Below are positions 1 through 64,000 of a stretch of 64,000 nucleotides of DNA, piece after piece; position 1 is the first letter of the stretch; every line of letters begins with the position of its first letter. The notes under the pieces were generated by a model. It was not told where the DNA came from. It searched no databases and saw nothing but the letters and a program-made list of their open reading frames with translations. The position numbers and the translations under genes are program-made. The stretch covers positions 6,319,541 to 6,383,540 of the forward strand of contig OX459103.1 in NCBI GenBank assembly GCA_949775045.1. The letters are read 5' to 3'. This stretch comes from Metridium senile. Lineage: Eukaryota; Cnidaria; Anthozoa; Actiniaria; Metridiidae.

Positions 1-433
1 CGTATAGAGTATTATTTTAATTGAGTGGAAGATGAAACAAAATTTCAATATATGAAAAGTATAGTTTTAAAAAGTATTGTTTACAAAGGCAGATATGTCG
101 ACTTAGTTGAATATAAACTGAATTTATACAAGATATACAAAAACGACCACAATGATAATAATAATAATTTTTGTAATTCAATATCCCCAAAAGTACTTAA
201 AGTACGTCAATTAGTTCCGGTTCTAAGAATAGTATTCTCTTATTTTTCATGACCGTTTCAGAGCGTTTTTGATGATTATTATGTACCGGATATGAATATC
301 GCATAGTACATAAATAGTTTGGCCAAAGGGTGACGTCACAGCTGTCTGCGAAACATTGCTCTCTTATAATAACCATCGGTATATTATAATGTACATCGAC
401 ATGGTCATTTTTATGGTCTTTATTCGGTTTTAT
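1..433. other. AT-rich, no gene seen
   Basis: Short open frames only, with no splice-supported coding or recognisable repeat. Confidence 0.5.
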
Positions 434-466
434 CACAATACAATACAATATCTTTATTTAATGAGG
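434..466 (-). repeat. Possible 3' tail of a retroposon
   Basis: On the minus strand it reads CCTCATTAAATAAAGATATT followed by a run of TGTATTGTATTG. This is a typical 3' terminus of non-LTR/SINE copies ending in short pentamer repeats. No upstream body was identified. Confidence 0.3.
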
Positions 467-1204
467 GAGACGCAGTAACCTTTTACAGTTTTCTAGCTTC
501 TGGCCCTCACGAGCCGCCATATTGGTTGAAACAATAGGTGGCCATTGAGGACGTACAGTGACGTATTTTTTTTATGGTTTTGCCAACCAACCATTGTTAT
601 TAGAACAAAGAAAATTAAAAAATCTATTGTTAAAATGGTTGGCAAATTAGCATCACAATAACAACACTTGTAAACACTACGCTCACCCATAGGTTATGAA
701 TCCCTTGAGTACCCTTGCCCTCGCTTTCATGCGTTTCAGAACGTTCCAAACAAAGGTTTTCGCTCTCCTTGCAACTGAATAAACATGGCCGCCGTGTGAT
801 AAAAGGACCATACATCATCGTCATCATTATCAGTTTTACAGTTAGTTTCTCCGTTTGCGCAGTAATCAGGTCTCAGCATACTATACAGGGCCCACAGTAA
901 TTGGCGTAAGCTGTTCTGGTGTCCCTGCATGCTTTCGTATGAAGGAAAGCTAATAAAATTAAATTTAAATAAGTAAATATTTGTAAGAATTTTGTTTAAA
1001 GTTAAATGATTAAAGTGTGTACTGTTGTAGTGATTAAATTATCAATTTTATAAATTGGGGTATCAAGCATCATCATCATCTTCTACAATATCGATGAGCA
1101 TGATAATCACCACTTTTATCACGATAACTATCATTATTATACATTTTACTAACTACATTGAATCTGATTGGCTGAGAGCACACGGCTAAATCTGAATAGC
1201 ATGT
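467..1204. other. AT-rich, no gene seen
   Basis: It contains an imperfect inverted pair around TGGTTGGCAAA/TTTGCCAACCA (570-650) and a short GAT-rich patch near 1070. There is no coding support. Confidence 0.4.
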
Positions 1205-1253
1205 GAACTTGACAGTGATAATTGCATTGTCTGTAGTTATCACTGTCAAGTTC
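1205..1253. repeat. 17-bp perfect inverted repeat
   Basis: GAACTTGACAGTGATAA at 1205-1221 is mirrored by its complement at 1237-1253, with a 15-base loop. It is probably the core of a small foldback element. Confidence 0.7.
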
Positions 1254-1370
1254 CCAGGCTCTCTCCGTTCTCAGGGAGTTGATGTAAAAATGGCAGCGAG
1301 ATTTGCTTGTTATTGTCTCTTTTATACCTAATTTTAATTGTACTTTTACTTTAAAAAATGTATAATAAAA

Positions 1371-1518
1371 CAATTATTGAATTCGGTTTTCGCATGATAT
1401 CGTAAATTATCAAGACTTCGAGTCAGTATTATCTGCCTCAGACAGGAGGCTTCGGCAGATAACACAGACCTCGGTCTTGATAATTTACGATATCATACTC
1501 AACCTCATCCAATAATTG
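1371..1518. mobile_element. Foldback/MITE, TGATATCGTAAATTATCAAG stem
   Basis: The stem 1395-1416 is perfectly inverted at 1474-1495. The outer ends are CAATTATTGAATTCGGTTTT and AACCTCATCCAATAATTG. A relative with the same ends (TTCGGTTTT ... AACCTCATCC) occurs at 52773-52898. Confidence 0.65.
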
Positions 1519-1655
1519 CTTATTATCATCACCCCTGTTATCATCAATTATCATTATTACCATGATCACTACCATCACCGCCATAACAACAATAAACTAT
1601 ACCAAATATGAATGGAAAACTAGCGATTAAACTAGTATAAGCTGCGTCGGTGTTT

Positions 1656-1857
1656 GATATAAACGATAGGTAATATAATGAGATTTGTAACACTGTAAAA
1701 AATGTTGACTTAACTTCACTGACGTTTCGAGCTTTAGCCCTTCGTTGGAGTATAAACAACGAAGACGAAGGGCTAAAGCTCGAAACGTCAGTAAAGTTAA
1801 GTCAACATTTTTTTTACGGTGTTACAAATTTCATTATATTGCCTATCGTTTATACCA
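1656..1857. mobile_element. Foldback element with hammerhead-like stem, full copy
   Basis: Two arms of about 90 bp (1656-1745 and 1765-1857) are near-perfect inverted copies. Both carry CGAAGGGCTAAAGCTCGAAA. A single-arm copy is at 8124-8235, and a degraded fragment is near 43385-43430. Confidence 0.75.
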
Positions 1858-1954
1858 AATATAGATATTTCGAACCGAGAATAAAGGAACAACGACGTCA
1901 ACTACCCTGGCACGCGCAAAATGGACCGTTTCATCCTTTCCTGTTACGATAATC

Positions 1955-2490
1955 CTGTATTTTAAGTTGTTTTTATTCCTGTTCGACAAAACGGTTCTTG
2001 TCCTTGCGACGCAAAGATCCGTTATCATATTAAAATCTAAAAATAAAGAATAGTGATATTAAAAAACCTTATTTTTATTCCTGTTCGACAAAAACTGTTC
2101 ACGTTCTTGCTACGCAAAGATCCGTTATCAACTTGAAATCTAAAAATAGAAAATTGCATGTGATATTAAAAAAACTGATTTTTATTCCTGTTCGACAAAA
2201 ACTGTTCCCGTTCTTGCTACGCAAAGATCCGTTATCATCTTGAAACCTTAAAATAAAGAATTGTGATATTAAAAAACATGATTTTATTCCTGTTCGACAA
2301 AAACTGTTCCCGTTCTTGCTACGCAAAAATCCGTTATCAACTTGAAATATAAAAATATAAAATAGTGATATTAAAAAACCTGATTTTTATTCCTGTTCAG
2401 CAGAAAGATCTCCGTTCTTGCTACGCAAAGATCCGTTTTCATCTTGAAATCTAAAATTATAAAGAGTAGTGATATTGTAAACATGATTTT
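1955..2490. repeat. Tandem repeat, about 106-bp unit, five copies
   Basis: Each unit carries TTTTTATTCCTGTTCGACAA, CTTGCTACGCAAAGATCCG and GTGATATTAAAAAAC. A decayed sixth copy lies near 2665-2790 after a CG-containing interruption. Confidence 0.8.
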
Positions 2491-3083
2491 TATCAAGGTG
2501 GGCGTATTAAGCTTAAGGGTTTGCGGTGGTACGGTTTCGCGGTTTTACAAATCTTGCAGTTTTTAGAAACTTTTCGTGCGATTTTGCGGTTCTTGTCGAT
2601 ATTGTCGTGCGATTGTGCGATTTTTGTCGATATTTTTGTGTGGTTTACAACCCCCCTTACTCCCCCTCTTTATTCCTGTTTAAACAGAAAGGTTCACGTT
2701 CTCATCCTACGCAACGCTTCTTTATCTAGAAATCTGAATGTAAAGAAAGGTGATAAAAAATTGCGTTCAAGACTACTCTTATATGTGTACTATTAAAACA
2801 GGAACTCTTAAATATAGGAATTGAAATTGGTTTTTAAAATTTTTATTAGTAGTAGATTATGTAATGAGGTAGATTAAGATTATAGAGATTTCAATATTCG
2901 AAAGGAAACTGTAGATCTAGCTTTAAAGTATGTAAACAAAGCAAAAGTTTCATTTTTGTGTTTTTATTAAAAAGTAACAGACAATTACTTTGGAATGATA
3001 TATTTGTTGGATCATGAGATCACAAATTAATAACCATTATTCATTCGTATATTCTTTATTAATTTGTTTATTTATCAATTATT
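2491..3083. other. No gene; GCGGTTTTGCGG-rich patch then AT-rich DNA
   Basis: 2515-2650 has repeated TTGCGGTT/GTGCGATTTT motifs similar in style to the inside of the MITE at 10173-10362. The rest is featureless. Confidence 0.4.
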
Positions 3084-3476
3084 ATATTCATTCATTCATT
3101 CATTTATTCATTCATTCAATTGAACATTGTTTTACCCATTCATTTATCCATCCATTCATCCATTCATTCATTCATTCCTTCATTTGTTCACTCATTCATT
3201 TAATCATTCATTCAGTAATCCATCCATTTATTCATCGGTTTATTCATTCATCGATTTATTTATTCATTCATTAATTCATTATTTAATTCATTGATCCATC
3301 CATCCATCCATCCATCATTCCATTCATTCATTCATTCATCCATTTATTCATTCATTTACCGATTAATTCATTTATTCATTTTTTATTGATTCATTGTTTA
3401 ATTAATTGATCCATCCATCCATCTTTCCATTCATTCATTCATTCATTCATTCATTCATTCATTCATTCATTCATTT
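3084..3476. repeat. ATTC tetranucleotide microsatellite
   Basis: Imperfect (ATTC)n with ATCC and ATTT variants over about 390 bp. Confidence 0.9.
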
Positions 3477-3481
3477 GTAGA

Positions 3482-3529
3482 TTCCATTATATATTTCCTA
3501 TTTCGAAACGGAGGAAATATATAATGGAA
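3482..3529. repeat. 18-bp perfect inverted repeat
   Basis: TTCCATTATATATTTCCT at 3482-3499 is mirrored at 3512-3529, immediately after the ATTC array. Confidence 0.75.
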
Positions 3530-5831
3530 CTGCACCACCGTGAATTCATTAATCATTATTACTTTGTGCTTTACTTATCTCGGTATTTTTAAACTTGCAA
3601 TCTGTGAGGTTCAATATACATTTGCACTTAGGAAATTAAACCCCAGTGAAAATGATCATGCAATTCATTTCTTTTACTTTACGTCGTTTACGCTAATTGT
3701 TTTCCATGTATTTTGCACTAGATCTGTCATCAACAGCCATTTAATTTGAAAAACTAACTAAAGTGCCAAATTATGATCTGTTTCTATGTCATAATATGTC
3801 ATAATATAATACTGAATTTTATGACGTCCTGATTTTGATTTGATACAATTTTGATATTTTTCAAAAATACATCAATTTCAAAACAGCTTAAGTTTGTTTT
3901 AATTTGGCAGAGGCAGAACATAAAACACTATATTGTGATAGTTATGATAATAAAATAGGATAATAATAGGAAGATCCGCCATTCATTGACAAATAAATAT
4001 TAGTTTTTAGAGTTCACAAACAATGTTAGAATACCACAAACAATCATTTTAAATCTCAATTTCAAGTTTTCGACTTCTTTCTATTGTGTGTAGCTTTGAG
4101 CAGCTTTAAAACCCGTAAAACGGAGTACTGATGTAGAGAGGAGAGCGAGAGAGCGCCACGGGCTTCCTGGGAGATCAGCTTTTTTGTAGGCTACCGACGA
4201 TAAACAATTTTTCTTTTTCTTTCTTGATGTAATGTTTTTCACACAATTTTGATGCAAGAATAATGACGTAAAAACATTATAATTACTTGAAAAATTGGTA
4301 ATAAAACTACAATAAACTGTGCATCTTCCTTTTGAAAAGAAGTGTAAACTCGAAGTCATTTATAATTGCGGCCATTTTCTTCATTAGTCGTAAATTTACA
4401 ACTCCAAGTACACAACCGCAGATTTCATTTCGTCAACAAACTTTAATACAAAAATTACATCTCAAAGACTTCAAAATGTTAAATTCATAATTCCTTTTAA
4501 CGATAGCTTACTTAATTGGTTCCCCAGAGATTGAAAATACAACTGTCAATCGAAATACGGAAATGAGATATCCACATTTGAATTCGCTATGACGTCATTA
4601 GTCAGCTTTAGTAGTGCATCGCCGCATAGGAGAGCTCTCAAATAACCCTGGGTGTTGAACAAGCTCTAACTCATGAATGAAAAACTAAAGGTTCTATCGT
4701 GAACAATAGAATTAGTGAAGAAAAAAACCGAAATTTCCAAGAAAAAGAAGGAAAAAATTGGAATTGTAAATTCAAAATTCTGTTTCACAAACGCGCCACG
4801 TACCGAGTGTGAAGAAGAAAATCTTCATGAAAATGGTTCACCAACCTGTAAGGTAAAAGATTGCTTTGATTTTAAAAATGATTTTATTTATTTACATATG
4901 TACGTAAGAACAAAGTGAAATCTTTTATTAAAGAGAAAATTCAATTTGTGTAGGTTTTCAAGAGAAATTTCAATGCGTGAGTCGATGATTATTTTTCCCT
5001 TCAAAACAAAAACAAATGTTCGCTATTTCCTGTATGTGAAATGAAATATTGGCAATAAACATGGCGAATTTTTAATTTTGAAAAACTTATAATGTCGAAG
5101 AAATATGTCAAAAGCGTAATGTTTTTGTGATAAAATGATCATTCAAAATCAAAACAAATTTATATTACTTCCCGTAAAGGAAAGGAAATATGGGCTATAA
5201 ACTTTGCGCACCGAGAATAGTAATTATATTTGGAGATTTTTATCGCTGGCTTTATATACATTAAGATCAAAAATAATATCTAGTTTTGAATTCTTTATAA
5301 ACAAATGTGTTTTGTGTTTTGAGAAAATCGTGTTTGTAATCTATAAAACCGCGTATAAAATAGAGTTACATTGACACTTCGAACTTTATGTTCATTGTCT
5401 TTTGCTTTTTATTATTCTGTTTTCAGTGTTACTGATATTTCGAACTTTATGGTTCATATTGTCTGTTTTTTAAGATTCTATTTTCATTTTGTGTGGTTTT
5501 GGTTGTTTTTGTGCAATTTTAAAAGTAACTATATATTTGCATGCGTATTATTGAAACACCTTTACAAACATCGTACTTGTTTTCACGTCTTTAATATCTG
5601 TAATTATTTTAGTTAATGACGCTAGAATTGCTTAAAGAGGAACGGATCAGGGAGGAGGGCAACTACGGTTCAAAAGATCTCAAAATAGAGTGGGAGACTA
5701 AGAGAAATCGCTGGGGAAGGAAGAAGAATTGGGTAAAGAAATTTGGGTGCAAAATACTATAGGAAAATAGGAATACTTGAATGTATGTTACTCTTCCAAA
5801 CTTAATAGTGCAATACTAGAGAAAATTGTTG
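3530..5831. other. 2.3 kb AT-rich, no gene supported
   Basis: Short open frames lack splice or compositional support. TGACGTCA-like motifs occur near 4590. Confidence 0.5.
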
Positions 5832-5893
5832 CGATAATCCTTCGATAATCTATCGATAATCCATCGATAATGCATCGATAATCTATCGATAAA
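5832..5893. repeat. Clustered ATCGATAAT repeats
   Basis: Five near-copies of the 10-bp unit, several containing TATCGATA. The motif matches the DRE bound by DREF in insects. Relevance here is unknown, and no gene start was recognised just downstream. Confidence 0.6.
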
Positions 5894-6010
5894 ACCGATA
5901 AACGCCGACATAATGGCGGCCACGATCGAGATTGATGATGTAAACAGAGAGTAACGCGTACAATGTGAGATTATATAAACAATCTAACGCGTGTATACAG
6001 TAGAAGAATT

Positions 6011-6124
6011 TCATGGCAGCCATGTTTGTGGTCAAAACAATGGAGCTTTTCTCTCAAGGGAACTGAAATTCTTTGCCATTCAAAGACTTTCTTTTGTACT
6101 TGCTCACAAACATGGCGGCCATGA
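6011..6124. repeat. Inverted repeat with ATGGCGGCCATG ends
   Basis: TCATGGCAGCCATGTTTGTG at 6011-6030 is mirrored with one mismatch (CACAAACATGGCGGCCATGA) at 6105-6124. It is a probable small foldback element. Confidence 0.6.
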
Positions 6125-7014
6125 TAACCCTCTATAGCGCTGCGCATAGGATCAGTCATTTAGTAATAATAATTAATAGTTTTATTCTTAGCGCACCGCA
6201 TATAATCTCAATGCTCTTACATTAACTGAGGCAAATAACTGAGGCAGTAAGAATAAGGAGAGAAGGAAGAAGCGCTATGAACACCAAGAGGGAGCGGAAC
6301 ACTGTTTTATTACCGCGTGCGAATATTAAACTACCATAATTGTAATCTTACATGATAGCCACCTATGTAAGCGCGCGCTTTTTAATAGAGTGCGCGCGAG
6401 TAGTTTGAAAATCGTAGAATAAACTAAGTTAAACGTACGAGCTGTAAACAATGGTCTACAAGACGAAACTAGTTTTCCTTATAAATAAATTTCTTGGCTT
6501 TAAGTGTGTAAAATACTGAATTCTTGGGTTTATTTCCCTTCTACATAAGGAAATTTACAAAGTCTTTGGAAGTCCGAACTAGAGATATATCAAGCTACAA
6601 ATAGCTAAAATTACAATTAATATGGAAAATACAATAAATGAATAGGAAAATGATTAGAAGACCAATGATAGGAATTGTAATTCTAGTAAATAATAATTCA
6701 GTATTTATTATACATTTTGTTCCTTTGTAAAAAAGACAGCTAAATATTATAGATGGAAATTGAGAATAACTAGTGTATTTAGATATACGTTTTTTTCAAT
6801 CAGTTTTTAGAGTATCGTTTATAATAACAAATAAATCAAAGAGAGAGTGTGAGAGAGAAAGCTAACACTGGACAAATTTCCAAGAAAATGTTTTTACGGT
6901 CAATGATGTTTATTTTCAAAGTTTCTTTTGCAAAAACATATGCTGTATCTACAGCAAGTGTGGATATGAGCTGTCTCCTCAATTAATAGCTAGGAAATGA
7001 TGCGTTAAAATTAA
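6125..7014. other. No gene seen
   Basis: AT-rich, with a GCGCGCGC patch near 6370-6400 and no coding signature. Confidence 0.45.
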
Positions 7015-7270
7015 AAAAATCTTTTTTTTTTATTTAATTGTATTGCTTGAATGAGTTTTCCCCAATTAGAATGATATGTCAGGCTAAACGATTTAGGACA
7101 TGTACATGTCAAAAAAGCGATTTTTTTTTCATTTAATTTTATTACTCGAATGAGTGGCCTCCCCAATAATGATGATATGCCAGGCTAAACGATTCAGGGA
7201 TGAGTTGAAAAGGTGATTTCTTTTGTCATTTAATTTTATTGCTCGAATGAGTGGTCTCATAACTTGTTAG
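7015..7270. repeat. Tandem repeat, three diverged copies
   Basis: Units share ATTTAATTTTATT, CGAATGAGTGG, GATATGYCAGGCTAAACGAT and a T-rich run. Confidence 0.6.
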
Positions 7271-7304
7271 TATCCTCCAAGTACTCATTTCAAAGTGTTT
7301 CTTT

Positions 7305-7712
7305 TTATGACACTCTTTTTACGATAATCTTTTTGTGATACTCTTTTTATGATGTTCTTTTTATGATGCTCTTTTTATGCATGGCGCTCTTTTTCATGGC
7401 GCTCTTTTTTATGGCGCTCTTTTTAATGGCACTCTTTTTAATGGTGCTCTTTTTAATGGTGCTCTTTTTACGATACTCTTTTAATTTTTATGGCGCTCTT
7501 TTTTATGGAGCTCTTTTTAATGGCGCTCTTTTTAATGGTGCTCTTTTTAATGGCGCTCTATTTAATGGTGCTCTTTTTATGACGCTCTTTTTACGATACT
7601 CTTTTTATGGTGCTCTTTTTTATGGCACTCTTTTTTATGGCACTCTTCAGTTTTAATGGCGCTCTTTTTTATGACGCTCTTTTTATGACTCTTTTTTTTT
7701 TGCTCTTTTTGC
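7305..7712. repeat. Minisatellite of TTTTTATGGCGCTC units
   Basis: About 25 variable 14-18-bp units (CTCTTTTTAATGGCG and similar). The long open frame here is a by-product of the repeat. Confidence 0.85.
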
Positions 7713-7932
7713 AACAAAAGAAAACATAAAAAAATCTAAATAACAAAAAAGCTTTAATTTCAACGTATCCTATTTTGTTTGCCCAGTAAAAACAGTATTC
7801 TTCGAACACAAATTGAAATCGCCAATTAATGCGGTAACCTTAACTCTCGCCGGATGCTTGGACAACGTTAAGTAGCTGTTAATAGCCTAAAAGACGTATT
7901 CATTGATGTGTTTTGTACATTAAGAATTGTGT

Positions 7933-8046
7933 TAAGTATTTTATTGAACTGTAGTATGATCGAGAAACTATTAGTACTTTTCTTTGAATCCGATGCAAAA
8001 AAAAATACTAAATGTTTTTCGATCTTACTACAGTAGTTTAATACTT
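7933..8046. repeat. Inverted repeat, arms about 34 bp
   Basis: TAAGTATTTTATTGAACTGT... at 7933-7967 is the near-complement of 8014-8046. It is a foldback remnant. Confidence 0.65.
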
Positions 8047-8123
8047 TATAGTAAAATAATAATAATAATTCGATAATTTCCTAAAAGTAGTATTCACTGA
8101 TGTTTGCTGTACATTAAGAATAG

Positions 8124-8235
8124 GCTGCGTCGGTGTTTGATATAAACGATAGGTAATATAATGAAATTTGTAACACCGTAAAAAATGTTGACTTAACTTT
8201 ACTGACGTTTCGAGCTTTAGCCTTTCGTCGGAGTA
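8124..8235. mobile_element. Single-arm copy of the 1656-1857 foldback
   Basis: It begins GCTGCGTCGGTGTTTGATAT and ends in CTTTAGCCTTTCGTCGGAG. It is nearly identical to the left arm of the 1.7-kb copy. Confidence 0.8.
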
Positions 8236-8324
8236 AAAAAGCAATAATAATAATTCGATAATTTATAAAATAACGAGTTAAAGTAGAAATTTACCGAACT
8301 CGCTTCACTAGTACTGACACAATA

Positions 8325-8402
8325 GATTCCAGTCGAGGCTAGAGTAGACAAAATACAGTGAATGTATTGATTCATCCACTCCAGCCTCGACATGAACCAA
8401 TT
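8325..8402. mobile_element. Partial foldback with GTCGAGGCT stem
   Basis: CCAGTCGAGGCTAGAG and CTCCAGCCTCGACATGAACC are inverted around a 30-base loop. They are related to elements at 18913-19035 and 32840-32960. Confidence 0.45.
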
Positions 8403-8439
8403 GTTACCAGTTATGCGCATTCGGGAAAAGTCTATCGAA

Positions 8440-9115
8440 CACCCCATATTATCATTATTCTTATTCTTATGATTATTATTTTAAATTATCACCGAATATC
8501 ATGAATATAGTCATGCTTATCAATTTTAAATTGTTGACATTTTTCTTTTTTCTCATTTGAAAAAAGCAAATTGTTTATTGAACGATCCGGCGATAGGTCT
8601 AACGTCTGTGTCATCATTATTACTATTATGATTATTGTTTTAAAATATCAACCAATATCATGAATATAGTCATACCCCTATTACTTATCAATTCTAAAAT
8701 TGTTGACAGAGATCTCATTTGAAAATAGCAAATTGCTCATTGAACGATTGATAGGTCTAAAATCTGTGTCATCATTATTATTGTTATTATGATTATTATT
8801 TTTAAATATCAACCAATATCATGGATATAGTCATACCCCTATTACTTATCAATTCTAAAATTGTTGACAGAGATCTCATTTGAAAATAGCAAATTGCTCA
8901 TCGAACGATTGATAGGTCTAAAATCTGTGCCATCATCATTATTATTATTATTATTATGATTATGATTATTGTTTTAAAATATCAACCAATATCATGAATA
9001 TAGTCATACCCCTATTACTTATCAATTCTAAAATTGTTGACAGAGATCTCATTTGAAAATAGCAAATTGCTCATCGAACGATCGATAGGTCCAAAATATG
9101 TGTAAACAACACATC
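8440..9115. repeat. Four tandem copies of an about 160-bp unit
   Basis: Each copy contains CAACCAATATCATGAATATA, TTACTTATCAATTCTAAAAT, GACAGAGATCTCATTTG and ATTGATAGGTCTAAAATCTG, separated by ATT microsatellite. Confidence 0.85.
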
Positions 9116-9189
9116 CAGACGTCATAAAACCCATTTACTTTGTCTTTCTGCTACTAAAACACGTCCTATTTATTGTACGATGTGCGCCG

Positions 9190-9835
9190 GTTAAACGATT
9201 GACGCAACTATCTCCGTCATGCTGGTTCGATTGATAATAGGAGTATGGTAGCTTTAAAGCACGATTTTAATGAAATGGTTATGACATTTAAGTGAAGTAG
9301 ACCGCTTTTGAGTTATTACGGAAACAATTAAAGTAGCAATATAGTAACGTATTTTCTGCTTTCATATAACCATAATGTCTTCTCTTTTTAGAGGGAATAT
9401 ATAGTAATTCAAATTTGTATTTTATTTTATTTGTATTTTATCTTATTATTGATTTGAATCCCCAAAAACGGAAGGCACTATGGTAACTTGTGAAAGTAGA
9501 GAATAGTAGGATTTTATATTGATGATGATATACTGACGCAAATATCCCTGCCATATATTGGTACGATTGATAATGGGAAAATCAAAGCTTTAAAGCACGA
9601 TTTAAATGACATAGCTTTTATTAATTCATGGAGACAGCCTCTGTGTTTGTACGGAGACAATTACAGTAAGTTAAGAAGTATTTTAATGAGGATAGTGTAA
9701 TACGGACGCAATTTAATATCTCATAATGCGGGTACGATTGATAATGGGAAAATCATGATTTAAATGACACAATTCGGCCTATTATTAATTCACGTAGTCG
9801 ACCGCGTCTGTGCTTTTACGGAGACAATTAGAATA
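9190..9835. repeat. Three diverged copies of a 130-190-bp unit
   Basis: Shared blocks are GGTACGATTGATAATGGG, AGCTTTAAAGCACGATTT, ACGGAGACAATTA and TACTGACGCAA. Confidence 0.65.
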
Positions 9836-9839
9836 CCTA

Positions 9840-10166
9840 TAATGATGATGATGATGATGATAATAGAAGCTAGTGGTGATTATTATGGTTCAGTGTAATG
9901 ATGGATTACATCAATGGTGATTCTGGTGATACTCGATAGTAATAATGCTAGTGTTGATGATGATGATCTAACTGATGATGATGATGATGATAGAAGCCAG
10001 TGATACTGCTGCCTTATGGTTATTATGATGGATTATATGAATGATGATTGTGATGATAACAATAGTAATAATCGGTGGTGATGATGATGATCTAACTGAT
10101 GATGATTATAGAAGCCAGTGATACAGATGATTATTATGGTTATAATAATGGTTTGTGTCAACTGTG
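9840..10166. repeat. GAT-rich microsatellite with higher-order copies
   Basis: GATGAT runs alternate with GAAGCCAGTGATAC and TTATTATGGTT blocks, giving two or three copies of an about 110-bp unit. Confidence 0.7.
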
Positions 10167-10172
10167 ATTGTG

Positions 10173-10362
10173 GGGGGCCTATTATAAGGGTTCGTCATAC
10201 CGCAAAACCGCTATTTGTCGTCATGGTTTTCCGTTAACCGCCGCAAAAAATCGCGAAAAACCGCAACCAAAAAAAAAACCGCCACAAAAATTGCAACAAT
10301 TCCGAAAACCGACCTCTAAAATTGGCAAAAACCGTCAAACCGCCAACCTATAATAGGCCCCC
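10173..10362. mobile_element. 190-bp MITE, GGGGGCCTATTATA ends
   Basis: Terminal inverted repeats GGGGGCCTATTATA/TATAATAGGCCCCC flank CGCAAAAACCGC-rich interior. ATTGTG is duplicated at 10167-10172 and 10363-10368, a probable 6-bp target-site duplication. Confidence 0.75.
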
Positions 10363-11169
10363 ATTGTGGTTGTAATAATAGTGGTAATGATAATGACAAT
10401 CATGGTACGAGGATGGTTTATATAACTCATAATCACTTGATTTCTCCACACACCAAGACTATAAAAATACTCTTTTATACACTACTTCTATATTACAAAA
10501 AAAACAAACAAGATATCCAATGCAAACATTGCGTCAACTTCGCGTCCATTAGACTCACTAAACAGTCACGTACAGGACTGCAAAAAAGTTCCTACGTTTT
10601 CCTAGAAAATCCAAGGAAACAGTCAATATTGAATAATTAAGGGAAGACGTGCTGAAATTTATTGTCCGCGCGCGCTTAAACATGGTTCCAATATAATCGC
10701 TACGATCGCCGCAAATCATATTTGATTATCAGGATATTGCTCAGAGTTCTTTGTGATTAAACAAAATCGACACTGATTTTCTAAGTTTAGATATATTTCG
10801 TCAAATTTAAGCTTTAACCTCAAGTCAACAGTGATATTTTTATTATTTCACAAAAACGAAACGCACACTTCACATCGATACATGTATGAGCTAAAGATGC
10901 AATTTTTCAAATAAATAGATAAATAATTATTTTCAAGCTTTTAAAAATAAGATGAAAAGACATATTTTTGCCCATGAAATTTTATTTTATTTTATTGGTT
11001 TTTGTTTGAAAAATTATTTAAATTGTCAGCCATCTTTTTTTCGATTTTGTTTTCGTAAATATTATGCTATATTTTATTCTAGACACACCAACGCATTCAA
11101 TCCTCTAATTTCACGGCTTAAAATACAACGGGAATTAAAAAAACATCCTCTATATCTTTAACAACCTTG

Positions 11170-11475
11170 GGGGTAGAAATCCCTTATTGCCCCCTTTAAA
11201 CCGACTCAAGGGATTGACGTCATTAAACGTCATTAGTCATTTATGAGTGTTCTTGTATTAAAGTATCGGTTTAAAGATGAATATGCAGGAATGAATTATT
11301 AATTTAGTGTATATTTATTATCCCTCATTGCCTCTTTGAAGATTCAAGGAATTTACGTCATTGAACTTTATGACGTCATCAGTCCATAACACTTATAAAT
11401 GTTTATGAGTGTTGTAAGTATCGGTTTAAAGATGAAAATAAAGGAATCAATAATAAATTTAGTGCATATATATAT
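11170..11475. repeat. Tandem duplication of about 155 bp
   Basis: Two copies with TACGTCATT/GACGTCATT, TTATGAGTGTT, AAGTATCGGTTTAAAGATGA and TTTAGTG blocks. Confidence 0.7.
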
Positions 11476-11674
11476 GCCTGTTCCATAATAATAGAGTTTT
11501 ATAAGACGGGAAAAAATTGTAGGTGATTCCAAGACTGCAAGGAATTATGGGTATACACCTATTTAGAGAAAGATTGTTAAGGTCGATAGATTATTCACTG
11601 ACTGAAACGAATTTTGATCTCATCAAAATCATCATCATCATCATCATCATCGTTACAGTATATATAATCTCCTT

Positions 11675-12030
11675 CACCATCACTACCACTATCATCTTAA
11701 TCGTGATTTTAAATCTTTATCATCATCACTATAATCATTTATTATTTTGATATATCTATTATTCGCTCTTCCGTGCATTGCGTGACATCAGTTATGACGT
11801 ACTAAGTACAACAGTCACACAAGCACAAGCCTCATTGTGTGACTACGATCTAGAGTGCTACCACTATCATTTTAATCATCATTTTAAATCTTTATCATCA
11901 TCACTATAATTATTTTTTTTCTTTTCTACTATTCGCTCGGCTTTCGTGCATTGCGTGACATCAGTTATGACGTACTAAGTACAACAGTCACACAAGCACA
12001 GGCCTCATTGTGTGACTACGTTCTAGAGTG
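11675..12030. repeat. Tandem duplication of about 173 bp
   Basis: Both copies contain CGTGCATTGCGTGACATCAG, TACTAAGTACAACAGTCAC and CCTCATTGTGTGACTACG, almost unchanged, so the duplication is recent. Confidence 0.9.
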
Positions 12031-12192
12031 TTACATATTGTTGAGATACAAACGGTTGCCTAGAGTTTTAAAATGATTCACCTTGAACCTTTACAGTATT
12101 TATGGACACTAGTGAATGAACTAGTTAAGGCCTTTCTCGGGCCCTAAAGTCGCCGTTATTTATATGGTGTTTTAAGGCGATGTTTAAAGACT

Positions 12193-12482
12193 CATGGTCA
12201 CTTACCGGCATGCTTTGCGCTGTTTATTTTGATATGAGTGTTATAATTCATTCTCAGTCAGTCGTATTACGAGAAAACAAACGATAAATGATTTAGTAAG
12301 AGTGTTAATACCCACTCACATTCAACCTCGTTCTCAGGGCCCTCAAAAGCGAAGGCAGAGGGCCCTGGGAACGAGGTTGCACTCACATCCAGTCGTAAAA
12401 TATATCAAAATGTCTGAATGTGTGATTTTCGTGGTCCACGAAATTCAGTCTTTCGCGCGGTGCATGCTGGTAAGTGACCATG
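12193..12482. mobile_element. MITE with CATGGTCACTTACC ends, interrupted by another element
   Basis: Terminal repeats CATGGTCACTTACCGGCATG and GCATGCTGGTAAGTGACCAT. An uninterrupted copy in the opposite orientation is at 17934-18222. Comparing the two shows that 12322-12379 is an insertion. Confidence 0.85.
12322..12379. mobile_element. 57-bp nested foldback, CAACCTCGTTCTCAGGGCCC
   Basis: Near-perfect hairpin ending in GGGCCCTGGGAACGAGGTTG. It is flanked by CACTCACAT at 12313-12321 and 12380-12388 (9-bp target duplication), while the empty site in the 18-kb relative has one copy. The ends match those of the element at 55374-55481. Confidence 0.85.
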
Positions 12483-12599
12483 GGTCTTTCAGAAAAAAAT
12501 CTTACAGAATGGGACACGACATAAGTCAATTTTAGGCGATTTTGAGCGACTTTACGCCATTTTTAAAATTGGGAAGTGATGTAAGTTGATTTAAAGAAA

Positions 12600-12700
12600 C
12601 TTAGGAATAATAATAATTATTATTATTTATTTATATAGCGCTGTTTCTTAAAAATCCAACAGCGCTTTACAATAAGACTTGAGTTTAACAATATATATAT
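12600..12700. mobile_element. SINE/MITE-like fragment
   Basis: ATTTATATAGCGCTGTTTC and CAGCGCTTTACAATAAGA are inverted ends seen in many invertebrate interspersed repeats. It is flanked by an ATT microsatellite. Confidence 0.4.
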
Positions 12701-12889
12701 AGATACAAATAAATATAACTAATTATATACAAACTATCATAATCATAAACTATCATAGTTCACAGAATCCTTATTTGGATAAATAATAATCTAAGCTTAT
12801 TTTTAGTAGCAAAGTCAAGTTTAAATGACAACTGAAGGTGCAGAGTCAAGTTTCATAATTGACTTTTGAGCGAGAAACACAGGAAATAT
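12701..12889. other. Nothing identified
   Basis: AT-rich, no coding or repeat signature. Confidence 0.4.
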
Positions 12890-13200
12890 TTTCGACCCTA
12901 CAAGGAGCGCCGATCACCCCTACCACTTGAATAAAGGTAATTTCCTCCGGGAATCACCACTTAAAGATACCACACAAAGATATGAAAATAAAAAGAGCGG
13001 AAAGCGATGGGGTTTTCCTTTTCCGGTACCCTAAAAGGTTCCAAAGTATTCGAAATTTTCAATTTTGATACCCTAAAAGGTTCCAAAGTATTTCGAAATT
13101 CGATATTTTCAATTTTGATACCCTAAAAGATACCAAATCGTTGATTTTTACCCCTAAGAGATACGACGAGCATAACCGATACGTTTAACCCCGATTAATC
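12890..13200. mobile_element. Diverged element with TACCCTAAAAGATACC repeats
   Basis: It shares TACCCTAAAAG, CCCCTAAGAGATACGACGAG and the internal ATACCACACA block with the MITE at 58651-58906. The right end is ACGACGAGCATAACCGATAC. Confidence 0.6.
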
Positions 13201-13206
13201 TGCGTA

Positions 13207-13410
13207 CCTTCACAATTCCCGGCGCCATCTTGAAAGGTAGCCGGGCCTTTGAATCGAAGCGAGACAAACGTTGAGATTGCAATGATAGGGACTATTTCAC
13301 ACCTTGCGGAACAATTATTCACGTGTCTCTTTCATTGCAAGCTCAACGTTCGTCTCGCTTCGATGCAAAGGCCAGGGTACCTTTCCAGATGGCGCAGGGA
13401 ACTGTGAAGG
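13207..13410. mobile_element. Foldback family FB-A, copy 1
   Basis: Arms of about 85 bp: CCTTCACAATTCCCGGCGCC...GCGAGACAAACGTTGAG, mirrored by CTCAACGTTCGTCTCGCTTC...GGCGCAGGGAACTGTGAAGG. Other copies are at 31433, 33528 and 59617. Confidence 0.85.
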
Positions 13411-13852
13411 GGACTAGTGAGTTAACGCCACACAAGGCAAAAAACAAAATAATGAAACACAATTCGATATAAAAAAACAATTTTTTACACCAGATGATAT
13501 TCGTCATTATTTGTTTAGCTACGTTTTAAAAGAATGCTTCGAATTACTAAGAAATGACATATTTGGAAACATCAACCTTATTCACCTTGGCCTAAATATA
13601 CACCATGCCTCGGATGTATTTAGACTTACAGTCAATGTCATTATAATGTATGTCACGTGACACCACATAAGGTCGATACTAGCCTGATTAACTGTGAGCA
13701 TAAACTTCATAATTCCGATTCCATGTTCACTGTTACGTTGCTCATTATAAAAATTTAAATTCTTAAAAGAAGTAAAGAAAATAATATACTGTCAAAAAAA
13801 ATCACTGCCGGCTTGTAGTTATAGTGGTAATCTCTTCTTTACGTGAACAACG
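13411..13852. other. No gene seen
   Basis: AT-rich, no coding support. Confidence 0.45.
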
Positions 13853-13855
13853 TTA

Positions 13856-13989
13856 GGGGTTGTTTATATGAAGGCGAGTTGTCCCTGCTAGCCGGGGTAA
13901 CCCTATTGTTTTGTGTCCCCAGGGGAATACAAAACAAAAGAGTTATCCCGCCTAGCAGGGACAACTCGCTTTCCTACTGAAACAGCCCC
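13856..13989. mobile_element. Harbinger-like MITE, copy 1
   Basis: Inverted ends GGGGTTGTTTATATGAAGGC / ...AACAGCCCC with GAGTTGTCCCTGCTAGCC stems. TTA is duplicated at 13853-13855 and 13990-13992. A 3-bp TTA duplication is typical of PIF/Harbinger insertions. Copy 2 is at 25913-26037. Confidence 0.8.
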
Positions 13990-13992
13990 TTA

Positions 13993-14739
13993 GTGACTTT
14001 GTCTGTATACAAAATTACTACATACGAATAAAATACAACAGCTAGCTACGATAGGAAACACTGAGCCGGATATGAAGTTATCAGTTAGACCATTTATAGA
14101 TGTGATTATTTGCCGACCCAGCTACATTCAGAAAAAATGCTTCGAATAACTGAATAAAAAATTGAGCTATTAAAAAGTTCACCTTGGCCTGGCCGAGCGA
14201 ACTTTTAGTGTTTCTATATCCTGCGTAAATAATGCATGTGACGGTCACTCAGTCTATTTAAAGATGCGTTGAACGATGATATACAAAACGAATATTTTTT
14301 TTGATATAGAGCGTTTTTTAGCAACAATAGGAAGTGATTTGATTGAAAAATAATGGAAATCATGACCGTGGTGTTTAAGAATTAGATAGAGTCACCCTTA
14401 TTTACATAAACTTTAAAAAAATCGCACCTTTTTAGAGAGAAACAAGAATTAAAAAATATACAAATTTTATCGAATCAAAATGATCATTACTCGATCTTTA
14501 GATAGTATATAAATTAAAATCATTCTTGAATGATTGATTGAAAAAGAATGACATTTTTTTAACTAATTGACTTATAGGTTATCTGGGACTGAACGTTGGC
14601 TATTTTTGTTAAGTATTCCTGTCACGTGGTCTAGTATATATTACGGCTTTAATAAAAGCCAGTTTTATATTGTCTTGTAAGAATATTCTGGACACTTTAA
14701 ATCCCGTTTAAATATTGTAGCTACTGGACTTGACTGGCC
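13993..14739. other. No gene seen
   Basis: AT-rich intergenic sequence. Confidence 0.45.
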
Positions 14740-15060
14740 ATTAATGCATATGGTTTTTTTTTTTTAAAAATCCAATAAAAATGTAGAATGTCACTTAATA
14801 TTTTGATCAAAAAGTATATTTCAAAAACCGCCAACATTCTTAAGACAGGAATATATAACGGTATTTGTTTATATCTATATTTACGATAAGGATAATTAGT
14901 TAATGCATATCGTAAAAAAAAAACAATTTATAATGTCACGTCAGTAATATTTTGATCAAAAAGTATATTTAAAAACCGCCAACTCAGTCGTCACTGATCG
15001 GCTATAACGGTAATTGTTTATTTCTACATTCATGATAAGAATTAGATTAAAGATTGTTCT
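14740..15060. repeat. Tandem duplication of about 165 bp
   Basis: Both copies contain TAATATTTTGATCAAAAAGT, AAAAACCGCCAAC and TAACGGTAWTTGTTTAT. Confidence 0.75.
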
Positions 15061-15094
15061 AGATCCTATTATATACTATACTGATTGGTTTTGT

Positions 15095-15400
15095 GACTTG
15101 ATAATTGTAGCTGTAATTATCAACTCAATTTGTCAGCACGAAAAGGAAAAAACTATCTACAACCTTAAGATAATACTCTTAAAAATCCAATAACTATTAT
15201 AATTTTAATAATTAACAACTCAATTTTCAGCACGAAAAGGACAACTATACAACCTTCAGATAATACTCTTCAAAATGCGATAACTATTATTATAATAATT
15301 ATCAACTCAGCTTTTCAGCACGAAAGGGAAAAACTATATTTCCTACATATAATGCTCTTCAAACTCTGATAGCTTTGTGTGATAATTAACTTTTCAAGAG
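15095..15400. repeat. Three tandem copies of an about 105-bp unit
   Basis: Units share ATTATCAACTCA, TTTCAGCACGAAAAGG, AACTATMTACAACCTT and AATACTCTT. Confidence 0.75.
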
Positions 15401-15565
15401 TCTTGTTTATAGATTTTCAAATTTAATCAAAATTCAGGACAAACACGATTGTAATCACGAACATATAATAAGCAGCACTTTTAAAACGTGAATATTTGAC
15501 AATCCAGACATATTTAAACTAATGATAGCAAAGTAAGGAGAGGGAAACTGAGAAAGAGAAGGGAG

Positions 15566-15875
15566 GAGAAGAGAAGAGAAGAGAAGAGAAGAGAAGAGAA
15601 GAGAAGAGAAGAGAAGAGAAGAGAAGAGAAGAGAAGAGAAGAGAAGAGAAGAGAAGAGAAGAGAAGAGAAGAGAAGAGAAGAGAAGAGAAGAGAAGAGAA
15701 GAGAAGAGAAGAGAAGAGAAGAGAAGAGAAGAGAAGAGAAGAGAAGAGAAGAGAAGAGAAGAGAAGAGAAGAGAAGAGAAGAGAAGAGAAGAGAAGAGAA
15801 GAGAAGAGAAGAGAAGAGAAGAGAAGAGAAGAGAAGAGAAGAGAAGAGAAGAGAAGAGAAGAGAAGAGAAGAGAA
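15566..15875. repeat. GAGAA pentanucleotide microsatellite, 62 perfect copies
   Basis: 310 bp without an interruption, purine-only on this strand. Two overlapping long frames on the other strand are by-products of it. Confidence 0.98.
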
Positions 15876-16619
15876 TACATTATATGTATGAATATACGTG
15901 ACTTTTATGAATACATATCCTGATATAAATTGATTTGAGATTCTAATTTGAATTGACGACATTCACAGTTACGTTTTCGTCACATAGATCAATTAATTTG
16001 ATCACATTTTTCAGGTGAAAAACACTGTGACTTCAACAACAACGTTCTAGATTATACTTTAATGATTTATTTGTTAATCTTTTTGGACATGGACACACAT
16101 GCTATCACTAACATAACAAATTGTGCGATGGTGACGTCACAGACAGGTTAGAGCCGCCGTGATTTCTCACTGAACTAGAATAGATGTGTGACACTAGAAC
16201 TTTCCTTAATCAATTACTTGGTAACCATGGTTTTGACACTCACTTGAAAGCCCGCGAGAAGTAGTTCACGAAGGTTAAAAATAATTCATCCGAATTTAAC
16301 AGCAAGCCACAAAGGATAAGTCTTTTAATTCGTAAAAACATTGTCATTGAACACACGGACCAGATTCGCAAGTGTATAAGCGAGTATTTTAGTTTGTCAT
16401 TAATGAGAGGGTTGCTAAAGCCATCTTCCTGGTTAAAACATTTGACCATGCCTTTCAGGTAAGAATATTGACTTCTAAATATGTTCAACATCCAACATAT
16501 AGGCCAATATATTGTTTTTTATATGAACAGTTTTCTGTTCATCGGGGTTCAGGTTTTTAATACTAGCAGTTTTGAATGTGTGTAAGTTTTACTACGAGTA
16601 AACCAGGATATAATTATTG
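15876..16619. other. No gene seen
   Basis: AT-rich, with an acceptor-like TTTTTCAG near 16012 but no open exon behind it. Confidence 0.45.
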
Positions 16620-16945
16620 CTCACAGTTTAATTAATATTTTTAAACGTCTTCCAATTCAAATGATTATTATTGGAGCCCGAAAAAAGATTTTATACCAAC
16701 AAAAAATATGTTGAATTAGACATTTTTACATATGCCTCAATGTTTTCCAAAAACCATCCTATTCTAACTTGATAGTTTAAAATATTTTAATTGCAATCTT
16801 AATGAGTCTTCTAATTCAAATGATAAATATTTGGAGCCCGAAAAAATATTTTATACCGCCAAAAAAATATGTTGATTTAGACATTTTTCAATGTTTTCCA
16901 CATACCATCCTATTCTAGACTGATAGTTTAAAATATTTTGATTAA
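16620..16945. repeat. Tandem duplication of about 165 bp
   Basis: Both copies carry TTGGAGCCCGAAAAAA, ATTTTATACC, ATATGTTGAWTTAGACATTT and CATCCTATTCTA. Confidence 0.8.
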
Positions 16946-17737
16946 TACAACGCGGAGGAATCTCTCAAGAGGATGTTAATGCCAAAACATTCCCGCAATC
17001 GAATAATGAGCTATATTAAAACCTTAATTAAAGACCATCTACAGGGTATTTCATCTCTTGTTTTAAAAAACATACAAAACACATTTTTACTTTTCTCAAA
17101 CATCGCTTATTTATAAATTTTTGTGTTCACAAAAGGTATATTCAAATCATCTCAAAGAAAGTTTAGTAGTAACCTATTTTTTGAGTACTCCAAATAAATT
17201 TTTGTGGCATGAAAACGTACAGAAATCAGCTAGGCGTTCCTCGCCTGGCGCTTGACTAAAATGAGCAATGAATACTGAATTGACCCTCCTAAAAGAGTGA
17301 TTTTGACGTTAATCGTGCGCCGTAGTATAAGTGTTAACTTGTTTCTCTTATAAAGAGAGTGCTGCTGACGTTTCGGATCTTAATCGTTACTTAGGGTAAC
17401 AAAAATAACATTCTTTTTTTATATCCATTAGAAATCGGTTTGATTTACGGATATATTATGCGCGTGCTTTATAAGAGCACCCAGCACGTGCGTTTGCATT
17501 TTAATCAAATTGGTCTTAAATAGAAAACTTGCGCTCTGTGCTTAACACACTTTTAAAGCGCTTGGTGATTGTGAGAACACTCGAGAAGTGTTGAGAAGCT
17601 AGCACTCCGCTTAACACTTCTCTCGAGTTAAATCCCCCTCCCCTCCCCTCCGCTCCTTTCTCCCTAGGGCCGAGCTACGCAGGCTACCAATCCCAATGAC
17701 TATTATATTATTTGGTATGATACACTATTTTGATACA
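16946..17737. other. No gene seen
   Basis: It includes a small inverted pair GAGAAGTGTTGAG/CTTAACACTTCTC (17582-17625) and a C-rich patch. Confidence 0.45.
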
Positions 17738-17775
17738 TTGTCTGTTTGTTTGTTTGTTTGTTTGTTTGTTTGTTT

Positions 17776-17806
<31 letters not shown>

Positions 17807-17858
17807 CGTTCGTTCGTTTGTTCGTTCGTTTGTTAGTTTGTTTGTTTGTTTGTCAAAA
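17738..17858. repeat. TTTG/TTCG tetranucleotide array
   Basis: A TTTG block, a TTCG block, then TTTG again. Confidence 0.9.
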
Positions 17859-17933
17859 TAATATTTAACCAGCTTTAACCACTTAATTCAAGATGGTGGT
17901 TGAGATGTAGAGCACTACTTTAAAATAGAGACC

Positions 17934-18222
17934 AATGGTCACTTACCAGCATGCACTGCGTGAAAGACTGAATTTCGTGGACCATGAAATCGCCAATCCG
18001 ACATTTTGATATATTTAACGATGTGAGTGGGTATTTACGCTCTTACTAATTAGTCTAACGTTTAGTTTTATTTGTTTTCTCGTAATACAACTTACTGAGG
18101 ATTAATTATAACACTAAAATCAAAATAATCAACGCAAAGGATGCCACATCAGCAACGCTGTAATTAATTTTATCGTGTCAAAATAAAAGCGATTATTATT
18201 ATTAGTAGTAGTAAGTGACCAT
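17934..18222. mobile_element. Uninterrupted copy of the CATGGTCACTTACC MITE
   Basis: Opposite orientation to 12193-12482, with the same ends and interior landmarks (ATTTCGTGGACCATGAAAT, CATTTTGATATATTTAACG). It preserves the empty site for the nested insertion. Confidence 0.8.
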
Positions 18223-18364
18223 GTAAATCGCAGACAGTATTTCTATTAATCTTTCCAGGTTTACACCCAAACCTAGTTTTACTAAACCCTAGCTTAACAC
18301 AGAACATTTCAATATTTCATGTGTCATTATCTATAATAAAAATGTTCAAGTACAGTACAATAAT

Positions 18365-18480
<116 letters not shown>

Positions 18481-18912
18481 CTACGACGACTAACCTAGAC
18501 CTTGTATCAAACATGTAATGGTCCGTCCCTAAGGAACTGCAAACTGATCTACTTAATGGTGAGATGAGGATACGAAGAACATTGTTTTTTTATTCATTTT
18601 TATTTTTTTATTTTATTTATTTTATTTATTTTTTTATTTATTTATTTTTTCTTATTGAACAAATCGACATTAGTTACGAGATACTGAGAACATTTATTTT
18701 TATTTTTATTTTATTAGCTTTTTTTATTGAACAAATTAACATTTTTTCAAGATACTGAGAGCATGAACAAACGCCTAGAAAATTCAAAAACGCGACATAT
18801 TAAATTAGATTGCTTAAATCAAAGGATACAATAATAATAACTTTTTTTGAAATGAAAATTTTCTCTATATTTTTCTACACAAAAATCATTAACCAAAAAA
18901 ATAACATCTACT

Positions 18913-19035
18913 AATAGCTGTTATTACAGTTATATGCAAATGATTTCAAACAATGGATTCAAATCGAGGCTTTCGGGCAAACCTATTGTTTTCGCCCGAA
19001 AGCCTCGACTTCAACCCATTGTTGTAACAGCTATT
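18913..19035. mobile_element. Foldback element with GAAAGCCTCGA stem
   Basis: AATAGCTGTTATTACAG ... ATCGAGGCTTTCGGGC is mirrored by GCCCGAAAGCCTCGA ... TAACAGCTATT. It is related to 32840-32960. Confidence 0.75.
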
Positions 19036-19039
19036 AAGC

Positions 19040-19535
19040 AGTATTGTGATGCACTGATCACTCGATGACGTCATTGTCATGGGCGAGGCGTCATCGTTTA
19101 CATAGTAACTACAACAATATTGTTGAAAAACATAATACGCCTCTACTAAGGGGTGGACCATTTGACTTTTGAGGGGTTGGAAGATTTTGAAAAAAATATA
19201 TATATATCTTGCAGCCCTTTGAGCAAGAAAGAAAAACCGTACAGTTCAAGCCCTGGAGAAAAAAATAGCATGCAAGCAGAATGTGACAAAAAAAATCTGA
19301 CAATCTAACTATATATATATCATGCTCTCCTGTTTGACTGAAAAAATATCTGGCTTGCTTGTCAGTGGGGAAAAAATAACTTGCACAAAAACAACATCCC
19401 TCCTTCCCCGTCACAAGTCAAATGGTCCGCCCCTTACTTCCATATTAATTTTTGAAGCACTAATCACTCGATGACGTCATTGTCTAGGGCGAGGTGTCAT
19501 CATTTACATCATAGCAACTACATTATAGTTGAATA
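19040..19535. repeat. Tandem duplicate split by an inserted MITE
   Basis: ATCACTCGATGACGTCATTG, GGGCGAGG and GTCATC-TTTACAT blocks occur at about 19055-19110 and again at about 19460-19520. The MITE at 19148-19435 separates them. Confidence 0.7.
19148..19435. mobile_element. 288-bp MITE, AAGGGGTGGACCATTTGACT ends
   Basis: The 3' end is the complement (AGTCAAATGGTCCGCCCCTT). ACT is duplicated at 19145-19147 and 19436-19438. The interior is AT-rich and non-coding. Confidence 0.85.
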
Positions 19536-19992
19536 AATACTTAATTATTCTCTTTGCGATTCATAACTGATCAGTTGAGTACTGGAACGTTGTTTAAGGA
19601 CTGCGTTGGTAGTATTTAAAAGTCATTATGACATTAAGGTTAGCTTGCTATGTCGATGAAATGCTTCTTTTAAGGTTTGTTGCAAAACAAAAATGTTTAA
19701 AACTTTCACCTTAAGTAGTATATATATCATACATGTTATCTAAGCATGAAACTTATAACTATATGTTTGTAATTCTTTACATTGGTACTATTCAACTCCA
19801 CCTTAATACCTGAGCCACCTTTAGTCGTTTAGGGAATATTTTGCAAAACAGGTCACGTGACCAGTTTGTTTAATAAAATTTGTCAAATATCTCTTAAACT
19901 TGCAATGTTGGTTCAGGTATGAAGGCGGATCCTTACACCTCTTATAATGCTCAACATTGACAACTATATTTGCCTGTTTTACATATTTTCAG
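19536..19992. other. Nothing identified upstream of the first visible exon
   Basis: It presumably lies in an intron of the plus-strand gene. No acceptor/donor pair with an open phase was found. Confidence 0.4.
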
Positions 19993-20120
19993 ATGGTCTT
20001 ATGATAATCAAGGAGAGCTAGATGCATTAGAAGATATATTCAAGGCACCGGACTGGAATGAACCAGCTCTAAAGCCTGCCTTATCATGTATTCTGGCTCC
20101 GGCATTATGCGCTGTTTATG
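19993..20120 (+). CDS. Unrecognised gene, first visible exon
   Basis: Internal exon of 128 nt with acceptor TTACATATTTTCAG|A and donor TTTATG|GTAAGT, entering in phase 2 and leaving in phase 1. It reads WSYDNQGELDALEDIF, KAPDWNEPALKPALSCILAP and ALCAVYG without stops. The other frames are closed, so the ATG at the very start is not the initiator. The 5' end of the gene must lie upstream, and I found no convincing exon there. No family is recognised. Support is open frame plus strong splice sites plus phase agreement with the next exon. Confidence 0.7.
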
Positions 20121-20838
20121 GTAAGTAAAAAAATACTAATTAAATTTCTCTAATTATAATTATAAATTTACTTTCTTATTGATTTACAGCCGGTAAAAAC
20201 CCGCGAGTAAGAACTTCAATTTTTTTAGCCTAAACAGGTTCTTATTTAAATGGTAGTTAACACAATTTTAGGCTATTTAGGTTCTTAAATAGGTTCTTAT
20301 TTCTGTGGAAAAACAAAAATCAAAACCATACAAAAGCTAAATTACATATTCAAAAATTACAGTTCAAATACAGTAATGTTTTACAATAAATTCATGATTA
20401 AATTCACGATAAAAATATGGAAGATTTAGTAAATAGAAAATTGTCTACTAGTGTTTTGAGCAGTGCTTTTTTTTGTTCTGAGTGGCAGGATTTTACCACA
20501 GATTTCAAGCAAATGTGACACAGATAGTTTTGGTAGCACCGATAAAAGTATGGAGGATTTAGTAAATTTCCAGTCAAAACGCAAGAAAAAATATATAGTT
20601 CTCATCAACAAACAGGAAAAAAAATATTGACCACTAGTGAAGTTCTTAAAAAAAATATGAGATTTACAGAACTCGTCACGGACGAGTAGCAGTATTCCTG
20701 ACTTACAATGTTTTTTTTTGTAGAAATATCTTTATTCAATAAGGTACTTAAATTGCCTTGTGAAAGTTTAATCTTTAGTAAATTTTGTTCATACGTTATA
20801 AGAATATTGTTTAAATAATGACATTAACTTTTTTTCAG
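20121..20838 (+). other. Intron of the unrecognised gene
   Basis: Bounded by GTAAGT and TTTTTCAG. It contains two imperfect copies of a segment with GGATTTAGTAAAT (20420-20620). Confidence 0.65.
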
Positions 20839-20903
20839 GTACAAAAAAAGATGGCATGGTAGGAATTGGGTCGCACAATGATCTGCAAAGAAAAGCCCAA
20901 AAG
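20839..20903 (+). CDS. Unrecognised gene, second visible exon
   Basis: A 65-nt exon with a strong T-rich acceptor (CTTTTTTTCAG|GT) and donor CAAAAG|GTAAAT. It enters in phase 1, completing a Gly codon with the previous exon, and leaves in phase 0. It reads GTKKDGMVGIGSHNDLQRKA then QK. It is too short to be seen as an open frame and is placed by phase and context. Confidence 0.65.
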
Positions 20904-20945
20904 GTAAATATAGCTTAAAATAAAGAAACAGACGTACAACAAATG

Positions 20946-21348
20946 AATAAAAACAAACAAACAAACCACAAACAAGCAAAAGAACAAACAACCAAACAAA
21001 TAAACAAACGAACAAACGAACGAACAAACAAACGAACAAACAAACGAACAAACAAACAAACAAACAAACAAACAAACAAACAAACAAACAAACAAACAAA
21101 CAAACAAACAAACAAACAAACAAACAAACAAACAAACAAACAAATAAACAAACAAACAAGCAAAAGAGCAAACGAACAAACAAACAAACAAAAGAACAAA
21201 CAAACGAACAAACAAACAAACAAACAAGCAAACAAACAAGCAAAAGAACAAACGAACGAACAAACAAGCAAACAAACAAGCAAACAAACAAGCAAACAAA
21301 CAAGCAAAAGAACAAACGAACGAACAAACAAACAAACAAAAGAGCAAA
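20946..21348. repeat. AAAC tetranucleotide array (intronic)
   Basis: (AAAC)n with AACG, AAGC and AAAG variants, open in several frames on both strands. It lies in the intron between exons 2 and 3 of the unrecognised gene. Confidence 0.95.
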
Positions 21349-21583
21349 CATAGAAAGAAAAAAAGAGAAAAAACTGAGAATAGAAAAGAAAAGAAAAACT
21401 AGAAAAATGTTATCAACACCAACATCATTGTATCATCATATATCATCGTTACTATCATAAGCATAACCATCATCGCCGGCAGTCATCACAATTTAGTATC
21501 AAAGACAAGTAATGTTGTAATGAAGTATTGTTTCCTTTTTATTTGATGTTTCTGGTTGAATCTAAATAAATCGCGACATAGAA

Positions 21584-23325
21584 ACTAGTATTAGGTAGTA
21601 CCTATTTTGGTTTATGTATGCATGTTTAAATGTGTGCGCTATATCAAAACTATTAGGTAGTAACAATTTTGGTTTTATTTCATGGTTTAAATGTGTGCGC
21701 TATATCAAAACTATTAGGTAGTAACAATTTTGGTTTTATTTCATGGTTTAAATGTGTGCGCTATATCAAAACTATTAGGTAGTAACAATTTTGATTTTAT
21801 TTCATGGTTTAAATGTGTGCGCTATATCAAAACTATTAGGTAGTAACAATTTTGATTTTATTTCATGGTTTAAATGTGTGCGCTATATCAAAACTATTAG
21901 GTAGTAACAATTTTGATTTTATTTCATGGTTTAAATGTGTGCGCTATATCAAAACTATTAGGTAGTAACAATTTTGATTTTATTTCATGGTTTAAATGTG
22001 TGCGCTATATCAAAACTATTAGGTAGTAACAATTTTGATTTTATTTCATGGTTTAAATGTGTGCGCTATATCAAAACTATTAGGTAGTAACAATTTTGAT
22101 TTTATTTCATGGTTTAAATGTGTGCGCTATATCAAAACTATTAGGTAGTAACAATTTTGATTTTATTTCATGGTTTAAATGTGTGCGCTATATCAAAACT
22201 ATTAGGTAGTAACAATTTTGATTTTATTTCATGGTTTAAATGTGTGCGCTATATCAAAACTATTAGGTAGTAACAATTTTGATTTTATTTCATGGTTTAA
22301 ATGTTTGCACTCTAACAAAACTATTAGGTAGTAACAATTTTGATTTTATTTCATGGTTTAAATGTTTGCACTCTAACAAAACTATTAGGTAGTAACAATT
22401 TTGATTTTATTTCATGGTTTAAATGTTTGCACTCTAACAAAACTATTAGGTAGTAACATTTTTGATTTTATTTCATGGTTTAAATGTTTGCACTCTAACA
22501 AAACTATTAGGTAGTAACAATTTTGATTTTATTTCATGGTTTAAATGTTTGCACTCTAACAAAACTATTAGGTAGTAACAATTTTGATTTTATTTCATGG
22601 TTTAAATGTTTGCACTCTAACAAAACTATTAGGTAGTAACATTTTTGATTTTATTTCATGGTTTAAATGTTTGCACTCTAACAAAACTATTAGGTAGTAA
22701 CAATTTTGATTTTATTTCATGGTTTAAATGTTTGCACTCTATCCAAAACTATTAGGTAGTAACAATTTTGATTTTATTTCATGGTTTAAATGTTTGCACT
22801 CTAACAAAACTATTAGGTAGTAACAATTTTGATTTTATTTCATGGTTTAAATGTTTGCACTCTAACAAAACTATTAGGTAGTAACAATTTTGATTTTATT
22901 TCATGGTTTAAATGTTTGCACTCTAACAAAACTATTAGGTAGTAACAATTTTGATTTTATTTCATGGTTTAAATGTTTGCACTCTAACAAAACTATTAGG
23001 TAGTAACAATTTTGATTTTATTTCATGGTTTAAATGTTTGCACTCTAACAAAACTATTAGGTAGTAACAATTTTGATTTTATTTCATGGTTTAAATGTTT
23101 GCACTCTAACAAAACTATTAGGTAGTAACATTTTTGATTTTATTTCATGGTTTAAATGTTTGCACTCTAACAAAACTATTAGGTAGTAACAATTTTGATT
23201 TTATTTCATGGTTTAAATGTTTGCACTCTATCCAAACTATTAGGTAGTAACAATTTTGATTTTATGTCATGGTTTAAAAACTTTGCGCTACATCAAAACT
23301 ATTAGCTAGTATCTATTTTGGTTTC
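21584..23325. repeat. 61-bp minisatellite, about 28 copies (intronic)
   Basis: The unit contains AAAACTATTAGGTAGTAACA, TTTTGATTTTATTTCATGG and TTTAAATG. The first ten or so copies have TGTGCGCTATATC; from about 22300 the others have TTTGCACTCTAAC. The two subfamilies form separate blocks, with near-identical copies within each. Confidence 0.97.
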
Positions 23326-23488
23326 AAATATTTCCGCTCTATCGTCAAACCCTTCAATAAGTCGTATTCTAGCAATCACTATAACTACCTCCATACATCC
23401 TCCACGACCACAATCGGTTTAGATATAGCTTCACGATTATCTATATTGAATTCACATTTCTAAATCCGCTATTGTTTCTTCTCTCAAG

Positions 23489-23908
23489 GAGCTTGCTTGC
23501 ATACAAGTTCGTATCGAATCAGTAGATGACGACGACCATACCAGATTCATCTTCGATGATGATGACTACGAAGAATTATTCTATGGCGCTGAAATACCTT
23601 ATTCATCTTCACCTTCGTCACGATCGTCATCTCCGTCGTTATCGCCATCGTCTCCGAAGGGTAGTAGACCCAGATCTCCCGAGCTTCTATATCCTCCAGT
23701 CCCTACGCTGACAGCAGTGAAGGAGAGGTTACCTGTGTATTTCAACTATAAGTATAGTACAATTTTCGTTTCGGGTTACGAAGCCGAGAGACAAAGACTT
23801 GAGAAAAGGACATTTGGAAAAGACACGGCTGCTACATTGGCTGAGAGAAGATTGTCGTATAGCAAGAAGAGAAACCAAGCAGAGATACAAGAAGGGATCG
23901 TTATTGAG
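23489..23908 (+). CDS. Unrecognised gene, third visible exon with Asp-rich and Ser-Pro-rich linker
   Basis: A 420-nt exon (140 codons, phase 0 at both ends), acceptor TTCTTCTCTCAAG|GAG, donor ATTGAG|GTGAGG. It begins ELACIQVRIESVDDDD, has a second acidic run (FDDDDYEELF), then a low-complexity Ser/Pro/Arg stretch (SSSPSSRSSSPSLSPSSPK). An ordered part follows with YKYSTIFVSGYEAERQRLEK and TLAERRLSYSKKRNQ. The Ser-Pro stretch could be a phosphorylation-rich linker (inference). Codon use and composition differ sharply from the AT-rich flanks, supporting real coding. Confidence 0.78.
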
Positions 23909-23929
23909 GTGAGGGACTAATACTGGATG

Positions 23930-24750
23930 ATGAAGATGATAATATATGATTATGATGATTGGAGTGATCACTGCATGGGAAGGTCAGGGTTTTTGCTGTT
24001 ATTGATTATGGTAATGATCATGATGGTTATGGTGATAATGATGATAGCGGTGATGATGATGATGATGATGGTTATGGTGATGGTTATGTTGATTATGATA
24101 ATGATGATAGCGATGATGATGGTTATGGTAATGATCATGATGGTTATGGTGATAATGATGATAGCGATGATGATGATGATGATGGTTATGTTGATTATGA
24201 TAATGATGTTAGCGGTGATGATGATGATGATGGTTATGATGATTATGATGATAGCGTTGATGATGATGATGATGATGGTTATGTTGATTATGATAATGAT
24301 GTTAGCGGTGATGATGATGATGATGGTTATGGTGATAATGATGATAGCGATGATGATGATGATGATGGTTATGTTGTTTATGATAATGATGTTAGCGGTG
24401 ATGATGATGATGATGGTTATGATGATTATGATGATAGCGTTGATGATGATCATGATGATTATGATGATATTATGATGATGATGATGATGTTAGCGGTGAT
24501 GATGATGATGATGATGATGGTTATGATAATTATGATGATAGCGTTGATGATGATCATGATGGTTATGATGATGATGATGATGATGATATTATGATTATGA
24601 TGATGATAATGATGACAGCAGTAATGATGATGATGATGGTTATGATACTTATGATGATGGTGATGATGATGATTGCGGTCATCATGATTAATGAAAATGA
24701 ATGTGGTCATGTTGGTCAATGATTCTGATGATGATGACAATGATAATGAT
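23930..24750. repeat. GAT-rich satellite with 60-130-bp higher-order units (intronic)
   Basis: Blocks such as GGTTATGTTGATTATGATAA and GATGTTAGCGGTGATGATG recur. It fills the intron between exons 3 and 4. Long frames here are by-products. Confidence 0.9.
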
Positions 24751-24857
24751 AATTATGATTGTGCATAATGATTAGATACATATTAAATATACTATTGATA
24801 ATTATAGCCCTCAATTAATAAAACCAACTCACATTGATAACTGAATCCTCTTCCTAG

Positions 24858-25079
24858 AATGAGATCGACCTGGCTATTGGGTCTAAGTTCCTTCAACTAA
24901 AAATGGCCGACGAACTTGAAAAAGCAGGAACAGCAAGAACAGTACGACGGGCCAAACTATGGCGACGATGCGCCGCAATGGCCGAAGTACTCGCCAAAGA
25001 ACAAGCTGAGGCGTTACTATGGAAACAAAAGTTCGAAAAGGCTGCCGGGATGGTTTTTGGAAATAAAAGGTTTTACTGA
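24858..25079 (+). CDS. Unrecognised gene, last exon (helical, charged C-terminus)
   Basis: A 222-nt terminal exon, acceptor TCCTCTTCCTAG|AAT, phase 0, ending in TGA after KRFY. It encodes an almost Gly/Pro-free, heptad-like helix (NEIDLAIGSKFLQLKMADEL, then RRAKLWRRCAAMAEVLAKEQ) compatible with a coiled coil or helical hairpin. The four visible exons give about 278 residues. No catalytic motif, signal peptide or membrane segment is seen, so an intracellular structural or scaffold role is possible but not shown. Confidence 0.75.
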   Translation, partial: NEIDLAIGSKFLQLKMADELEKAGTARTVRRAKLWRRCAAMAEVLAKEQAEALLWKQKFEKAAGMVFGNKRFY

Positions 25080-25383
25080 TGGAACAATCATCGCCGAAAC
25101 CAAATACCAGGGCAGTACTTCATGTAAGCGCACTATACGCGAGAAACAAAGAGCCATTAATAACGGTGTCGATAATACATGCTTACATGACGTTCTATGC
25201 CTAACTAATACCGCAACAGCAGGAACCCATTGTCACCAGCAATAATTATGACCATAAATGGTCAGTTTGTATATATGTATATTTAAATAACAGCCTCAGT
25301 TTTATAAAAAAAATATACATGAATCCGCACTGTTAAAGAGCGTTTCACATGAACCGAAATATGGCCAGCAGGAGACATCAGGT
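25080..25383 (+). other. Probable 3' UTR of the unrecognised gene
   Basis: Follows the TGA, non-repetitive. No canonical AATAAA in the first 300 bases. Confidence 0.35.
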
Positions 25384-25560
25384 TAAGCCTCATTTACACT
25401 AGGGACATAGGCAAACGCATAAGCTATATACGCAGACACAGTGGAGCATTTTCCGAATAGGTGAAAGAAAATTAAAGACAAGTGCGGCTAATGAGCAAAG
25501 CCCAACTGAGTGTGCGTATGTTGCTTATGCTTATGCTTATCTCGAGTTAACGTTTTCTCA
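25384..25560. mobile_element. Fragment of the CTGGTTTTCAC/CTTATGCTTATG MITE
   Basis: Shares AAGTGCGG, CAACTGAGT-TGCGTATGTTG and TTATCTCGAGTTAA with 25746-26117. Confidence 0.6.
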
Positions 25561-25745
25561 GACTGTCTATTTCTAGATTCATATTTCGCTTCTGTCCGCC
25601 ATGTTGGTTTTTGTTTATTAAAAAAGTAAATTTATGCATATATGACGTAGGCAAAGACATCGCAATTTGATTGGCTAAGATGGGAAATAACTTTGCGTAG
25701 AAAATGTTCTAAAATAGATGGTCTGGCAAAGCGATAACTCCTAAA

Positions 25746-26117
25746 TCCTGGTTTTCACAACAGCATAAGCGCAAGCAACATACGCAGACATCATTACATC
25801 AAATAGGTGTGATAAAATAAAAGTGCGGTCAATGACCAGTACACAACTGAGTTTGCGTATGTTGATTGCGCTTATGCATTATCTCGAGTTAAGGTTTTCT
25901 TAGGGGCTGTTTATATGAAGGCTAGTTGTCCCTGCTAGCCGGGATAACTCTTATATAGTTTTATATTCCCCAGGGGACACAAAACAATAGAGTTATCCCG
26001 GCTAGCAGGGACAACTCGCCTTCATATATACAGCCCCTGAGATTAGTTATTTTTAGCTTCGCTTTTTTACTTCATGTTGCTTGTGCTTTCGCTTATGTTG
26101 GTAGTGAAAACCAGGCT
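25746..26117. mobile_element. MITE with CTGGTTTTCAC ends, host of a nested Harbinger-like MITE
   Basis: TCCTGGTTTTCACAACAGCA at the left is mirrored by GTAGTGAAAACCAGGCT at the right, with GCATAAGCGCAAGCAA stems. The element at 25913-26037 is inserted inside it. Confidence 0.75.
25913..26037. mobile_element. Harbinger-like MITE, copy 2 (nested)
   Basis: GGGGCTGTTTATATGAAGGC ... ATATACAGCCCC, with the same stems as 13856-13989. Flanks are TTA and TGA, an imperfect target duplication. Confidence 0.8.
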
Positions 26118-26735
26118 TAAAGGAGATACTTGACATGTACGCGCCGGGTATAGAGTGCTAAAGTGTGACGTCAGTTGCCATGGATTCCGGTTCCAAACAG
26201 TAACTTTTCAGCACACATTTCTATAGAGGAACAAAAGAAATACGGTTGATCGACTTTAGTTTGGAACAAGTTTCCTTGACAACTGACAAAAAGTGACGTA
26301 TTCACTGACTCTATTGACTTCTGGGCTAACTCCTGTTCTAATTGACTGGCTAGCCTTAAATTCACGCAGGACCTCAATGGAGTTCTCTCGTGTAAATGAG
26401 GCATGTAAATCATAAGAATGTATTCAAATTACTCGTCTTATTTCAATTTGATGTATTATGATAGGATTGAAGCTATACTTACATCGACTATTCCGGAAAG
26501 CTTTCAAAGAACAATGCATTTTGAGTAGCTGTCATTTTGAAAAGTGAGCTCCCAGTTGCTAATTGCTAAATTATGTCCTGTTCATGGTTCTAAGTGCATG
26601 AGCCAGTCTGTTATAATATCAAAATATCCATACGACAGTATGATGACTAGGTGCCTACTTTTCAAGATGGCTGCCCTATTGTTAACCGGAACAGTGGATT
26701 CCTGTATTTGGAAATTAGTTTATATTTGTGAAGGG
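26118..26735. other. No gene seen
   Basis: Short frames only, no splice support. Confidence 0.45.
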
Positions 26736-26793
26736 GTGGGGGGAGGGGGGACGTGTGTGTGTGTGGGGGGGGGGGGGGGGGGGGAGGGGGGAC
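26736..26793 (+). repeat. G-run with GT repeat
   Basis: Runs of 6, 6 and about 20 G separated by short linkers and GTGTGTGTGTG. It has strong G-quadruplex potential on the plus strand. Confidence 0.85.
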
Positions 26794-26799
26794 GGACGT

Positions 26800-27092
26800 G
26801 GAGCGTGTACAGTAAAAAGTGGAGCGTGAAAAGCAAAGCGTCTTGAGTGAGCATTGCAACATAATGCGTTCAAATATAAACGCAAAGCGTCGAGCGTTGA
26901 CAGTGAAGCATGGAGCATGAAAAGCATAGCGCGCCTTGAGTAAGCATTGCAATATAGTGCAAGCAGATAAATACGAATCGTGCAGAGTGGAAAATACAAC
27001 TGTAGGAAAGCAAAAGTAAGCACCGAGGAGTGAAAAAAAGAAAATTGAAACATGGCGCGCGGAGAGTGAAACGCGAAGAGTGCAACTAAATA
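26800..27092. repeat. Degenerate tandem repeat, GGAGCGTGAAAAGCAAAGCG type
   Basis: GTGGAGCGTGAAAAGC and TTGAGTRAGCATTGCAAYAT blocks recur with a spacing of about 110 bp. Confidence 0.6.
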
Positions 27093-27402
27093 GAAAAAAA
27101 AAAAAAAGGACTTTTATCAAATATGAGGTTGACAAAAAGTATTTTGTAATAAAATTCATACTTTCAATTTTCATGATGACTTGAAATCATTTTATCTCTT
27201 TTTAATGTAAGCATTCGGATACAGATGCCGAGACATGTAGGCGAACATTTTAAAGTCGTACGTCACAATTTAGGTTACAATAAAAAAAATTAAACATAAT
27301 AGTCCTGTTTTCTCTAAATACATTCATTTCACATTGAAACAACTCAGTAATGGGCTCCTGAACAACTCTATAAAATTATTATCAACCCGTCAGAAATGTA
27401 CA

Positions 27403-28807
27403 TTTTTACTGAACGTTTCACCCAGATTAGAGCTCATCAAAATATGCTCATCTTAAATAAAGTCCATCAATGAGCCAAGTATGATAAAAAATGACGATTT
27501 TTGATGGTTTGTCTATCTTGGGCTATAACCCACCAAAATCGTCATTTTTGATCATTTATCATGGGCTATAACCAACCAAAATCGTTTTTTTATCATTTTT
27601 CATGGGCTATAACCAACCAAAATCGTCATTTTTGATCATTTTTCATGGGATATAACCCACCAAAATCGTCATTTTTGATCATTTTTCATGGGCTATAACC
27701 CACCAAAATCGTCATTTTTGATCATTTTTCATGGGCTATAACCAACCAAAATCGTCATTTTTGATCATTTTTCATGGGCTATAACCCACCAAAATCGTCA
27801 TTTTTTTCATTTTTCATGGGCTATAACCCACCAAAATCGTCATTTTTGATCATTTTTCATGGGCTATAATCCACCAAAATCGTCATTTTTGATCATTTTT
27901 CATGGGCTATAACCCACCAAAATCGTCATTTTTGATCATTTTTCATGGGCTATAACCCACCAAAATCGTCATTTTTGATCATTTTTCATGGGATATAACC
28001 CACCAAAATTGTCATTTTTGATCATTTTTCATGGGCTATAACCCACCAAAATCGTCATTTTTGATCATTTTTCATGGGCTATAACCCACCAAAATCGTCA
28101 TTTTTGATCATTTTTCATGGGATATAACCCACCAAAATTGTCATTTTTGATCATTTTTCATGGGCTATAACCCACCAAAATCGTCATTTTTGATCATTTT
28201 TCATGGGCTATAACCCACCAAAATCGTCATTTTTGATCATTTTTCATGGGCTATAACCAACCAAAATCGTCATTTTTGATCATTTTTCATGGGCTATAAC
28301 CCACCAAAATCGTCATTTTTGATCATTTTTCATGGGCTATAACCAACCAAAATCGTCATTTTTGATCATTTTTCATGGGCTATAACCAACCAAAATCGTC
28401 ATTTTTGATCATTTTTCATGGGATATAACCCACCAAAATCGTCATTTTTGATCATTTTTCATGGGCTATAACCCACCAAAATCGTCATTTTTGATCATTT
28501 TTCATGGGCTATAACCCACCAAAATCGTCATTTTTGATCATTTTTCATGGGCTATAACCAACCAAAATCGTCATTTTTGATCATTTTTCATGGGCTATAA
28601 CCCACCAAAATCGTCATTTTTGATCATTTTTCATGGGCTATAACCCACTAAAATCGTCATTTTTGATCATTTTTCATGGGCTATAACCCACCAAAATCGT
28701 CATTTTTGATCATTTTTCATGGGCTATAACCAACCAAAATCGTCATTTTTGATCATTTTTCATGGGCTATAACCAACCAAAAATCTGGGTGAAACGTTCA
28801 GTAAAAA
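27403..28807. mobile_element. 43-bp minisatellite enclosed by 26-bp inverted repeats
   Basis: TTTTTACTGAACGTTTCACC (start of the 27403-27428 repeat) is perfectly mirrored at 28782-28807. Between them are about 29 copies of a 43-bp unit (27520-28778) with CATGGGCTATAACCCACC and AAAATCGTCATTTTTGATC. Copies alternate between AACCCACC and AACCAACC. A transposon-borne satellite is inferred. Confidence 0.75.
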
Positions 28808-29345
28808 AAATCGACGTGAAACATTCAGTAAAAAATCTGGGTGAAAACGTTCAATAAAAAAATCGACTTGAAACGTTCAGTCGAAAATCTAGGTGAAACG
28901 TCAGTAAAAAAATCTGGGTGAAACGTCTATAAAAAAAATCGACGTGAAACGTTCAGTAAAAAACCTGGGTGAAACGTCAGTAAAAAAATCGACGTGAAAC
29001 GTTCGGTAAAAAATCTGGTTGAAACGTTCTATAAAAAAAATCGACGTGAAACGTTCTATAAAAAAAATCGACGTGAAACGTTCTATAAAAAAAAATCGAC
29101 GTGAAACGTTTCAGTACAAAATCTTGGTGAAAAGTTCAATAAAAAAAATCGACGTGAAACGTTCAGTAAAGAATCTGGGTGAAACAAAATCGACGTGAAA
29201 CGTTCAGTAAAAAATCTGGGTGAAACGTTCAATAAAAAGAATATCGACGTGAAACGTTCAGTAAGAATCTGGGTGAAACGTTCAATTTATTTACGTTTCA
29301 CCCAGATTTTTTACTGAATGTTTCACGTTTCACGTTCAATTTCAC
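28808..29345. repeat. Tandem copies of the terminal repeat
   Basis: About 20 degenerate 22-27-bp units, AATCTGGGTGAAACGTTCAG and AATCGACGTGAAACGTTCAG alternating. An inverted stretch closes it at 29285-29340. Confidence 0.85.
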
Positions 29346-29727
29346 GTCGTCGTTTTTTTACTGAAACAAATCTGGGTGAATCGTTCATATTAATACTATA
29401 TAGTCCATCAAAAATATACGTAAAATTTGATAATCATTTAAAGGTTTAATTTCAAGAAATTATTTGATTGAATAGTTTTTTAAATGATTTAACCTTAGAT
29501 TTGAACAATGTCGTGACAAATAACAAATATCAATTTTTATTTAAATATTTAATATATTATAATTTAATATTTAAATATTATTATTATTATTATTTAAATA
29601 TAACGATGTAGTTGATATTCTGCGTAAGTTCTTCGGCCTGCATCAATCCCATTTTAGCCCGAGAGATCTATATTGCAGATACACCTAACTGAAAATGGTT
29701 GTCGTGTACGAAACGTATAGATGATAT
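29346..29727. other. AT-rich, nothing identified
   Basis: A palindromic TATTTAAATA/ATT patch near 29540-29600. Confidence 0.4.
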
Positions 29728-30023
29728 ATACCTATTTCAAAAATCGTTGTCGCATCCGAAGCTACAGTCCACACTCTGAAGCTTGCAAAGGATGTCGGTA
29801 ATATGAACAGAATTTGTTATTTATTTCACGGTTTTTAAAGAAATATTTGTTTCATCATCCACCACTGCAGCAAATTGATATGTTCATATAACACAAACAC
29901 CTACAACCAAAATATGCTATGAATAAATTGATAACAAGAAAAGAAATACCGACAGTTTTTGCAGGCTTCAGAGTGTGGACTGAAGCTTTGATTGCGACAA
30001 CCATTTTTGAAATAGGTGTATAG
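29728..30023. mobile_element. Foldback with CTATTTCAAAAATSGTTGTCG ends
   Basis: Left arm 29728-29798 (CCTATTTCAAAAATCGTTGT ... CCACACTCTGAAGC) is mirrored at 29948-30023 (GCTTCAGAGTGTGGACTGAA ... TTTTTGAAATAGG). It shares its tip with elements at 32045, 48590 and 52901. Confidence 0.8.
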
Positions 30024-30024
30024 A

Positions 30025-30245
30025 CGTAGATTATAGATCGTAGATCATAGATCGAGAATGAAATGGTGGAAGGGATTTTAATAAACAATACAATTTCAAT
30101 ACCACTTCAACAGTCTCGGTCTCCACGTTGAATTCGCCAGCATGGTTCTTAAGGACAAGTCTCATGCATACTATTAACTAAAATCCCATTCACCACTTCA
30201 GTCTATGTTTCTATGATTTACGATCTATGATCTATGATCTACATT
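30025..30245. mobile_element. Adjacent foldback with TAGATCATAGATCG stem
   Basis: GTAGATTATAGATCGTAGAT ... GGTGGAAGGGATTTTA is mirrored by TAAAATCCCATTCACCACTT ... TACGATCTATGATCTATGAT. Confidence 0.75.
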
Positions 30246-30471
30246 TCGAACACACCGACATTTGTTCATTTAGGTGTAAATAGAATGATAATCTGTAGTT
30301 TATTTTAACTTAACTCAGAGTCAAAATGAGTTGAGACAATCTTGGTTGCTGTGCACGCATCAATACGAAATGGCTATAAGACATATTTAATTATTCCCTT
30401 CCCTTCCCCCGTGCGTCCTCTCGCTCGCTGTCTATCCCACTTACTATTTTAAACCGCCAGTGCACAGTACC

Positions 30472-30658
30472 CGAGTTGCGTGTTATCTAACACCGCTGTT
30501 CTGTTTGTACAATAGGCGCATTTGTACAGGAATAACCATGATTCAGAAAAAAAATTTCTATGTTTTGCTTGGAATTTGTGAATATTTTTACAACAAATCG
30601 AGGCTTAGCCTATGCAAATGCGCCTTTTGTCAAATAGTACAGCGGTGATAGATAACAT
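30472..30658. mobile_element. Foldback with TGTTATCTAACACCGCTG stem
   Basis: The left arm ends CAATAGGCGCATTTG, mirrored by CAAATGCGCCTTTTG ... CAGCGGTGATAGATAACAT. Confidence 0.75.
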
Positions 30659-30944
30659 GAAACTGGAGTAATTTCTCAACAATTTTGACTCAAACACTAA
30701 GTTGCATTGCATATGCAACTAGTTTAAAATTAAGACGATTAATGTATTTCTTTGAATTCGGCGATTTAAAAGTTTTACACAAATGTTAGGATAGTGTGGG
30801 TCAAAACAATAGTGTTTTTGAGTAATTAATCCATGATAAAATTAATGTAAATTATAGATATTTGTATTGTTTCGAAATTTGACGTCAATTGTTGTAACTT
30901 TTGAGTTTTAAATTATCATGAACGTTTACAGCTGTTTCCTAAAG

Positions 30945-31195
30945 GTTGAAACTGAATAGTCCATTCCAAGACCGAAATGCATTATTGATCGTCGACTGTG
31001 TAATTATAAACTTTAAATAAATCGTTAAATAGAAATGGTTTGCTTTGTATGTGGATCTGATATACTACTGTTGTATTAAGTATGCACTGAAATAAATAAA
31101 TTCAAACTCTATAATTGTGCTTTCAAATTGCAATGCATTTTGGTCTTAAAATAATGCACTATTCGGTTTTCAGTATTCACCGGTCAACTTTTTTT
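30945..31195. mobile_element. Foldback with ATAGTCCATTCCAAGACCGA end
   Basis: GAAACTGAATAGTCCATTCC ... GAAATGCATTATT is partly mirrored by CAATGCATTTTGGTCTTAAA ... ACTATTCGGTTTTCAGT. Similar ends lie near 61800-61850 and 63190-63240. Confidence 0.55.
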
Positions 31196-31370
31196 AAATT
31201 GCTGTAAATAATAACCACAGTTTTAAATAGCTTATTTAAAAAAATAGATTTTCGCTTTACTTGCCAATATCCGTGTATTCATACAGCCCCCAAACATGGA
31301 TATCAACATTAAAACGGACCAATATTATTTTAAAGTTGTAAATCTCCCCCTAGGGGAGCCCAGTCCAAAT

Positions 31371-31795
31371 AGGGCGGGGATGTTCGTCGTACTTTTCACG
31401 GTTTGATTTGGTGCTATTTGAAGGGAATAGTACCTTTCACAATTCCCTAGCTGCGCCATCTTGAAAGGTAGCTTGGCCTTTGCATCGAGGCGAGACGAAC
31501 GCTGAGCTTGCAGGGATAGATACCTTTTAAAACCTCGCGTGACAATTATTCACGTGTCTCTATCATTGCAAGCTAAACGTTCGTCTCGCTTCGATTAAAA
31601 GGCCCGGCTACATTTCAAGATGGCGCAGGGAACTGTGAAGGAGACTTTTAATCACTAATCTCATAGTATTAGCAGAGAGAAGGCTTTAAACGCTTAGAGC
31701 GTTTGCGAGTACTTCAGATGTCGGAGTTGCTTTTATATGCGGTAGCTTTTTAAGCGTTTTCATAATAATTAAACGACGAACATGCCCGCCCGTAA
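31371..31795. mobile_element. Element with GGGCGGGGATGTTCGTCGT ends, host of FB-A copy 2
   Basis: The right end is ACGACGAACATGCCCGCCC. These ends resemble the GATGCTCGTCG tips of 58651-58906. It contains the nested FB-A copy. Confidence 0.65.
31433..31641. mobile_element. Foldback family FB-A, copy 2 (nested)
   Basis: CCTTTCACAATTCCCTAGCT ... GAGGCGAGACGAACGCTGAG is mirrored by ACGTTCGTCTCGCTTCGATT ... GGCGCAGGGAACTGTGAAGG. Confidence 0.85.
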
Positions 31796-32044
31796 TTCAA
31801 TATATTGTCCCAACCCCGGGTTATTTTTAACCATTAGATGTATTAACTACCATTAATTATTAATTAATTATTAACAATCTACAATCGTACGCTTTGCCAT
31901 AAATACAAGATAGTCTGCCTTAATAGTAGTAACTCATTAAAAGTCACTAAATAAGAAATATTACAGTAGTATTTTCATTTCATGGATATAGTCTTTGAGC
32001 TGTATCCTATAGAACCAAGTAACTTTCATTTCCGACAAGCGATG

Positions 32045-32305
32045 TGTGTATACACCTATTTCAATAATGTTGATCGTCTGGAATGGTTGGTCCGAGACCG
32101 AAAGGAATTGTGGGAACTCATTGAGTTGCAAATATACTATTATAATCCCGCTTTAATTGAATTTTAATGCTTATTTCTGAAACACTGTTATCTTTAATTC
32201 AGCACCATTCAAGCGTGATTAAAACAATACATTTGGAATCTAATGAACTCCCACAATTCCTATCGGTCTCACATCAACCATTTCCAGATGATCAACGTTT
32301 ATTAA
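32045..32305. mobile_element. Foldback with TACACCTATTTCAATAATGT tip
   Basis: GTTGATCGTCTGGAATGGTT ... GGAATTGTGGGAACTCATTG is mirrored by AATGAACTCCCACAATTCCT ... AACCATTTCCAGATGATCAA. Confidence 0.75.
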
Positions 32306-32489
32306 AACGGTAATCTACCCAACCACCAAGAGCCGCTTCGCAGCTTATGTGTCAAAGCGTTTTGTAACGGTTGTAGATTGCAGAAAAATATCATTATTTA
32401 GTTTTAGATGCACAATGCTATTTTCATTTTTACTGGACACTCATGCAAAATTGCAAAGTAACAATCCTTTACACAGTTCAGTGAGCACC

Positions 32490-32592
32490 AATAATAGTTC
32501 CAAGTCGAGGTTCGAGTTGCCACACATAGCAAAACTATAATTTATCATGCGCAGCAACTACAACCTCGAACTATATTATTCGTGGAACTGTT
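32490..32592. mobile_element. Small imperfect foldback
   Basis: AATAGTTCCAAGTCGAGGTT ... AGTTGCCAC paired with CAGCAACTACAACCTCGAAC ... GTGGAACTGTT. Confidence 0.55.
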
Positions 32593-32839
32593 ATCAAGAT
32601 CAAATCGTGAGTGATGTGCCTATTTTTGTGGTATCGCAAGCAGCGTCGCTCGAAAAGCCACATAGCACGATCGTATGTTCTATTTGCGGTTTCGAATGAA
32701 GCATCTAGTAAAAAAATCGAGCATTGCAAATTTAATTTAAGCATTACATTTTTACGAATTACAAGAAATTTAACCTTATGACGTCATAATAGCATTGCTG
32801 TGAAAATTCTTTTTATTATTTAATAATTTAACTACTCAA

Positions 32840-32962
32840 TTAATAGCCGTTATTATAGTTATGCAAATATGTTTAAACAATATGGATTCATGTCACGGCT
32901 CTCGAGCAAAAGCAAAAACTCTAAAGCGGCCTCGACATGAACCCAATGTTTAAAAAATTAGC
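32840..32962. mobile_element. Foldback, TAATAGCCGTTATTATAG end
   Basis: ATGGATTCATGTCACGGCTC paired with GCGGCCTCGACATGAACCCA. It is the same family as 18913-19035. Confidence 0.6.
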
Positions 32963-32987
32963 ATAAACTGTAATGACTGCTTTTGAT

Positions 32988-33232
32988 TGTCCAATACCAA
33001 AACGAGTAAAGGACTGGGTACTAGTGTCCCTTATTAATGTAATGAAAAAATGAACCTCATAATATAAAAGAGCAGATCAAGGTATGTAAGATTCCCAAGA
33101 TTTTGTGGTTTTGGTTGGATATTGTGCGAGTTACAGCCATTCAAAACTGCTCAAAATTACATGGAATTTTCCTTAATTACATCAATTAGACAAACTAGTA
33201 CCCAGTCCTGTACTCGATTTGGTATTGGCCAA
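32988..33232. mobile_element. Foldback, CCAATACCAAAACGAGTAAA end
   Basis: GGACTGGGTACTAGT at the left arm tip is mirrored by ACTAGTACCCAGTCC, continuing to GATTTGGTATTGGCCA at the right. Confidence 0.75.
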
Positions 33233-33463
33233 TTCAGTAACATTTATTTTATCTTAGGCATGTCAAAGCAGCCGCCACAAGTTTCACCACTAATCAAATC
33301 GGGCATTTTACTTTTAATATATAGCTTCTCTTGAAAATCCGAATATTTGTTAAGCCATTAGATTATTGTACCATTTTACTTCGTTTGTTTTTATAGATAC
33401 CAACTTTAACCGACTTAGCTTAATTAAGGAAGTGTGATTTTCCCGCTAGTTATTATTGTACAT

Positions 33464-33469
33464 TTTATT
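33464..33469 (-). promoter_or_regulatory. Candidate poly(A) signal of the convertase gene
   Basis: AATAAA on the minus strand about 280 bases past the convertase stop codon. It is the first canonical hexamer I see downstream. If it is used, the 3' UTR contains the whole foldback element at 33528-33701. AATAAA is frequent by chance in AT-rich DNA. Confidence 0.4.
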
Positions 33470-33527
33470 TTTAATGTTTGATAGAAAGCATCTACGTAGC
33501 CTTATTGTCATTTCGAAACGAATACCC

Positions 33528-33701
33528 CCCTTTACAATTCCCTGCGCCATCTTGAAAGGTAGCCGGGCCTTTGAATCGAAGCAAGACGAACGTTGAGATC
33601 GCAATCATAGAGACACGTAAATAATTGTCCTGCAGGCTCAACGTTCGTCTCCCTTCAAAGGCGCGGCTACCATTCAAGATGGCGCAGGGAACTGTGAAGG
33701 G
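33528..33701. mobile_element. Foldback family FB-A, copy 3, in the convertase 3' UTR region
   Basis: CCTTTACAATTCCCTGCGCC ... AAGCAAGACGAACGTTGAG is mirrored by CTCAACGTTCGTCTCCCTTC ... GGCGCAGGGAACTGTGAAGG. It starts 49 bases after the convertase stop codon. Confidence 0.85.
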
Positions 33702-33749
33702 AACTATTTTGACAGGAATGGCATCATGACGTCACAAGTGAATTATAAC

Positions 33750-34645
33750 TTATTCCCCTGTACCGTATTGGACAACAGCCCAAGATTCCAGCTCCCCAAG
33801 CACATTACTACGAATATCAAAAATATTATAGTTTTCATCCTCTTCTCTGGCATAATCCCTCCTTCCTTCCTCCTCGCTTTCATCTTGTTCAGTTTCATCT
33901 TCCAATTCAATCTCATGGCGGAATGGCATTTTGTAGGGTTCGTCTTGTTCTGGTACTTCTGGGGCACTTCTCTCTTGGAATTCACCTTCGTCAAAGTCCC
34001 TAGACCTTGCCATCCTCTTTGCTGTGATTTTGCTATTGTCCCGGATGGTTAGAGTCCAGACTCCTTCAGGATTCTCACCCCAGAATTGGACGGACATGAA
34101 TGGCCAGTTTTTTATTCCATCTTTGGATTCATCATGTGGTCGGATTGAAAGCAGATTGCTGTTCGTTTTAGAAGGCGATTTGATGGCAATACTCAAAACC
34201 CCGCGTTGTCGATGTCTGAGGGTCATCACAACCTGAATGTGCTCCAACTTGGTGATGTGGTTTGCAGTTCCCTTGCAGCCATCGGACTTGAGCGTCAAAG
34301 TGATTTGTCCATCTCTTTTAAGAGGCTCCTTTCGTGTTATCTCTCCCTGGACGGTGCAATTCCTCTGTGGTGGGACCGTTTTCCACTTCTTTGCTGCCTT
34401 GATCAGAGCTGGAGCATAAAGCAGGCCAAACCCGAACTGTGAGCTGACATCGAATCCTGCTGCGTTAGTCTTCCATAGACCCTTGACTTTATCCAAGTCG
34501 TCCCTTTTCGCTGTTTTTGTGATGAGATGTTGTAGATCCCGCCATGTAAGGTCCTTGTTGGCTTGTAGTACGAGTGCAAAGACGCCTACTGCTAGTGGAG
34601 CGGCTGCTGAGGTACCGCCAAAATGCTCAACACAGCCATCTACAC
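33750..34645 (-). CDS. Proprotein convertase, exon 3: catalytic Ser, P domain with acidic insertion, C-terminus
   Basis: Last coding exon, 896 nt, acceptor TAAATTACAG|GT, coding residues 399-696 and ending in TAA. It carries the nucleophile in GGTSAAAP (S411) and LTWRDLQHL. The P domain runs from about 489, with the landmarks CTVQGEIT, HITKLEHIQ, RGVLSIAIKSPS and GVWTLTIRD. The terminal P-domain strand (SWAVVQYGTGE) is separated from WTLTIRD by residues about 604-677. That segment is rich in Glu and Asp and carries basic clusters (KRMARSR, GRR). Relatives normally have a short loop there. The protein stops right after the P domain, with no Cys-rich region or transmembrane helix, so a soluble secreted or granule enzyme is inferred. 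Summed exon lengths are 2091 nt, exactly 697 codons. Confidence 0.94.
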
Positions 34646-34794
34646 CTGTAATTTACAATATGGTTTGATATATTACTATATAACATACAATGTTTTAAGG
34701 TATACCTTTGCGGGGTGTCAATAAAAAAATCATTAGCTCGTCAGATTAAATATTATTTCGAAGATTTACACGTCATTTTAAAGGGAAATAACCA

Positions 34795-35040
34795 TACACT
34801 GCAAAAAAAGTAGATACACCACAGTATATTGCGTTAATCATGCATTCAGGATAACACTTTATACTGAGTACTAAACCCAACTGCTCATTATTGAGTAAAA
34901 GTGAGGTTCAACTCACATCTACATTTATGTTTACTCTCAATAATGAGTTGGTTTAAGTTTACTCACAATAGAGTGTTATCCTGAATGCATGATTAACGCA
35001 ATATACTGAGCTGTATCCACTCAGCCGTTTTTGCAGTGTA
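34795..35040. mobile_element. 246-bp MITE, TACACTGCAAAAA ends
   Basis: TACACTGCAAAAA / TTTTTGCAGTGTA, with longer stems (ATTGCGTTAATCATGCATTC, CAGGATAACACT) continuing inward. No clear target duplication. Confidence 0.85.
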
Positions 35041-35673
35041 GAATACGCCTGTGTAATTTGTTTTACCGGAATATTCATGTATAAAGAGTTTTGATGCTTT
35101 AAACTCAAAATGGCCGTCTTTGTTTGAATTGATCTAAAAAAGTTTTAAGTGTATTGTCGCATTTTCTGCATAATGTCATTCAGCACATACGTGCCTTCAA
35201 AATGGCGTGAGGCTTTGTCAATATTTTACTTAGTCGCCCTAACATTCGAGCCAGAGATCCATGTAAAAAACAATAATGTAAATAACATGATTTCAATGAT
35301 TTCAATTCATTTCTGATTTAAGGTTACAGTATACCTATATATAGCGAATTGATCTAAAAACGTTTTCACACATATAGCCTGAAAATTGTCATGTAGCATT
35401 ATCAACTCAACAAAATTCAAATGATGTGAGCGTTTGTCAAAAAAACCCAGCTTATTTTCAGGTTTATAACCATAGTTTTGAATTTCACAAAAATATAATT
35501 AAATACCCGGCTTGAACTCTAATTTAGAGTATTTTACTGATAAGACTTTAATATATTGATTGATAGATTGTAATTGAAACCAATCGTAAATGATGTTTCG
35601 ATTTGCTGCTGGATTGCCCCAAAAAGATACCAGAAGCCCTTTAAAAGAGCGTTTAACTGTCACTATCATCAGC

Positions 35674-35892
35674 GACACGGGTGAAAAACGCACTGCGCAT
35701 GTTCGAAAGACGGTCGTGCTTTTGGTTTTTTGTTCTGAACAGATTAGAGATAAAATAATTCTATTGAAGCTTTCTAGTCTCTAAACATTTTGTTTAATAA
35801 AAACTCAGTTTAACTGTTTTGATGTGAATTGGGTATAAGTCTTTTGTTCAAAAGAAAATCCGAACATGCGCAGTGCGTTTTTCACCCGTGTC
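35674..35892. repeat. 32-bp perfect inverted repeat flanking 155 bp
   Basis: GACACGGGTGAAAAACGCAC ... at 35674-35705 is exactly mirrored at 35861-35892, in intron 2 close to the donor of exon 2. Confidence 0.85.
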
Positions 35893-35932
35893 ATCATCAT
35901 CAGCCCATGCACTCATCATCATGACCACTTAC

Positions 35933-36157
35933 CACTTCCAGTAGTCACCAGCGGTTTCGATCCACCTTCGGAATCATCACCACTATATACCACAGCCATA
36001 GTGGCAGCACACTTCTCATCGTAATATGTTGCACTTCCATGAGGTCCAACGGAGCCAATAGCAATTGTGTAGATACTAGACGTATAGCCATCACACCCAC
36101 AGTCATCCTTGAAAGCACCTCCATTACCACTTGCCCATACATAGATGGAACCCTTGC
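35933..36157 (-). CDS. Proprotein convertase, exon 2: oxyanion Asn region
   Basis: A 225-nt middle exon coding residues 324-398 and joined in phase 1 on both sides. The acceptor is TTAATTCACAG|GC and the donor is GGAAGTG|GTAAGTGG. The split Gly codon at each junction gives an uninterrupted family sequence. The exon reads through [12 protein letters not shown], with the oxyanion-hole Asn at N335, 101 residues after the catalytic His, as in furin-like enzymes. It then passes [12 protein letters not shown] and the [12 protein letters not shown] segment. The intron-2 side of the exon lies 40 bases from a 32-bp perfect inverted repeat. Confidence 0.95.
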
Positions 36158-36659
36158 CTGTGAATTAACAAAAAAGATAATTTAATTATCTTTACTAATA
36201 GTAGAATCGTAATTATAGAGTACAAATATCATACCCGTGAAATATCATAACGTTTGTACTCTAGTAGAACATATACATTGTAAAAGTATAAGAGTAGAAC
36301 AAAGTATGATGGGAATCTTTGCGTTAGTTAATGCTAGTAATACAGCACCAGTCCAAAGCTGCGTTTTGGCTGCTCCCCCTGGAGTATTTTTAGCAAATAG
36401 ACTGGTTTGCTGTCTCGCCTTTAGGCTTATCACTATATAACCCAGTAATTGAGGCAATAAAGTTGATATCGTCGTTAAAGAAGCTGGCTAATTGTTTCCT
36501 TAACTTGAGGCTATTTGCTCAACATGATCCCTCCTCGTTTATCTCTGGCTTCCTTGCTCTCAATTGCAACACAGCAAGTTCATCTTGAAAAATAACTGTG
36601 GAGGAGTTCAAATTACCCTGAATTGAAGTGGCCCACACATAAAATGGCTCTTAGCTTCC

Positions 36660-36815
36660 TGTTACACTTACACTTCGCTCGTTTGTTCGATTGGTCGTTC
36701 GTTCCGCTGTGCGTTCGTTCGTTCCGTCGTGCGTTCGTTCGTTTGCTCGCTCGTTCCGTCGTGCGTTCGTACGTTTGCTCGCTCGTTCCGTCGTGCGTTC
36801 GTTCGTTTGCTCTAT
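36660..36815. repeat. CGTT-rich minisatellite
   Basis: Three to four copies of an about 44-bp unit with GTTCGTTTGCTCGCTCGTTC and CGTCGTGCGTT. Confidence 0.85.
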
Positions 36816-36889
36816 TTTTTTCTTTTCCAAGGAGGCCACCCAAGAAAATAAGTCAAATGAATATTTTGACTTCAAATTAGACAGTTTGA

Positions 36890-37128
36890 CATTAATTAAA
36901 CAAATATTTTATCAAAGCAAAAAAGCTCAATATTTGTAAAGATTATATTGTTCATATTCTCGATCGTGATTGGAAAATATGGTTTAGATAGATGGCCTCA
37001 AACCTTTCCCTGTATTTTGCTCACACATAATGATTATGAAGTCTGATTTTATTAAAGCAAAAAGGTTCAATATTTTAAAGAGCTTATATTAATTGTTCAT
37101 ATTCTCGATCGTGACTGGATAATTTTAT
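36890..37128. repeat. Duplicated 130-bp segment
   Basis: ATCAAAGCAAAAAAGCTCAA ... TTGTTCATATTCTCGATCGT occurs twice. Confidence 0.65.
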
Positions 37129-37366
37129 TAAGGTTGTCTTATACCCTAAATATAGAAGGGGGCCTGTCCTTTTTTTTAATAGGGCCGGGGGTGACTGGAT
37201 AATTTTATTAAGGTTGTCTTATACCCTAAATATAGAAGGGGGCCTGTCCGTCTTTTTAATAGGGCCGGGGGGATGACTGGATAATTTTATTAAGGTTGTC
37301 TTATACCCTAAATATAGAAGGGGGCCTGTCCGTCTTTTTAATAGGGCCGGGGGGGGGGGGGGGGGT
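37115..37366. repeat. Three 78-80-bp tandem copies ending in a G-run
   Basis: TGACTGGATAATTTTATTAA, CCTAAATATAGAAGGGGGCC and TTAATAGGGCCGGGGG repeat almost unchanged. The last copy ends in about 18 G. Confidence 0.9.
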
Positions 37367-37518
37367 CAAATCGCGAAGCCGACACTCAATCCTATGGAGA
37401 GCATATACTCAATCCACCAGAGCATATAAGCCTCGAAGAGAGGGATTGCTCTCATTTTTGGTAAATGTAAATGTATGGCAACGAGGTGAGGGTGGCCTCT
37501 AATAAAAAAACAAAAGCG

Positions 37519-38112
37519 CGAATCAAAAAAACCGTGGGCATCCAGAAATATTTTAGAAATCAATTATTGTTCGTTGAACAACTCACAAACAACTATATTA
37601 CCGCAAGAAGTTTGACTGATGTATAGTATGATAAACTTTTTGTAGTTAGAGTTGTTTGTGGAGGGTCCTGAAGGGGGGTATCCAATCCCAATTCCCAATC
37701 AATTTTTTATCAAAATCCCAATTACCACAGGAAGCCCAAACATTAACCACAGGAAGCCCAAACATTAACCACAGGAAGCCCAAATTGAATACTAACCACA
37801 GGAAGCCCAAGATAGTTCGATTTTCTCTTCTAGTCTACTAAAACGACGTAAAATGTTGCAAATTACTCAATTTAAAACATTATTTTAGCATCTAAAGAGA
37901 AAACGAATGGACAAGAAATAGTCAAATCCTATGGACAAATCCCAATCCCAATGGACAAATCCCAATCCCAATGGGCAAATCCCAATTCCCAGCCTCGAAA
38001 AAAGGCAAATCCCAATTCCCAATTTACCCCTTCAGGACCCTCTTTGTGAGTTGTTCAACAAACAATAAACGATTTCTAAGATATTTCTGGGTGCCCACGG
38101 TTTTTCGATTCG
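37519..38112. mobile_element. Foldback with CCGTGGGCATCCAGAAATAT stem, interrupted
   Basis: Left arm 37519-37590 is mirrored at 38043-38112 (GAGTTGTTCAACAAACAATA ... GGGTGCCCACGG). The MITE at 37661-38042 is inserted in it. Confidence 0.8.
37661..38042. mobile_element. Nested MITE, GAGGGTCCTGAAGGGG ends
   Basis: The right end CCCCTTCAGGACCCTC is its complement. TTTGTG is duplicated at 37655-37660 and 38043-38048. The interior has four CACAGGAAGCCCAAACATTA repeats and several CCCAATCCCAATGGACAAAT repeats. Confidence 0.85.
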
Positions 38113-38284
38113 TACTGTAAAGTCTTGCGTCAATATGTTCGTTTATCAGCCAGTGGGACGTGCACGATTGTATATCTAAGGTGGGAGTTGTGTGTCTTTC
38201 CACATAACGTGGGATATATATTAACTAAGCCAGTACACACGCAAAGGGAAGTTTGTAGAACAAAGAGAAAGTATAACATCCGTG

Positions 38285-38605
38285 GCATTAAAATAGATTT
38301 GGGTAATATAATATTTTGAAAAGTAAAAAGAAAAGAGGATCATTTGAGATATATTTGAGGGAAAAAATAATAGAAAATAGAATATTTCTGTAGGAGGGAT
38401 TAAAATAGATTTGGGTAATATGATATTTTTAAAGGAAAATTGAAAAGAGGATCATTTGAGATATTTTTGAGAGAGAAATTAATAGAAAATAGCATCTTTC
38501 TGTAGGAGGGTATTAAGATAGATTTGGGTAATATGATCATTTCAAAAGTAAATTGAAAGAGGATCATTTGAGATTATTTTCAAAGCAGAATGAAAGGAGG
38601 ATAAT
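38285..38605. repeat. Three tandem copies of an about 115-bp unit
   Basis: Shared blocks are AAATAGATTTGGGTAATATR, AAGAGGATCATTTGAGATAT, AATAATAGAAAATAG and TTTCTGTAGGAGGG. Confidence 0.8.
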
Positions 38606-38814
38606 TAGAGATATTTTTGTAGTATGATACTTGGCTAATTGTATGTCAAAAAATGTTTAAAAGTAGATTACAAATACAGTGCAAATACGATATTTTAACG
38701 AACAGATTGAATGAAGGGTTGAATAAAGTTTTTTAACACGGTAGAAAAAAAAGACTGATTGTAATCAATACTTTATACAAATAGGATTAAAATAGAACAA
38801 ATAGATGTGATCTT

Positions 38815-39000
38815 TTAGAGTGGTTTTCATTAACCCGTGAAACAAAGTGAAATAGGGAAAGAGTAATAAAGTGTATTAATGTGTAATAGTGCTATTGAAC
38901 AAATGATTTTAACTGTGTTTGAAACACAAAGTTAAAGTTAAAGTGTAATAAAGCATATTACGCTAAAGTGTGTTTCACGGGTTAATGAAAACCACTCTAA
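38815..39000. mobile_element. 186-bp MITE, TTAGAGTGGTTTTCATTAAC ends
   Basis: The right end GTTAATGAAAACCACTCTAA is the perfect complement, and CCGTGAAACA continues the stem. Confidence 0.85.
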
Positions 39001-39110
39001 GATATGAAAATATACTGATTTCTTATAAGAATAAATTTAAGCAATTCTGGATTAATTTAAAAGCAACGCTTATAAATAAAGAAATATAAAACATTAGCAT
39101 ATTAAATGAT

Positions 39111-39423
39111 TACAGCAGTTCTCAGTCACACGTGCACCGCTCGCATAAAAAGCACCGCTATAAAACGTGAAGTTGGTGGACGTCAATCACACTGTGTTTA
39201 CAAGACCCATGTTTTTACTTCAGTCGGGTTGCAAAACATGTCTAAATCTGGAAACCGAATTCCCACAATAACATCTTTGTCGGATTCATACATGTTTCGC
39301 AGCCCGACTGAAGTAACAACACAATGCATATCGTAAACACAGTTTGATTGACGTCCACCAACTTCACGTTTTATAGCGGTGCTTTTTATGCGAGCGGTGC
39401 ACGTGTGACTGAGAACTGCTGTA
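39111..39423. mobile_element. 313-bp near-complete palindrome
   Basis: Arms of about 135 bp: TACAGCAGTTCTCAGTCACA ... GTGAAGTTGGTGGACGTCAA, mirrored at the right with few mismatches. The loop is about 45 bases. Confidence 0.9.
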
Positions 39424-40154
39424 ACTGATATAACAAGAATAAAAGTTAAAATAAACCCATAAAAATTAAGAATGTTTTTGCGTACACCAGCACTAGAAAA
39501 TAGGAATACAAAATGTATTCAAGACTGTATCTCTTCGTATATTTAAATTAATATATTATTAATAAATCTTTAATTAGTTTCTCTGAATAAATGATTACAA
39601 TATGAAAAGCATTCATTAGTTAAAGATTTACCCTTATTTCAACTTTCCTTTTACAAAAAATATCTGTTATGATTATTTGATATATATTCAAAATGTATCT
39701 GAATAAATATATCCTTTTTATAAAATTTCAACTTTCAAATATATCATGAAATATTTAAAACTTCTCTTTTTCTTAAAATAAAAAAAAATGTCTGTTATCA
39801 TTTTACAAATATCGTTTTTAATTTACCCACTTCAAGAAGTGACTTCCAGAAAGTGCCTTTAAAAAATGATGTTATATTTTCTTTGAGCCCTGTCATTTTC
39901 TAACTTCCGACGCCATGACCTTATATAATGATATTTTTCTTATTTGACAATGCATTTGACTTTTCGCTCTTTTCTTCTGTCAGCTAAACAGCCCGCCTTT
40001 GTTTTTGTGCATCGATAAATTAACTTAAAAGCTGCACTGTTCAATATTACACGAGGCAGGAATATTGAAAAATTGCTTGCTTGAAATTAGTTTTTGACGT
40101 GGAAAAATGTATATTGTGATGGCTATTAAGTTGTTTTCTTTTTCTTTCAGCTTG

Positions 40155-40313
40155 GTGTTTTAATTTTCCTTTCTTTCTTTCTTTCTTTCTTCTCTCATTC
40201 TCTCTCTCTCTCTCTCTTTCTTTCTCTCTTTCTTTCTTTCTCTCTTTTTTCTCTCTTTCCTTCTTTTTTCTTACACTCTTTCTTTCTTTCTTTCTTTTTT
40301 CTTTCTTTCTTTC

Positions 40314-40348
<35 letters not shown>

Positions 40349-40365
40349 CTCTTTCTCAAATTGTC
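40155..40365. repeat. CTTT/CT microsatellite
   Basis: Pyrimidine-only tract mixing CTTT and CT runs. Confidence 0.95.
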
Positions 40366-43300
40366 TGTTTTTCGTATTCGTTGAATATTTTTTCATTTAT
40401 TACTTCAATTATTTTGATTTTTATTGAAAATTGTTTGATAAATCTCTTGCGTTGAAAACAGAAAATGTTGAAAAAAATTCAAGTTTTGACAAAAAAAAAC
40501 TATTTTTTGACAGAAATTTATAACTTTTTGACAGAAAATTATTTTTTTTTGACAGAAAAACATATTTGCTATTTTCATTGTACTGCTGACTTTGACGTCA
40601 AGAATAAGTAAATAGAAGAAAAAAGGACGAATAGAAAATAAGCAATATCATTTTATGACGCATGGAAATTCATATATATATTCACAAAACCTTTTTCAAC
40701 GAAACAAAACTCCTCTCATTTGAGTGAAAAAAATTACACTTTTTAGTTTGATAGTTGATTTTTTTAATTTATAATATTCTATATCCAAAAATACAAGAAA
40801 CAGCCCGCATAAATTACTGGCCATGGGGGAAAACATTTCAACTTTTGTCAGTTTAGACAAATAAAGATCACTTTCCATTCGTTTTCCGGTTTGTTTTTCT
40901 TGATTGCTTTTCTTAACCTGTACTATCCAAAATACATGACATTGAGCAAATTTACCTAAATGAACACCCACACTTCAAAAGGAATTTCATTTAAAAGTCT
41001 TCCTGCGTGAGCTAGCAAAAAAAAACTAATTAAGTTCAGTCTGCGCGATCAGAAAGTCGTCATATTATTCACGTTGTTGTTATTATAGCAAAAACGCATT
41101 ATTAAAACGCACGCCAGCAAGGAAAATATATTTTACGACTGTATTTATTGCCTTTGAAGTGAGATTAAAGTTTTTTAATTATAATTTTTAATTCTTTACA
41201 TCAACGGAGTTTTGACTCCGGGCAACGAATTTTACTGATCGGTATTTGATCGTTTCCGCCAGACTACAACTTTCAATTATTGTTTGTCTTGTAAAAAGAT
41301 AGGTATCCGTAGCTCGAAAGCTCTTTGATTGCTATGAATTAGATAGAGGCTGTAAGACTACATTTCTCTTGAAAACACCTGAATTTTTTAAAGCTTTTTG
41401 AATAGGGAATTAAGACAGTATGTATTTGACTAGAAACAGCTGATGGTTTTTAAACCCTTTTACTGTAGTGATAAATTTCTCTTGAAAACATGTACACCAG
41501 AATTTTTAAATCTTTCTGAATCGGAAACTAAGTATATTTTTGACTAGTACTGCATGTGGCGATACATATTCACTTTTCACAGGATATGTAAGGATTAAAA
41601 ACAATAATTTATGTGTCTTTTCATGTTCAATTCATGTTACTGACCTCGTGCGCTAGCTTCCGCTGAAATCTGTCATTTTCAAATCTCATTTTCATATTTG
41701 TTCTTTCGATTTTGTTAAATCAGATTTCTACACTTTTTATATTACTTTACTTTGTGTAAATTTGAAAATTTATTTAATTTTGAAAATATATCAGAATCGA
41801 ACTATGGCCCCCTTAATGAACCACTATTGTGTCATCGTTAGTATTTTGTTATCTTCCGTCTATTCACCAAAAATGAGAAAAAAATTATTTTTCAATCTTT
41901 TCAGATATTCCCAGCAAAATTTCGCCTATCTTCTAACAATTGTTCATTTTTCTTCCGTTTTTCTCATACCATTTCCCGTTTTTAAATTCACATTAATTAT
42001 AAAGATAAAACACATAAAAACATATCCAAATTTTCTTTAAAAGAATACAAAATCTTTTAACCGATATTGCTAATTTTCTATCCTATATCTTACCTTTTTT
42101 AATTCAATTTAATTCAATATAGCCAGTCAAAGCTGCTTAAATCGAACTATAATAATATCTATCATGCAGTCAATGTTTCTATCCAATTATGATTATTATT
42201 GTTTTACATTAATTCTTAATGACCATTTCGAAGTGAATTTGCTCTTTGATTTTATACAGTCTGTTTTGTTATTTTTCCCGTGATAGTAAAATATCTCTAT
42301 CTATTTTGTTATTTTTGTATTGTCGACCCTCTCCAAAGTCTTTGCCTCACATCGGGTCAAAGATAAAAAGGTATCCCTAATTTAACAAATACATAATCTT
42401 AAATATATGCACAAAATTTCCAACAATAATATTGCAATATATACATAGTGATTTTTCGTTAAATTTCCCTTTCGAACAGGCAAAGAATTTATATTACTCA
42501 CAACAGTTCACTGAAAGAAAAATATATATTTATATTATTATATATTTTTTTCTCGAAGTTTTTCGTGGCTTCACTTAAGCGATAAACTAATCGGGAAAAA
42601 ATCAAACCACTACTACTTTTAGTGGCCAATTTTTCTTATCTTGTTATTATTGTTTTTTAGAATAAGACCACTTGCTTTTCAGGATTGGGGACATTTGACG
42701 TACTAGGTCGCCATTATCAAATTAGCTGAACACGAAATCCACTGACTATTCAAATCTTGAGCTTAAAAACATTTATGAAAACCACAATTAGTGGTTTTGA
42801 AATCATTTAGCAAAAATATCGAGTCTTACTTGATAAGACTTCGTGCCCAAAAATATCTAACCTAATTGCATTTTCTTTGCAATATTGTTTATAAAACGGC
42901 ACTTAAAAATATCGTAATACATAGCAAAAATATCGAGTCTTACTTGATAAGGATTCATGTTGAATACTCGAGTACCTAAAGAAAACTGTATCAAAAAAAT
43001 CGAAACTTTTCAAAATTTAAATATAGTTTTTTGTTTTTTGTTATTCACATTTTGTTCAAAATCAGACAGTAATAGAATATCGAAGGGTTTCTGAAAAAAG
43101 GAATACAAAAAAAAAAAAAGGTTTTCCCGTTATGCTGTATAGTTTTCAGGGAAAAAAAGTATGTATTTACACGATATGTACTTAGGGTTGCTCAATATCT
43201 AACCGATTCGAAGGAAATTGGAATCAAAGTTATCCAACTGAATCCGATAAAAAGGAAGAAGGAGTCGAGATTTAATTTCAAGTTAAAATCAAACGTGAAC

Positions 43301-44339
43301 GCCGAAATTAGAGTATTACTTGCTTTACTTGCGTACGTTTCCGACGTTAGAAGAAAAATATATAAACATATCTCAATATATGAATGGAAACTAGCGAGCA
43401 AACTAGTCACGGTGCTACAAATTTCATTCTATTACTCATCACTATATGAATGCCAATTACTTCGTAAAATAAAGTTTTCGTTATTGACGAACTTTTCGAA
43501 CTTTAGAAAATATAAAGGCAAGAACTTACTGACGTTTTACTAGATTTTATATATCACGGGAATCCTAACTGATGTCACAGCCACATAAGAAGTGGAAAAA
43601 AAGTGAAACGTTTACGTTATAAATGTTGGAGAAAAATACAAAATGTGAACTCTATAAAGAAGTGGCTGTTTCGAATGTAAAAATATCACTGTGATATGAG
43701 CGTGTTATAACGAGAAATGACTGAATGACTGCAATTGGCTTTTCAGGCTAATTATACTGTAACGTAAACGGAGAAAATTGAGAGGAACACACTGATTCAT
43801 TCAACTATTCCTTCTCGCTATTTTTCACAGCGTTTTTCTCCCATTTCGTCAAACATTTGATTTCAAACAGTGATTTCTTCTATCTCATTCTAATTCGAGA
43901 TCATTTTTTGAACTGTGTTTCTCCCTCCTAGCTCCCGATCCGTTTCTCTGAACGACGAAGAAACCTGATAAAATATCTAACTGACAATTAGGATGCAAGC
44001 TAAAAGCCCTTCATCGATAAAAAGCCGGGAAATAGTCCTTATTATTGAAGTATCATCTGTCTTGGAAGCAACGAGAATTCTAGTTTGAAAACGTCATTTC
44101 TTTTTGTAAAACTATAAGAGTACTTTCACGTTGCTTTAAACTACACCTTAGTTCAATAAAAATAAATTATCATTAACTTTAGCTATGCCGTATTAAGCAG
44201 GCAAATACGAGTTCGTCTAAGACACTAATAACCATCTTTATTTGACAGAGCTGAGGGTGACATATACTTATGACCCTCATCTCCGCTTCAAAATTCATTT
44301 TCAGCTGAAGAAACGCTGTTGCCTTTATGCTGAAAAATA

Positions 44340-44610
44340 TCTTGTTTTCTTCATCTCTCATTACTCGCAGTTTCAACATTCATTTCTTCCCATTTTTCAT
44401 TATTTCTATTCCAATAATTTTTTTTAATTTCTTCCATGTGTCCTTCCATGTTTCAACGCCAATTTTTCGTTTCTTATTATTTCTCCCAGGGTTATCATCG
44501 ACTTTTTATTTCTCAGTATTCCTATTTCATTATTTCGTTTCTCATTCCTTCAATTCCCATTATTTCGACTCCCATTATTTCTATTCCAATTTTTCTATTT
44601 CTCATTCTTA
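44340..44610. repeat. Degenerate TTCCATTATTTCTAT repeats
   Basis: About 15-bp units next to the exon 1 donor, on its intron side. Confidence 0.6.
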
Positions 44611-44611
44611 C

Positions 44612-45581
44612 CCTTTCTTCCTTCCTTTGCGCCACGTTCGAGGGTTTTTTTCCCAAGGGTAGAGGGCCCAGCCATAACTTGACCATTATCCTTAGGACCC
44701 CAGGATGCACTATATATGTCGATATAGTCAGGACGCAGACCAAAGGCTTCTGACTCAGTAATTCCTGTAACTTTTCCGTCCAGCATCCGAACGGCTCCGA
44801 TTTTAACATCAGGAGCAAGGCCCACACCACAGAAGTTGTTATTCGCCGCAGAAGCTATCTCTCCAGAGCATTTTGTGCCGTGATATTGGTCATATTTGTC
44901 TCTAGGCTGTGGATCTGGATCATTATCGTTTACATCTCTACTCGCTTTAAGGTCAAAGTTAGGCTTGAGGTCCAGGTTTCTGTGGTCTAAACCATCGTCC
45001 ATGACAGTCACTACTACTCCTTTCCCAGTGTAGCCCATTTTCCAGGCTTTCAGGATCCCCATATCTCGGCCTTTAAGTCTTTTATCGGCGAGTTGACCGA
45101 CGTTGTTTATGTACCATTGCTTGGGAAACATGGGATCGTTGTAGTACTTTAAACCGGAATTATCTGCTTTCTTGTCATTCTCTGGATATTCAAACAAGTC
45201 ACCATCACTATAACTATCATATCTTGACCTCTTTTCAAGTGTGAGCTCTCTTTGTTGCTCGTGCCATTTTATATTCGGATGTTCTTCCAACTTTGGGTAA
45301 GGAATATCGCCTCGTTTGTCATCGGCATGATTTTCCCTGCGAATAAGCTGAAAATGTCTAGGTAAACTGCTGATTCGACCACCATAATCATATCCATGTA
45401 ATTTAGCGATATCTCGCGCTAACTTCTCATCATCTTGGTCTAGTTCCACAGCGAAGAATTTCGTCAAACTTCCTTCGTGATCTTGTTTGTGCTTAGCGTC
45501 TAGATCCTCTATGGATTGTACTTTCGCTATCAATACAAACACTAAAGCAAATACTGCACATACAGAGTACAAGAGCCTCAT
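44612..45581 (-). CDS. Proprotein convertase (kexin/furin type), exon 1: signal peptide, prodomain, first half of S8 domain
   Basis: First coding exon of a secretory-pathway, calcium-dependent serine endoprotease that cleaves precursors after basic residues. It encodes residues 1-323 plus one base. Residues 1-23 form a hydrophobic signal peptide. The prodomain runs from about 42 to 120 and contains FFAVELD, GYDYGGRI and SLPRHF. It ends at the auto-processing site EKRSR (116-120). The catalytic domain follows, with the Asp of MDDGLDH at D195 and the His of YHGTKCSGE at H234. The D-to-H spacing of 39 is close to that of the family. The exon ends AAAGG|GTAAGA (phase 1), and the following intron is T-rich with short GAAATAATGGGA-like repeats. 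The start is the only ATG ahead of a signal peptide. Orthology (furin, PC1, PC5, PC7) is not decided here. N335 in exon 2 argues against PC2, which has Asp at that position. Confidence 0.95.
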
Positions 45582-47289
45582 TTCGCTCTCTTAAACAACT
45601 TTTAAAACAACCAAGAATGAATTAAATGAGCCACTTATCTGTATGTTCCTTGTAGAGAAAGCGGATTTATCAGGAGCATAAGACTACGTGTTGTCCGATG
45701 CTTACTGAACTGTGCCCGCTTTTACAATGTTGATATTCAGAATAGGATTTGAATACGCTAATTAGCCGTATACGTCAGGCGCAAGTGCTTGCATTTGCAT
45801 CGATTAAGGGGCTTCGGTCGCCCACTCACTCAGCAACCGGTAATTCCGAATACTGTTTTACAAATTTCTAGCAAAAACCTTTATATTTTTAGCATTAACA
45901 CATATGTTTTTAAGTTTTTACGGCTCTTTTCTGTTATTTTTTATGGTTAACGTGAGGCGATGCATAATTTATTCTATTTTGAATATAATATGTTTCGTTT
46001 CAGTGGCTTTCAAATTAGCCTTCTTCGAAGTTTCCCTCCTTTGAGATAACAAAATCAGAAGCTTATTCCCGCCAAAAGAAGGGAGATTTTCAACTGCTAT
46101 TTTGAAGTGAAACCCATCAATCTAAACTCGAAAGGCCATTACGGTCAGAAAGACTGATCATAAATCAATAAAAGGAATTGTCTATTTATATATGCAGTAG
46201 GCATATTTTGAATTACTTCTCTCACGCATGTAGAATCAATACAACAATTAAGGTGATCAAACGTTCTCGAATTCATTTCATTAACAACCGAAATCTATTA
46301 GGAATTAAGCGGCTGCGAAAAGCCACTGAATACATTTCTCATTTCAAAGGTAAATATTGAAGTGAAAGGTGGTTTAAACGATCAATATTCCAGATGAATA
46401 CGTCTGTTTGGACAGATGGTGATCTCTCATATATTCACGTCACCGAATGCATGATGAATAAAAACTGCCATTCGCCTACACATAAGGGTGCCCTCAACGT
46501 CCAAATACATTATCATTTTTATTCGATTTTATTTGAAATTCAACCAATATCGTTATCGATTTTATTCGATTTATTTCAACTTTAGTCGATGTCGGATCGA
46601 TATCATTAATTTCCGCGGTTGGCGCCGTTTAATTTTTCGATCGATATTATCGAACTCAATATTCTATTCGATTTTCTTTAACGCTATATTATCTTACAAG
46701 TCAGTTTTGTACGATTTGTTTTCTGAAAAATATAATAATAATAATAACATTATAATAACAATAAAAATATTGGAAACATTAAAAAGAAAATCAACTTAAT
46801 AATAAACGTATATTAATACTAGTTTACTCGCTAGCTTTTAATGGATTTTTTTTTCAACTTTTGAACGTCGAATTGTGTTATAACTTAACCAACACTGAAC
46901 CCGGATATTTTTAAGAAAATTTTATGAATTGGTATCAATTTGTCTAAAGCTTTCAGCGGAAGTTATAGTAAGAGTATGAATATAACTGAATATTTTTAAC
47001 GCACACATTCACATTTGAATATGATCAAATTAATGCGCGCAAAATTTGTATATAATATAAATGTATTAATATAATATTTCTTTCGATTTCTTTCGACTTT
47101 TGTAAATTTAGTACGATTCCATCGACTTCGAAGTCGATTTCGTATATCGATTTCTTTGCCTATATAAAAAAACTCAGCGATTAGATAATAGCTTTTTACG
47201 TTTTTATTGCAAGGTTTTAATTTAGCTTTCTTGGATTACTAACTTGCTGGTTTGCTTGCCTACTTACTTACTTACGTACTTACTTACTA
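45582..47289. other. Convertase upstream region, no other gene
   Basis: No TATA box is obvious near the ATG. A short ATA run sits at 46735. Confidence 0.5.
45793..45800 (-). promoter_or_regulatory. POU-type octamer upstream of the convertase
   Basis: ATGCAAAT on the minus strand, about 210 bases upstream of the convertase start codon in the presumed promoter. It matches the classic octamer bound by POU-domain factors. It is a single match in AT-rich DNA, so the evidence is weak. Confidence 0.2.
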
Positions 47290-47385
47290 AACTACTCATG
47301 CAGTTCTTTACTAAACGCGCCGCCCTTACTTACTGAACTACTCATGCAGTTCTTTACTAAACGCGCCGCCCCTTTTGGTCAACAT
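47290..47385. repeat. Direct duplication of about 46 bp
   Basis: GAACTACTCATGCAGTTCTT and TACTAAACGCGCCGCCC occur twice after an ACTT run. Confidence 0.85.
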
Positions 47386-47735
47386 CCACTGCGGGAACAG
47401 TGCATTTTCTTTCAATTATTTGCATGGGATATACTAAAAAGATTTTAAAACAACATTCCCTCAGGGTCGCGCGATGCCTATGTCGATTGGAAAGGCATAC
47501 CTTGCCGATTACATCACCACCTACTGATAACGTTTCTTTAAGGCATACTTGAATGTTTACAGAATATTATAGTATGATATTTTTACTAGCTCCTAAATTA
47601 GGCGACCTTCATTATTCAAGGTCAATTATCCCAGTGGGAATATATTCCGCTCTTGCATTTATGAAAATGTCGTTTATTTTCCATCAAAGTTTAACGAGTT
47701 TGACCACACGCAAGACCAACACTAACGTTTTTAGT
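47386..47735. other. Nothing identified
   Basis: No coding support. Confidence 0.4.
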
Positions 47736-48085
47736 GCTTCTTCTTTTTATTTCCTTGTTCTTAATTATCATTCTCCTGTTTCTTCTCCTTCTTTTTCTCC
47801 TTCTGCCCCTTCTCCTCAGTTCTCCTCCTTCTCCTCCTTTTCTTCCTTCTCCTTCTCCTTCACCTCCAATCCTTCTTCTTCTCAGCTTTTCCTTCTCCTT
47901 CGATCTTTTCCTAGTCTAGAGAACTGTTTCATCTACCTCCTAATGCGCTTTTTTCCTTCTCCGCCTCTAAATAAAATTATATCTTTTCTCTTCCTCCTCC
48001 TGTATTTGCCTTGTTCTTCTTCTTTCCCTTTTTCTCCTACTTCTAGATCTATTTCATCTACTTCCTAATACACTTTTTTTCTTCT
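47736..48085. repeat. Pyrimidine-rich TTCTCC tract
   Basis: Low-complexity T/C sequence open in two frames, not coding. Confidence 0.75.
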
Positions 48086-48550
48086 ACCTCTCTATACCCC
48101 TAGTATAGTGCACCTCCCAGTATAATGATCACTGTTTAAGGAGTATATATATAGTTTATAAATATTACAGCATGCATACACATCAAAATTATATTTTCTC
48201 TTCCTCCGCCTGTCTTTGCTTTGTTCTTCCTCTTCTGCTCCCCCTCTGACAAAAACCCACAAGGTTTTAACGAGTAAATTGGTTGGTGAAATAATTATGG
48301 CCATATTATTCCCTTGTGTCTCACTCAGAATGAGCAAGCGTATTATGCTAAAATATGAGTTTATACTTAGTAGAGTACAAGCACTAAAAGTTTGCAACAT
48401 AAATATCACTAAATACTGCTAAATTATGCAAATTCTTTTGTTCTCTATTGTTTAATCAACACTATTTAGTGGTAAATAGTACAAAGTATTGCACACTTTT
48501 AGTGTTTGTACTCTAACCACCATAGCTCCATTTCGTATTGGAATATTTTG
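48086..48550. other. No gene; weak inverted pair
   Basis: GTACAAGCACTAAAAGTTTG (about 48375) and CACACTTTTAGTGTTTGTAC (about 48491) are imperfectly inverted. Confidence 0.45.
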
Positions 48551-48559
48551 GAATGCCCT

Positions 48560-49290
48560 ATCCAGTTATTGAAAAAGGTGCATGGTTACAATTCCTTTTC
48601 GTCTTGGAATGGCCTATCGCCTTGGACAACCTTTTAGACAGGTTTAATTTATGCACATAATTCCTTTTTCTTGGAATGGCCAATCTCCTTGAACAACCTT
48701 TTTGAAATAGGTGTATGCCCATAATCCCTTTCCGTCTTGGAATGGCCTATCGCCTTGGACAACCTTTTTGAAATAGGTGTATGCCCATAATCCCTTTCCG
48801 TCTTGGAATGGCCTATCGCCTTGGACAACCTTTTTGGAATATGTGAATGCCCATAATCCCTTTCCGTCTTGGAATGGCCTATCGCCTTGGACAACCTTTT
48901 TGAAATAGGTGTATGCCCATAATTCCTTCCCGTCTTGGAATGGCCTATCGCCTTGGACAACCTTTTTGAAATAGGTTTATGCCCATAATTGTCTTGGAAT
49001 AGCCAATCGCCTTGGACAACCTTTTTGAAACATGTTTATGCCCATAACTCCTTTCTGTCTTAGAATGGTCTATCGCCTTTGACAACCTCTTTGAAATAGG
49101 TTTGTGTCAATAATTCCTTTCCGTCTAGTAGGAATGAACTAAAACGTTTTTGGAATATGTGAATGCCCATAATACCTTTCTGTTTAGGAATGAACTATCA
49201 CCTTGGACAACCATTTTGAAATATGTGTACGCCCATAATTCCTTTCCGACTTGGAATGACCAATCTCCTTAAACAATCTTACTCGTATGC
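48560..49290. repeat. 66-bp tandem array, about 10 copies
   Basis: The unit contains CTTGGAATGGCCTATCGCC, TTGGACAACCTTTTTGAAAT and AGGTGTATGCCCATAAT. 66 is a multiple of three, so a 22-residue repeat frame stays open on the minus strand. Outer copies are more diverged. Confidence 0.92.
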
Positions 49291-49310
49291 CTGTAATTCA
49301 TTTCCATATG

Positions 49311-49498
49311 AGGGGCGGATCCAGAAATTTGACAAGGGGGGTGAGCTTTGATATCTTTTTGGCGGATAACGGCAGACACAAGAGCGCAAAGATCGTAATG
49401 TGCCCTATTTTCTTTGCTAAAACGGGACTTTACTGCAAAAAAAAGGAGGGTGAAACGTCACCCAGTTCACTCCCCCCCCCCCCCCTCCGTCTGCCCCT
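49311..49498. mobile_element. MITE, AGGGGCGGATCCAGAAATTT end
   Basis: The right end is a C-run then CCGTCTGCCCCT, an imperfect complement. It is inserted in the decayed end of the 66-bp array. Confidence 0.65.
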
Positions 49499-49590
49499 CG
49501 GCATATTTTAATGACCCACCACACTAGACAACCTTTTTGAATTGAGATACATGTATGCCCATAATTCCTTAGTTCCGTGTAACCTAGATT

Positions 49591-49749
49591 GCAAAACAGT
49601 CCCCTACAATAACGCGAAAATTCAGAGGAAACGAGTTGAAGTTCGATTGAGTGACGTTCTGTCCTCTTCTCATTCGTTCTCTGCCCAAATTTCAACTTGC
49701 TTCGTCAGAGTTTTCTCGTAATATAAAAGTAGGGACAGCACTGTTTTGC
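49591..49749. mobile_element. Foldback with GCAAAACAGTCCCCTAC end
   Basis: Mirrored by GTAGGGACAGCACTGTTTTGC, with AAACGAGTTGAAGTT / AATTTCAACTTGCTT inside. Confidence 0.65.
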
Positions 49750-50528
49750 AGTCTTTATAGTATAACCCATCGTCATTGGCGTCCTTCTTTCGAGAGTATT
49801 CGTTTTATCATGCAGAAAATTTGAAAAAAATGGGAAAAAATGATGAAAATCGTTATATAAATTTTTAATCATGTCTTTAGTTTGTCAGTAATATTCTTTT
49901 ATAATTATTAATAAATATATATTTTATGTTAATTATCAGTCATTCAAAAAAAGCTCTATCTATCAATTAATTAAATTTGGCAATTTTATACATTTTATAT
50001 CTAAAAAAATATGAATGAAAACAATAGTATTTATCTTATAAAACTCATTGTGTACTATATGAGCAGAATGTTTTGAGAATGACTGCAAGAATTTCCTTTG
50101 TTCATACAATATATATTTTGTATTGAAAAATTATCTTTTCCTCCGTTTCACGAAGTAAAAATACTAGAAATTTCTGAGTAATTTTTAAAGGAAATTAGTT
50201 CAAAAACAATATATTTGACAGCTATAACTGTAACAAATGAATATTCATATAAAGCTTTTGACATTTCGACAAAAAACACGTTTTGTCTTAACCACTTTCA
50301 ATATAAACAGTTTCTCAGTTCTTAACAAGAAATAAATGAACTTAAACTGAAATGTAAACTGCTTTTCTATAAGCGATAAAATGCAGTCCAATTGTCGGGA
50401 GTATTCTGTTATGTGGTATTAGACCATAACTCTAGCTCAGCATAATCTAGAACGGTTTATCTTAGTCAGCGAAAAAAGTGTCACTTGTTTTTTCTTGTTC
50501 AAGCTTTTACCGCCACGAAGCTAGGACT
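49750..50528. other. AT-rich, nothing identified
   Basis: Downstream of the orphan prodomain stop. No catalytic-domain homology in any minus frame and no nearby AATAAA. Confidence 0.6.
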
Positions 50529-50936
50529 TCAATCTTTACGTATTTGCTTTTCTCTTTGAAGAACTGCCTGTCTTTCAGCCCATTTTACTCTGGGATGTTT
50601 CTCAAGAACTCGTTTATAATCGCGCTTGCTTGATTCACTCTCATCGTCTTGCTCGCCTTTGATGAGCGCTTTCTCGTCAAGTTCTCGACGAGTAAACATG
50701 AAATGGCGAGGAAGAGAGCCTATTCTGCCTCCATAATTATAGCCATAGCGTTTAGCAATGTCTTTAGCGACTTGTTCATCTTCTGTGTCAAGTTCTACGG
50801 CCCAGGTGTTTGTGTACTCGCTTTCTCCTTCTCGTAAGTTTGAATTTCTTGCTACGTCATGGCAAAAACAAACATTTTTGCTGACGAAAACTGCGAAGAC
50901 TCCGACTAAAGCGAAATATAACAATCTAAACTGCAT
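50529..50936 (-). CDS. Secreted stand-alone convertase prodomain (orphan propeptide)
   Basis: A 135-residue single-exon frame with a proper ATG. Residues 1-19 are a hydrophobic signal peptide. The rest aligns with the prodomain of the neighbouring convertase: TWAVELDTEDEQ, AKDIAKRYGYNYGGRI, SLPRHF, then LEKHPRVKWAERQ and REKQIRKD followed by TGA. The stop falls two residues after the Arg that corresponds to the maturation site (KRSR in the full enzyme). Nothing resembling the catalytic domain follows in any minus frame before the next gene. Prodomains of this family fold their enzyme and inhibit it when free, so a trans-acting inhibitor or chaperone is inferred. The alternative is the 5' remnant of a truncated duplicate, or an alternative first exon, because a GTAAAG donor-like site at 50539 (exon end 50540, phase 1) precedes the stop. 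Homology is secure; function is not. Confidence 0.85.
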   Translation of the reverse strand: MQFRLLYFALVGVFAVFVSKNVCFCHDVARNSNLREGESEYTNTWAVELDTEDEQVAKDIAKRYGYNYGGRIGSLPRHFMFTRRELDEKALIKGEQDDESESSKRDYKRVLEKHPRVKWAERQAVLQREKQIRKD

Positions 50937-51100
50937 GTTTTCAGCTTTTTTAGGAATTAAAAGCTTTCATTTGAAGAGAAATCTTTGATCGTTGTGCTGT
51001 TTCGAGACAAGAGTCAAGCTGGAGGATTAATTTATTCGGTTTTGATCATTGTCGAAGAACGTATTGAATATTAATTGAATTGTTGATTTAGAGGGATTTG

Positions 51101-51105
51101 ATTGG
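51101..51105 (-). promoter_or_regulatory. CCAAT box upstream of the orphan prodomain gene
   Basis: CCAAT on the minus strand (CGACCAATCAAAT context) about 165 bases ahead of the ATG, a usual promoter-proximal position. No TATA box is obvious nearby. The motif is short and could be chance. Confidence 0.25.
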
Positions 51106-51385
51106 TCGTTGCTCAGGTGGCTATCAATATGACGATATACGTTTTTTTTTGTTATTCATTGTATGGCGCCTTTTATTCTATATTTATATTATTTGTTATC
51201 TTTTACATATATATTGTTGCGTATTATTTCTTGCGTTTTATTTTGTGATGTTTGGCTTAGTTTTTTAAGGTTTTGCTCTGCTCTGCTATTTTGAAATGTT
51301 TATGCACATAACTCCGATAAAACGAGTTGAAAATTGAAGTACAATAGAGAAAGATGCAAGGAGAATGGGGCGAGAGAGGGAGAGA

Positions 51386-51781
51386 GGGACAGAGGGACAG
51401 AGGGACAGAGGGACAGAGGGACAGAGGGAGAGAAGAGAGAAGGAGCTAGAGAGGGACAGAGGGACAGAGGGACAGAGGGACAGAGGGACAGAGGGACAGA
51501 GGGACAGAGGGACAGAGGGACAGAGGGACAGAGGGACAGAGGGACAGAGGGACAGAGGGACAGAGGGACAGAGGGACAGAGGGACAGAGGGACAGAGGGA
51601 CAGAGGGACAGAGGGACAGAGGGACAGAGGGACAGAGGGACAGAGGGACAGAGGGACAGAGGGACAGAGGGACAGAGGGACAGAGGGACAGAGGGACAGA
51701 GGGACAGAGGGACAGAGGGACAGAGGGACAGAGGGACAGAGGGACAGAGGGACAGAGGGACAGAGGGACAGAGGGACAGAG
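51386..51781. repeat. GGGACAGA octanucleotide satellite
   Basis: Five copies, an interruption at 51429-51451, then about 41 perfect copies. Because 8 is not a multiple of 3, all forward frames stay open. Confidence 0.97.
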
Positions 51782-52228
51782 GTTATTCTCTCGCCATTAA
51801 TAGTGCCAGATGATAGTACCAGTGTTAATTTGTCATTATTTCTGCAATTTTGTTCTTATTTTTTATTCTTATTCAGAACTGATGTAATATTTTGAACACA
51901 TGCAACTCCTAGGAATTCTAATAACGGTAAATACGTAAGCTAATTAGTATCTGGTACTATTAGTACCAAAGTCGCTAAATCGGAAAACCCTATTTACAGT
52001 CCAGTAAATGTTATTTAATTACCTTGCACATTAACTTATTACATGCCAAAATTAATGTTTACCAAATTGACCTTGAAACAGATCAAGCCTATGAATGGCT
52101 GGTACAACAATCAGTCTTTTTTAAATTCCAAAAGAGTGCAAAAACATCTTAATAATTATACATTGTATTAATTATCTAGAATCTGATTGGCTAAGAGCAT
52201 GCAAATCATTTTCAAATCAGACAATCTA
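51782..52228. other. No gene seen
   Basis: AT-rich. An inverted pair AATCTGATTGGCTAAGAGCA / AATTGGCCAATCTGTAGG brackets the next element. Confidence 0.45.
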
Positions 52229-52230
52229 TA

Positions 52231-52430
52231 GCCTCCTCCGCAGGCTACTCCTTTTTCTCCTTTGGGATTCCTGTGGGTTTCCTGTGGGATTTCCGAGAGA
52301 AGGAAGATTGGGGCCGAGAGTGAGGGAGGAACGAAAGAGAGGAGTTTTCGCTCCCAGTCCCAGTCTCTCTTCGGCTCGCTTCTCAAAAAAGGAAGCCCAA
52401 AAGTAAAAAAAAGTTGCCTGTGGAGGAGGC
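52231..52430. mobile_element. MITE, GCCTCCTCCGCAGGC ends
   Basis: The right end GCCTGTGGAGGAGGC is inverted, with TA at both flanks. The interior has CCTGTGGG repeats and a GA-rich stretch. Confidence 0.75.
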
Positions 52431-52575
52431 TAGACAACCTACAGACAAGTGAAAAATAATTGGCCAATCTGTAGGCTGTGCCTGCAATGCATTATTCGCC
52501 AAAATATCAATTTATTGTCAACTTTCGTTCAACGTGGAAGAACGTTTGTTGGTTAATTTTATCTAAAACAATGTA

Positions 52576-52762
52576 CAGTGGAACCCCGTTAATCCGGCCA
52601 CCAGAGGAAGAGCCCAAAGTGGCCGTATTAACGGGGTGGCCGTATTAAGCGGGTAAATTTTATAGAAAATGTATGGGCATGCATTTCGTCGGGACCTAAA
52701 ATACTGACCGCAATAACGGGGTGGCCGTATTAAGCGGGTGGCCGTAAGGCGGGGTTCAACTG
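52576..52762. mobile_element. Pogo/Tigger-type MITE
   Basis: CAGTGGAACCCCGTTAATCC at the left and GGCGGGGTTCAACTG at the right are inverted, flanked by a TA duplication (52574-52575, 52763-52764). GTGGCCGTATTAACGGGG and GTGGCCGTATTAAGCGGGT repeat inside. Ends and TA target fit the pogo branch of Tc1/mariner. No transposase. Confidence 0.88.
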
Positions 52763-52772
52763 TATAATAAAG

Positions 52773-52898
52773 CAAATGTTGAGATTCGGTTTTGTGATAT
52801 TCGAATAATCAAGGTCTCGGCAAGCCTTGTCCTCGGCAGATTACACTTGCCTCGACCTTAATTATTCTGGATATCACAAAAACCTCATCCACTAATTG
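52773..52898. mobile_element. Foldback, TTCGGTTTTGTGATATTCGA stem
   Basis: Mirrored by TATTCTGGATATCACAAAAA then CCTCATCCACTAATTG. It is the same family as 1371-1518. Confidence 0.7.
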
Positions 52899-52900
52899 TT

Positions 52901-53160
52901 TATAACTATTTGAAAAAACGTTGTCAGAAGGAGATCTGAATCTGCAATCTGAGACCAAAATGAGTTCTGGGGTACGGCAGTTTTTTCTCATTAAAAATTC
53001 GTTTGCGTGCACTTTCTGGCTTCGGATATGTGATGGTAAATGTAAATCTGAAGGTGCTAAGCGCAAAAAAAAAAAAAAAAAAAACAGGGCCAATTCATTT
53101 TGGTCTCAGATTGCAGATTGCAGATCTCCTTCTGACAACGTTTTTTGAAATAGGTGTATA
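52901..53160. mobile_element. Foldback with TATTTGAAAAAACGTTGTC tip
   Basis: CAGAAGGAGATCTGAATCTG ... TGAGACCAAAATGAG is mirrored by CATTTTGGTCTCAGATTGCA ... GACAACGTTTTTTGAAATAG. A 20-A run lies in the loop. Confidence 0.85.
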
Positions 53161-54165
53161 ATATGATGAATATGATGTTGATAATGATGGCAATGATGAT
53201 GGTGTTAATGATGATGATGGTGGTAATGATGATGTTGATGATGATGGTAATGATGATGGTAATGATGGTAATGATGATCATGATGATGAAGTGATGATAA
53301 TAATGATGATGATGAAGCGAATTATGATGATGATGACCATGATGATGATGATGATAATGATGATCATGATGATGCTTATGAAGCGAATGATGATGACGAT
53401 GACCATGATGATGATCATGATGATCATGATGATGAAGCGATGATAATAATGATGGTTATGAAGCGAATGATGATGATGATGACCATGATGATGATAATGA
53501 TGATCATGATGATGATAATGATGATCATGATGATGATAATGATGATCATGATGATGAAGCGATGATAATGATGATGATGATGAAGCGAATGATGATGACG
53601 ATGACCATGATGATGATCATGATGATGAAGCGAATGATGATCATGATGACCATGATGATGATAATGATGATCATGATAATGAAGTGATGATAATAGTCAT
53701 GCTGATGGAACGAATGATGATGGTGATGACCATGGTGATGGTAATGATGATAATGGTAATCATGATGATGAAGCGAATGATGATGATGATGATGACCATG
53801 ATGATGATAATGATGATCATGATGATGATAATGATGATCATGATGATGAAGCGATGATAATGATGATGATGATGAAGCGAATGATGATGATGATGACCAT
53901 GGTGATGATGATGATGACCATGATGATGATAATGGTGATCATGATAATGAAGTGATGATAATAGTCATGCTGATGAAGCGAATGATGATGATGATGATGT
54001 TGGTAATGATGACAAAAAATGATCATGATGATGAAGCGATGACAATAATAATACTGATTAAGTGAATGCGGGATGACAATGACGATGATGACTATGATGA
54101 TGATGATGATGATGACGATGATGACTATGATGATGATGTTGATGATGACGATTATTATTATTATT
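53161..54165. repeat. GAT-rich satellite, 1 kb
   Basis: GATGATCATGATGATAATGA and GATGAAGCGAATGATGATGA blocks recur in higher-order units of about 100-250 bp. Confidence 0.93.
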
Positions 54166-54389
54166 ATTTGGCTAAATCAGTGTTGATCTCATTTCGCTCA
54201 AAGGAATTTCCACCAGAAGAATCAAGCATTTTTCTCTTAAAAATATAAAGAGAAAAATACAAAATTAATAAATTAAACAAAGGCAAGACAATAAATAAAG
54301 ATCATTGGTTTCAAACAAACATGGATCCAACCTCGTTGCTAGGCTATAGGGTCCCTATGACGTCATAACAAATTATGTTCACTTAATTA

Positions 54390-54399
54390 TATAATAATG

Positions 54400-54495
<96 letters not shown>
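54390..54495. repeat. AAT trinucleotide microsatellite
   Basis: About 33 copies. Confidence 0.97.
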
Positions 54496-54734
54496 GGTTT
54501 AATATCAAGATTTCCACTAAAATGGCTCTTCACCTGATATGAACTATATATATATACTCTACATAAAATATCTTGGAAACTACATATGTACAGCTAAAAA
54601 TAATTATTAACATATATGTATATTAATATATCAAAACGAAACGAAAATACTAATGCATAGAAAATACGAAATGAAATCTACAAAGAAAGTTAATTATGGT
54701 TTTTGTTTAGACAACGATCCTTAAGGATGTTAAA

Positions 54735-55035
54735 CGTTTTTAATTATATTTTTGGTTCTCAATTTTGATAGGCAATCAAAAAAGATATTTACATAGCAAA
54801 TTTGACCAAAATTCGTCAAAAACAGCTGAGATATATGGCCACTTGAATATATAATCCCCATACAAAACACTGTATTTTCGGCTCTGTTCAAAACAGTGAT
54901 TTGTATGGGGAAATTATATATTCAAGTGGCAAAATCTCAGCTGCTATTTGACCGATTCTCGTGAAATTTGGCGTGTGAACGTCTTTTTTGATTTTCCACC
55001 ATAATTGGCAACCAAAAATTGTTATTTTTTCGTGA
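54735..55035. mobile_element. 300-bp foldback, AGCTGAGATATATGGCCACT stem
   Basis: Arms of about 130 bp with GGCCACTTGAATATATAATC and CCCCATACAAAACACTGT, mirrored by ACAGTGATTTGTATGGGG and ATATATTCAAGTGGC. Nested outer arms share GGCAATCAAAAAAGATAT. Confidence 0.85.
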
Positions 55036-55072
55036 CGTCACACTTAAAAGGACTTTCCATTCGCTTGTGGGA

Positions 55073-55922
55073 ACACAGCGTTCAAACGACCACGCATGCG
55101 CGAAAAAAAGTAAAATAATCCATCACACAAATCTGGCATTCGTACGGACTATATAAATAACTATAGAGTCTACAACTTTCATCGCTTTTTTCTTAAAATG
55201 TAAATATAAATAAAAAAGTGTAAAATTATTAGCTTTACAATATAACGAAGGTTGTGTACACGGGACTTCAAGCTTATATATATATATATTCAAGGAGTGC
55301 CTTATAAATCGACTTCAAACAATGTAGTCCGAAATTCCTAATGTTTACATTGGCAAATTAAATAGACGCCTTGCAATCTCGTTCCCAGCGCACGCGTAAC
55401 TTTTGGCCTGCGACAAAGAACTTTTTTTTTTTCGTTCTTTGTCGCGGGCCAAAAGTTACGCGGGCGCTGGGAACGAGATTGCCCGCCATTTTGCCACGCA
55501 TGCGTAGTCGCTTGACCGTTGTGTTGCTTGTGGGTGGAAAATTCCGAGCGGAAAAGTGCTGTGAATTAGGTTGACCTGGCTATAGATCATCCTGGAATAA
55601 CACAGCGGTCAAACAACTACGCATGCGTGTCAAAATTTTCACAGCGGCAAATTTGACATTTTAAACTTTAGGAATTTTGGACGACAGTGTTTGAAGTCGA
55701 TTTATAAGAAATTCCCTGAATATATAAGCTTGAAGTTTCGTGTATATAACATTTGTTCAATTGTAAAGTTACCATGAGTATATACTTGTATTTTTCTCTA
55801 TATTTTGAGAAAACAGCGATGAAAGTCGTACACTCCATCGTTTTAATAAAGTCTGTATTTGTGTGAGTGTCATTTAACTTGTTTTTTTCGCGCATGCGTA
55901 GTCGTTTGACCGCTGTGTTCAC
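55073..55922. mobile_element. Large compound foldback, CAGCGGTCAAACGACTACGC ends
   Basis: Arms 55073-55360 and 55640-55922 are inverted copies (AACTTTCATCGCTTTTTTCT / GAGAAAACAGCGATGAAAGT and others). The tip motif ACTACGCATGCG with CACAGCGGTCAAAC occurs four times, twice at the edges and twice in the centre. Confidence 0.85.
55374..55481. mobile_element. 108-bp nested foldback, CAATCTCGTTCCCAGCGC ends
   Basis: GTAACTTTTGGCCTGCGACA is mirrored by TGTCGCGGGCCAAAAGTTAC, ending in GCGCTGGGAACGAGATTG. The tips match the 57-bp element at 12322-12379. Confidence 0.88.
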
Positions 55923-55949
55923 TGGAATATATTAGGAAATTACACTTAC

Positions 55950-56030
55950 TGACACAGGTGTAAGACCCGATGGTATTTTGACAAACTTGACTTGGGGAAC
56001 ATTTATTTTCACCAAGGCATTCGTCAATAT
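55950..56030 (-). CDS. EGF-like exon C (N-terminal two-thirds of an EGF domain)
   Basis: An 81-nt, phase 1-1 exon, acceptor TATTCACTCAG|AT, donor TGTGTCA|GTAAGT. It reads IDECLGENKCSPSQVCQN then TIGSYTCVS and stops after the fourth cysteine. The last two cysteines must come from another exon or are missing. The donor sits only 28 bases from the edge of a large foldback element (55073-55922). I could not find the completing exon between 55.9 and 52 kb. Confidence 0.82.
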
Positions 56031-56103
56031 CTGAGTGAATAATATGTAAAAATTTTCCATTCAATTGACCAATCATTATAAGTTAGCTAAATAATAACTA
56101 AAT

Positions 56104-56665
56104 CTGTTCATTAATTTATTTATTCGTCCGATCATTCGCTCATTCATCCATTCATTTCATCATTCATCCATTGGTTCTTTTATTCGTTCATTCATTCTTT
56201 CGTTTGCAAATTGTTCGTTCATTCACTGGCTCACTCATTCATCCATTCATTTATAAATTCATTCATCCATTCATTCATTCATCCATTCATTCATTCATTC
56301 ATTCATTCATTTGTTCATTCATTTGTTCATTCATTTATACATTCATTCATTTGTTCATTCATTTATACATTCATTCATTTGTTCATTCATTTGTTCATTC
56401 ATTTATACATTCATTCATTTGTTCATTCATTTATACATTCATTTGTTCATTCATTCATTCATTCATTTGTTCATTCATTTGTTCATTCATTCATTTATAC
56501 ATTCATTCATTTGTTCATTCATTCATTCATTCATTTGTTCATTCATTTGTTCATTCATTTATACATTCATTCATTTGTTCATTCATTTATACATTCATTC
56601 ATTTGTTCATTCATTTATACATTCATTCATTCATTCATTCCTTCATTTATCCATTTTAGATTCTT
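56104..56665. repeat. ATTC tetranucleotide array
   Basis: (ATTC)n with TTTG and TTTATAC interruptions recurring every 28-44 bp, inside the intron between EGF exons B and C. Confidence 0.93.
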
Positions 56666-56685
56666 TATTCATTTGAAAACGATAC

Positions 56686-56805
56686 CTTTACAGTTGAATC
56701 CATTGCCTGCATAGCCAGAGGAGCAGGAACAGGTATATGATCCTTGCGTGTTGTGACAGCTAGCGTTTTTAGAGCATTCATGGGTTTGATGACATTCGTT
56801 GATAT
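56686..56805 (-). CDS. EGF-like exon B (canonical calcium-binding EGF)
   Basis: A 120-nt, phase 1-1 exon, acceptor CTTTTCCCGAAAG|AT, donor TGTAAAG|GTATCG. It reads INECHQTHECSKNASCHN then TQGSYTCSCSSGYAGNGFNC. All six cysteines are in standard spacing, with the DIN/DIDEC calcium ligands at the front, the N of CHNT for beta-hydroxylation/calcium binding, and a conserved aromatic Tyr. It is a textbook EGF_CA repeat. The intron before it contains the 1.6-kb GATGATAGT array. Confidence 0.92.
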
Positions 56806-56851
56806 CTTTCGGGAAAAGAGATCAATAATCTTTGTTATTGATAAGCTTTTT

Positions 56852-58450
56852 TACAATGATGGTGATGGTAGTGATGATAACGATGATGGTGATAATAGTG
56901 ATGATAACGATGATGGTGATGATAGTGATGATAACGATGATAGTGATGATAACGATGATAGTGATGATAACGATGATGGTGATGATGGTGATAATGGTGA
57001 TGATAGTGATGATAACGATGATAGTGATGATAACGATGATGGTGATGATAGTGATGATAGTGATGATATAGTGATGATTGTGATGATAGTGATGATTGTG
57101 ATGATAGTGATGATAGTGATGATAGTGATGATAGTGATGATAGTGATGATAGTGATGATAGTGATGATAGTGATGATAGTGATGATAGTGATGATAGTGA
57201 TGATTGTGATGATAGTGATGATAGTGATGATAGTGATGATAGTGATGATAGTGATGATAGTGATGATAGTGATGATAGTGATGATAGTGATGATAGTGAT
57301 GATTGTGATGATAGTGATGATTGTGATGATAGTGATGATTGTGATGATAGTGACGATAGTGAAGATGGTGATGATAGTGATGATAATGATGATAGTGATG
57401 ATAGTGATGATTGTGATGATAGTGATGATTGTGATGATAGTGATGATTGTGATGATAGTGACGATAGTGAAGATGGTGATGATAGTGATGATAGTGATGA
57501 TAGTGATGATTGTGATGATAGTGATGATTGTGATGATAATGATGATAGTGATGATAGTGATGATTGTGATGATAGTGACGATAGTGACGATGGTGATGAT
57601 AGTGATGATAGTGATGATAGTGATGATAGTGATGATAGTGATGATAGTGATGATAGTGATGATAGTGATGATAGTGATGATAGTGATGATAGTGATGATT
57701 GTGATGATAGTGATGATAGTGATGATAGTGATGATAGTGATGATAGTGATGATTGTGATGATAGTGATGATTGTGATGATAATGATGATAGTGATGATAG
57801 TGATGATTGTGATGATAGTGATGATATAGTGATGATAGTGATGATAGTGATGATAGTGATGATAGTGAAGATGGTGATGATAGTGATGATTGTGATGATA
57901 GTGATGATAGTGATGATGGTGATGATAGTGATGATGGTGATGATGGTGATGATAGTGATGATAGTGATGATAGTGATGATAGTGATGATTGTGATGATAG
58001 TGATGATAGTGATGATAGTGATGATAGTGATGATTGTGATGATAGTGATGATTGTGATGATAATGATGATAGTGATGATAGTGATGATAGTGATGATTGT
58101 GATGATAGTGATGATAGTGATGATAGTGATGATAGTGATGATAGTGATGATAGTGATGATAGTGATGATAGTGATGATAGTGATGATAGTGATGATAGTG
58201 ATGATAGTGATGATAGTGATGATAGTGATGATAGTGATGATAGTGATGATAGTGATGATAGTGATGATAGTGATGATAGTGACGATAGTGATGATAGTGA
58301 CGATAGTGAAGATGGTGATGATAGTGATGATGGTGAAGATGGTGATGATAGTGATGATAGTGATGATAGTGATGATAGTGATGATAGTGATGATAGTGAA
58401 GATGGTGATGATAGTGATGATTGTGATGATAGTGATGATAGTGATAGTAA
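56852..58450. repeat. GATGATAGT nonamer satellite, 1.6 kb
   Basis: About 175 units of 9 bp with GATGATTGT, GATGATGGT and GAAGATGGT variants, in the intron between EGF exons A and B. Long frames on both strands are by-products. Confidence 0.97.
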
Positions 58451-58650
58451 TAATACATGTAGTAAGTAAAAACTATTGGGCTGTAACAGATTGAATTTTA
58501 AATATTTGCGCTCTTAGCAGAGACGTTTGTTATCCCGTTTTCCTCCCATTCGAATGTAGTGTCTTTGTAAGTGCAGAATGTAGTTTGGAGTGTGTGTGAG
58601 AGACAGCAAGCCCACATCAGCTATAGATGAAAGCCACAGCCTGCTTTAAC

Positions 58651-58906
58651 TCCCGGATAAAATTATCAGGGATGCTCGTCGGAAATTAAAAAAAAAACTA
58701 AAAGATTCCGGAAATTATATAAAAGGGCGTGGTTTTGCGGGTTTTAAACCCCTAAAAGATACCACACATAAGTAACAATACAGTGATGATAACAAAATAG
58801 TAATGGTGACATTCTAAATTTCAATTTCGGTACCCTAAAAGAGACCAAATTGTTCATTTAAACTCCTAAAAGATACGACGAGCACCCCCGATACTTTTAC
58901 CAGGGA
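58651..58906. mobile_element. MITE, GGATGCTCGTCG ends
   Basis: CCCGGATAAAATTATCAGGG at the left pairs imperfectly with the complement of GATACTTTTACCAGGGA at the right. The interior shares CCCCTAAAAGATACC repeats with 12890-13200. Confidence 0.75.
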
Positions 58907-58967
58907 GAGCTGCATGTAACTAAATGAATTGTTTATTCTATTTTCTATATTTATTAGTGCTCACTAC

Positions 58968-59078
58968 CTGTGCATTTAAGGCCATTCCAAGCAAACCCTC
59001 TTGAGCAATAACACGAAAAACAACCAATAGTATTCAGACACATGTGGCAAAGATTTGGATCTAAGCATTCATCGATAT
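58968..59078 (-). CDS. EGF-like exon A (calcium-binding type, atypical cysteines)
   Basis: A 111-nt exon, acceptor TATTCTTTAG|AT, donor TGCACAG|GTAGTG, phase 1 on both sides as is usual for modular EGF exons. It starts with the calcium-binding signature IDEC and contains CLNTIG and GFAWNGLKC. It has seven cysteines, and only two residues lie between the second and third. Canonical domains have six cysteines and longer spacing there. It belongs to an extracellular or membrane multi-EGF protein with exons B and C, in the order A-B-C on the minus strand. No earlier exon is identified to 64 kb. Confidence 0.8.
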
Positions 59079-59616
59079 CTAAAGAATACACACAAGAAAC
59101 TATTGGATTCATCTTTCGTATTATTGACTGCCATTTTGGGCTTCCTGTGGCGATATTACACAGGAAGCCCAAATGACCACTACATAAGTCACAAATGCGT
59201 GAATTAAGAATGCCTATGAAATAGTGATGCATTATGCCTATGAAATAAAATAAATTTAAAATTGATAATTTGTGATAGTTCTTAGTTAGTGACTATTATA
59301 AGTCACTACCTAGGAAAGACAAGTAAATGGTTTTTGAATGGTCACTGGTTAACAACGAAAAGATAGCAACAATTTGGATTTTATTTCCTGGTTTTAGTTT
59401 ACTTTAGTTTAGTTTGTTTACACTTACAAAAATAATACTTATAAAATATATATATTTAATTATACTTAATAAATATATATATTTTAGTCTATATCAACAC
59501 AACAACACTTTGAAAGTATACAGTCAATGTCATTAATAATAACATCGTCCACAAAACAAACATTAATAGATCGTGACACCACGTGACTTTGCTCGAAATA
59601 CTAGCATTAATAGTCT
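59079..59616. other. No further EGF exon seen
   Basis: A short inverted pair around GGGCTTCCTGTG / CACAGGAAGCCC (59136-59172). Otherwise AT-rich. Confidence 0.5.
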
Positions 59617-59725
59617 CCTTGACAGTTCCCTGCGCCATCTTGAAAGGTAGCCTGGTCTTTGCATCGAAGCGAGACGAACGTTGAGCTTGCAATGACAGAG
59701 ACACGAGAATAATTGTCCAACAAGG
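59617..59725. mobile_element. Foldback family FB-A, half copy
   Basis: CCTTGACAGTTCCCTGCGCC ... GAAGCGAGACGAACGTTGAG. Only one arm is present. Confidence 0.8.
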
Positions 59726-59980
59726 TGTTGAAAGGTTTCCATATGCTGCCTGTGATGGGATTGCTTCTCTGTCTTTTTTCTCTTGCTACCTGTACCAGGG
59801 TACCGCTTTTAACTGGTCACTTTTTCTTCCTATTACTTCCACCCCTTTTTTCCTTTTCAACCTTTTTACACCGACCCAACATGTTTTACGTCATATTGTC
59901 ATGTATTATGGTTGAGTCTATGTATTATGTATTATTGTAATAATTATTACTACGTGTGTCGCAGTATGAAATTGTCATAA
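59726..59980. other. Nothing identified
   Basis: T/C-rich then AT-rich, no coding support. Confidence 0.4.
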
Positions 59981-61253
59981 TATCACAGTATCACAGTATC
60001 ACAGTATCACAGTATCACAGTACCACAGTACCACAGTATCACAGTATCACAGTATCACAGTATCACAGTATCACAGTATCACAGTATCACAGTATCACAG
60101 TATCACAGTATCACAGTATCACAGTATCACAGTATCACAGTATCACAGTATCACAGTATCACAGTATCACAGTATCACAGTATCACAGTATCACAGTATC
60201 ACAGTATCACAGTATCACAGTATCACAGTATCACAGTACCACAGTACCACAGTACCACAGTACCACAGTACCACAGTACCACAGTACCACAGTACCACAG
60301 TACCACAGTACCACAGTACCACAGTACCACAGTACCACAGTACCACAGTACCACAGTACCACAGTACCACAGTACCACAGTACCACAGTACCACAGTACC
60401 ACAGTACCACAGTACCACAGTACCACAGTACCACAGTATCACAGTACCAATGTACCATAGTATCACAGTACCATAGTATCACAGTACCACAGTGCCAATG
60501 TACCATAGTATCACAGTACCACAGTACCACAGTACCACAGTACCACAGTACCACAGTACCACAGTACCACAGTACCACAGTACCACAGTATCACAGCACC
60601 ACAGTATCATAGTACCACAGTACCAAAGTACCACAGTACCAAAGTACCAAAGTACCATAGTATCACAGTACCACAGTATCACAGTACCATAGTATCACAG
60701 TATCACAGTATCACAGTATCACAGTATCACAGTATCACAGTACCACAGTATCACAGTATCACAGTACCACAGCACCATAGTATCACAGTACCACAGTATC
60801 ACAGTACCACAGTACCATAGTATCACAGTGCCATAGTATCACAGTACCATAGTATCACAGTACCACAGTACCACAGTATCACTGTACCACAGTACCATAG
60901 TATCACAGTATCACAGTATCACAGTACCACGGTACCATAGTATCACAGTATCACAGTACCAAAGTACCATAGTATCATAGTACCACAGTATCACAGTACC
61001 ACAGTACCACAGTATCACAGTACCACAGTATCACAGTATCACAGTACCACAGTACCACAGTATCACAGTACCATAGTATCACAGTACCATAGTATCACAG
61101 TACCAAAGTACCATAGTATCATAGTACCACAGTACCATAGTATCACAGTATTACAGTACATCACAGTACCATAGTATCACAGTATATTGCAGTACCAAAG
61201 TACCATAGCACCATAGTATCACAGTATTACAGTACCAATCGTATCACGGTACT
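59981..61253. repeat. ACAGTATC/ACAGTACC octanucleotide satellite, 1.27 kb
   Basis: About 158 units. A TATC block (to about 60235) is followed by a pure TACC block (to about 60435), then a mixed block with TACCATAG variants. All frames are open on both strands through most of it. Confidence 0.98.
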
Positions 61254-63830
61254 GTAATGCGGGATTTGTAACAATTACAGTGTAACAGATCGCAATAGTC
61301 TTGTTTTTGTAGAGATCTAGAAAATAAAATACAGTAGAACCAAAGGTAATAGTCCTATAAATGCCATAATAATGTGTTCTACGTTTTTATAAAGAAAACA
61401 AGTCTATTTCTATGCCTATGCTGTTTTTGTGCAGTTATTTAATGCAACAATCAAACTTCATTTTACGACTTTCATTGGAGCCATTCTTGACGGTTAACAG
61501 AGTTACTCAGGCAATAAATGTATAAGTTTTAATACCAATTTATCTAGGTAAATAATTCTCTTGTGTGGTCTTTTGTGCTTATTTCCGGTAAACATGGTAA
61601 AATGGTCTTAATCTGGACACATCTATCACGATAAAGGAATGCCAAGTGTATTATGATCTGTTTTAAGATTACATAACAAAAAAAAAGGAAAATGAAATGA
61701 AAAGAAAAGACTGAAAAGTCGAGTTTTGACACTTGGATTTATATTGCTCCAGATCAACTGTATTACTGCAAGTGAACATTGCATACGAACAATCATGTAC
61801 AAAAAACATTGAATACTGAATAGTGTACTCTAAGACCAAATGGCATTGTGGGTCTGATTGATTTATAATAAATAATACATATACAGTGATTGCTGACGCA
61901 GCGAAGCGAGCCTGAGTGAGCGAGCAAGGAAGCAGTACTAATTCATGTATTAAAGCGGGCTGAATAGATAATTTTTTTGGGACCCACAATGCCTTTCGTT
62001 AACGACAATCAAGGATATGAAATAGCGTGCGCTTTTGATGCGAGTTGTATATCAAAATTACTGGACAACATCCTAAACTACTTGATAGAAGTCTGAAAGT
62101 GATTTAGAGCTAGCCGTGGGGAAACAAATCAAGAGAAAATTGTGCTATTGAAGAAGAACGTAAGGATATTGTAGATCAACAACTCGAGTCAAAACTAGAA
62201 ACATAAACAACTACTGGAACCCATGAAATCAATATAAAATCATTAATTGTAATTTATAATTAGTTACAAGTTGTATCTCAGTATGTCTATCAGTTTATTT
62301 AAGAAATTTATCATGTTTATATTGTGAGTGCAAATAAGTTGTTTTCAACTGTATTGTAAACCATGCATGTTGTCTTGCTTTATTCGTTTTGGGTTGTAAC
62401 AAGTTAGTTCATAGCAGTTTGCCGTTGTTTGTACCAGTGTTGTACAAAAAGTAGGTAATCTAGTTAATTAATCTAGAAAATTATGTAGCTTTTTAATTAC
62501 AAATACGAGCTCTTTGAATTTGTTTTCCATGCACAAAGCGTTCATGCAGCAATTCAGTAAAACATTCGAAATAAAATGCTGCATAACAACTCATGCACAA
62601 TATGTGCGTTTCGTTTATACAGGCATCGAAGAGCAGTCCATCTATAAACGAACTAGAAGTTTTCGTCTTTATTTTTTCTGCGAATTGCTTAGTTTTATAT
62701 AGGTCAGTTGTCTATTGAGATATTGACTGCCTCATCATTGCTGCCTCAGCATACTAAGGTTGGAAAAACGTATAGTTGGTACAAATTTTTTAAACAAAGG
62801 CTAGATAATTCCTTACCACAAAATGATTGTTGTGTTTATCTATATCATTAAAATTGATTGCATTACGATGTTGTTGTTGATTTAAAACCAAATACTATTC
62901 CAAAGCAATGTCCTAAAAAAGATGAGCCACAAAGTACAATTCATGCATGTAGACCAAATCAATACAAAATCATTGCCTGTTTTATCTCTAGTTGACTTAG
63001 TTCTCTTCTCTGCTCTCAAGCCGCGTTCCCTGTTTATATTTACTTATAATCCAAATGTAAAACGTCAGCATTTCCTACCAGTAGGTAGACTAGTATTTAC
63101 TCCCCATAATTAACTAGTACATTGTTTTGAATGGAATGCACTAAGAATAAAATAACTAATTATTATTTATGCTATTGTAAATAAGATTACATGGCCCAAA
63201 ATGCATTTCTGTCTTGCAATAATGCACTATTCAATATGCAGTACTCTGTATAACACAGATAAATTGATAAACAGAAAGGTATGGTCTGTGTTACATATTT
63301 TTGTCACTTTTATTATTACAAATAATTTTAACTTTTAATATGCCGGAATCGTGATTTTAACATTAAAACTGACGGGATGGCGGTATATCAAATAAAAACG
63401 AACGGGATAGCGGGATCAGGAAACTCCTATTGTGGACCCTCCACCACCGCTACTTTCCTGATAAGCTTTTCAGTATTTAAAGAAATATATGATCTTCAAG
63501 ATATAGATCAGATTTATCTTTTCTCCAACTTTTGATAACTTTTAGTCTCACATTTAGAGATGTCAAAGTTTGGCAATTCGAGCAATGTCTGTGAACGTTA
63601 CACTCGCTACTCCAGTGAAAACAGTTGTAATGTTGGTCTGTAAACAAACACCTTTAAATGGTTACGCCAGTATTAAAAGGCTTAGTGAAAACACAGCCAG
63701 TAACACTTTCCCTAAGCAACGGAAATTACCGATGCAATTTGACGAAAGATTTTCCCCATGTATATGTCACCTCATAACATATATTATCTGTTTGCTAACC
63801 AGATTTACCCTCCAGTTTCAAGTAGCCACC
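61254..63830. other. 2.6 kb AT-rich, no gene supported
   Basis: Two foldback remnants related to 30945-31195 lie near 61800-62000 and 63190-63250. No splice-supported exon was found. Confidence 0.45.
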
Positions 63831-64000
63831 ATGGTGAACGAATCACCTAAAAAGTCTCTTTCCATCAGAGCAAATACTGAGGGGAAAAGACTATTCCATG
63901 TGAAGAAGTCAAACACAAAATATGTTCCAGTTTCTAATTTTTCCTTTAGAATTGTTTCTTTTATTGAATTTGAGCCCGCCTTAAGTAAATATAATGGTTA
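63831..64000 (+). CDS. Start of an open frame running off the window, product unknown
   Basis: The ATG lies in GCCACCATGG, a full Kozak match, and the frame stays open for 170 nt to the window edge. It begins MVNESPKKSLSIRANTEGK, with VSNFSFRIVSFIEFEP further on. No family is recognised. It could be a first exon or a fragment of a mobile-element protein. Support is the initiation context and lack of stops only. Confidence 0.4.
   Translation, partial: MVNESPKKSLSIRANTEGKRLFHVKKSNTKYVPVSNFSFRIVSFIEFEPALSKYNG

Follow-up and report, generated by a model that had tools for sequence, protein, structure and literature searches.

The window, i.e., the whole stretch of 64,000 nucleotides from the sea anemone Metridium senile analysed here, carries beside a complete proprotein convertase a short frame encoding a convertase prodomain on its own. 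The comparison of sequences strongly supports the view that this frame is a gene in its own right, and neither a pseudogene nor a stray first exon, because nine homologues share its end point, its linkage to a convertase is probable in Actinostola, the prodomain-only proteins are monophyletic and their divergence is about as low as that of the enzyme. With respect to function, the chances are slightly better than even that the encoded protein is secreted and works in trans as a free prodomain, most likely a persistent and hard-to-cut convertase inhibitor, which would have arisen by exon duplication and would operate by docking on the enzyme. The features of the gene are the following:

50529..50936, minus strand: prodomain-only gene, a single open frame of 135 codons plus TGA (50531-50529), with its ATG at 50936-50934
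50865..50936, minus strand: signal-peptide-like hydrophobic N-terminus, residues ~1-24 (hydropathy in all ten aligned prodomain-only sequences; helix 3-20 in the model)
50547..50807, minus strand: predicted S8_pro-domain fold, residues 44-130 (Pfam; in the model, the best Foldseek match is the PC1/3 prodomain complexed with furin)
50616..50681, minus strand: acidic insert, residues 86-107, at the position of the secondary cleavage loop of convertases (alignment and composition)
50544..50555, minus strand: R128-E129-K130-Q131, equivalent to P4-P1 of the maturation site with the P1 Arg replaced by Gln, invariant in 10/10 sequences
50532..50543, minus strand: four-residue tail I-R-K-D followed by the stop (tail of 4-6 residues in 10/10 sequences)

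The first-pass annotation had pointed to an open frame at these positions with its strand unnamed; the 135 codons are indeed open on the minus strand, and the plus strand is interrupted by stops. The motifs quoted as signs of a prodomain (TWAVELD, YGYNYGGRI, SLPRHF and HPRVKWAERQ) all occur in the translation, and the claim that the prodomain is full is borne out by the Pfam family S8_pro-domain (PF16470), which matches residues 44-130 with an E-value of 3.9e-18 and a score of 66.3 bits for a curated cut-off of 25.5. Judged on this profile, the match is not due to chance; the Actinostola prodomain-only homologue scores 68.2 bits against the same family. A search of the PDB sequences (E up to 0.1) returned only PC1/3 prodomains, three sequences in all (E 1.7e-6 to 3.4e-6), and in Pfam, with E up to 0.01, the window protein had no match to the MEROPS I9 inhibitor family and PF16470 was the only family reported. 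Catalytic and P domains are absent from the 135-residue protein. The signal peptide announced in the same annotation is putative, as read from the hydropathy of the N-terminus in 10/10 sequences, and the protein is presumably secreted. On the minus strand between the stop and 49400, the poly(A) signal AATAAA does not occur, the only variants being ATTAAA at 49869 and 49512, and AGTAAA at 49434.

The C-terminal end differs from its earlier description as a stop located two residues after the maturation Arg. A maturation Arg is lacking from the protein, whose P1 residue is Gln-131; the stop comes four residues later, after I-R-K-D, the Arg previously taken for the maturation residue being R133, beyond P1. 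In the alignment, the stretch from the invariant Trp to P1 is gap-free over 13 residues between prodomain-only proteins and convertases, and reads W-A-E-R-Q-A-V-L-Q-R-E-K-Q in the window protein and W-H-E-Q-Q-R-E-L-T-L-E-K-R in the neighbouring convertase. The furin-type site of the window protein thus keeps P4 Arg and P2 Lys and has P1 changed to Gln, each of these three residues occurring in 10/10 prodomain-only sequences, one of which (P0001) is a 99% identical twin of the window protein. Among convertases (the window's protein plus the best 120 of 3944 listed), P1 consists of R in 96, K in 7 and E in 1 of the 104 sequences that display the motif, which is missing from 17/121; the sole E (P0034) corresponds to a spurious motif. 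The P1 change is consistent with a prodomain that is not cut free. At P4, compared among the 89 convertases listed under a stricter motif, the Arg of the prodomain-only proteins contrasts with a Leu in the neighbouring convertase and in its orthologues from Actinostola and Nematostella; the prodomain-only tail is therefore not a plain copy of that of the neighbour, and another convertase may be the target.

The second departure from a usual prodomain concerns the secondary cleavage loop. When the sequences are aligned, one of the ten prodomain-only proteins versus all 23 convertases has a [KR]R or RxxR motif in this loop, which covers window residues 85-107; an unaligned count over a stretch of 25 residues (first 60 of 121 convertases, 53 of them with the motif used for the P1 count) gives 2/10 versus 51/53. 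As aligned, the usual loop is replaced in the prodomain-only proteins by an acidic insert, with 8 D/E for 4 K/R in window residues 86-107. Basic pairs nevertheless flank the loop, [KR]R at 83-84 in six of the ten sequences and K108-R109 in all ten, so that the count of prodomain-only sequences rises to 6/10 when residues 82-84 are added and to 10/10 when K108-R109 is added; the only one of these ten with a basic motif inside the loop is the window allele (K104-R105), its twin P0001 having K-H. Owing to these flanking pairs and to K104-R105, resistance to cleavage is not assured. Residue 105 (50624-50622, minus strand), for which the window has Arg and the 99% identical P0001 has His, is likely polymorphic and makes or removes the K-R pair of the loop.

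A structural model built from 45 aligned sequences has a mean pLDDT of 77.2, with residues 41-80 in blocks of 93-98. Its five best PDB matches by Foldseek (E 1.3e-5 to 1.6e-4) are chains of the PC1/3 prodomain, from furin complexes or the isolated domain, with TM-scores of 0.75-0.84 when normalized by target and 0.44-0.50 by query. A first model from 10 sequences (pLDDT 61.8) had no match under E 0.001, and its top ranks were occupied by the same PC1/3 chains. The window protein is accordingly predicted to carry the proprotein-convertase prodomain fold. According to excerpts of a recent work on the PC1/3 prodomain (PMC12405487), the residues touching furin include Ser63, Gln102, P4 Arg107 and P2 Lys109; all four are kept, as Ser74, Gln123, Arg128 and Lys130, in 10/10 prodomain-only sequences, and the exception among the contacts is P1 Arg110, which is replaced. 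Position His72, the pH sensor of PC1/3, aligns with Arg83 of the window protein. The residue at this position of the neighbouring convertase is likewise an Arg, namely Arg81 (45341-45339, minus strand).

The convertase gene announced downstream on the same strand is indeed complete: it starts at 45581, 4.9 kb from the prodomain-only frame, with its catalytic residues in place, and encodes a product of 696 amino acids in three exons:

44612..45581, minus strand: exon 1, signal peptide, prodomain (maturation site E-K-R|S), catalytic Asp and His
35933..36157, minus strand: exon 2, oxyanion Asn (WASGNGG)
33750..34645, minus strand: exon 3, catalytic Ser (GGTSAAAP), P domain, acidic C-terminus and stop TAA (33752-33750)

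Its catalytic Asp, His and Ser and its oxyanion Asn are assigned by motif. The prodomain core of the window prodomain-only protein is identical to that of this neighbour at 43/79 positions, and in each of the three anemones compared this enzyme has a prodomain of its own (in Nematostella, the record starts inside the prodomain). A tblastn of ten related proteins against the window (E 0.05) gave no match beyond the three convertase exons and the prodomain frame. In a tree of catalytic domains, for which 12/37 sequences lacking the anchor motif were taken from their N-terminus, the neighbour falls in a half (100/100) together with Hydractinia, Acropora and Nematostella proteins and vertebrate "PC3-like" proteins, its nearest group being moderately supported (88/86). 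A nematocyst-specific clade of cnidarian convertases, NSP6, is described in part of PMC6134521. The P domain of the neighbour contains R-G-V at residues 546-548 (34205-34197, minus strand). Furin has R-G-D at the matching position of its P domain.

Homologues of the prodomain-only protein were collected by a search with the window protein (8 homologues among 16 candidates) and by a profile search (9 among 1550). Both searches are limited to proteins whose length is 0.55-1.75 times that of the query and leave full-length convertases outside, so that the shortness of all nine matches arises partly by construction; their common end point does not. The nine proteins (seven from "lgn" contigs, one from jgi and one, QZH41_007998, from Actinostola) measure 128-144 amino acids and terminate 4-6 residues after the conserved P1 Gln, and 42 columns are invariant across the ten prodomain-only sequences. 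In Actinostola, the prodomain-only gene is annotated as a separate protein of 140 amino acids, by homology and de novo prediction, and the best match to the window convertase is QZH41_020664 (697 amino acids, 68%). The locus-tag numbers of these two genes are not adjacent. Each of them lies on a scaffold of 174,977 bases, in an assembly comprising 1596 scaffolds with an N50 of 383 kb and genes predicted by homology and de novo, as stated in the part of PMC10803348 available; given these figures, two scaffolds of identical length are unlikely, and the prodomain-only gene and the convertase are probably linked in Actinostola too. Between the window and Actinostola, the prodomain-only cores share 67/90 identical residues (74.4%), the convertase prodomains 62/79 (78.5%) and the remainder of the convertases 343/467 (73.4%). 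An unconstrained fragment would not keep pace with the enzyme in this manner, which suggests that the prodomain-only frame is under constraint.

The gene is proposed to have originated when the first exon of a cnidarian proprotein convertase, which codes for the prodomain, was duplicated, the signal peptide and the prodomain alone being kept. Two prodomain trees (32 and 28 sequences, 82 and 80 columns), built from a selection in which 34/44 sequences have the motif, gather the nine prodomain-only sequences retained in one clade (support 97/95 and 99/96), sister to three anemone convertases including that of Nematostella (97/88 and 97/86). Both trees omit the near copy P0001 and P0011, which has no true prodomain, and the second also omits P0023, P0025, P0089 and P0097 because of their long branches. 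An alternative grouping of the anemone convertases with P0018, P0020 and P0021, without the prodomain-only clade, was not rejected (p 0.053). Neither homologue search returned a prodomain-only protein from Nematostella, though the database holds Nematostella convertases; the gene may have been lost, unannotated or diverged there, or the clade may be misplaced by the tree. An origin after the split from Nematostella, represented by a topology uniting the prodomain-only proteins with the window and Actinostola convertases and leaving Nematostella outside, is disfavoured (AU p 0.026, from about 80 columns and for a group named after the tree had been seen).

As regards the mechanism, the secreted protein would dock on a convertase in the same way as the enzyme's own prodomain, with its globular part on the rim of the cleft and the C-terminal R-E-K-Q lying over the non-primed subsites. 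Furin discards its prodomain by three successive cuts, at P1, at a secondary site and at a tertiary site, which is believed to keep the enzyme from being re-inhibited (PMC2662429, in part). According to excerpts of PMC12405487, PC1/3 prodomains engineered to carry mutated secondary sites are resistant to furin, which they inhibit at 0.04-1.5 nM. With a Gln at P1 and the usual secondary loop missing, the anemone protein should not readily be cut and discarded by the enzyme; inside the secretory pathway, or at whatever site the enzyme is stored, it could serve in trans as a lasting inhibitor or brake. The docking surface being kept while the P1 Arg and the usual loop are gone, binding without ready clearance might be expected, which argues for a persistent brake. 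Binding, inhibition, resistance to cleavage and the target itself are all put forward here by inference. The remaining basic pairs, the P4 Leu of the neighbour and the failure of both homologue searches to return a Nematostella prodomain-only protein run against the inhibitor. So do the contacts known for PC1/3: since the P1 Arg makes substrate-like contacts in the PC1/3-furin complex (PMC12405487, in part), its loss should weaken binding at the active site, and the acidic loop stands in opposition to Arg78 in the secondary loop of PC1/3, which adds affinity for furin according to the same excerpts. The proposal of the first-pass annotation, a gene-encoded trans-acting regulator of the neighbouring enzyme, stands with regard to the separate gene; action in trans is the best reading of the sequences, and the neighbour as target is just one option.

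These same departures from a canonical prodomain (the lost P1 Arg, the acidic loop and a P4 unlike that of the neighbour) would also suit a neofunctionalised secreted protein which has kept the prodomain fold and no longer acts on convertases; this deserves attention but appears unlikely, as the counterparts of the PC1/3-furin contacts, Ser74, Gln123, P4 Arg and P2 Lys, are invariant in 10/10 sequences and the gene stays beside a convertase. It is rather doubtful that the free prodomain serves as a trans-acting folding helper which templates the catalytic domain of a convertase, its uncut tail making it reusable and inhibition being a side effect. Prodomains of this family are intramolecular chaperones, as reported in parts of PMC12405487 and PMC6993865, the fold is kept in the model and the gene is linked to a convertase, but the neighbouring enzyme has its own prodomain in three anemones and no obvious need of such help, and a KDEL-like ending was not seen by eye in the ten prodomain-only C-termini.

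Still another possibility is that a spliced convertase transcript uses the frame as its first exon, or as an alternative one, and that the stop results from reading through into an intron. The neighbour does pack its signal peptide, its prodomain and the start of its catalytic domain into one exon, and a weak GT occurs near the end of the frame, with a better one (score 1.0) past the stop. According to a simple weight matrix built in this analysis, however, scores are -3.1 for the GT near the end and -1.6 for the best GT within the frame, versus 5.2 and 5.8 for the donors of the convertase; the ten related proteins used in tblastn detected no catalytic pieces outside its three exons; all nine homologues end 4-6 residues after the P1 Gln, a regularity hardly expected from intronic read-through; and the Actinostola annotation, by homology and prediction, is that of a separate protein of 140 amino acids. 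Splicing past the TGA into catalytic exons, envisaged in the first-pass annotation, is judged unlikely on the donor scores, the tblastn result and the common end point, and the exon hypothesis as a whole is highly improbable. A decaying duplicate, to which a partial convertase copy adjoining a convertase might point, is equally hard to credit, in view of a frame open in nine homologues (a weak argument alone, since protein databases list only open frames), a core nearly as conserved as the enzyme and the constancy of the P1 Gln across a clade comprising nine distinct sequences.

For a secreted prodomain acting in trans as an inhibitor, the closest precedent is, by analogy, SUB1-ProM of Plasmodium, a stand-alone propeptide-like protein which inhibits the neighbour-encoded SUB1, as described in part of PMC6993865. 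Both share a prodomain fold, a conserved gene located beside subtilase genes in the same orientation and, presumably for the anemone protein, a secreted compartment, but SUB1-ProM concerns a protist subtilase, resembles the mimicked propeptide at a low level and has a tail of variable length (PMC6993865, in part), whereas the anemone case involves an animal kexin/furin-type convertase, a clear homology and an invariant R-E-K-Q tail, with inhibition proposed. The same source reports, in the part available, that the propeptide tail of Plasmodium SUB1 is not essential for inhibition and that SUB1-ProM inhibits though its modelled tail leaves the groove unfilled. It also mentions other stand-alone propeptide-like proteins, e.g., the yeast peptidase B inhibitor, POIA1 from Pleurotus and SPI-1 from Arabidopsis, which belong to MEROPS I9, and MIC5 from Toxoplasma (PMC6993865, in part). 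All of them are small, adopt a subtilase-prodomain fold and do not derive from the cleavage of a larger enzyme, but they belong to another sequence family and none is an animal convertase prodomain, the window protein matching only PF16470.

Gene-encoded regulators acting in trans on convertases, like the role proposed here, comprise proSAAS, 7B2 and the serpin Spn4A, which are not known to be homologous to prodomains. Foldseek also returned weak fold matches to the prodomain of PCSK9 (2w2n_P, E 0.012; 2p4e_P, E 0.048). This prodomain has a Gln at P1 and stays bound to its enzyme; it is made as part of PCSK9 and not from a separate gene. The engineered PC1/3 prodomains resemble the anemone protein in being free convertase prodomains with a changed multibasic secondary site; they are man-made, with the secondary site (and His72) changed and P1 Arg110 kept (PMC12405487, in part), whereas the natural protein has a changed P1 and a longer acidic loop.

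Fungi, plants and apicomplexans are known, from the part of PMC6993865 available, to possess stand-alone subtilase prodomains; none from the animal furin/PC family was found among the matches listed from the open-licence PMC literature (titles and abstract openings). The anemone gene could tentatively be regarded as encoding a natural cleavage-resistant inhibitor derived, before the split from Nematostella, from a convertase cut down to its prodomain, with the secondary loop replaced and P1 fixed as Gln, and serving as a linked brake, possibly for a cnidarian-specific (e.g., nematocyst) convertase; it would then be the first case known in animals of a convertase prodomain encoded on its own, although the probability of this full scenario falls somewhat short of even. 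A conserved prodomain with its P1 Arg changed to Gln and an altered loop would represent the natural counterpart of the furin inhibitors engineered in 2025 (PMC12405487, in part), and the anemone case offers a direct test of whether such a prodomain yields a stable and selective convertase inhibitor, and of which convertase it serves.

A 66/125-bp minisatellite occupies 48569-49270, between the prodomain-only gene and the convertase, a 43-bp satellite (27519-28782, 29.5 copies, 96% matches) lies about 5 kb beyond the last convertase exon, and a 61-bp tandem array extends over 21589-23324 (28.4 copies, 97% matches). On the minus strand, open frames matching EGF_CA (calcium-binding EGF) in Pfam at 58957-59292 (E 1.2e-6) and 55873-56082 (E 1.4e-8) probably belong, as exons, to a further gene located upstream of the prodomain-only one on that strand. 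Arrays of 8-9 bp units, AGAGGGAC at 51375-51782 (50.6 copies), ATGATAGTG at 56856-58445 (176 copies) and CACAGTAC at 59984-61237 (156 copies), yield long spurious open frames in several reading frames.
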